Position numbers and translations under genes: made by a program | From: an uncultured Pelagibacteraceae bacterium | Lineage (GTDB): Bacteria > Pseudomonadota > Alphaproteobacteria > Pelagibacterales > Pelagibacteraceae | Length of the DNA: 35,933 nucleotides | Reading direction: 5' to 3' | Assembly (NCBI GenBank): GCA_902566675.1 | Contig: CACFJO010000006.1 | Location: 1-35,933 of the forward strand | The notes under the pieces: generated by a model | What the model was told of the DNA's origin: nothing | Database searches by the model: none | The model's input: the letters and a program-made list of their open reading frames with translations, nothing else | Shown here: positions 1-35,933 of the stretch, piece by piece | How the letters are laid out: every line of letters starts with the position of its first letter | Position numbering within the stretch: position 1 is the stretch's first letter

Positions 1-2
1 AC

Positions 3-311
3 AATTATTTAATTAGAAATGGTTTTAACAAAGCAATATTTAGAGACAGTTTAGTAAATAAAATTCCATCGAAAGTATTAAAAAATAGAGAAAAAATAGG
101 CTTTTTTAAAAATATTGACGAATTTTTTAATTTCAATAAAAAAGATTTTAAAAATTTTATTTTAAGCAACAAATTTGTGAATTCTTTTTTAAAAATAAAA
201 GAATTTAAAACAATGTTAGATAAACAAGATAAAAGCAATCAAGAGTGCCATTTAATTTTTGGAATTATTAATATTGTAATCTATTTAAAGAAATACAAAA
301 GTTATATCTAA
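3..311 (+). CDS. asparagine synthase-like protein, C-terminal fragment (truncated by window start)
   Basis: Open frame from base 3 to TAA at 311: NYLIRNGFNKAIFRDSLVNKIPSKVLKNREKIGFFKNI..., resembling the asparagine synthase C-terminal 'LIR.a....lP..vl.R..K.GF' pattern. Confidence 0.6.
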   Translation, partial: NYLIRNGFNKAIFRDSLVNKIPSKVLKNREKIGFFKNIDEFFNFNKKDFKNFILSNKFVNSFLKIKEFKTMLDKQDKSNQECHLIFGIINIVIYLKKYKSYI

Positions 312-312
312 A

Positions 313-1629
313 ATGATAAAATTTATAAAAAAAATATTATTTGAGAGCTATCACAGGCCTTCTGCTAAGGCACAGCACATTTATATTTTTTTCTATAAGT
401 TTTTATTCAATTCTAAAACAAAAATTTTTTCCGAAAGACTGATGTTACTTAAAAAGCCCCCTAATAGCATGATTTATTATAACTCATTTGGAAGAATAGT
501 AATTATGTTGTTAAATCTTTTCTGGGTAATTCTATTTAATAAATTTTTTGAAAAAGAATCATTTGTGGATCAAAGCAACAAATTAAATGATAAACACCTA
601 AGAGGTAATAATGAATCTCCTTGGCCTGTGCAAGCTTCACATTTTTACGAACAAAATAAGCCGATTAGCAAAGATTTTTTTAATAAAATTAATAAAGATT
701 ATTTAGAGTCAAATGAAATTTTATTAAATAATAAAAACTTTGAAGACTCAGATTGGTGGAGATCTTGCAGAGAAGAGTTTGAAAAATTGTTTATAAAAGA
801 TAAAGAAATAAATATTAACGCCTTAGAAAATTTTAGAAATAATGTAGTCACTAAAGCTGAAATACTGAAAGACCAAAATTATCTTAAAAAAAGCAACTCA
901 GAAAGGATGAATAAGCTTAAATCAATATTATTAATTAATTTATATCATAAATTATCAGAAAATATTTCTTTAGAAGTATTAAGAACTACTTCAGATAGTT
1001 TTATTGGAAACAATGTATCTCTAAATTACAGGGGGCAAAGAATAAATCAAAGAATCTTAAGATATGCTTATTATTTGTCTCAAATAAAACGTAATACTCT
1101 TCTTAATTATGAAGAAAAAAATTTATTTCTTGATATTGGAGGAGGATACGGTGGTTTATCAAGAGTATTAAAAAATTTTTATAACACTTCAACTTGTGTA
1201 ATAGTAGAGTTGCCTGAACTTTGCTTACTATCATCTTTTTTCCTTAAATCAAATTTTCCTAATAAAAAAATAGGAACATTTGACGATTTTAAAAAAATTG
1301 AAAGAATTTCATCTGAAGATTTAAAAAAATTTGATTTTGTAATTTTACCACAATTTTTTATGAAAAAATTTAATGATCAAATTTTTGATTTAATAATAAA
1401 TACTACTTCACTTGGAGAAATGACTGATCAAATGCAAGACTATTATTTAAATAATATTGAAAGGTGTACGAAAAAATATTTTTATAGCGTCAACAGAGCA
1501 GAAAAGAGAGTAGAAAAATATAATTCTCGAGGATTTTATGATTTTAGATTAAAAAAAAAATGGAGATCAATATTATATAAATTTACCCACACATATCATA
1601 TTGAGTTTCTTGGAAAAAGAGTAGATTAA
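313..1629 (+). CDS. putative sugar O-methyltransferase
   Basis: 438 aa ORF; SAM-binding LDIGGGYGGLSRVL, then VELPELCLLSSFFL and FDLIINTTSLGEMT typical of the putative sugar O-methyltransferase family. Confidence 0.65.
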   Translation: MIKFIKKILFESYHRPSAKAQHIYIFFYKFLFNSKTKIFSERLMLLKKPPNSMIYYNSFGRIVIMLLNLFWVILFNKFFEKESFVDQSNKLNDKHLRGNNESPWPVQASHFYEQNKPISKDFFNKINKDYLESNEILLNNKNFEDSDWWRSCREEFEKLFIKDKEININALENFRNNVVTKAEILKDQNYLKKSNSERMNKLKSILLINLYHKLSENISLEVLRTTSDSFIGNNVSLNYRGQRINQRILRYAYYLSQIKRNTLLNYEEKNLFLDIGGGYGGLSRVLKNFYNTSTCVIVELPELCLLSSFFLKSNFPNKKIGTFDDFKKIERISSEDLKKFDFVILPQFFMKKFNDQIFDLIINTTSLGEMTDQMQDYYLNNIERCTKKYFYSVNRAEKRVEKYNSRGFYDFRLKKKWRSILYKFTHTYHIEFLGKRVD

Positions 1630-1652
1630 ATTTAAAGATAAGGATTTTAATA

Positions 1653-2390
1653 ATGATACTAGGACTTATACCGGCTAGACTTTATTCTAAAAGATTGTCA
1701 AAAAAAGCACTTAGGGTAATTGATGGACTTCCAATGATAGTTCATACTTTTAAAAGAGCAATGCTTTCAAAAAAATTAGACAAAGTTATTGTTTGCACTG
1801 ATGATAATAAAATTAAATCTATAGTAGAAAATAATGGTGGAAATGCAATTATTACCTCAAAAAATCATTTAAATGGCACTGAGAGAATTGCAGAAGTTGC
1901 AAAAAAATTTCGAAGTAGATTAATTATTGACATTCAAGGCGATGAACCGATGGTGTCTCCTAAGGATATTGATAATTTAATAAAATTTCACTTAAAAAAC
2001 CATCACTTTGATATTGTTTTGCCCTCTCAGATTTCATCTGGCAACGACGCAAAAAAAGAAAATATTGTTAAGATTGTTAAGTCGCGTAAAAATAAAATTC
2101 TTTATTTTAGTAGAGCTAATATTCCTTTTGAGTATCATAAGAGAAATAATTATTTTTTAAAACATTATTCTATTATTTCTTTTAAGCCGAAAAAACTTTT
2201 AGATTTTGCTAATTTAAAAAAAAGCATACTTGAAGAGACAGAGGGAGTAGAATTGTTAAGAGCGTTAGAAAATGATTATTCAATAGGTACTTTCGTAATA
2301 AATAGTAAAAGTTTTGCAGTTGATATAAAAGAAGATTTATTAAAAGCTTCAAAATTAATTCCAAAAGACAAATTTAGAAAATTATACTAG
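1653..2390 (+). CDS. kdsB: 3-deoxy-manno-octulosonate cytidylyltransferase (CMP-KDO synthetase) family
   Basis: 245 aa; IPARLYSKRLSKKAL, VIVCTDDNKI, LNGTERIAEVA, IIDIQGDEPMVSPKDID. Confidence 0.9.
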   Translation: MILGLIPARLYSKRLSKKALRVIDGLPMIVHTFKRAMLSKKLDKVIVCTDDNKIKSIVENNGGNAIITSKNHLNGTERIAEVAKKFRSRLIIDIQGDEPMVSPKDIDNLIKFHLKNHHFDIVLPSQISSGNDAKKENIVKIVKSRKNKILYFSRANIPFEYHKRNNYFLKHYSIISFKPKKLLDFANLKKSILEETEGVELLRALENDYSIGTFVINSKSFAVDIKEDLLKASKLIPKDKFRKLY

Positions 2391-3007
2391 TGAAAAAATA
2401 CAAAGTGATCATATTTGATCTAGATGGTGTTTTGATTAACTCAAAAATAAATATGAATTTAGCATGGAATAAAGTAAGGAAAGTTACTCAAGTAAAAAAA
2501 ACTTTCAATGAATATTTTAAATTTATTGGATTACCGTTTAATGAAATTTTAAAAAAACTCAAAATAAAAGATATACATCATGAAAAAATTGAAAAGACAT
2601 TTAGCAAACACTCAATCAAAAAACTAAAAAAAATTAAATTGTATAAAAAGGTAAATTATGTATTAAGAATTTTAAAAAAAAAAAAAATTCAGATGTGTAT
2701 TGTTACATCAAAAGACGGTAAAAGAACAAAAGAGATAATTAGACATTTCAATATTCCAATTAAATATTCCTTTTCTCCAACAAGAAACTTACGAGGCAAA
2801 CCGCACCCAGATAAAATAAATAAAGCTTTGGAAATTTTATCTTCTAAAAAAAAAGATGCGTGCTATGTTGGAGATATGTTTGTTGATTATAAAACAGCGA
2901 AAAATGCTAAAATAGATTTTATATATGCAGATTATGGCTACGGTAAATTAAAAAAAAATTTTAATATAATTTTAAAAAAACCAGAAGATATTATTAAATA
3001 TATATAA
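2390..3007 (+). CDS. HAD-superfamily hydrolase (phosphatase)
   Basis: GTG start overlapping the kdsB stop; IIFDLDGVLINS, VTSKDGKR, KPHPDKINKAL, CYVGDMFVDYKTAKNA. Confidence 0.85.
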   Translation: MKKYKVIIFDLDGVLINSKINMNLAWNKVRKVTQVKKTFNEYFKFIGLPFNEILKKLKIKDIHHEKIEKTFSKHSIKKLKKIKLYKKVNYVLRILKKKKIQMCIVTSKDGKRTKEIIRHFNIPIKYSFSPTRNLRGKPHPDKINKALEILSSKKKDACYVGDMFVDYKTAKNAKIDFIYADYGYGKLKKNFNIILKKPEDIIKYI

Positions 3008-3789
3008 TGGATAAAAAACTTAATATACGAACAGCAGTAATACTATGTGGAGGTAAAGGATCCAGGCTAGGTGCGATAGGTAAAAAAATTCCAAAATCAT
3101 TGGTCAAAGTCAAAAATAAACCCATTATTTGGTATATCATTAATTTTCTTAAGAAGAATTCTTTTAATCACTTTATTCTTCCAGTTGGTCACAAGGGAGG
3201 GATGATAAAAAAATATTTTAATAAAAATAAAAAAGATTTCAAAAATACAAATTTAGAAATAATAAATACTGGTCAAAATTCTTCTATATCTCAAAGAATT
3301 TTTAAGATTAAGAATTATATTAAGTCAGACGACTTTTTGCTTCTCAATGGCGATGCAATATTTATGTTCAATATTAAAAAAATATTTAATAATCATATTA
3401 GTCGAAAAGATAATATTACATTTTTGGTTTGTGATACTAATTTAACCTATGGAATAGTTGGAGTTGAAAACAAAAAAATTGTCAGTTTTGAGCGAGACAC
3501 TAACTTTTTTGCAGTAAAAAAAAGACAAAGAAAAAATTTTACAGGATATATATATTCGGGAATCTCAATAATAAAAAAAAAAAATTTAAAAATAAAATTT
3601 CAAAATTTTTTGAATTTTGAAAAAGAGTTTTACCCATTGATTATAAAAAAGAAAAATTCAAATTTTGTAGTGATCGAAGGTTTTTGGTACTCTATTGATA
3701 ATCAAAAAGATCTTAGCTATATACAGAGCAAAATTAATAAAAATTTTGAATTTAAGCTTAATAAATTAAAAAAGAAAATATTAAAATGA
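3007..3789 (+). CDS. sugar nucleotidyltransferase (NTP_transferase family)
   Basis: AVILCGGKGSRLG...IPKSLVKVKNKPIIWYII, LLLNGDAIF, C-terminal GFWYSIDNQKDL. Confidence 0.85.
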   Translation: MDKKLNIRTAVILCGGKGSRLGAIGKKIPKSLVKVKNKPIIWYIINFLKKNSFNHFILPVGHKGGMIKKYFNKNKKDFKNTNLEIINTGQNSSISQRIFKIKNYIKSDDFLLLNGDAIFMFNIKKIFNNHISRKDNITFLVCDTNLTYGIVGVENKKIVSFERDTNFFAVKKRQRKNFTGYIYSGISIIKKKNLKIKFQNFLNFEKEFYPLIIKKKNSNFVVIEGFWYSIDNQKDLSYIQSKINKNFEFKLNKLKKKILK

Positions 3790-4877
3790 ACAAAAACTTT
3801 TGGAAAAATAAAAAAGTACTCATTACTGGTCATACTGGATTTAAAGGAAGTTGGTTAACTCTTATTTTATCTAGCTACGGTGCTAAGATTTATGGTTACG
3901 CATTAAATCCGATATCAAAACCAAATTTTTTTGACAACTTAAATCTCAAAAAATATCTAATTCATGATTTTCGTGAGGACATTTTAAATTTTAAAAAACT
4001 AAAAACTGTAATTAAAATGATCAAACCCCAAATAATTATTCATTTGGCAGCACAATCAAGTGTTTTGGAAAGTTATAAAACCCCAAAAGAAACTATCAGC
4101 GTAAATGTGGTTGGAACTGCTAATTTATTAGAGGCGTCAAAGACGTGTAAATCAGTCAGAGCAATAGTAATCGCAACCACCGATAAAGTTTATCTAAATC
4201 TTGAGAAAAAAAAATCTTTTTCTGAGAAAGATATGCTTGGCGGCCACGATATTTATAGTGGTAGTAAGGCAGCTACCGAAATTATAATACAGAGTTATTT
4301 TAAGTCTTTTTTCAAAAAAAATAATTGTAATTTAGCCGCTGTAAGATCTGGAAACTGTATAGGAGGTGGAGATTGGACAAAAGATAGAATTGTCAAAGAT
4401 TGTGCAGAGAATTTTATTAAGAATAAAAATCTCATAATTAGACATCCTAAAGCTACAAGACCTTGGCAACACGTAATGGAACCTTTATTCGGATATTTGA
4501 AGTTAACTAAAAAACTTTACGGTAATTCAAAATATTGTGGTTCCTGGAATTTTGGACCAAGAAAAAAAAATAATCTTAAAGTAATAGAAGTGGCAAAGTT
4601 TGGAAAAAAATTTTTAAACTCAAAATCAAAAATTAAGATAAAAAAAAGTAACTTCTACGAATCTACTAATCTTTCGCTAAACAGCAAAAAAGCTTTTAAA
4701 TATTTAAAGTGGAAGACGAGATTAAGCGCTAAACTCTCCTTAGAATTAGCATTTGAATGGTATAAATTTTATGCAGATAAAAAATCAAAATTAAAAGTAA
4801 TTGATTTTACATTTAAACAAATAGGCTTTTATAAAAAAATTTTAAAGGGAAAAAAATATGAAGTGCAGAAATTGTAA
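3786..4877 (+). CDS. rfbG: CDP-glucose 4,6-dehydratase
   Basis: KKVLITGHTGFKGSWLTLILSSYGAKIYGYAL, HLAAQSSVLESYKTP, SGSKAATEIIIQSY, IRHPKATRPWQHVMEPLFGYL. Confidence 0.9.
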   Translation: MNKNFWKNKKVLITGHTGFKGSWLTLILSSYGAKIYGYALNPISKPNFFDNLNLKKYLIHDFREDILNFKKLKTVIKMIKPQIIIHLAAQSSVLESYKTPKETISVNVVGTANLLEASKTCKSVRAIVIATTDKVYLNLEKKKSFSEKDMLGGHDIYSGSKAATEIIIQSYFKSFFKKNNCNLAAVRSGNCIGGGDWTKDRIVKDCAENFIKNKNLIIRHPKATRPWQHVMEPLFGYLKLTKKLYGNSKYCGSWNFGPRKKNNLKVIEVAKFGKKFLNSKSKIKIKKSNFYESTNLSLNSKKAFKYLKWKTRLSAKLSLELAFEWYKFYADKKSKLKVIDFTFKQIGFYKKILKGKKYEVQKL

Positions 4878-6135
4878 AAAAAGTAATTTTGATAGAATTA
4901 TAAAGATTGGAAAACAACCGATAAGTAGCAAGACATATAAATTTAAAAAGAAATTAAAAAAATATTCACTTGATTTATTCCAATGCAAAAGTTGTAAATT
5001 GATTCAACTTTCAAAAGTTGCACCTGCTAAAGACATGTATGGTTCGGGTTACGGCTACTGGACAGGTTTAAGCCCTCTAATGATTAATCATATGAAAAAA
5101 AAAGTTACTAAACTTAAAAATCAGAAGTTTTTAAAAAATCACTCAAGAGTTCTTGATATAGGATGTAGTGATCCTACATTTCTAAAGTTAATAAAAAAAA
5201 CAAAAAAAAATTTAGAATTATATGCTGTTGATCCGTCATCGGAAAAATTTAAAAATATCTTTAATAAAAATAAGATTAATCTGATTGTAGACTATTTTTC
5301 TAAAAAGAAAATTGATCAATTTATTAAGGATAATAAAATTTCTAAAAAAAAATTTTCTTTAATAACTTCTTTTGCAATGTTTTATGATATTGATGACCCT
5401 AATTCTTTTTGCAAGGATATTAACAAGATGCTTGATCGTAATGGAATTTGGGTAAATGAATTTTCTTATTTTCCACTTTTATTAAAAAATTTGACCTATG
5501 ATCAGATAAACCATGAACATGTTACGTATTACACCTTAACTACCTTTAAAAATATTATTAGCAAAAATGGATTGAAAATTATTGATGTAAATTTTAATGA
5601 AATTAATGGTGGAAGTGCCGAGGTCGTAATCGCCAGGAAATCAAGCAAACATAAACCACTACGAAAAAAGATTGAAAATGTTTTAGAGGAGGAAAAAAAT
5701 ATCAATTCTTACTCATTTAAAAAATTTAATCTCAGACTAGATAATGTAAAGAAAGTAATAAATAATTTTTTAGATAATAATAAAAAAATTATTGGATATG
5801 GGGCTTCAACAAAAGGAAACATAATTTTAAATCACTGCAGAATAAACTCAAAAAAAATTAGATATATTTGCGACGGAAATTATCAAAAAATAGGTAGATT
5901 CACACCTGGTTCAAACATAAAAATCATAACCAAAAATAAAATGAGAAAACTTAAGCCTGATTTTCTTTTTGTACTTATTTGGTCATTTAGAGCAGAGGTA
6001 ATTAGACAAGAAAAACTTTACTTACTTCGTGGAGGTAAGTTAATTTTTCCACTTCCAATATTTCATATAGTTGATAAAGACAATTATAAATATTTTCTAA
6101 AAGAAAATTTAAATTCTTTTGGTTACAACATTTAG
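4858..6135 (+). CDS. sugar C-methyltransferase (Cys-rich N-terminal zinc-binding type, Methyltransf_13/14-like)
   Basis: N-terminal CRNCKKS...CKSCKLIQL, SAM motif VLDIGCSDPTFL, NHEHVTYYTLTTFKNI, IIGYGASTKGNIILNH. Confidence 0.85.
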   Translation: MKCRNCKKSNFDRIIKIGKQPISSKTYKFKKKLKKYSLDLFQCKSCKLIQLSKVAPAKDMYGSGYGYWTGLSPLMINHMKKKVTKLKNQKFLKNHSRVLDIGCSDPTFLKLIKKTKKNLELYAVDPSSEKFKNIFNKNKINLIVDYFSKKKIDQFIKDNKISKKKFSLITSFAMFYDIDDPNSFCKDINKMLDRNGIWVNEFSYFPLLLKNLTYDQINHEHVTYYTLTTFKNIISKNGLKIIDVNFNEINGGSAEVVIARKSSKHKPLRKKIENVLEEEKNINSYSFKKFNLRLDNVKKVINNFLDNNKKIIGYGASTKGNIILNHCRINSKKIRYICDGNYQKIGRFTPGSNIKIITKNKMRKLKPDFLFVLIWSFRAEVIRQEKLYLLRGGKLIFPLPIFHIVDKDNYKYFLKENLNSFGYNI

Positions 6136-6141
6136 TATTTT

Positions 6142-7309
6142 ATGAAAAATTTAAAAGTAAGACTATCAACTCCTACAGTCGACAATATAGAATTGAGTCA
6201 AATTAAAAAGATTTTTGATAATTCATGGCTTGGTTATGGTCCAAATGTTGGTAAGTTTGAAAAAGCTTGGAGCTCATATTTTAAAGTAAAACATTCGATA
6301 GGAGTAAATTCTTGCACTGCTGCACTTCATTTATCACTAGCTGTTAACAATTTTAAAAAAAACAAAAAGGTGTTAGTTCCAGCTATGACTTTCAGTGCAT
6401 CTGCAGCTGCAGTCCTATATTGTGGTTTGAAACCTATTTTTGTAGACATTGATCCAAAAACATTAGTGATGTCTTATGAAGACTTAAAAAAAAAATACAC
6501 TAAAGATTGTGTGGCAATTATTACAGTTCACTTTAATGGACAGCCTTGCGAAATGGAAAAAATTGTTCCGTGGGCAAAAAAGAAAAAATTGATTGTAATT
6601 GAAGATTGTGCTCAAACTTGCGGTGGTACCTATAAAGGCAAAAAACTTGGTACTTGGGGGGGATTTTGGTTGTTTTAGTTTTCAAGAAATAAAGATTATG
6701 ACAACAGGTGGGGATGGAGGCATGATTTCTACAAATAACAAAAAATATGTTAAAGATTTAAAAACTTTAAGTTACCATGGTTGGGATCAAGACCCGTTAG
6801 AAAGACATAAAAAAAGCTTAAATAAAAACAAACTTAAACATTGGAATTATTCTATCACAGCTTTAGGTTTTAAATATAATATGACTGACTTAATGGCGAT
6901 AATTGGTATGGTACAATTAAAAAAATTAAAATATTTTAACAGAAGAAGATCTGAAATCATTAAAAATTATATTAAATCTTTAAAAGACTGTAAATTTTTA
7001 AAACCAGCATTTCCATATAGCTTTAATAATTCTTCTTATTGGATGTTTACCCTTAGATGCAAAAAGAGAGATGAATTAATTGAATATTTAAAATCAAAGA
7101 ATATTGCGACTACAGTTTATATAAAACCTTTACCTTTACATCCACTATATAAAAAGTACAAATTTAAAATAAATAACTCTCTCAAAATTTGGAAAGAACT
7201 TGTTACTATACCTACATATCCAAACATGAATAAAAAACAATTAAATCATGTAATCAAACATGTAAAAATATTTGACCAAAAATTTGCAAATGATCAAATT
7301 AGCTCATAA
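6142..7309 (+). pseudogene. DegT/DnrJ/EryC1-family PLP aminotransferase, split in two reading frames at a G7 run (frameshift; ORFs 6142-6678 and 6599-7309)
   Basis: N-terminal ORF ends IEDCAQTCGGTYKGKKLGTWG|GFWLF*; the overlapping +1-frame ORF continues DFGCFSFQEIKIMTTGGDGGMIST... Removing one G from the G7 tract at 6656-6662 restores KLGTWGDFGCFSFQEIK with the PLP lysine intact. Confidence 0.85.
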
Positions 7310-8450
7310 TACAATAGATAATAAAGATTATAAAATTTTAATCGATTTTTTAAAAAAAAAGAGGTACCTCAATCAATCTAAAGTTACAAAAAAATTCGAA
7401 AAAAAATTTTCTAAAACCATTGGCAGTAAGTATTCTACTTTCGTAAATTCAGGGTCGTCTGCTAATTTATTGATAGCTCAAACACTTTTAGAGGGTAATT
7501 TTTTAAAAAATAAAACTATTATAGTTCCATCTGTATCGTGGTCTACTTCAGTAAGTCCTTTCTTACAATTAGGATATAAAGTTATTTTGTGTGATTGCGA
7601 CAATAAAAACTTAGGATTGAATATTTTACATCTAGAGAGCCTGTGTAAAAAATATAATCCAGGTGCAATCATAATCGTAAATGTTTTAGGACACGCTAAT
7701 GACTTAACAAAAATACTAAAAATGAAAAAAAAGTACAAATTTCAACTATTAGAGGACAATTGTGAAAGTTTAGGCAGTAAAATTGACACAAAAAGTTTAG
7801 GGTCTTATGGTCTGGCATCATCACATTCTTTTTATTTTGGTCACCACATTTCAACAATAGAAGGAGGCATGGTTTCTTCATCTGACAAAAAATTTTACAA
7901 TATTGCATCTGCTATCAGAGCTCATGGGTGGTCACGGGATATGCAGCAACCCTTTAAAAAAAAACTTGAAAAAAAATTCAAGGTTGATGAGTTCAAATCT
8001 TTTTTCACATTTTATTATTCAGGTTTTAATATTCGGTCTACTGATTTAAATGCTACTCTAGGGGTAGAACAATTAAAAAAATTAAATAAGATATCTAAAA
8101 TTAGACATTTAAATTTTTATAAGTATAAAAGTAATTTAAAAGATTTCTGGTGCCAAAAAAGCAAATTAAGTTTGATATCGAGTTTTGGATATGCAACTTT
8201 TGTGAAAAATAGATTAGAAGTTTTTAAATATTTAAAATCAAAAAAAATTCAAACAAGACCTTTAATATGCGGAAATATGGGCCAACAACCTTTTCTAAAA
8301 AAAAGATTAATTAAAAACAACGACCTACAAAATTCGAATAAAGTAGATAAATTTGGTATTTATTTGCCAAATCACGCTAATTTGAGATTTAAAGATATTG
8401 ATTACGTTACAAAAATTTTCAAAGAAGTTGCCATTCCATTTAATTTTTGA
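7290..8450 (+). CDS. DegT/DnrJ/EryC1-family PLP enzyme with His in place of the catalytic Lys; ColD-like sugar 3-dehydratase
   Basis: FVNSGSSANLL, IIVPSVSWSTSVSPFLQLGY, LLEDNCESLGS, SFYFGHHISTIEGGMVSS (His-His where aminotransferases have Lys), TRPLICGNMGQQPF. Start set at MIKLAHN; the listed ORF begins at 7272. Confidence 0.85.
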   Translation: MIKLAHNTIDNKDYKILIDFLKKKRYLNQSKVTKKFEKKFSKTIGSKYSTFVNSGSSANLLIAQTLLEGNFLKNKTIIVPSVSWSTSVSPFLQLGYKVILCDCDNKNLGLNILHLESLCKKYNPGAIIIVNVLGHANDLTKILKMKKKYKFQLLEDNCESLGSKIDTKSLGSYGLASSHSFYFGHHISTIEGGMVSSSDKKFYNIASAIRAHGWSRDMQQPFKKKLEKKFKVDEFKSFFTFYYSGFNIRSTDLNATLGVEQLKKLNKISKIRHLNFYKYKSNLKDFWCQKSKLSLISSFGYATFVKNRLEVFKYLKSKKIQTRPLICGNMGQQPFLKKRLIKNNDLQNSNKVDKFGIYLPNHANLRFKDIDYVTKIFKEVAIPFNF

Positions 8451-8460
8451 GGCTAAATAA

Positions 8461-9456
8461 ATGTTAATATCTATTTGTATACCTACTTACAATAGACCGG
8501 AAAATTTACTAAATTGTCTTAATTCATTATCCCTTCAAACTAATAAAAATTTTGAAGTCTGCATTTCAGATAACTGTTCTGACCATGACATAAAAAAAAT
8601 AATAGAGCCGTTTAAAGAAAAATTAAATATCAAATTTTCTAAAAATGAGAAAAATCTGGGTGCTGCTCTTAATTTCTTAAAAGTTGCATCAATGTCTGAG
8701 AGCGAATTCATATGGTTTTTAGGTGATGATGATTTACTTATTCCTTCAGCGATTGAAGAAATTACAAAATTAATTAAAGTAAATCCAGATTGTGATTTCT
8801 ACTGGATTAACTCGTCTCATTTAGACAATAATTATTTAAAAAATTTCAATAGGCCTTTTAACACAAAATTTTTGCCTGAAAATATGCAGAAATTATCTTC
8901 ACTTAACGAAGATAAAAAACTCATGTTTTTTGATTTAATAAAACATAAAATTGCTTTTGATTATTTGTTAGGTGTTTTTGTTTGTGTTTTCAGACGGGAA
9001 GGATGGAAAAATAATTTACACGTAATTGATTACGAAAAAATTAAAGACAAAGAATCATGGTCAAATTTTGAAAACACATGCTTCCATATTAAAATATTTT
9101 GTGAAGCTTTTAAAAATTCAACCTCATATTTTTACTCAAAACCACTAAGCGTAAACTTATATGGAGTTAGAGAGTGGTCAGATATATATCCACTAGTAGA
9201 AATTGTTAGAATTCCTGAGGCTTTAGATTATTATAGGAGTAAAGGTTTGAATTATTTTCAATATATATATGAAAAAAATTATTCGTTAAGAAATTTTTTT
9301 AATTACTTTTTTAAAATATACCTTAATAAAAAGAAGATGGGCTATAAATATATTAATTTTAAAAATCACTTTCTTAAAAATTTAATATATCCAAATGCAT
9401 GGCTATCAATACTTTATTTTTTTATAAGGAAAATTATAAAAAAAGGAGCAAAATGA
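8461..9456 (+). CDS. glycosyltransferase family 2, RfbV (abequosyltransferase)-like
   Basis: MLISICIPTYNRPENLLNCLNSL, VCISDNCSDHDI, FIWFLGDDDLLIPSAIEEI. Confidence 0.8.
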   Translation: MLISICIPTYNRPENLLNCLNSLSLQTNKNFEVCISDNCSDHDIKKIIEPFKEKLNIKFSKNEKNLGAALNFLKVASMSESEFIWFLGDDDLLIPSAIEEITKLIKVNPDCDFYWINSSHLDNNYLKNFNRPFNTKFLPENMQKLSSLNEDKKLMFFDLIKHKIAFDYLLGVFVCVFRREGWKNNLHVIDYEKIKDKESWSNFENTCFHIKIFCEAFKNSTSYFYSKPLSVNLYGVREWSDIYPLVEIVRIPEALDYYRSKGLNYFQYIYEKNYSLRNFFNYFFKIYLNKKKMGYKYINFKNHFLKNLIYPNAWLSILYFFIRKIIKKGAK

Positions 9457-9896
9457 AAATTCACGATATAATTGTCACGCCACTTAAAATAATATCTGAT
9501 GATAGAGGTAAAGTTATGCATATGTTGAGAAAAGACGATAAAATCTTTAGTAAATTTGGGGAAATTTATTTTTCAACAATTCTACTAAATAAAATAAAAG
9601 CCTGGCATTTACATAAAGAATCAACTCTTAATTATTCTTGTATAAAAGGAAAAGTGAAATTGGTTCTGTTTGATAATAGAAAAAACAGTCCATCTAAAGG
9701 AGCATTAGAAGAAATAATATTATCACCAACTAATCATTCTTTAATTACAATACCAAATAATATTTGGAATGGTTTTAAAGGATTAAGCAAAGAAGAGTCA
9801 ATTATTGCAAACTGTTTGACGATTCCTCATAATGAAAAAGAAATGGTAAGAATTAGTCATGACGATAAATTAATTAATTATAATTGGAAAAAATAG
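9453..9896 (+). CDS. dTDP-4-dehydrorhamnose 3,5-epimerase (RmlC)-like cupin
   Basis: ATG at 9453 preceded by AAAGGAG; VTPLKIISDDRGKVMHMLR, GEIYFSTILLNKIKAWHLHKESTLNYSCIKGKVKLVLFD, IPNNIWNGFKGLS. Confidence 0.8.
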   Translation: MKIHDIIVTPLKIISDDRGKVMHMLRKDDKIFSKFGEIYFSTILLNKIKAWHLHKESTLNYSCIKGKVKLVLFDNRKNSPSKGALEEIILSPTNHSLITIPNNIWNGFKGLSKEESIIANCLTIPHNEKEMVRISHDDKLINYNWKK

Positions 9897-9897
9897 T

Positions 9898-10968
9898 ATG
9901 AAAACTCTATTATTAGTAGCTGGGAGTAGAGCAGGAGCAGATTTTTTTCAAAGTTTGTTGGATGGACATTCGCAAATTTTACAACTTCCTGGGTATTTAA
10001 GAGTAGATAAGCTACATTTGGTTTTCAAAGAAACCAATCCCATTGAAATTGCAAAAAAATTTATTATTTTGAATCCAGAATTTTTTGACTCAAGATACGA
10101 AAAATTTGAAAGATGGAATAGGTTAGGAAAAAAAAAAAATAAATTTTTTATTGTGAGTGAAAAAAAATTTATTAAATATTTCTTCAAAATTTCAAAAAAA
10201 TCAAATCTAGGAAAAGAAAAAATAATAAGAAATTTACATCTAGCATATCATTATGCTAAAGGAGATAGATTGGAAGGAAAAAAAATATTATTAGTACATA
10301 CACATTTGATTTCTTGGACTAAATTGTTTATTCAACAGACAAAACTTAAAAATTTCGAAATTTTACATACTATTCGGTATCCAATCTCTTCAGTCAACTC
10401 TCCTCTTAAAACATGGTTAAGTTTTGAAGATGGAAAACATTTTTTTCCAAAAGATCTTTTTTTTCAATTGAATTTAGTTTTCAACGCTATAAAAATATTA
10501 AAGAAAATAGGCAAAATAAACGTTATTAAACTTGAGGACCTTCACCTTAGAAATGATTTTACTATGAGGGGATTTTGTCGAAAATTTAAGCTTAATTACG
10601 AGAAATGTTTGAATAAATCTACAAAGAATGGACTTTTGTGGTGGGGGGATATAGCCAGCAAAAAGTGGCTTAACGGAATAAATAAAAAATTTAAGACTAG
10701 AATTGATAATGAATTCTTTTTTAATAGGGACTTAATTTTTTTTCAAAATTTATCCGAGAAAATTATGAAAAGATATAATTATAAATTTAATTACCCTAGA
10801 AAAAATTTAATATTTAATATTTTGCCTATGAAATGTGAATTACTTGTATGGAAAAATACATTAAAGCATTTTATAAAAAGTTTTAGGTGGAAACATTTTC
10901 TTTCAATACCATACTTTTACGTTATCAGAATAATATTATTGAATAAAATTTTGTCAGATAAAATTTAA
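9898..10968 (+). CDS. sulfotransferase-like protein
   Basis: N-terminal LLLVAGSRAGADFFQSLLDGHSQILQLPG resembles the 5'-PSB loop; HTIRYPISSVNSPLKTW resembles the 3'-PB motif. Confidence 0.5.
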   Translation: MKTLLLVAGSRAGADFFQSLLDGHSQILQLPGYLRVDKLHLVFKETNPIEIAKKFIILNPEFFDSRYEKFERWNRLGKKKNKFFIVSEKKFIKYFFKISKKSNLGKEKIIRNLHLAYHYAKGDRLEGKKILLVHTHLISWTKLFIQQTKLKNFEILHTIRYPISSVNSPLKTWLSFEDGKHFFPKDLFFQLNLVFNAIKILKKIGKINVIKLEDLHLRNDFTMRGFCRKFKLNYEKCLNKSTKNGLLWWGDIASKKWLNGINKKFKTRIDNEFFFNRDLIFFQNLSEKIMKRYNYKFNYPRKNLIFNILPMKCELLVWKNTLKHFIKSFRWKHFLSIPYFYVIRIILLNKILSDKI

Positions 10969-10969
10969 A

Positions 10970-11686
10970 ATGAGTGAAAATATGAAAGTTGTTATTTTGT
11001 GTGGTGGTATAGGGTCAAGACTTGCAGAAGAAACAAAATTGATTCCTAAACCAATGGTTAAACTAGATAGAAAACCCATAGTGGAGCATATAATAAATAT
11101 TTATAAATTTTATGGTTTTAAGGATTTTATATTAGCGACTGGTTATAAAAGTGAAATTATTGAAAAATATTTTAAAAAAAAGAAAGGTATCAAATGTATT
11201 TTTACCGGTCTCGAAACTTCCACAGGTGGAAGAATTTTAAGATTAAAGAAATTTTTTCGAAAAGATGAGGTTTTTCTTTTGACTTATGGTGATGGTGTAA
11301 CTAATCATAATATAAATAAATCTTTAAATTTTCATTTAAAACATAAAAAAATTGCGACTTTGACTTCAGTAAAACCACCAGCAAGATTCGGGGAAATTAA
11401 ACTTAATGGAAAGCAGGTAAGATCTTTCAAAGAAAAACCCCAATTAAAGAATAATTGGATTAACGGAGGTTTTTTTATATTTAATTCAAAAATTTTTGAC
11501 CTTATTTCAGGTGATAAAATTATGCTTGAAAGAGAACCATTTCAAAAACTTACAAAAAAGAAAAATCTTATGGCTTATAAGCATCACGGTTTTTGGCAAT
11601 GTATGGATACAATGAGAGATAAAAATATTTTAGTAAAAATGATTAAAGACAAAAGGGCTCCATGGCTCAAATTAAAAAAAAGATAA
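10970..11686 (+). CDS. rfbF: glucose-1-phosphate cytidylyltransferase
   Basis: VVILCGGIGSRLAEETKLIPKPMVKLDRKPIVEHI, FLLTYGDGVTNHNI, TLTSVKPPARFGEI, INGGFFIFNSKIFD, HHGFWQCMDTMRDKN. Confidence 0.9.
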   Translation: MSENMKVVILCGGIGSRLAEETKLIPKPMVKLDRKPIVEHIINIYKFYGFKDFILATGYKSEIIEKYFKKKKGIKCIFTGLETSTGGRILRLKKFFRKDEVFLLTYGDGVTNHNINKSLNFHLKHKKIATLTSVKPPARFGEIKLNGKQVRSFKEKPQLKNNWINGGFFIFNSKIFDLISGDKIMLEREPFQKLTKKKNLMAYKHHGFWQCMDTMRDKNILVKMIKDKRAPWLKLKKR

Positions 11687-12588
11687 AAATTTTAATCGTA
11701 GGCGGAACAGGATTTATTGGTCGTAATCTGGTAAAAAAATGTTTGAAACTTAAGTGGGATGTAAATGTTTTTCACTTAAAAAAAATTAAAAAAAAAAATA
11801 TTATTAAAAAAGTAAAATACTTTCGTGGAAATATAGCCTCAATTTCTGATTTAAAAAAAATTGATAAAAATTTTAACTATGTCGTAAATTGTGGAGGTTA
11901 TGTTGATCATAAGAATAAAAAAGAGGTAAACAAGTTTCAGAATATTGGTTGTAAAAATTTAGTAAGTATTTTCAAAAAAAGAAAAATTGATTTATTTTTA
12001 CAACTTGGATCTAGTTCGGAGTATGGAAAATTGAATTCTCCCCATAGAGAAAGTTTAACTTGTAATCCAAAATCAATTTATGGTAAGGCGAAATTATCTG
12101 CGACTAAATATTTAATTAAAAGTTTTGAAAAAAAAAATTTTCCATGTTCGATTTTAAGATTATATCAAGTATTTGGAGAAGGGCAGGCCACTAATAGAAT
12201 AATCCCTTTTGTGATAAACGCATGTATTAAAAATCAAAAATTTCCTTGCTCAGATGGTAAGCAGTCAAGAGATTTTATCCACGTAGATCAAGTTATTTCA
12301 GCAATTATTAAAACTTTGTTATCGAAAAATTCAGTTGGAGAAATTATAAATATTGGTTCGGGAAAAACAATCAAAATTAAAAGTTTAATCAATAGAATAA
12401 AAAAAATTTTAAAATCTGGAAAACCTGACTTTGGAAGAATTAGAAGAAGGAACGATGAAAATTTGAAGATTTATCCAAATATATCAAAATCATTTGAGAT
12501 TTTAAATTGGAAACCAAAAAATAATTTTTACAATCAATTAATATCAGTAATTAATTATCAAAAAAAATATAGAGATGCAAAAAAATAA
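11662..12588 (+). CDS. NAD-dependent epimerase/dehydratase (SDR; candidate 4-ketoreductase)
   Basis: KILIVGGTGFIGRNLVKKCL, LQLGSSSEYGKLNSPHRE, SIYGKAKLSATKYL, RDFIHVDQVISAIIKTL. Confidence 0.85.
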   Translation: MAQIKKKIKILIVGGTGFIGRNLVKKCLKLKWDVNVFHLKKIKKKNIIKKVKYFRGNIASISDLKKIDKNFNYVVNCGGYVDHKNKKEVNKFQNIGCKNLVSIFKKRKIDLFLQLGSSSEYGKLNSPHRESLTCNPKSIYGKAKLSATKYLIKSFEKKNFPCSILRLYQVFGEGQATNRIIPFVINACIKNQKFPCSDGKQSRDFIHVDQVISAIIKTLLSKNSVGEIINIGSGKTIKIKSLINRIKKILKSGKPDFGRIRRRNDENLKIYPNISKSFEILNWKPKNNFYNQLISVINYQKKYRDAKK

Positions 12589-13372
12589 ACCTTTAGTAAG
12601 TATTATTATGAACTGCTATAATGGAGAAAAATTTCTTAAAACATCCATTAGAAGTGTAATTAATCAATCTTATAAAAATTGGGAATTAATTTTTTGGGAT
12701 AATTTTTCTAATGATAAAAGCGAAAATATTTTTAGAAAATTTAAAGACAAAAGACTTAAATTTTTTAAGGGAAAAAAATTTGTTAAATTATATAATGCAA
12801 GAAATTTAGCTATCAAAAAAGCATCTGGCGATTTTATTTGTTTTTTAGATACAGATGACTATTATAAAAAAAATTACCTTAAAGAATTCGTCAAAAAAAT
12901 TTCAGTTGAGAAATGTTCTATAGTTTGCTCTAAATATTTGATAAAAAATTATAAAAAAAAAGACTTGTACATAAATAACAATAAAGACTTTCCAAATATA
13001 TTATCAACTCAAAGTTTGCTTAATAAATATGTGATTGGAGTTTTAGCAATAATGATTAAAAAAAAAATATTAAAAGATTTTAAATTTAATAAAAATTATG
13101 AAGTTATAGGTGACTTTGACTTATTCATTAAGTTGAGCACAATTTATAAAATTCATTATATTAACAAACCTTTAGCAGTTTACAGAGTTCATGGTGATAA
13201 TTTTTCAGCGAAAAAACTAAATATTTATATAAATGAATTAAAAAATTGGGTATTAGTATTCAATAAAAAAAATAAAAACAAATATGATTTAAACAGATTA
13301 AAAACTTTCGTAATGAAATTAAAAATAAAGTCACATATAAAAAAATTCTTTTTAAATACTAATTATTTGTAA
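12575..13372 (+). CDS. glycosyltransferase family 2
   Basis: PLVSIIMNCYNGEKFLKTSIRSVINQSYKNWELIFWDNFSND, FICFLDTDDYYKKNYL. Confidence 0.85.
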   Translation: MQKNKPLVSIIMNCYNGEKFLKTSIRSVINQSYKNWELIFWDNFSNDKSENIFRKFKDKRLKFFKGKKFVKLYNARNLAIKKASGDFICFLDTDDYYKKNYLKEFVKKISVEKCSIVCSKYLIKNYKKKDLYINNNKDFPNILSTQSLLNKYVIGVLAIMIKKKILKDFKFNKNYEVIGDFDLFIKLSTIYKIHYINKPLAVYRVHGDNFSAKKLNIYINELKNWVLVFNKKNKNKYDLNRLKTFVMKLKIKSHIKKFFLNTNYL

Positions 13373-13382
13373 AATTGATATA

Positions 13383-13457
13383 GGGCGTGTAGTTCAGTGG
13401 TAGAACGCTTCGTTGACATCGAAGAGGTCATAAGTTCAATTCTTATCACGCCCACCA
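13383..13457 (+). tRNA. tRNA-Val(GAC), CCA encoded
   Basis: Acceptor GGGCGTG/CACGCCC, anticodon stem CTTCG/CGAAG with loop TTGACAT (GAC), T-arm AGTTCAATTCT, ACCA end. Confidence 0.95.
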
Positions 13458-13518
13458 TATTTCCTCAAAAAAGCTTATTTTATTCTATTTACATCTTATT
13501 TTAAAAATAATATAAGAT

Positions 13519-13638
13519 CCTGCCTGGTAATTTTTGCGAAGGGGTTACACCCGATCCCATTCCGAACTCGGAAGTTAAGTCCTTCAGCGCCGATGGTACT
13601 TTGTCTTAAGATATGGGAGAGTAGGACATTGCCAGGCT
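13519..13638 (+). rRNA. rrf: 5S ribosomal RNA
   Basis: GCCTGG...CCAGGC terminal stem and internal CACCCGATCCCATTCCGAACTCGGAAGTTAAG...GCGCCGATGGTA...GGGAGAGTAGG; ends approximate. Confidence 0.95.
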
Positions 13639-13646
13639 TTAAAATT

Positions 13647-13772
13647 ATGAAAATAGCTAGCTCATTAAAATCACTAAAAAAAAGAGATTTAAATTCCAAA
13701 TTAGTAAAGCGAAGGGGAAAACTTTACGTGATTAATAAAAAAAATCCCAAATTCAAAGCTCGTCAAGGCTAA
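13647..13772 (+). CDS. rpmJ: 50S ribosomal protein L36
   Basis: Read by hand, not in ORF track: [41 protein letters not shown]. Confidence 0.9.
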
Positions 13773-13774
13773 AG

Positions 13775-13885
13775 ATGAGTAATAATGATTTTAAAAAAAC
13801 ATACGACGGTTTCACCAAGTTTGTTTTGTGGGGAACAATTGCAGTGATTGCTATTTTAGTAATTTTAGCTATTACATTACTTTAA
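13775..13885 (+). CDS. small single-TM protein, aa3-type cytochrome c oxidase subunit IV-like
   Basis: Read by hand: MSNNDFKKTYDGFTKFVLWGTIAVIAILVILAITLL*; this family is common just upstream of pntA in alphaproteobacteria. Confidence 0.75.
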   Translation: MSNNDFKKTYDGFTKFVLWGTIAVIAILVILAITLL

Positions 13886-13903
13886 AATCTAAAGATTAAT
13901 AAA

Positions 13904-14998
13904 ATGATAGTTGGTTCAATTAAAGAAAACACAGCATTAGAAAAAAGAGTTTCTTTAACTCCTGAGTCAGCGAAAAATATCATTGGACTTGGATTAAAAG
14001 TATGTATTGAAAAAGGTTATGCACTTCACCTAGGAATTGAGGACATAGAATATAACGATATTGGAGTTGAGATAAAAGCTTCATCAAAAGAAGTATTAAA
14101 TTCAAGTGACTTAATTACGAAAGTAAATTGTCCCTCGGAAGATGAAATTGAAATTTTAAAAGATCATACAATTTTAATTGGAATGCTTAATCCATTAAAA
14201 AATAAAAACCAAATTGATAAAATTATAAATAAAAAGATTAAGCCTTTTTCTTTAGAATTATTGCCTAGAATTACAAGAGCTCAATCAATGGACGTTTTAT
14301 CTTCCCAATCTAATTTGGCTGGATATAGAGCAGTTGTTGATTGTGTTGCAGAATTTGAAAAAGCTGTGCCTATGATGATGACAGCGGCAGGTACCGTTCC
14401 AGCAGCAAAAGTTTTAGTTATTGGTGCAGGCGTAGCAGGCTTACAAGCTATTGCTACCGCTAAAAGATTAGGCGCGATCGTTTCAGCAACAGACGTAAGA
14501 GCAGCATCTAAAGAACAAGTAGAAAGCTTAGGCGGTAAATTTTTAACAGTTGAACAAAACGAAGATATGGAAACTGCTGGTGGATATGCAAAAGAAGCAT
14601 CAGGTGAGTATAAAAAAAAACAAGCAGAAATGATGAAGGAAGCTCTAAAAAAAAATGATATTGTTATATGTACAGCATTAATTCCTGGAAAACCTGCTCC
14701 AAGAATACTAACGGAGGATTTAGTTAAACTTATGAAGCCTGGGTCAATTGTTTATGATTTAGCAGCAGAACAAGGAGGAAATTCTGCATTTTCAGAAGCA
14801 GGCAAAATTAATTCAGTAGGTGGGGTAAAGATAATAGGAGTTAAAAGTTTAATGAACAGCTTACCACTTACTGCCTCAAATTTATATGCTAAAAACTTAT
14901 TTAGTTTTATTCGTAACTTGTATAGTAAAGAAAAAAAAGATTTTAATATTAATTTAGAGGACGAGATAATAGAAAAATCATTAATTAAAAGAGTTTAA
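13904..14998 (+). CDS. pntAA: NAD(P) transhydrogenase subunit alpha part 1
   Basis: MIVGSIKENTALEKRVSLTPESAKNI, VLVIGAGVAGLQAIATAKRLGAIVSATDVRAASKEQVESLGGKF. Confidence 0.95.
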   Translation: MIVGSIKENTALEKRVSLTPESAKNIIGLGLKVCIEKGYALHLGIEDIEYNDIGVEIKASSKEVLNSSDLITKVNCPSEDEIEILKDHTILIGMLNPLKNKNQIDKIINKKIKPFSLELLPRITRAQSMDVLSSQSNLAGYRAVVDCVAEFEKAVPMMMTAAGTVPAAKVLVIGAGVAGLQAIATAKRLGAIVSATDVRAASKEQVESLGGKFLTVEQNEDMETAGGYAKEASGEYKKKQAEMMKEALKKNDIVICTALIPGKPAPRILTEDLVKLMKPGSIVYDLAAEQGGNSAFSEAGKINSVGGVKIIGVKSLMNSLPLTASNLYAKNLFSFIRNLYSKEKKDFNINLEDEIIEKSLIKRV

Positions 14999-15000
14999 TT

Positions 15001-15312
15001 ATGGAAATAGATCCGTTTATATTTAGATTAAGCATTTTTATTTTATCGATCTTTATTGGTTATTATGTTGTATGGAGTGTTACACCATCGCTTCATACTC
15101 CATTGATGTCAGTCACTAACGCCATTTCATCAGTCATTATTGTAGGTGCTATCATTGCAGCTTTAGCAGGAAATTCTGAGAATATTTTTAATACATCGAG
15201 TATCTTTGGATTTATAGCTATCATTTTAGCAGCAATAAATATTTTTGGAGGCTTCTTGGTGACTCAAAGAATGCTTCAAATGTACAAAAAAAAGAAAGAT
15301 AAAAAGAAATGA
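15001..15312 (+). CDS. pntAB: NAD(P) transhydrogenase subunit alpha part 2
   Basis: GYYVVWSVTPSLHTPLMSVTNAISSVIIVGAI, NIFGGFLVTQRMLQMYKKK. Confidence 0.95.
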   Translation: MEIDPFIFRLSIFILSIFIGYYVVWSVTPSLHTPLMSVTNAISSVIIVGAIIAALAGNSENIFNTSSIFGFIAIILAAINIFGGFLVTQRMLQMYKKKKDKKK

Positions 15313-16712
15313 TTTCAGCTAATCTAGCAGCAATTTTTTATTTAGTGTCTGGAATATTATTTATTCTTGCGCTTAGAGGATTATCATCACCAGATACATC
15401 TAGACAAGGAAACTATTTCGGAATTGCCGGAATGATAATTGCAATCGTAGTGACATTCCTATCAATTGGAAATTTTTCAACATCTCTTGTATATGTAGTT
15501 ATATTCTTAGTAATCGGTGGAGCAATCGGTGCTTTTATAGCTTTTAAAATTCCGATGACTGCAATGCCAGAATTAGTGGCTGGTTTTCATAGTTTAGTAG
15601 GTTTAGCAGCAGTTTTTGTCGCTATCGCAGCTTTTTTAAATCCATCAGCTTTTAATCTAGGAAATGTCGGTGATATAAAATTAGCGAGTCTTATTGAGAT
15701 GTCTATTGGAGCGGCAGTAGGAGCGATAACTTTTTCAGGTTCTATAATAGCTTTTTTAAAGCTTAGAGGAATAATGTCTGGTGCTCCTATTACATTTAGC
15801 GGTCAGCATATTTTAAATTTGATACTTGGAATAGGTATATTTGTTTTAATTTTTTATCTATGCAGAACTCAATCTACAAATATTTTTTGGACTGTAATTA
15901 TAATCTCATTTCTTGTCGGAGTTTTGTTAATTATACCTATAGGAGGAGCAGATATGCCTGTAGTAATTTCAATGCTTAATTCCTATTCAGGGTGGGCTGC
16001 AGCTGGAATAGGTTTTACATTAGAAAATTCCGCTTTAATTATAACAGGTGCCCTCGTTGGATCATCAGGAGCAATACTTTCATATATAATGTGTAAAGCA
16101 ATGAACAGATCTTTTGTAAGTGTAATCCTAGGTGGTTTTGGAGCAGACAATTCAACGGATGATAAAAAAGAAAAGAAAGATCAAAAGCCAGTTAAAAGTG
16201 GTAACGCAGAGGATGCAGCTTTTTTAATGAAAAATGCCTCATCTGTAATTATAGTTCCGGGGTACGGTATGGCTGTAGCCCAAGCTCAGCACGCTCTTCG
16301 AGAGATGGTAGATAAATTAAAAAAAAATGATATTAAAGTTACTTACGCTATACACCCTGTAGCTGGAAGAATGCCTGGTCACATGAATGTTTTATTAGCT
16401 GAAGCAAATGTCCCTTATGATGAAGTTTTTGAATTAGAAGATATAAATAACGATTTTGCTAATTCTGATGTAGCATTTGTAATTGGAGCAAATGATGTAA
16501 CAAATCCCGTAGCAAAAACAGATCCAAAAAGTCCAATATTTGGAATGCCAGTGCTTGATGTTGAAAAATGTAAATCTGTTTTATTTGTTAAAAGAAGTTT
16601 ATCGCCAGGGTATGCCGGTATAGATAATGAACTCTTTTATAAAGAAAATACTTTAATGTTGTTTGCAGATGCAAAAAAGATGACAGAGGACATAGTTAAA
16701 AACTTAGACTAA
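15309..16712 (+). CDS. pntB: NAD(P) transhydrogenase subunit beta
   Basis: GADMPVVISMLNSYSGWAAAGIGFTLEN, IIVPGYGMAVAQAQHALREM, HPVAGRMPGHMNVLLAEANVPYDEVFELEDIN. Confidence 0.97.
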   Translation: MISANLAAIFYLVSGILFILALRGLSSPDTSRQGNYFGIAGMIIAIVVTFLSIGNFSTSLVYVVIFLVIGGAIGAFIAFKIPMTAMPELVAGFHSLVGLAAVFVAIAAFLNPSAFNLGNVGDIKLASLIEMSIGAAVGAITFSGSIIAFLKLRGIMSGAPITFSGQHILNLILGIGIFVLIFYLCRTQSTNIFWTVIIISFLVGVLLIIPIGGADMPVVISMLNSYSGWAAAGIGFTLENSALIITGALVGSSGAILSYIMCKAMNRSFVSVILGGFGADNSTDDKKEKKDQKPVKSGNAEDAAFLMKNASSVIIVPGYGMAVAQAQHALREMVDKLKKNDIKVTYAIHPVAGRMPGHMNVLLAEANVPYDEVFELEDINNDFANSDVAFVIGANDVTNPVAKTDPKSPIFGMPVLDVEKCKSVLFVKRSLSPGYAGIDNELFYKENTLMLFADAKKMTEDIVKNLD

Positions 16713-17410
16713 TGAAAACTAAAATCTTTTGCGACATTGCTGACTATAAGACAATTAAACTTTTTAATAATAAGTCTTTAGTTGATGGTTTTACAACTAA
16801 TCCAAGTTTAATGCGATTAGCTGGAGCCAAAAATTACAGAAATTATTCTCTTAAAATTTTAAAGGTTTGTAAAAAAAAACCAATTTCTTTTGAAGTATTT
16901 GCAGATGATTTTAAAGACATGCTTAAACAAGCTTATGAAATTAATTCTTGGGGTAAAAATGTCTACGTAAAAATTCCAGTTGTAAATTCTAAAGGAGTAT
17001 TTACAGGACCGGTCATCAAAGAATTAAGTGATAAAGGAATTAAACTTAACATAACTGCAGTTTACACATTCGAACAAACAGAAAAGATTTTTAAAAAATT
17101 AAACAAAAAATCAAAATCAATAATTTCAATATTTGCAGGCAGAATGGCTGATAAAGGCAAAGATCCTTTACCGATATTTAAAAAAAGCATATCTTTGACT
17201 AAGAAAAATAAAAATATCGAAATTCTTTGGGCTAGTACGAGAGAAGCTTACAACTTTATTCAAGCAAAACAATTAAATTGTAATATAATCACAATGCCAC
17301 CAAAAATAATAAATCAAATTGCAGGATTTGGTAAGAGTTTCAAATCTATGACACTAGATACTGTTAAAGGTTTTCTAGCAGATAGTAAAAAATCAAGATT
17401 CAGTCTTTAA
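16712..17410 (+). CDS. tal: transaldolase family protein
   Basis: MKTKIFCDIADYKTIKLF, DGFTTNPSLMR, VYVKIPVVNSKG, GIKLNITAVYTFEQ, ILWASTREAYN. Confidence 0.85.
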   Translation: MKTKIFCDIADYKTIKLFNNKSLVDGFTTNPSLMRLAGAKNYRNYSLKILKVCKKKPISFEVFADDFKDMLKQAYEINSWGKNVYVKIPVVNSKGVFTGPVIKELSDKGIKLNITAVYTFEQTEKIFKKLNKKSKSIISIFAGRMADKGKDPLPIFKKSISLTKKNKNIEILWASTREAYNFIQAKQLNCNIITMPPKIINQIAGFGKSFKSMTLDTVKGFLADSKKSRFSL

Positions 17411-19230
17411 GAGGCCTTGGCTCTTGATTGCCTTTTTCTTTCATGAGGATCTAATATTAACTTTCTAAGCCTGCAAGATTTTGGTGTTATCTCTAAAGCT
17501 TCATCTGTATTAAGCATACTAAGCTGTTCGGCTATTGCCATCTTTCTAACTGGTGTTAAAACTACATTTTCATCAGTTCCTTGAGTCCTCATATTTGTTA
17601 GTTTTTTCCCTTTTAAAACATTAATTTCCAAGTCACCACTTTTTGAAGAAAGGCCTACTATCATCCCTTCGTATACTGGATCATTATGTGTTACAAACAT
17701 TTCACCTCGAGCTTGTAAATTGAAAATAGCAAAGGCAACTGCTTTACCATTTTCCATGGAAATTAAAGCACCGTTTCTTCTTCCCTCCATATTTCCGGTG
17801 TATTCTCCATAGGAGTGAAAGATTCTATTTATCACGCCAGTACCTTTTGTTAATGTTAAAAATCTACTTGTGTAACCCATTAATCCTCTTGTTGGCGCAT
17901 GAAAAATTAATCTTTTTTTATTTTTTCCTGTATCCTTAAGATCGATTAATTTACCTTTTCTTCTATTCATGGAGTCTATAATTCTTGATGAAAACTCTTC
18001 ATCTAAATCCATTGTTATTTCTTCAATTGGCTCCATTTTATTACCTTGATCATCTTGTCTAATTAAAACTTTTGGCGGGCTTACTGTCATTTCAAAACCC
18101 TCTCTTCGCATCTGTGTTAAAAGAATCTCTAACATCAACTCACCTCTACCACTTATAACGAAAGCATCTTTATTCTCATTTTCTTCAAAGTTGATCCCAA
18201 CATTGTTTTCAGCTTCCAAAATTAATCGATCCCTTATTTGAGTACTTGTTAATTTTTTTCCTTCCGTCCCTGCTAAAGGAGAACTATTTACAGTAATTGT
18301 TATTGACATGGTAGGGGGATCAATAGGGGTTGCATTAATTGGATCGTTTATTTCTAAATCACAAATTGTATCAGCAACGTTAGCTTTTTCTAACCCTGCA
18401 ACAATTACTATATCTCCAGCCTCACCTTTTTCGATAGGAACTTTTTTTGTTCCTTCATATCTAAATATTTTTGTCAGTCTTCCTTCATCAACTTTTTTTC
18501 CACTAAGATCTATCGCTTTAATTTGCTGATTTGCTTTTGCAGTTCCTTGAGCAATTCTTCCAACTAAGCTTCTTCCTAAAAAATTGTCGGCATAAAGGAG
18601 TGTAGAAAGCATAGCGAATGGTTTTGTTTTATCAAAAGTCAATGGTTTCACATGGTCAATTATTAAATTTAATAAGGGTTGCAAATTTTGTCTTGGCCCA
18701 TCTATCTCTTTAGATGCCCAGCCAGATCGTCCACTTGCGTATAATACCGGAAAGTCTAATTGCTCCTCATTTGCATCAAGACTTACAAATAAGTCAAAAG
18801 TTTCATCTAATACCTCATTTGCTCTTTGATCCTGTTTATCAAGCTTATTAATTACTACAATTGGCTTCAAACCTTGTTTCAAAGCTTTAGATAATACAAA
18901 TTTTGTTTGTGGCATTACTCCTTCTGCTGAATCAATTAGTAATAAAGCTCCATCGGCCATATGTAAAACTCTCTCAACTTCAGCTGCAAAATCTCTGTGG
19001 CCTGGTGTATCAATAATATTTATTCTTGAGTTTTTCCAATTAATCGAAGTAGGTTTCGCAAGAATTGTTATTCCTCTCTCTTTTTCTAGCTCTCCAGAGT
19101 CCATTACTCTTTCTTCAACATTTTCATTTTCCCTAAAAGTTCCACTTTGTTTCATAAGATTATCAATCAAAGTAGTTTTTCCATGATCGACGTGAGCTAT
19201 GATAGTAATATTTCTGATTGTGTCTGTCAT
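17407..19230 (-). CDS. typA: ribosome-associated GTPase TypA/BipA
   Basis: NITIIAHVDHGKTTLIDNLMKQSGTFRENE, RGITILAKPTSI, IIDTPGHRDFAAEVERVL, VINKLDK, GRGELMLEILLTQMRREGFE. Confidence 0.97.
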   Translation of the reverse strand: MTDTIRNITIIAHVDHGKTTLIDNLMKQSGTFRENENVEERVMDSGELEKERGITILAKPTSINWKNSRINIIDTPGHRDFAAEVERVLHMADGALLLIDSAEGVMPQTKFVLSKALKQGLKPIVVINKLDKQDQRANEVLDETFDLFVSLDANEEQLDFPVLYASGRSGWASKEIDGPRQNLQPLLNLIIDHVKPLTFDKTKPFAMLSTLLYADNFLGRSLVGRIAQGTAKANQQIKAIDLSGKKVDEGRLTKIFRYEGTKKVPIEKGEAGDIVIVAGLEKANVADTICDLEINDPINATPIDPPTMSITITVNSSPLAGTEGKKLTSTQIRDRLILEAENNVGINFEENENKDAFVISGRGELMLEILLTQMRREGFEMTVSPPKVLIRQDDQGNKMEPIEEITMDLDEEFSSRIIDSMNRRKGKLIDLKDTGKNKKRLIFHAPTRGLMGYTSRFLTLTKGTGVINRIFHSYGEYTGNMEGRRNGALISMENGKAVAFAIFNLQARGEMFVTHNDPVYEGMIVGLSSKSGDLEINVLKGKKLTNMRTQGTDENVVLTPVRKMAIAEQLSMLNTDEALEITPKSCRLRKLILDPHERKRQSRAKAS

Positions 19231-19232
19231 TT

Positions 19233-19309
<77 letters not shown>

Positions 19310-19313
19310 TTAA

Positions 19314-19520
19314 TTATTTGTTCTTTTTAATATTAATTGCTTGGAGTTTATCTTTTTCTTCTTTTATATCGTAAAAAATTTTTTGATCCTCTTTCAATAC
19401 TCTTAATTTAGACTCTTCTAAAGATGAAACATGAAGAAAAATATCCTTTTTACTTTTATCGTCAGTTATAAAACCATAACCCTTTTTGGCGTTAAACCAT
19501 TTTACTTTACCTGATGGCAT
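19314..19520 (-). CDS. cold-shock domain protein (CspA family)
   Basis: MPSGKVKWFNAKKGYGFITDDKSKKDIFLHVSSLE; likely start at the internal Met of the listed ORF (19314-19535). Confidence 0.9.
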   Translation of the reverse strand: MPSGKVKWFNAKKGYGFITDDKSKKDIFLHVSSLEESKLRVLKEDQKIFYDIKEEKDKLQAINIKKNK

Positions 19521-19545
19521 TTCAAATCCTCTCATTTTTAATAAA

Positions 19546-19740
19546 TTAATATCTGTTTTTTAATTTTTGGAGCTTTTTAATTCTTTTTAAGTTTTCAGTT
19601 TGTATCCTCTTTTTTTTTTCAGAGGGTTTTTCGTAAGTGCTTTTCATTTTCATAACCTTAAAAAAACCTTCTTTTTGAAGCTTTCTCTTAAGAACTCTAA
19701 TAGCTTGTTCCACATTATTGTCTTTAACTTCTATTTTAAT
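19546..19740 (-). CDS. rpsU: 30S ribosomal protein S21, apparent ATT start codon
   Basis: Read by hand, absent from ORF track: (I/M)KIEVKDNNVEQAIRVLKRKLQKEGFFKVMKMKSTYEKPSEKKKRIQTENLKRIKKLQKLKNRY*; GGAGG 5 nt before ATT; in-frame TAA upstream with no ATG/GTG/TTG between. Confidence 0.9.
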   Translation of the reverse strand: MKIEVKDNNVEQAIRVLKRKLQKEGFFKVMKMKSTYEKPSEKKKRIQTENLKRIKKLQKLKNRY

Positions 19741-19790
19741 AAAAACCTCCGGTTAATTTTTGTGTAGTTATCATCTGTTTAATAATTTGT

Positions 19791-20375
19791 CTAGACAGAA
19801 GCTGCTTGCGCCTTTTTTTCCTCTCTTATCTTTGCTTTTCTTTCCCTTTCAACTCTTCTTTTTGCTTTTTCTAAACTTTTCTGGAAAGCTTCCTGAGTAC
19901 ATAAAGCTAATATTACTGGGTCTCTAGGCTTTAAATTTGAAAAATTCCAATAGCTTCTTTTTCTTATTAGTGAAACCGTTCCTTTTGTACTTCCAACTAA
20001 TTTCGAAATTTGTCCATCTGTAAGTTCAGCAGCATTCTTACAAAGCCAGAGAATTGCGTCAGGTCTATCTTGTCTTTTTGAGAGCGGAGTATATTTAGGT
20101 TTTTTCCTCTCTTTTATTTCAACCTCATCAAGTTTTTTTATGAGTGACAATTTTTTATCAGGATTCTTTGAACAATTCTCAATTTCTTCTCTCGAGAGTT
20201 GACCAGCTAAAATAGGATTATAAGCTTTTATTCCTTTAGCAACATCGCCATCAGCTATTCCTTTTACCTCAAGTTCGTGAAGCTTACAAAATTCAGCAAT
20301 CTGTTTAAAGGTAAGTGTTGTATTTTCTACTAGCCAAACAGCAGTTGCTTTTGGCATAAATGGAGCATCACTCAT
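19791..20375 (-). CDS. trcR: DUF1013 / cell-cycle transcriptional regulator TrcR family
   Basis: PFMPKATAVWLVENTTLTFKQIAEFCKLHELEVKGIADGDVAKGIKAYNPI, RPDAILWLCKNAAELTDGQISKLVGSTKGTV. Confidence 0.85.
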   Translation of the reverse strand: MSDAPFMPKATAVWLVENTTLTFKQIAEFCKLHELEVKGIADGDVAKGIKAYNPILAGQLSREEIENCSKNPDKKLSLIKKLDEVEIKERKKPKYTPLSKRQDRPDAILWLCKNAAELTDGQISKLVGSTKGTVSLIRKRSYWNFSNLKPRDPVILALCTQEAFQKSLEKAKRRVERERKAKIREEKKAQAASV

Positions 20376-20378
20376 ATA

Positions 20379-20603
20379 TTATTTTTTTAATCTAAGATTG
20401 CTAAACTTTTTGTTATATTTACTCACTCTTCCTTTATCTAGAATTTTCTGAGTTCCACCTGTCCAAGCAAAATGAGACTTTGGATCGATATCTAATTTTA
20501 GAACATCGTTTTCTTTACCCCAAGTTGACCGTGTGTCAAATTCAGTCCCATCTGTCATTACAACTTTAATCTTATGATAGTTTGGATGTATATTTTTTTT
20601 CAT
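20379..20603 (-). CDS. rpmE: 50S ribosomal protein L31
   Basis: [50 protein letters not shown]; start trimmed to the internal Met of ORF 20379-20639. Confidence 0.93.
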
Positions 20604-20631
20604 TGGCGGAGTTTTATAACAATAATTACTT

Positions 20632-21432
20632 TTACTCAATATCTATTTTACTTATTAAACCTTTTAAATCTTCATGAATATTTGAATTTGAAGCTATTAT
20701 GTTCTTTTTAAGAGGGTTGTTTTTATCTTCTTCAAAAAAATTAACAAATCCACCGGCCTCTTTTATAATAATCATTCCAGCCGCAACATCCCAATAATTT
20801 AATTCTCTTTGCCAAAATCCATCAAATCTTCCTGAAGCTACACAAGCCATATCTAACGCAGCACTCCCAAATTTTCTCACGTGTGTAGCTTTTTTTGAAA
20901 CATTAATATATTCAGAAAAAATTTTATCTTTATTTCTGCTACTTTGTTTGGGACCGCCGGTGACTAAAAGTGAGTCTTGAATTTTTTTTTTATTAGATAC
21001 TCTAATTCTAGAATTATTTAGGTAAGACCCGCTACCTTTTTCTGCATAGTACATTTCATTGGTAACTGGATTAAATATAACTCCGCATTTGATTTCTCCA
21101 TTTTCCTCATATCCAACTGAAATAGCAAAATATGGTATTCCATTTAAAAAATTTAAGGTTCCGTCAATTGGGTCAATAATCCACCTATTTTGACTATTAG
21201 ATTTATTAATAATACCCGACTCTTCAGTTATAATTCCGTATTCCGAATGAGCTTTCTGTAATTCTTCGATAAGAATTTTTTCTGTCCTTATATCAGCAGA
21301 GGAAACAAAATCTCCAGGAGCTTTATTAGAAACTTGCAAATTTTCTAATTCGCCAAAATCTCTAATTAATGATTTAGAGGCTTTCATGCACGCCCTAGAA
21401 ATTATATTTATTTTAGGAGAGTTTAGTTTCAT
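20632..21432 (-). CDS. suhB: inositol monophosphatase family protein
   Basis: [50 protein letters not shown]. Confidence 0.93.
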
Positions 21433-21995
21433 TAATTTACTCTTTTTATATACTCTAAGGTACGTGTATCTATTAAAACTTTCTCTCCTGTTTCAATAAA
21501 TGGAGGGACATTAACTTTTATTCCGCAGTCAAGTGTTGCTGGTTTATAGGACGAAGAAGCAGTTTGGTTTTTTATTGCAGCTTCAGTGCTTTCTATAATA
21601 CACTCAATGTTTTTCGGCAATTCAATTGAAATTGGTTTTTCTTGCATAAAAGAAATCGTGACTTCAAGATTTTCTTTTAAAAGTTTATACTGTTCTCCAG
21701 TTATTGACTTCGGGATTTCAACTTGATCAAATGTTTCATTGTCCATGAAATGACAGTTTTGCCCATCTATGTATAAGAAATTAAATTTTTTTTCGTCGAC
21801 CTCAACTTTTTCTATATTATCATTTGAGCGGAAACGCTCATTTAGCTTAGTTCCTTTTATGATGCTTTTCAATTCTACTTGATTAAAAGCTCCACCTTTT
21901 CCAGGTTTAACATGTTGGGTTTTAAGAACATTCCAATAATCATTTTTATGTTCAATTATCATTCCTGGCTTTATTTCGTTTGCAGTTATTTTCAT
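21432..21995 (-). CDS. efp: elongation factor P
   Basis: MKITANEIKPGMIIEHKNDYWNVLKTQHVKPGKGGAFNQVELKSI; C-terminal IKVNVPPFIETGEKVLIDTRTLEYIKRV. Confidence 0.97.
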   Translation of the reverse strand: MKITANEIKPGMIIEHKNDYWNVLKTQHVKPGKGGAFNQVELKSIIKGTKLNERFRSNDNIEKVEVDEKKFNFLYIDGQNCHFMDNETFDQVEIPKSITGEQYKLLKENLEVTISFMQEKPISIELPKNIECIIESTEAAIKNQTASSSYKPATLDCGIKVNVPPFIETGEKVLIDTRTLEYIKRVN

Positions 21996-22594
21996 TTGAA
22001 TTTTTTAATAGCCAATTCAGGTTTTAATTTTGGGTTATCCCAAATAAAACTTGATATTGCAATATATTTTGCACCTAATCTTATTAATTTTTTATAATTT
22101 TTATTATTAATTCCACCAATAGCTACCACAGGAGAACTGATATTTTTTTTTGCCCATTTTAGAATATTGAGATTTGCTTTCCTTGCTTTTGGTTTAAGTC
22201 TTGATTTAAAAAAAGATCCAAACGCCAAGTAGTCAGCATTATATTTTAAAGCATTATAAGCTAGATCTTTTGAACTATGACAAGTTACCCCAAGAATTTT
22301 ATTCTTTAATTTTTTCCTTGCATCTTTTAAAGACCCATCTGATTGGCCCATATGACAACCGTCAGCTTTTATTTTAAAAGCATATTTATAATCATCATTT
22401 AATATAAATATTACTTTATGTTTTTTCGTAATTTTTTTTAATTTTTTTATTATTTTAAAAAGTTTATCCTTTTTGATATTTTTTGTTCTTAATTGAAAGA
22501 ATTTAACATTTCCAAATGACAAAACCTTATCTAAACTAACATAAAATTTAAAATTTATATTATCTGGAGAAATTAAATATATTATTTTTCTCAA
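21992..22594 (-). CDS. thiE: thiamine-phosphate synthase
   Basis: FFQLRTKNIKKDKL, FILNDDYKYAFKIKADGCHMGQSDG, LGVTCHSSKDL, YLAFGSFFKS, PVVAIGGINNKN. Confidence 0.88.
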   Translation of the reverse strand: MRKIIYLISPDNINFKFYVSLDKVLSFGNVKFFQLRTKNIKKDKLFKIIKKLKKITKKHKVIFILNDDYKYAFKIKADGCHMGQSDGSLKDARKKLKNKILGVTCHSSKDLAYNALKYNADYLAFGSFFKSRLKPKARKANLNILKWAKKNISSPVVAIGGINNKNYKKLIRLGAKYIAISSFIWDNPKLKPELAIKKFK

Positions 22595-22599
22595 TTAGA

Positions 22600-23616
22600 T
22601 TAAGCCGCTGATTTATCTTCCAAGCTTTCAGACCATTCCCCTTTAGAAGATAAACCATTCATCTTCGCTCTATGATTAAAAGCATTTTGAATATTTTTAG
22701 TATTGTTTTGATCTTTACCAAATTCTTTTAAAGCGCTTGCTTGCAAACCTCTTCCATAAGAAAAAGTAATCAAAAAATTTGTGTCGTTAATTTTATTTAT
22801 CTCATTTAAATTTCTACTCGATTCTATCTCAGATTGTCCACCTGATAAAAAAGCTATACCAGGCACTTGACTCGGCACATTTTTCTTTATGCAGTCTAAG
22901 GTTTTTTTTGCTATTTCTTGAGCATTAGATTTATCTTTACAATCAGATCCTGGGATAATCATATTAGGTTTTAAAACAGTGCCACTTAAATCAACTTTAT
23001 GTAATTCTAACTCGTTGTAGCATTCATTCAAAACATTAGTTGTGACTTTATAGCATTTATCAATATTGTGTGAACCATCCATAAGAACCTCTGGTTCAAT
23101 TATTGGCACCATTTTAGCTTCTTGCACTAATGCTGCATATCTTGCTAAAGCATGTGCATTAGATTTAATTGATTGAGATGATGGAAATCTATCTGAAATT
23201 TTATATACAGCTCTCCACTTAGTAAACCTAGCACCTAAATCATAATATTCACTTAATCTATCTCTTAAACCATCTAAACCTTCTGTAATTGTCTCATCAC
23301 TTGAGCCTGCTAATGATTTTGCTCCCTTATCAACTTTTATACCTGGAATAGCGCCATTTTTCGAAATTAATTCAGGTATTGTTGGTCCTAAAGTTGTTTT
23401 TTGTTTAATTGTTTCATCAAACAAAATTACCCCCCCTATAAAGTTTTTCATCGCACTTGAACTAAATAATGTTTGACGAAAATGTAATCTATTTTTTTCC
23501 AAATTTTCAACGTTAATACTTTTAAATCTCTTAGCTATTGTGCCGGTGCTTTCATCTGCTGCCAAAATACCTTTTCCTTTAAAGCACATTTTTTTCGCTA
23601 TTTCATTTAAAGTCAT
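22600..23616 (-). CDS. fba: class I fructose-bisphosphate aldolase
   Basis: KGKGILAADESTGTIAKRF, PIIEPEVLMDGSHNIDKC, VLKPNMIIPGSDC, GIAFLSGGQSE. Confidence 0.95.
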   Translation of the reverse strand: MTLNEIAKKMCFKGKGILAADESTGTIAKRFKSINVENLEKNRLHFRQTLFSSSAMKNFIGGVILFDETIKQKTTLGPTIPELISKNGAIPGIKVDKGAKSLAGSSDETITEGLDGLRDRLSEYYDLGARFTKWRAVYKISDRFPSSQSIKSNAHALARYAALVQEAKMVPIIEPEVLMDGSHNIDKCYKVTTNVLNECYNELELHKVDLSGTVLKPNMIIPGSDCKDKSNAQEIAKKTLDCIKKNVPSQVPGIAFLSGGQSEIESSRNLNEINKINDTNFLITFSYGRGLQASALKEFGKDQNNTKNIQNAFNHRAKMNGLSSKGEWSESLEDKSAA

Positions 23617-23626
23617 ATGTGATTAT

Positions 23627-24817
23627 TTATTTTAAAACACTAAGACCAGGCAAGTCTTTTCCTTCTAAGTACTCTAAAAACGCCCCGCCTGCTGTTGATA
23701 AGTGAGAAAAAGAAAGTTTATTTTTACTTTTTTTAATCGCAGCCAGAGTATCTCCTCCCCCAAGAATAGAAACTAAATTCTTTTCTTTAGTGTTTTGTGA
23801 AATTATTTCAGCTATTGTTATAGTTCCATTAAGAAAATTTTTATTTTCAAAATATCCAGCAGGACCATTCCATAACAGCGTGTTAGATTGATCAATAATT
23901 TTTTTTATTTTATTTATTGTAATATTACCAATATCTAATATAATCTCATTTTCTTTAATCTGACCTAAAATTCTACTTTCTCCCTCTCCCTCAAAACTAG
24001 TTCCTACTATACAGTCTTCAGGTATTATTATTTCACATTTAAATTTGGTAGCTTTTTCATAAATTTTTTTTATTATTTCACTTGTATTTTTCTCAATTAA
24101 AGATTTTCCCACATTTAAATTTTTGTAAACAAAAAAATTATTTGCCATCGCGCCTACAATTACTAGATTATTTATTTTTTCAATAAGACTTAAAATAACA
24201 TTGATTTTTGTTGAAATTTTCGAGCCACCAATTATACATGTTACTGGTTCCTTCTTGTTTTTAACGACAAGATTAATCGCATCAATCTCTTTTTTCAAAA
24301 GAGGTCCAGCAAAGCTTTTATTAATAAATTTTGTAATTTTATGTATAGACGATTGCTTCCTATGTGAGCATGAAAAAGCATCATTGATGTAAACATCACC
24401 TAAAGAAGCTAATTTTTTTGAGAATTTTTCATCATCATCAGTTTCCTCTTTAAAATATCTGATATTTTCGACTAATATAATTTCCCCTTCTTTTAAGAGA
24501 GAAAATTTGTCTTTTACATCTTCATCGAAATTTCCCACATAGAAATAAGTATTAGTTTTGAGCTTTTTTTTAAGATATTTATAAATCGGCACTAAAGAAA
24601 GATTAGGGTCTCGTATTCCGTTTGGTCTACCTAAGTGACTTACAATTATTATTTTTGCTTTCTTTTCAATTAATTTTTTTATGAATGGCAGGCATAATAT
24701 TATTCTTGTGTCATCTACTATTATTTTATCTTTTATAGGGACATTAAAGTCTAATCTTAAGATTATTTTTTGATTTTGAACATTCAAATCATCAGGAAAA
24801 AAATTTATTTTATCCAT
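23627..24817 (-). CDS. pgk: phosphoglycerate kinase
   Basis: ILRLDFNVPIKDKIIVDDTRI, IIVSHLGRPNG, YINDAFSCSHRKQSSI, LWNGPAGYFE, SILGGGDTLAAI. Confidence 0.96.
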   Translation of the reverse strand: MDKINFFPDDLNVQNQKIILRLDFNVPIKDKIIVDDTRIILCLPFIKKLIEKKAKIIIVSHLGRPNGIRDPNLSLVPIYKYLKKKLKTNTYFYVGNFDEDVKDKFSLLKEGEIILVENIRYFKEETDDDEKFSKKLASLGDVYINDAFSCSHRKQSSIHKITKFINKSFAGPLLKKEIDAINLVVKNKKEPVTCIIGGSKISTKINVILSLIEKINNLVIVGAMANNFFVYKNLNVGKSLIEKNTSEIIKKIYEKATKFKCEIIIPEDCIVGTSFEGEGESRILGQIKENEIILDIGNITINKIKKIIDQSNTLLWNGPAGYFENKNFLNGTITIAEIISQNTKEKNLVSILGGGDTLAAIKKSKNKLSFSHLSTAGGAFLEYLEGKDLPGLSVLK

Positions 24818-24826
24818 TAATTTAAA

Positions 24827-26809
24827 TTAATCTCTTAATTTTTTTTGTATTAAATCAGCAATTTTATCTTCTGAGAAACCAAGATGAGTATACACATCTT
24901 TAAAGGGAGCACTTTCTCCAAACTGATCAATACCTATATTTATTCCTTTATTTTTAACATATTTCTGCCAAGGAACGACACTTCCAGCTTCTAATGTAAC
25001 AACTAATGAGCTTTCTTCGATAATATCTCTACGAAAATCCTCCGGCTGTCTATCAAAAAGTTCCATACATGGCATCGAAACAACTTTTGAATGAATATTA
25101 CTCTCTTTTAATCTTTCTTGAACTCTCAAAGCTAACTCAACTTCAGTGCCTGATGCAACTATTGTTACATTGCTTTCATAAGAAGTGATATTTACCACAT
25201 AAGCACCTTTTGCAGACTTATTTTCTTTTGTATTTTTAGGATTGATATAAGGAACTTTTTGTCTCGATAAAGCAATAGCGCTAGGTGTGTTGTAATTTTT
25301 TAAAGCTATCTCCCAACACTCTAATGTCTCATTTATATCTGCAGGTCTAAAAACGTTAAGGTTTGGAATAGACCTAAGCCCAGTCAGCTGCTCAACAGGT
25401 TGGTGAGTTGGACCATCTTCTCCTAATCCAATCGAGTCGTGAGAGAAGACGTAAATTACTCTAAGCCCCATTAAAGCAGATAATCTAATAGAGGGCTTAC
25501 TATAATCAGAAAAAATTAAAAATGTCCCTCCAAAAGGTATTAATCCTCCGTAAAGAGCTAAACCATTCATAACTGCAGACATCCCGTGCTCTCTGACTCC
25601 ATAATGTAAATAATTACCTTTAAAACTTTTAGAATTTATAATTATAGAATTTTTAGTTTTAGTATTATTAGAACCGCTTAAATCCGCTGATCCACCAATA
25701 AGTTGCGGAATTATTTCTGAAATACTCTCAATTGATGCCATTGAGCATTGCCGAGTAGCCAAGCTTGGCTTTAAGTCAAAATACTTTGTTTTTTCCTTTT
25801 CAATTAAGCTTTCTAAGTTTCCCAAGTCAGAATCTATATAGTTTTTCTCTAAATAATTTTTAATTTTTGAATTTTTTTTATTTAAACTTTCTTGCCATTT
25901 GTTTTCTAGAATTTCGCCCTTATTTCCGATTTCTAACCATTCTTTTAAGACCTCTTCAGGAATTTCGAATGGTTTATATTTCCATTTAAGTTTTTTTCTT
26001 ACTAATTTAATTTCTTCGTCACCAAGAGGAGAACCATGTGAAGAGGCCTTTCCTGACTTGTTAGGAGACCCAAAACCTATTACGGTTCTACATGATATAA
26101 TAGAAGGTTTATTTGATTTAGTAGCTTTAGAAATTGCTTTGGATATCTGTCCTTCATTGTGTCCGTTTATATCTAAAAAATTCCAACCATATGACTCAAA
26201 TCTTTTTTTATAATTGTCTGATACACTTAAAGAAGTTGCACCATCTATTGATATTTTATTATTGTCAAAAAAAACTATTAGATTTTTTAATTTGAGATGT
26301 CCTGCTAAGCTCATAGCTTCATGACTGATGCCCTCCATGAGATCTCCGTCACTCACAATTACATAGGTTTTATTATTAATTACTGTTGAGCCAAATTTTT
26401 TTCGATAAATTTCCTCTGCTATTGCCATACCAACAGCATTACCTAAACCTTGACCTAATGGACCAGTGGTTGTCTCGATCCCACTCCCTTGTTTATACTC
26501 AGGGTGGCCCGCACAAATAGAATTTAATTTTCTAAAATTTTTTATATCCTCAATAGAAACACTTTTATATCCTGTTAGATAAAGTAAAGAATAAAGTAAC
26601 ATCGAACCGTGTCCTGCAGATAAAACAAATCTATCTCTATTTATCCAGTTAGGATTTTTTGGATTAAACCTCAGGTGGTATTTAAATAAAACCGTAGCTA
26701 CATCTGCCATACCCATTGGCATACCAGGGTGGCCAGAATTAGCTTTTTGCACAGCATCGATTGATAAAAATCTTACTGCATTTGATAATTGATTAAAATT
26801 TACGCTCAC
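24827..26809 (-). CDS. tkt: transketolase
   Basis: AVQKANSGHPGMPMGMADVATVLF, DRFVLSAGHGSMLLYSLLYL, YVIVSDGDLMEGISHEAMSLAGHL, DSIGLGEDGPTHQPVEQL. Confidence 0.97.
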   Translation of the reverse strand: MSVNFNQLSNAVRFLSIDAVQKANSGHPGMPMGMADVATVLFKYHLRFNPKNPNWINRDRFVLSAGHGSMLLYSLLYLTGYKSVSIEDIKNFRKLNSICAGHPEYKQGSGIETTTGPLGQGLGNAVGMAIAEEIYRKKFGSTVINNKTYVIVSDGDLMEGISHEAMSLAGHLKLKNLIVFFDNNKISIDGATSLSVSDNYKKRFESYGWNFLDINGHNEGQISKAISKATKSNKPSIISCRTVIGFGSPNKSGKASSHGSPLGDEEIKLVRKKLKWKYKPFEIPEEVLKEWLEIGNKGEILENKWQESLNKKNSKIKNYLEKNYIDSDLGNLESLIEKEKTKYFDLKPSLATRQCSMASIESISEIIPQLIGGSADLSGSNNTKTKNSIIINSKSFKGNYLHYGVREHGMSAVMNGLALYGGLIPFGGTFLIFSDYSKPSIRLSALMGLRVIYVFSHDSIGLGEDGPTHQPVEQLTGLRSIPNLNVFRPADINETLECWEIALKNYNTPSAIALSRQKVPYINPKNTKENKSAKGAYVVNITSYESNVTIVASGTEVELALRVQERLKESNIHSKVVSMPCMELFDRQPEDFRRDIIEESSLVVTLEAGSVVPWQKYVKNKGINIGIDQFGESAPFKDVYTHLGFSEDKIADLIQKKLRD

Positions 26810-26855
26810 TTGTAATTACCTATATAGACTTAAACTAACTATATCAATATTATGA

Positions 26856-26861
26856 TATAAT
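26856..26861 (+). promoter_or_regulatory. candidate sigma70 -10 element (TATAAT) for the coiled-coil/zapA operon
   Basis: Exact TATAAT 5 nt upstream of the ATG at 26867; no good -35 recognised. Confidence 0.35.
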
Positions 26862-26866
26862 ATTTT

Positions 26867-27190
26867 ATGAGCATAATTGAAAAAAAAGAAAAAAATTTAA
26901 ATTTGTTAATTAACAAACTTAACTCGCTTACTTTAACTTATTCACAACCAACTTACGAAATAGAAAAAATCAGAACCGAGAAAAATCGAATTTTACTTCA
27001 AAAAAATGAAATTGAAAATAAAAATCAGGAATTATTAAGAGAACACAAATACTTAAAAGAAAAAATAAAGTCCTTACAATTAGAGGTAAAAAAAAAACTT
27101 GAGTTAGAGGATAGTTTTAATCAAGAAATAGAAGATCTTAGTAAGGAGACAGAAAATTTAGTGTCGGAGATTGAAAAATGGCAAATGTAA
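26867..27190 (+). CDS. short coiled-coil protein (DUF4164-like)
   Basis: 107 aa heptad-like Glu/Lys/Leu-rich ORF overlapping the start of zapA. Confidence 0.65.
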   Translation: MSIIEKKEKNLNLLINKLNSLTLTYSQPTYEIEKIRTEKNRILLQKNEIENKNQELLREHKYLKEKIKSLQLEVKKKLELEDSFNQEIEDLSKETENLVSEIEKWQM

Positions 27191-27624
27191 ATGTTAAATT
27201 TAATAATAAGGATTATCTACTTTCATGCGATGATGGACAGGAACAGTCTTTAAAAAAACTAACTGAATTCTTAGATAAAAAATATTCTGAATTAAGAGAT
27301 AAGCTTGGCAATATAGGAGAAAACAAGCTTCTTTTAATCACTACTATTCAATTAATCGATGAGTATTTTGATTTAAAACAAAAAGTGACATTACAAAAAA
27401 ATAAACTTGATGAAATATCAAATAAATTTAAGGAAATCAGGTCTTTAGCGATAGACTACAAAAGAGATAAAGATGAAGAAATAAAAAAACTCAACGAGGA
27501 TCTTGAAAAATTTAAGAAAACAATTGAAGAAAATAATACCCTTTACGAAACGATGTTAGATAAAACAACGCAATCACTTGAAAAAATAATCTCAAATACT
27601 GAGTCTTTATCAAAAATACAATAA
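27178..27624 (+). CDS. zapA: cell division protein ZapA
   Basis: MANVNVKFNNKDYLLSCDDGQEQSLKKLTEFLDKKYSELRDKLGNIGENKLLLITTIQLIDEYFDLKQ. Confidence 0.85.
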   Translation: MANVNVKFNNKDYLLSCDDGQEQSLKKLTEFLDKKYSELRDKLGNIGENKLLLITTIQLIDEYFDLKQKVTLQKNKLDEISNKFKEIRSLAIDYKRDKDEEIKKLNEDLEKFKKTIEENNTLYETMLDKTTQSLEKIISNTESLSKIQ

Positions 27625-28185
27625 ATGGATAGAAAGGCATCCATTAGAAAAAAATTTTTTAGTTTAAGAAAAAAAAACTACTTTGAAATTAATGAGAAGT
27701 TTTTCAACCCATTAATTAAACTAATTAAAAATCGAAATAAAAGAACTTCAAAAAAAATATATTTATCGCTTTATTATCCAAGTTCAAACGAAGTGAATGT
27801 TTTAAAACTTGTTAATCTTGAATATTCAAAAAAGTTCAATTTTTTATTACCAGTAATTGAAAAAAATAAATTGATGAATTTTTTTAAATGGGAAAAGAAC
27901 GATATTTTATTTCTGAATAAATTTGGAATACCAGAACCAATAAAGACCAACAAAATAGTCCCTGATTTTATTCTTGTCCCTTTATTGGCTTTTGATAAAT
28001 ATAAAAATAGAATAGGTTATGGTAAAGGTTTTTACGATAAATATTTAAGGAAACATATTCAAATAAACAAAAATATTGTTACCATCGGTGTTGCATTTTC
28101 TTTTCAAAAATATCATAAACTTCCAATTGATATTAATGACTATAAATTAGATTATATAATTACAGAAAAAGGTATTATAAAGTGA
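27625..28185 (+). CDS. 5-formyltetrahydrofolate cyclo-ligase
   Basis: IYLSLYYPSSNEV, FLLPVIEKN, DFILVPLLAFDKYKNRIGYGKGFYDKYL, GVAFSFQ. Confidence 0.92.
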   Translation: MDRKASIRKKFFSLRKKNYFEINEKFFNPLIKLIKNRNKRTSKKIYLSLYYPSSNEVNVLKLVNLEYSKKFNFLLPVIEKNKLMNFFKWEKNDILFLNKFGIPEPIKTNKIVPDFILVPLLAFDKYKNRIGYGKGFYDKYLRKHIQINKNIVTIGVAFSFQKYHKLPIDINDYKLDYIITEKGIIK

Positions 28186-28988
28186 AGATTCTTATTCTAG
28201 GGGATGTAATGGGCTCATCTGGCAGAAAAGCTCTTAAAAAAAATCTTACTAAAATAATTTCAAGTAACAAAATTGATTTTTCGATTGTAAATGGGGAAAA
28301 TGCTGCAGATGATGGTAAAGGTATAACTAAAAATATTGCAGAAGAATTTTTTTCTCAAGGAATAGACGTCATTACTTCTGGTAATCATATTTGGGATAAA
28401 GATGAAACTTTAAATTTTATTGAAAAAGAAAATAGACTTCTAAGACCAGCTAATTTAGCTGAGGGATCACCTGGAAAAGGTTTTGGGATATTTAATTCTA
28501 AAAATAATAGATTTAAAATTGGAGTAATAAATTTGATGGGAAATGTTTACATGAGAAAAACTGATGATGTTTTTAAAGTAGCACAAGAATTAAGCAAAAA
28601 AATTGTTTTAGGAGATAACGTAGATTTCTCTGTAGTTGATTTTCATGGAGAAATTACTAGTGAAAAAATGGCCATTGGACATTTTTTTGATGGCATCTCA
28701 ACATGCGTAGTAGGCACACATACTCACGTCCCAACTGCAGATACACGAGTCTTAGAAAGGGGCACAGCTTACCAAACTGATATTGGAATGTGTGGAGATT
28801 ATAATTCTGTTATTGGAATGAATAAAGAGAATTCACTTAAACGATTTTTTAAAGATAAAAATGCAGTTAAACATTATCCCTCTGAGGGAGAAGGTACATT
28901 ATCTGGAGTTATAGTCGAAGCAAACGAGCAAACAGGTTTAGCAAAAAATGTATCAAGAGTAATAATAGGTGGATCACTAAAAATATAG
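28182..28988 (+). CDS. YmdB-family metallophosphoesterase
   Basis: KILILGDVMGSSGRKAL, FSIVNGENAADDGKGIT, DVITSGNHIWDK, VDFHGEITSEKMAIGHFFDG, VVGTHTHVPTADTRVL. Confidence 0.93.
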   Translation: MKILILGDVMGSSGRKALKKNLTKIISSNKIDFSIVNGENAADDGKGITKNIAEEFFSQGIDVITSGNHIWDKDETLNFIEKENRLLRPANLAEGSPGKGFGIFNSKNNRFKIGVINLMGNVYMRKTDDVFKVAQELSKKIVLGDNVDFSVVDFHGEITSEKMAIGHFFDGISTCVVGTHTHVPTADTRVLERGTAYQTDIGMCGDYNSVIGMNKENSLKRFFKDKNAVKHYPSEGEGTLSGVIVEANEQTGLAKNVSRVIIGGSLKI

Positions 28989-28990
28989 TT

Positions 28991-29713
28991 ATGGCTGGAC
29001 ATTCTCATTGGGCAGGAATTAAACATAAAAAAGGTAGAGCAGATAAAGAGAGATCAAAAATTTTTTCGAAGCTGTCGAGAGAAATTACGGTTGCTGCAAA
29101 ATTAGGAGATAAGGATCCTGATATGAATCCAAGGCTTAGAACTGCTATCCAAGCCGCTAAACAATCGAACATGCCTAAAGAAAATATTTCTCGAGCTATC
29201 AGTAAATCACAAATAACTGGGGACAAAAATTATGAAAACTTGAGATACGAGGGTTTTGGACCTTACAATACAGCTTTGATTATTGAGACTTTGACAGATA
29301 ATAAAAACAGATCAGCATCAAGTATACGGACAGTTTTGCAAAAAAATGGTGGAAGATTAGGTGAGACTGGTTCTACAAAACATTTATTCAATAATTATGG
29401 AATAATTCATATTGAAAAGAATAAAATTAGCGAGGAAGAAGCTTTTGAAATGACAATTAGATCAGGAGCCAAAGATTGTTATCAAATAGATAACTTTCAT
29501 GAAATAGTAACGATAAAAGAGGATTTTTATAAAGTAAAAACTGTTTTAGAAAAAAAAATTGATAATTTTGCATACTCAGCTGTGGAGTGGCGTGCTTTAA
29601 ATACTATAAATCTAAACAAAGAGCAAAATAAGAAAATGATAGAAGTATTAAATGCGCTGGAGGAATTAGATGATGTTCAAAGTGTGTTTACTAATGCTAA
29701 ATTAGATAATTGA
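28991..29713 (+). CDS. yebC: YebC/PmpR family transcriptional/translational regulator
   Basis: MAGHSHWAGIKHKKGRADKERSKIFSKLSREITVAAKLGDKDPDMNPRLRTAIQAAKQSNMPKENI. Confidence 0.96.
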   Translation: MAGHSHWAGIKHKKGRADKERSKIFSKLSREITVAAKLGDKDPDMNPRLRTAIQAAKQSNMPKENISRAISKSQITGDKNYENLRYEGFGPYNTALIIETLTDNKNRSASSIRTVLQKNGGRLGETGSTKHLFNNYGIIHIEKNKISEEEAFEMTIRSGAKDCYQIDNFHEIVTIKEDFYKVKTVLEKKIDNFAYSAVEWRALNTINLNKEQNKKMIEVLNALEELDDVQSVFTNAKLDN

Positions 29714-29717
29714 TAAA

Positions 29718-30209
29718 ATGATAATAATTGGAATTGACCCAGGATTAAGTGGCGCGATAGCTATATTAAGGGATAAAAAAATTTTAGGACTTTTTGATGT
29801 GCCTGTGATGTCTGAGGGAAAAAAAAATAAAAAACAAATAAATAGCGCACAATTAGTTAAAATTCTAAAAGATTTTACTAACGATAAAAAAGATGAAGAG
29901 GTAGTTGTCGTTGTAGAGCAAGTAAATGCTATGCCTGGCCAAGGTGTAACTAGTATGTTTAATTTTGGCCAAACTTTTGGCGCTATTAAAGGAGTTTGTG
30001 CTGCATTAGAATTACCTATTTTTTTGGTAAGACCCTCAAAATGGAAGAAACATTTTGAACTAATTAATTCTTCAAAAGACGCAAGCAGAACGAAAGCAAT
30101 AGAAATGTATCCATCTATATCAAATCAACTGGCCAGAAAGAAAGATGTAAACAAGTCTGATGCTATTTTAATAGCAAGATTTTACTCAGAGACTAGATTA
30201 AAGGAATAA
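29718..30209 (+). CDS. RuvC-like (RNase H-fold) Holliday junction resolvase-like nuclease, divergent
   Basis: IIIGIDPGLSGAIAIL, VVVVEQVNAMPGQGVTSMFNFGQTFGAIKGV, VRPSKWKKHF, KSDAILIARF. Confidence 0.75.
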   Translation: MIIIGIDPGLSGAIAILRDKKILGLFDVPVMSEGKKNKKQINSAQLVKILKDFTNDKKDEEVVVVVEQVNAMPGQGVTSMFNFGQTFGAIKGVCAALELPIFLVRPSKWKKHFELINSSKDASRTKAIEMYPSISNQLARKKDVNKSDAILIARFYSETRLKE

Positions 30210-30273
30210 AATTAGTGTCTTTTTCTTAAAAAAACGCCAAATTCATGACACATTCTAAAAGTAATCAACATCA

Positions 30274-30954
30274 ATGGAACAAGATATAGCAGCACAAGTA
30301 GTTGGTTTAGGAGGGGCTTCAGATTTTTCTTTGTGGAGTTTGTTCATGAGAGCAGACTTTGTTGTAAAATTCGTGATAATTCTGCTAATAGCCAGTTCAA
30401 TTTTTTCTTGGGCACTAATTTTTGACAAATTTAAACTTTTTAAATCTATAAATAAATCAACTGAAGACTTTGAAAAAAAATTTTGGAAAGCAAAGTCAGC
30501 TGAAAGCTTTAGCAACAATCTGCCAGTTAACTCCAAGGATCCCGCAACATTAATCTTTAAAGCTGCAATGTCTGAATTAATTAAAACTAAAAGACAATCC
30601 TCTGCAGTTCAATCTGCAAGAGTTGAGAGAATTTTGGAAATTGCTACTGATAATGAGGTCAAAAAAGTTGAAAAAAATTTTACTTTTCTTGCAACTATTG
30701 GTTCTACAGCTCCTTTTATTGGATTATTTGGTACCGTTTGGGGAATAATGAATTCTTTCCAATCCATCGCAATTTCGAGAAATACAAGTTTAGCAATAGT
30801 AGCGCCGGGTATAGCCGAAGCTTTATTTGCTACTGCTTTAGGGTTACTCGCAGCAATACCAGCTGTTGTAGCTTATAACAAATTTAATAGTGACTCTAGA
30901 AGATATTTTTCCAGGATAGACAATTTTTCTAAAAGATTTCTTTCAATTATATAG
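30274..30954 (+). CDS. tolQ: Tol-Pal system protein TolQ
   Basis: LGGASDFSLWSLFMRADFVVKFVIILLIASSIFSWALIFDK, TIGSTAPFIGLFGTVWGIMNSF, IAVAPGIAEAL-like VAPGIAEALFATALGLLAAIPAVVAYN. Confidence 0.95.
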   Translation: MEQDIAAQVVGLGGASDFSLWSLFMRADFVVKFVIILLIASSIFSWALIFDKFKLFKSINKSTEDFEKKFWKAKSAESFSNNLPVNSKDPATLIFKAAMSELIKTKRQSSAVQSARVERILEIATDNEVKKVEKNFTFLATIGSTAPFIGLFGTVWGIMNSFQSIAISRNTSLAIVAPGIAEALFATALGLLAAIPAVVAYNKFNSDSRRYFSRIDNFSKRFLSII

Positions 30955-30956
30955 AA

Positions 30957-31370
30957 ATGGCATTTAAATTTAATCGCTCAAAAAATGAACCAATGAGTGA
31001 AATCAACGTCACTCCATTCGTTGATGTAATGTTAGTTCTACTCATAATTTTTATGGTTACCGCTCCATTATTGACAGTTGGAGTTCAAGTAGATTTACCA
31101 GAGTCTTCTGCGGACTCTCTTCCAGATGATCAAGAACCTCTTACTATTAGCATTAATTCAAAAGGAGAAATTTATATCCAAGAGCATCAAGTAACCTATC
31201 AAAAAATGGTGCCAAAGTTACTAGCTATCGCAAAAAATAGAACTGATACAAGAATTTATGTAAGAGGTGATAAAAATATTAATTATGGAAGGGTATTAGA
31301 GGTAATGGGAACATTATCAGGTGCAGGGTTTTCAAAAGTTGCACTAATCTCAGAGCCTTATAAAAATTAG
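30957..31370 (+). CDS. tolR: Tol-Pal system protein TolR
   Basis: MSEINVTPFVDVMLVLLIIFMVTAPLLTVGVQVDLPES, IYVRGDKNINYGRV. Confidence 0.95.
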   Translation: MAFKFNRSKNEPMSEINVTPFVDVMLVLLIIFMVTAPLLTVGVQVDLPESSADSLPDDQEPLTISINSKGEIYIQEHQVTYQKMVPKLLAIAKNRTDTRIYVRGDKNINYGRVLEVMGTLSGAGFSKVALISEPYKN

Positions 31371-31378
31371 GATGAATT

Positions 31379-32188
31379 ATGATAAAAAGTTTATTTTACT
31401 CAATTACCTTTCATTCCCTAATGATCCTACTAACTGTTTTGAGTCTGCCTTTTATGCTTAGAGAACCAATCGATCTTCCACCTATAGTATCAGTAGAGTT
31501 AATTCAAATTTCCGATAAAACTAATATTCCATACGCACCAAAAGCAAGAAAAATTATTGAAGAGACAAAGAAAAAAGAGGAAAAAAGAGTTGTTTCTGAA
31601 CAAGCTCCTCCTGCAGCAAAAGAAAAAGAAAAACCTGACAGAATTCCAATGCCAAATGAAAAAAAAGAGGAAAAAAAGATCGTAAAAAAAAAACAGAATC
31701 CAGAAGAAGTGAAGCCACAAATAAGACAATCCTCAGAATTTGAGAAGAAAGAAATAATTGACACAAACCAAATAGCTGCATTAATTGATAAAGCTAAAGA
31801 AGTTGAAGCTGTTGAACAAAAAAAAAATGAAAAAATTACTCAAAGTTCTCAAAAAAATTCATTTGCTTCAGGACTTACTCTGTCAGAAGAGGATGCTTTA
31901 AGAGCCCAAATATTTGGTTGTTGGAGCGTACCTTTGGGCTTACCATATGATCAAAATTTACTAGTAAGAATAAAACTCCAATTGAAAAAAGATGGTACAA
32001 TAATGAAATCTGAAATAATAGATCACGAACGTATGAACAGACCAGGGCAAAAGTTTTATAAAGTTTTAGCTGAAAGCGCTTTACGAGCAGTCAGATTATG
32101 TCAACCTTTAAAAGTACCTCCAACCGGGTATGATAAATGGAAAGATATCCAATTAAATTTTAATCCAACAGAAATGTTGAAAGGCTAA
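31379..32188 (+). CDS. tolA: Tol-Pal system protein TolA
   Basis: N-terminal TM helix, Lys/Glu-rich central region, C-terminal [57 protein letters not shown]; between tolR and tolB. Confidence 0.9.
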
Positions 32189-32189
32189 T

Positions 32190-33527
32190 ATGAAAAAATT
32201 TTTTTTGGCAATTATTTTCAATATATTATTTTTAAATAATTTATTCGCATTAATTGAAGTTGATATAACTAGAGGAAATTTAGATCCGCTTCCTATAGCT
32301 GTATCACCATTACATGTAGATATTAAATCAGAAGAATTCAAAAATTTAAAAATAAAAAACTTAGGTGAAGAGATTTCTTTAATAATTGAAAAAAATTTTA
32401 GGAATACAGGTTTATTTAATCCTTTAAAAAAAGACGCTTTTGTTCAAAAACCTGACATCGCTCATTTAAAACCAAGATTTGAGGATTGGCGTTTAATTAA
32501 GGCTCAAGCATTAGTGACAGGCAAACTTTTAATCAAAGATGAAAAATTAAAGGTTGAATTTAGGCTTTGGGATTTGGCAGCTGCACAAGAAATGACTGCT
32601 TTAGCTTTCACAACAACTCCATCTAACTGGAGAAGAGTCGCACATATAATTTCAGATAAAATTTACGAGAGGCTCACTGGTGAAGAAGGATATTTTGACA
32701 CTAGGATAATTTATGTTGCAGAAAGTGGACCGAAAAATCAAAGGGTTAAAAAACTTGCGATTATGGATCAAGATGGTTTTAATACCAAGTATCTTACTTT
32801 AGGTAACGAGTTAGTCTTAACACCAAGGTTTAATCCCACAAACCAAATGGTAACTTATATGTCTTACTTTAGAAACATGCCAAGAGTTTATTTGTTGGAT
32901 ATTGAGACTGGGACGCAAGAAGTGGTAGGAAATTTTCCAGGAATGACTTTTGCTCCAAGGTTTTCACCAGATGGAAAAAAAATTATAATGAGTTTTGCGA
33001 AAGATGGAAATTCAGATATTTATACAATGGATCTTGAGTCTAGAGTTGTAGAAAGAATAACAGAGCACTCTTCAATTGATACCTCCCCATCTTTTTCACC
33101 AGATGGAAAATTTATAGCTTTCAATTCTGACAGAAGCGGATTACAGCAAATATATGTTATGAGGAGTGATGGAAGTAATGTGAAAAGAATAACTTTTGGA
33201 AAAGGAATTTATGGTACGCCTGTCTGGTCACCAAGAGGTGATTTGATAGCATTTACAAAAATGCATAAGGGAAGGTTTTATATTGGCGTGATGAGAATTG
33301 ATGGGACGGGCGAAAGACTTCTTACAGAAAATTATTACCAGGAGGCACCATCTTGGTCTCCTAATGGAAGAGTTCTTGTATTTTATCGTGAGACAAAAGC
33401 AGGAGAAAAGGGAGAGGGATTCACTGCAAAATTGTGGTCAATTGATATTACAGGTTATAATGAGAGAAGACTTTCCACTAAAACTGATGCTTCAGACCCA
33501 TCTTGGTCCTCATTATTGTCAAAGTAA
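32190..33527 (+). CDS. tolB: Tol-Pal system beta-propeller protein TolB
   Basis: LPIAVSPL, repeated [27 protein letters not shown] / [27 protein letters not shown] / [12 protein letters not shown] propeller blades. Confidence 0.97.
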
Positions 33528-33602
33528 GCTTAAATTTTATGCAAAATGTACTTGAATATTTTGAAATAATTTGAAATAACCACAATGAACCTAGGGGAAA
33601 AA

Positions 33603-34079
33603 ATGACATTAAATACGAATTTAAAAAACATATTATTAGTAGCTTTCACTACACTTTTACTTAGCGCATGTTCAACTGCTAAGAAATCTGGAGAGCTAGA
33701 CGGAGACGTTTATACTGGCAAAGAAACTGTAGAATATTTAGCTTCAGGTGTTCCTGATAGAGTATTTTTTGCTACAAATAAATCTTCTTTGACAACTAAA
33801 TCTAGAGAGACTTTACGTAAACAAGCTAGTTACTTACGTAAAAATAAAAATCTTAATATTACAATTGAAGGTCACGCTGACGAAAGAGGTACTAGAGAGT
33901 ATAACTTAGCGCTTGGCGAAAGAAGAGCAAATGCCGCTAGAGATTATCTTATGACTTATGGCATTTCAGGAAAAAGAATATCTGTAATAAGTTACGGAAA
34001 AGAAAAGCCTGTAAATCCTAAATCTTCATCTGTAGCATGGTCTCAAAATAGAAGATCTGTAACCGTAAAAGTAAATTAA
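33603..34079 (+). CDS. pal: peptidoglycan-associated lipoprotein Pal
   Basis: Lipobox TLLLSAC; OmpA-like NITIEGHADERGTREYNLALGERRANAARDYLMTYGI. Start MTLNTN inferred; listed ORF begins 33585. Confidence 0.95.
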   Translation: MTLNTNLKNILLVAFTTLLLSACSTAKKSGELDGDVYTGKETVEYLASGVPDRVFFATNKSSLTTKSRETLRKQASYLRKNKNLNITIEGHADERGTREYNLALGERRANAARDYLMTYGISGKRISVISYGKEKPVNPKSSSVAWSQNRRSVTVKVN

Positions 34080-34094
34080 TTTTCTAACTAAATT

Positions 34095-34132
34095 AAGACC
34101 CTTTAGTACTTATATTAAAGGGTCTTTTTTTT
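34095..34132 (+). terminator. rho-independent terminator downstream of pal
   Basis: AAGACCCTTTA-GTACTTATAT-TAAAGGGTCTT followed by T-rich tail. Confidence 0.85.
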
Positions 34133-34159
34133 GCCATTTTATCAAAATAAAAGTGAATC

Positions 34160-35119
34160 ATGTTTGAAAACAAAAAGCTTAAATTACTAGCTATTTTTTT
34201 TCCTCTATTTATTTTTACAATTTTAAATGCAGAGGAAGAGGAAATTTACTTAAAAGCAATTTCAGACCAAATACAAGTTATAACAAAAGACCTAAAAACT
34301 TTAGAAAAAGCAGTTTATCAAAAATCAGATGCACTGAGCAGTTCAAATTTATCGCAGATTAAATCTGATGGCTTGAACGAAGATATTTTAACTAAACATT
34401 TATTAAAACTTAATGAGATAGAAAATCAATTTAGAGAATTAACGAATAAGTTTGAAGAGGTAAATTTTAAGTTAGATAAGTTATCTACAAGGGTAACAAA
34501 AATTCAATCTGATACACAACTAAGATTCTCGGATCTCGAAGGCATTTCGACAGAGTTACCTAAAAACAATCAAGCTAATTTACCTGGAACAAGTAAGCCG
34601 CAAGATTTTGGTGCGGCAGCTGGCTATCAAACAAAAAATTTACCAACACAACAATCAATTAATTCGGTTGAGAGTGCTCAAACTGTAATTACTGAGCAAC
34701 CGCAACAAAAAACTTCTTTGTTACCAGATAAAACACCTGACAAACAATATGAGTTTGCAGTTAGTTTTATGAAAATTGGCGATTATGAAACTGCTGAGTT
34801 TGCACTCAGAGAATTTATAGAAAAAAATAAAGATCATGATCTTGCTGGTAGTGCACAATATTGGTATGGAGAAACTTTCAGAATTAGACAACTATACTCT
34901 GACGCGGCAACTGCATATTTAGATGGCTATCAAAACTATCCAAAAAGTAAAAAAGCCCCGGATAATCTTTTAAAACTTGGCATAACAATGGTTCAGCTTG
35001 GAGAGAAAGATCAGGGTTGTAAAATGATTCTAGGTCTCAAAAAAGAATACCCAAAAGCGAGCAAGTCTGTGTTACAAAAAGCTCAATATGAGCAAAAAAA
35101 ATTCAAATGTAAATCTTAA
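34160..35119 (+). CDS. cpoB: cell division coordinator CpoB (YbgF)
   Basis: Coiled-coil N-terminus and C-terminal TPR: KQYEFAVSFMKIGDYETAEFALREFIEKNKDHDLAGSAQYWYGETFRIRQLYSDAATAYLDGYQNYPKSKKAPDNLLKLG. Confidence 0.92.
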   Translation: MFENKKLKLLAIFFPLFIFTILNAEEEEIYLKAISDQIQVITKDLKTLEKAVYQKSDALSSSNLSQIKSDGLNEDILTKHLLKLNEIENQFRELTNKFEEVNFKLDKLSTRVTKIQSDTQLRFSDLEGISTELPKNNQANLPGTSKPQDFGAAAGYQTKNLPTQQSINSVESAQTVITEQPQQKTSLLPDKTPDKQYEFAVSFMKIGDYETAEFALREFIEKNKDHDLAGSAQYWYGETFRIRQLYSDAATAYLDGYQNYPKSKKAPDNLLKLGITMVQLGEKDQGCKMILGLKKEYPKASKSVLQKAQYEQKKFKCKS

Positions 35120-35933
35120 AAAAAGTTTAAAGAATTTTAAAGATTTTAATAAAGTTTATAGCGAGTTTAAAAAAAAAATAATCTTTTCAAAAAGAAAGTC
35201 TTTTTGCGTTGCTATATCCGGTGGACCAGACAGTCTTGCCTTGGCTGCATTAGCAAAAGCTTATAGTCATGAAAAAGAATCGAAGTTTTACTACGTTTTA
35301 ATTAATCATAATATTAGAAAAAATTCTTCTTTAGAGGCTCAAAAAGTAAAAAAACTCCTTAAAAAACACAAAATTTTTTTAAGTGTTCTTAACAATAAAA
35401 AAAAAATAAATAAAAATATTCAGGGTCAAGCAAGGAAAATAAGATACGATCTTCTTTTAAAATTTTGTAAAAAGAAAAATGTAAAATCGATTTTAACTGC
35501 TCATAATTTAGAGGATCAGGTAGAAACATTTTTTATCAGACTTTCAAGGGGAAGTGGTTTAACAGGTTTATCATCAATGAATTCTTCAATAAATCTTAAT
35601 AGTAAAATCAAATTACTAAGACCATTGCTGGGTATTCAAAAAAAATTTTTAACAAAAATATCTAAAAAAACATTTGGTAAGTATTTTAAAGACCCCTCAA
35701 ATAGAAATCCTAAATATTTGAGAACCAAAATTAGAAGCTTAAAAACTCATTTAGCCAAAAGCGGCATAAGTTATGAACAAATCATTAGATCAATCAACAA
35801 CTTAGCTTCAAGTAAAGCTACATTAGAGGATTTTTACAGAGGGTTATTTCGAGATATTGCAAAAAAATCAAATGATGAAATTTTAATAGATAAAAAAAAA
35901 TTTTATAAATTAAATACAGAAATTAAAATGCGT
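35088..35933 (+). CDS. tilS: tRNA(Ile)-lysidine synthase (partial; runs off window end)
   Basis: MSKKNSNVNLKKSLKN..., PP-loop FCVAISGGPDSLALAALAKAY, YVLINHNIRKNSSLEAQKVKKLL, ILTAHNLEDQVETFFIRLSRGSGLTGLSSM. Confidence 0.95.
   Translation, partial: MSKKNSNVNLKKSLKNFKDFNKVYSEFKKKIIFSKRKSFCVAISGGPDSLALAALAKAYSHEKESKFYYVLINHNIRKNSSLEAQKVKKLLKKHKIFLSVLNNKKKINKNIQGQARKIRYDLLLKFCKKKNVKSILTAHNLEDQVETFFIRLSRGSGLTGLSSMNSSINLNSKIKLLRPLLGIQKKFLTKISKKTFGKYFKDPSNRNPKYLRTKIRSLKTHLAKSGISYEQIIRSINNLASSKATLEDFYRGLFRDIAKKSNDEILIDKKKFYKLNTEIKMR

Follow-up and report, generated by a model that had tools for sequence, protein, structure and literature searches.

The window, meaning the whole 35,933-nucleotide stretch analyzed here (contig CACFJO010000006.1 of assembly GCA_902566675.1, from an uncultured Pelagibacteraceae bacterium), contains the gene row trcR, rpsU, cold-shock gene, initiator tRNA and typA. 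The rpsU gene is present in a single copy in this genome and encodes ribosomal protein bS21, with domain matches along the whole length to TIGR00030 (58.6 bits, cut-off 28.95) and the Pfam model PF01165 (54.5 bits, cut-off 27). On the minus strand the start region reads TAA CCG GAG GTT TTT ATT AAA ATA GAA GTT AAA GAC AAT AAT GTG, and the original prediction had described it accurately as an ATT start preceded at 5 nt by a GGAGG Shine-Dalgarno (SD) core and further upstream by an in-frame TAA. The frame is open between this TAA and the rpsU stop codon (Table 1). None of the codons ATG, GTG and TTG had been claimed to exist between the TAA and the conserved N-terminus, and the frame indeed holds none before codon 10; for this reason the standard ORF list misses the gene and gives only a truncated 55-amino acid fragment beginning at the GTG of codon 10. 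Gene finders limited to ATG, GTG and TTG will truncate or miss SAR11 bS21 in the same way, possibly leading to false reports of its absence.

Translation from the proposed AUU yields the N-terminus IKIEVKDNN, which aligns with the M-x-V-x-V-R-D-N-N of bS21. Both bS21 models match from residue 2 or 3 of the product, the TIGR00030 alignment from position 2, in agreement with the prediction that the protein aligns with S21 from the ATT onward. The start of the neighboring cold-shock gene is probably the second ATG at about 19520 (MPSGKVKWFN), located after GAGAGGA, and not the ATG given in the ORF list.

Table 1. Features at and around rpsU in the window.
Feature	Position	Strand	Basis or remark
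Putative promoter-like element, TAGACA - 17 nt - TAACTA, TG before second hexamer	19765..19793	-	conserved in 152/155
In-frame TAA immediately 5' of the SD, closing the frame	19755-19753	-	sequence
SD core GGAGG of rpsU, spacing 5 nt	19750-19746	-	computed pairing -10.7 kcal/mol
AUU start codon of rpsU (ATT)	19740-19738	-	column of bS21 Met1 in alignment
rpsU codon 3 (ATA)	19734-19732	-	
rpsU CDS, bS21, 64 aa, AUU start, stop 19548-19546	19546..19740	-	bS21 models and relatives
Cold-shock gene	19314-19535	-	
Initiator tRNA	19233-19309	-	

The rpsU start codon in SAR11 and other Alphaproteobacteria

Aligning rpsU starts across SAR11 bears out the predicted start. Among the first 118 relative loci, the aligned codon is ATT in 113, ATA in three and ATC in two, with no canonical codon. 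After other genera were added and duplicates removed, a set of 155 distinct sequences, all from Pelagibacteraceae, contained 138 ATT, two ATA, one ATC, one ACG and 13 ATG starts. A non-canonical codon is consequently found in 142 of 155 sequences, and in all 33 copies from the sister family of the same order (32 ATA, one ATC), every one of them behind an SD. The other large genus, covered by 300 genomes, has AUG in 12 of them, and a second pattern search of the same genomes returned nearly all ATT among the matches listed. The third base of the start codon is T in 138 of 141 AUH copies, far better retained than in the isoleucine codons 14, 46, 51 and 54, which mix ATT, ATA and ATC. The recurrence of a non-canonical codon at this place in the relatives is far beyond chance. 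These comparisons make AUU a well supported start codon of rpsU, conserved in two families and backed by an SD.

The window genome is 65% complete and split into 48 contigs, which could favor a sequencing or assembly error or a pseudogene. The same non-canonical codon is however present in more than 100 independent genomes, single-contig ones included, with both frame and protein conserved, and ATG, which would have pointed to an error in the window, is confined to 13 of 155 relatives in one clade. We consider an artifact so improbable as to be negligible.

Initiation elsewhere, at the GTG of codon 10, the ATA of codon 3 or a TTG or CTG overlapping the SD, is also highly improbable. An ATA stands at codon 3 of 149 of 155 sequences, a TTG or CTG overlaps the SD in some relatives and an upstream in-frame ATG, GTG or TTG is found in 42 of 155. 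Yet the window has CCG at the SD instead of TTG or CTG, in 113 of 155 sequences the stretch from the upstream stop to codon 1 is free of canonical codons, and where a canonical codon has arisen, it is an ATG precisely at codon 1. Codon 10 was rejected and is excluded as a general answer, since GTG or TTG occurs there in only 11 of 155 sequences; initiation at this codon would also remove the conserved N-terminus. The conservation of ATA at codon 3 extends to AUG-start copies. This codon creates an out-of-frame TAG at the start site, and ATTAA an out-of-frame TAA.

By these alignments, the ribosomal protein gene rpsU of SAR11 has a non-canonical start of deep conservation, and a search for an rpsU AUU or AUA start found no report within the literature searchable here. 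The starts of bS21 copies in pelagiphages are ATG (HTVC008M), TTG (Mosig) and ATG (Kolga), so that these copies lack the AUU start of the host.

To place SAR11 in its class, 90 alphaproteobacterial genomes were sampled across families with Pelagibacterales left out. Their rpsU starts comprise 25 ATG, 38 GTG and 13 TTG, with no canonical codon at the expected position in 14. About 12 of these are non-canonical (ATA, ATC, ATT, CTG), and in two a canonical codon lies close by. The control genes rpsO (ATG in 30 of 30) and rpsT (29 of 29 among readable starts) use ATG, as do 25 of 26 rpsU genes from gamma- and betaproteobacteria, sampled as an outgroup to the class. Avoidance of AUG by rpsU is, in this sampling, class-wide and not specific to SAR11.

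Pairing of start codon and SD strength

SAR11 genes mostly lack an SD, and the rpsU SD is among the strongest sampled. In the window it pairs with -10.7 kcal/mol, compared with -7.9 kcal/mol for the best candidate among 40 other genes and a median of -0.9 kcal/mol at first-ATG sites. Genome-level figures come from sampled stretches: in 145 genes of the window's own genome two sites are as strong, and in the sister family, a third genus and an AUU-start member of a fourth genus, none of the 33 to 38 sampled genes has a stronger SD than rpsU. The rpsU SDs of these genomes are alike at -10.7 to -12.6 kcal/mol, the range for four SAR11 genomes; the energy calculation used differs from that behind the Bacteroidota threshold of pairing stronger than about -13 kcal/mol. 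A member with the AUG start has no rpsU SD (+1.7). Within 152 kb of the window's own genome, rpsU is the only convincing case of an SD combined with a non-canonical start.

Each of the 142 Pelagibacteraceae copies with a weak start retains a strong SD, typically GGAGG at a spacing of 5 nt, and the 33 copies of the sister family without exception possess one of the AAGGAGG type. The 13 distinct AUG copies have all lost the SD, retaining at most decaying remnants. A pattern search of 397 genomes of the order, using a pattern that fits Pelagibacteraceae and not the sister family, found no rpsU combining an SD with ATG, GTG or TTG. Comparison within Pelagibacteraceae shows that the weak codon goes strictly with a strong SD. 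In a tree of trcR and rpsU, the AUG copies all fall in one clade (ultrafast bootstrap 83), inside which the one ACG copy, from a Pelagibacter-type genome with an intact GGAGG, is nested. The pairing of codon and SD in SAR11 rests on about two independent switches, so that the individual sequences do not count as independent evidence. The AUG clade without SD seems viable without the weak-codon device and offers a natural control that makes control of bS21 supply testable. Outside SAR11, no dependence of rpsU SD strength on the start codon was detected, AUG and weak starts being alike, and the idea that the two are coupled across the class was rejected.

This trade-off is explained just as simply by output tuning without feedback as by feedback. 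A weak codon with a strong SD and an AUG without an SD would then be sites of equal strength, and lineages would keep one state or the other because an SD together with AUG would overproduce bS21. The loss of the SD in the AUG clade and the failure to find SD and AUG together are expected if selection acts only on the product of both strengths. Were strength all that counted, however, weakening the SD would be a simpler remedy and mixed states should be more frequent, yet AUH codons persist with a near-maximal SD in two families; nor does output tuning account for the class-wide avoidance of AUG by rpsU, which is absent in rpsO and rpsT. We regard output tuning as a real possibility, though a somewhat doubtful one.

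Leader, gene neighborhood and IF3

In 152 of 155 distinct relatives, rpsU is preceded by a promoter-like element whose first hexamer matches TTGACA at five of six positions and is partnered by TGNTA, a combination found in 0.5% of shuffles. The TAG of TAGACA overlaps the trcR stop codon, TAACTA is a poor match to TATAAT, and a consensus promoter scanner missed the element, which we interpret as a putative rpsU promoter with an atypical -10. Its distance to the rpsU start is 18 to 31 nt across relatives, which suggests a leader of only about 12 to 25 nt, itself putative given the weak second hexamer. No conserved leader structure was detected at rpsU, with fold z-scores of about 0 and no better than shuffles, and no Rfam leader matched. 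The lack of structure and of an Rfam leader together with the short putative leader make a classical ribosomal protein-binding leader, that is a structured autogenous operator, unlikely. Coupling to a short upstream ORF seen in leaders (ATGNTAACT...) was set aside because the varying distance between element and start does not keep the frame.

The cold-shock and initiator-tRNA neighbors had been put forward in support of initiation-fidelity control, and this part of the prediction is weak. The initiator tRNA adjoins rpsU in Pelagibacteraceae, but the sister family lacks it at this place and nevertheless has AUA, rendering the neighborhood uninformative; in the other genus, typA does not lie downstream. 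The initiator tRNA of the window has A29-U41 where the first of three G-C pairs would stand. This pair is found in nearly all sampled alphaproteobacteria matching the pattern and represents background, not a SAR11 adaptation, so a special initiator tRNA was rejected as the cause of the SAR11 AUU.

Initiation-fidelity control itself would act through IF3, which represses starts outside AUG, GUG and UUG, autoregulates infC and controls sigR (PMC5472188). Sister-family infC has no ATG, GTG or TTG near its N-terminus and most loci read AAGGAG-ATTAAA-ATA. This suggests an AUA start of the gene, which would be expected if IF3 discrimination operates there. In the window's own genus, infC has a GTG start without SD directly after a TAA, and IF3 is therefore not itself under AUU control in this genus. 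An altered IF3 was discarded as a candidate: at the position of E. coli R131, SAR11 IF3 has a conservative K. The predicted initiation-fidelity control of rpsU remains plausible from sequence. AUU, AUA and AUC vary at the start, with almost never an AUG, the weak codon is combined with a strong SD, and the sister-family infC apparently starts with AUA; the GTG of own-genus infC and the class-wide extent of AUG avoidance weigh against it.

A narrower version, in which rpsU simply tracks free IF3 like infC, independently of bS21 occupancy, is unlikely. In E. coli and Streptomyces, IF3 acts on starts outside AUG, GUG and UUG (PMC5472188), and the sister family apparently uses AUA behind a strong SD for infC as well as rpsU. 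However, IF3-level control alone explains neither the exceptional SD nor the many GUG and UUG starts of rpsU in other alphaproteobacteria, and infC starts with GTG in the window's own family.

Proposed control of bS21 supply and known systems

We propose that rpsU is translated from AUU, with the near-consensus SD (GGAGG, 5 nt) holding the mRNA on the 30S subunit and thereby compensating for the poor codon-anticodon match of AUU with the initiator tRNA. Such a site would be much more sensitive to the state of the 30S subunit than ordinary SAR11 sites with AUG and little or no SD, and this sensitivity may provide a homeostatic set-point for bS21. More rpsU would be translated at low start-codon stringency, when there is little IF3 per 30S subunit or when subunits lack bS21, and less when bS21-complete, IF3-checked subunits predominate. 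A weak-codon/strong-SD initiation module of this kind, acting as a probable feedback set-point for bS21 supply through IF3 stringency, bS21-less 30S subunits or both, is a reading we hold to be evenly poised between right and wrong. That rpsU is regulated at all is likely, with plain output tuning a serious rival to feedback. The retention of AUU or AUA across one of Earth's most abundant bacterial orders, together with the avoidance of AUG across the class, suggests that bS21 supply is under a general control.

bS21 is located on the platform beside uS11 (PMC9976891), and the N-domain of IF3 has a platform site near the bS21 position (PMC8266586). In F. johnsoniae, bS21-less ribosomes favor the rpsU mRNA with its strong SD, and initiation complexes on it are IF3-independent (PMC9976891). 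The SAR11 site unites both traits, a start codon that IF3 would be expected to reject and an SD that retains the mRNA. Regulation by bS21-less ribosomes of this Flavobacterium type would fit at least as well as initiation-fidelity control because the rpsU SD is exceptional in an SD-poor genome. It is conceivable, though rather improbable, that bS21 controls itself via start-codon stringency, with bS21-less 30S subunits holding IF3 differently, accepting AUU or AUA, and so translating rpsU selectively and completing themselves. If true, Alphaproteobacteria as a class would have an equivalent of the Bacteroidota circuit, arrived at by another route.

Few non-canonical bacterial start codons are well characterized (PMC5472188). 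E. coli infC (AUU) and Streptomyces sigR (GTC) resemble SAR11 rpsU in having a conserved start outside AUG, GUG and UUG on a translation or regulatory gene (PMC5472188); the SAR11 case differs in concerning a ribosomal protein with an SD exceptional for its genome, and its IF3 dependence is putative. A ribosomal protein gene with a weak start is also known from Enterobacteriaceae, where the UUG of rpsT (bS20) has been proposed to be necessary for autoregulation (PMC10931766). In contrast to AUU, UUG is a canonical alternative start, autogenous bS20 binding is unproven and alphaproteobacteria use AUG for rpsT. A parallel in the same gene is the rpsU of Bacteroidota, which is autoregulated by bS21-less ribosomes and likewise possesses an exceptional SD in a mostly SD-less genome (PMC9976891). 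In F. johnsoniae, where bS21 Y54, bS18 and bS6 form the anti-SD pocket (PMC9976891), the work concerns SD access and not the start codon, whereas in SAR11 the start codon itself is weak. SAR11 rpsU can be viewed as a variation on a known theme, weak starts on translation genes.
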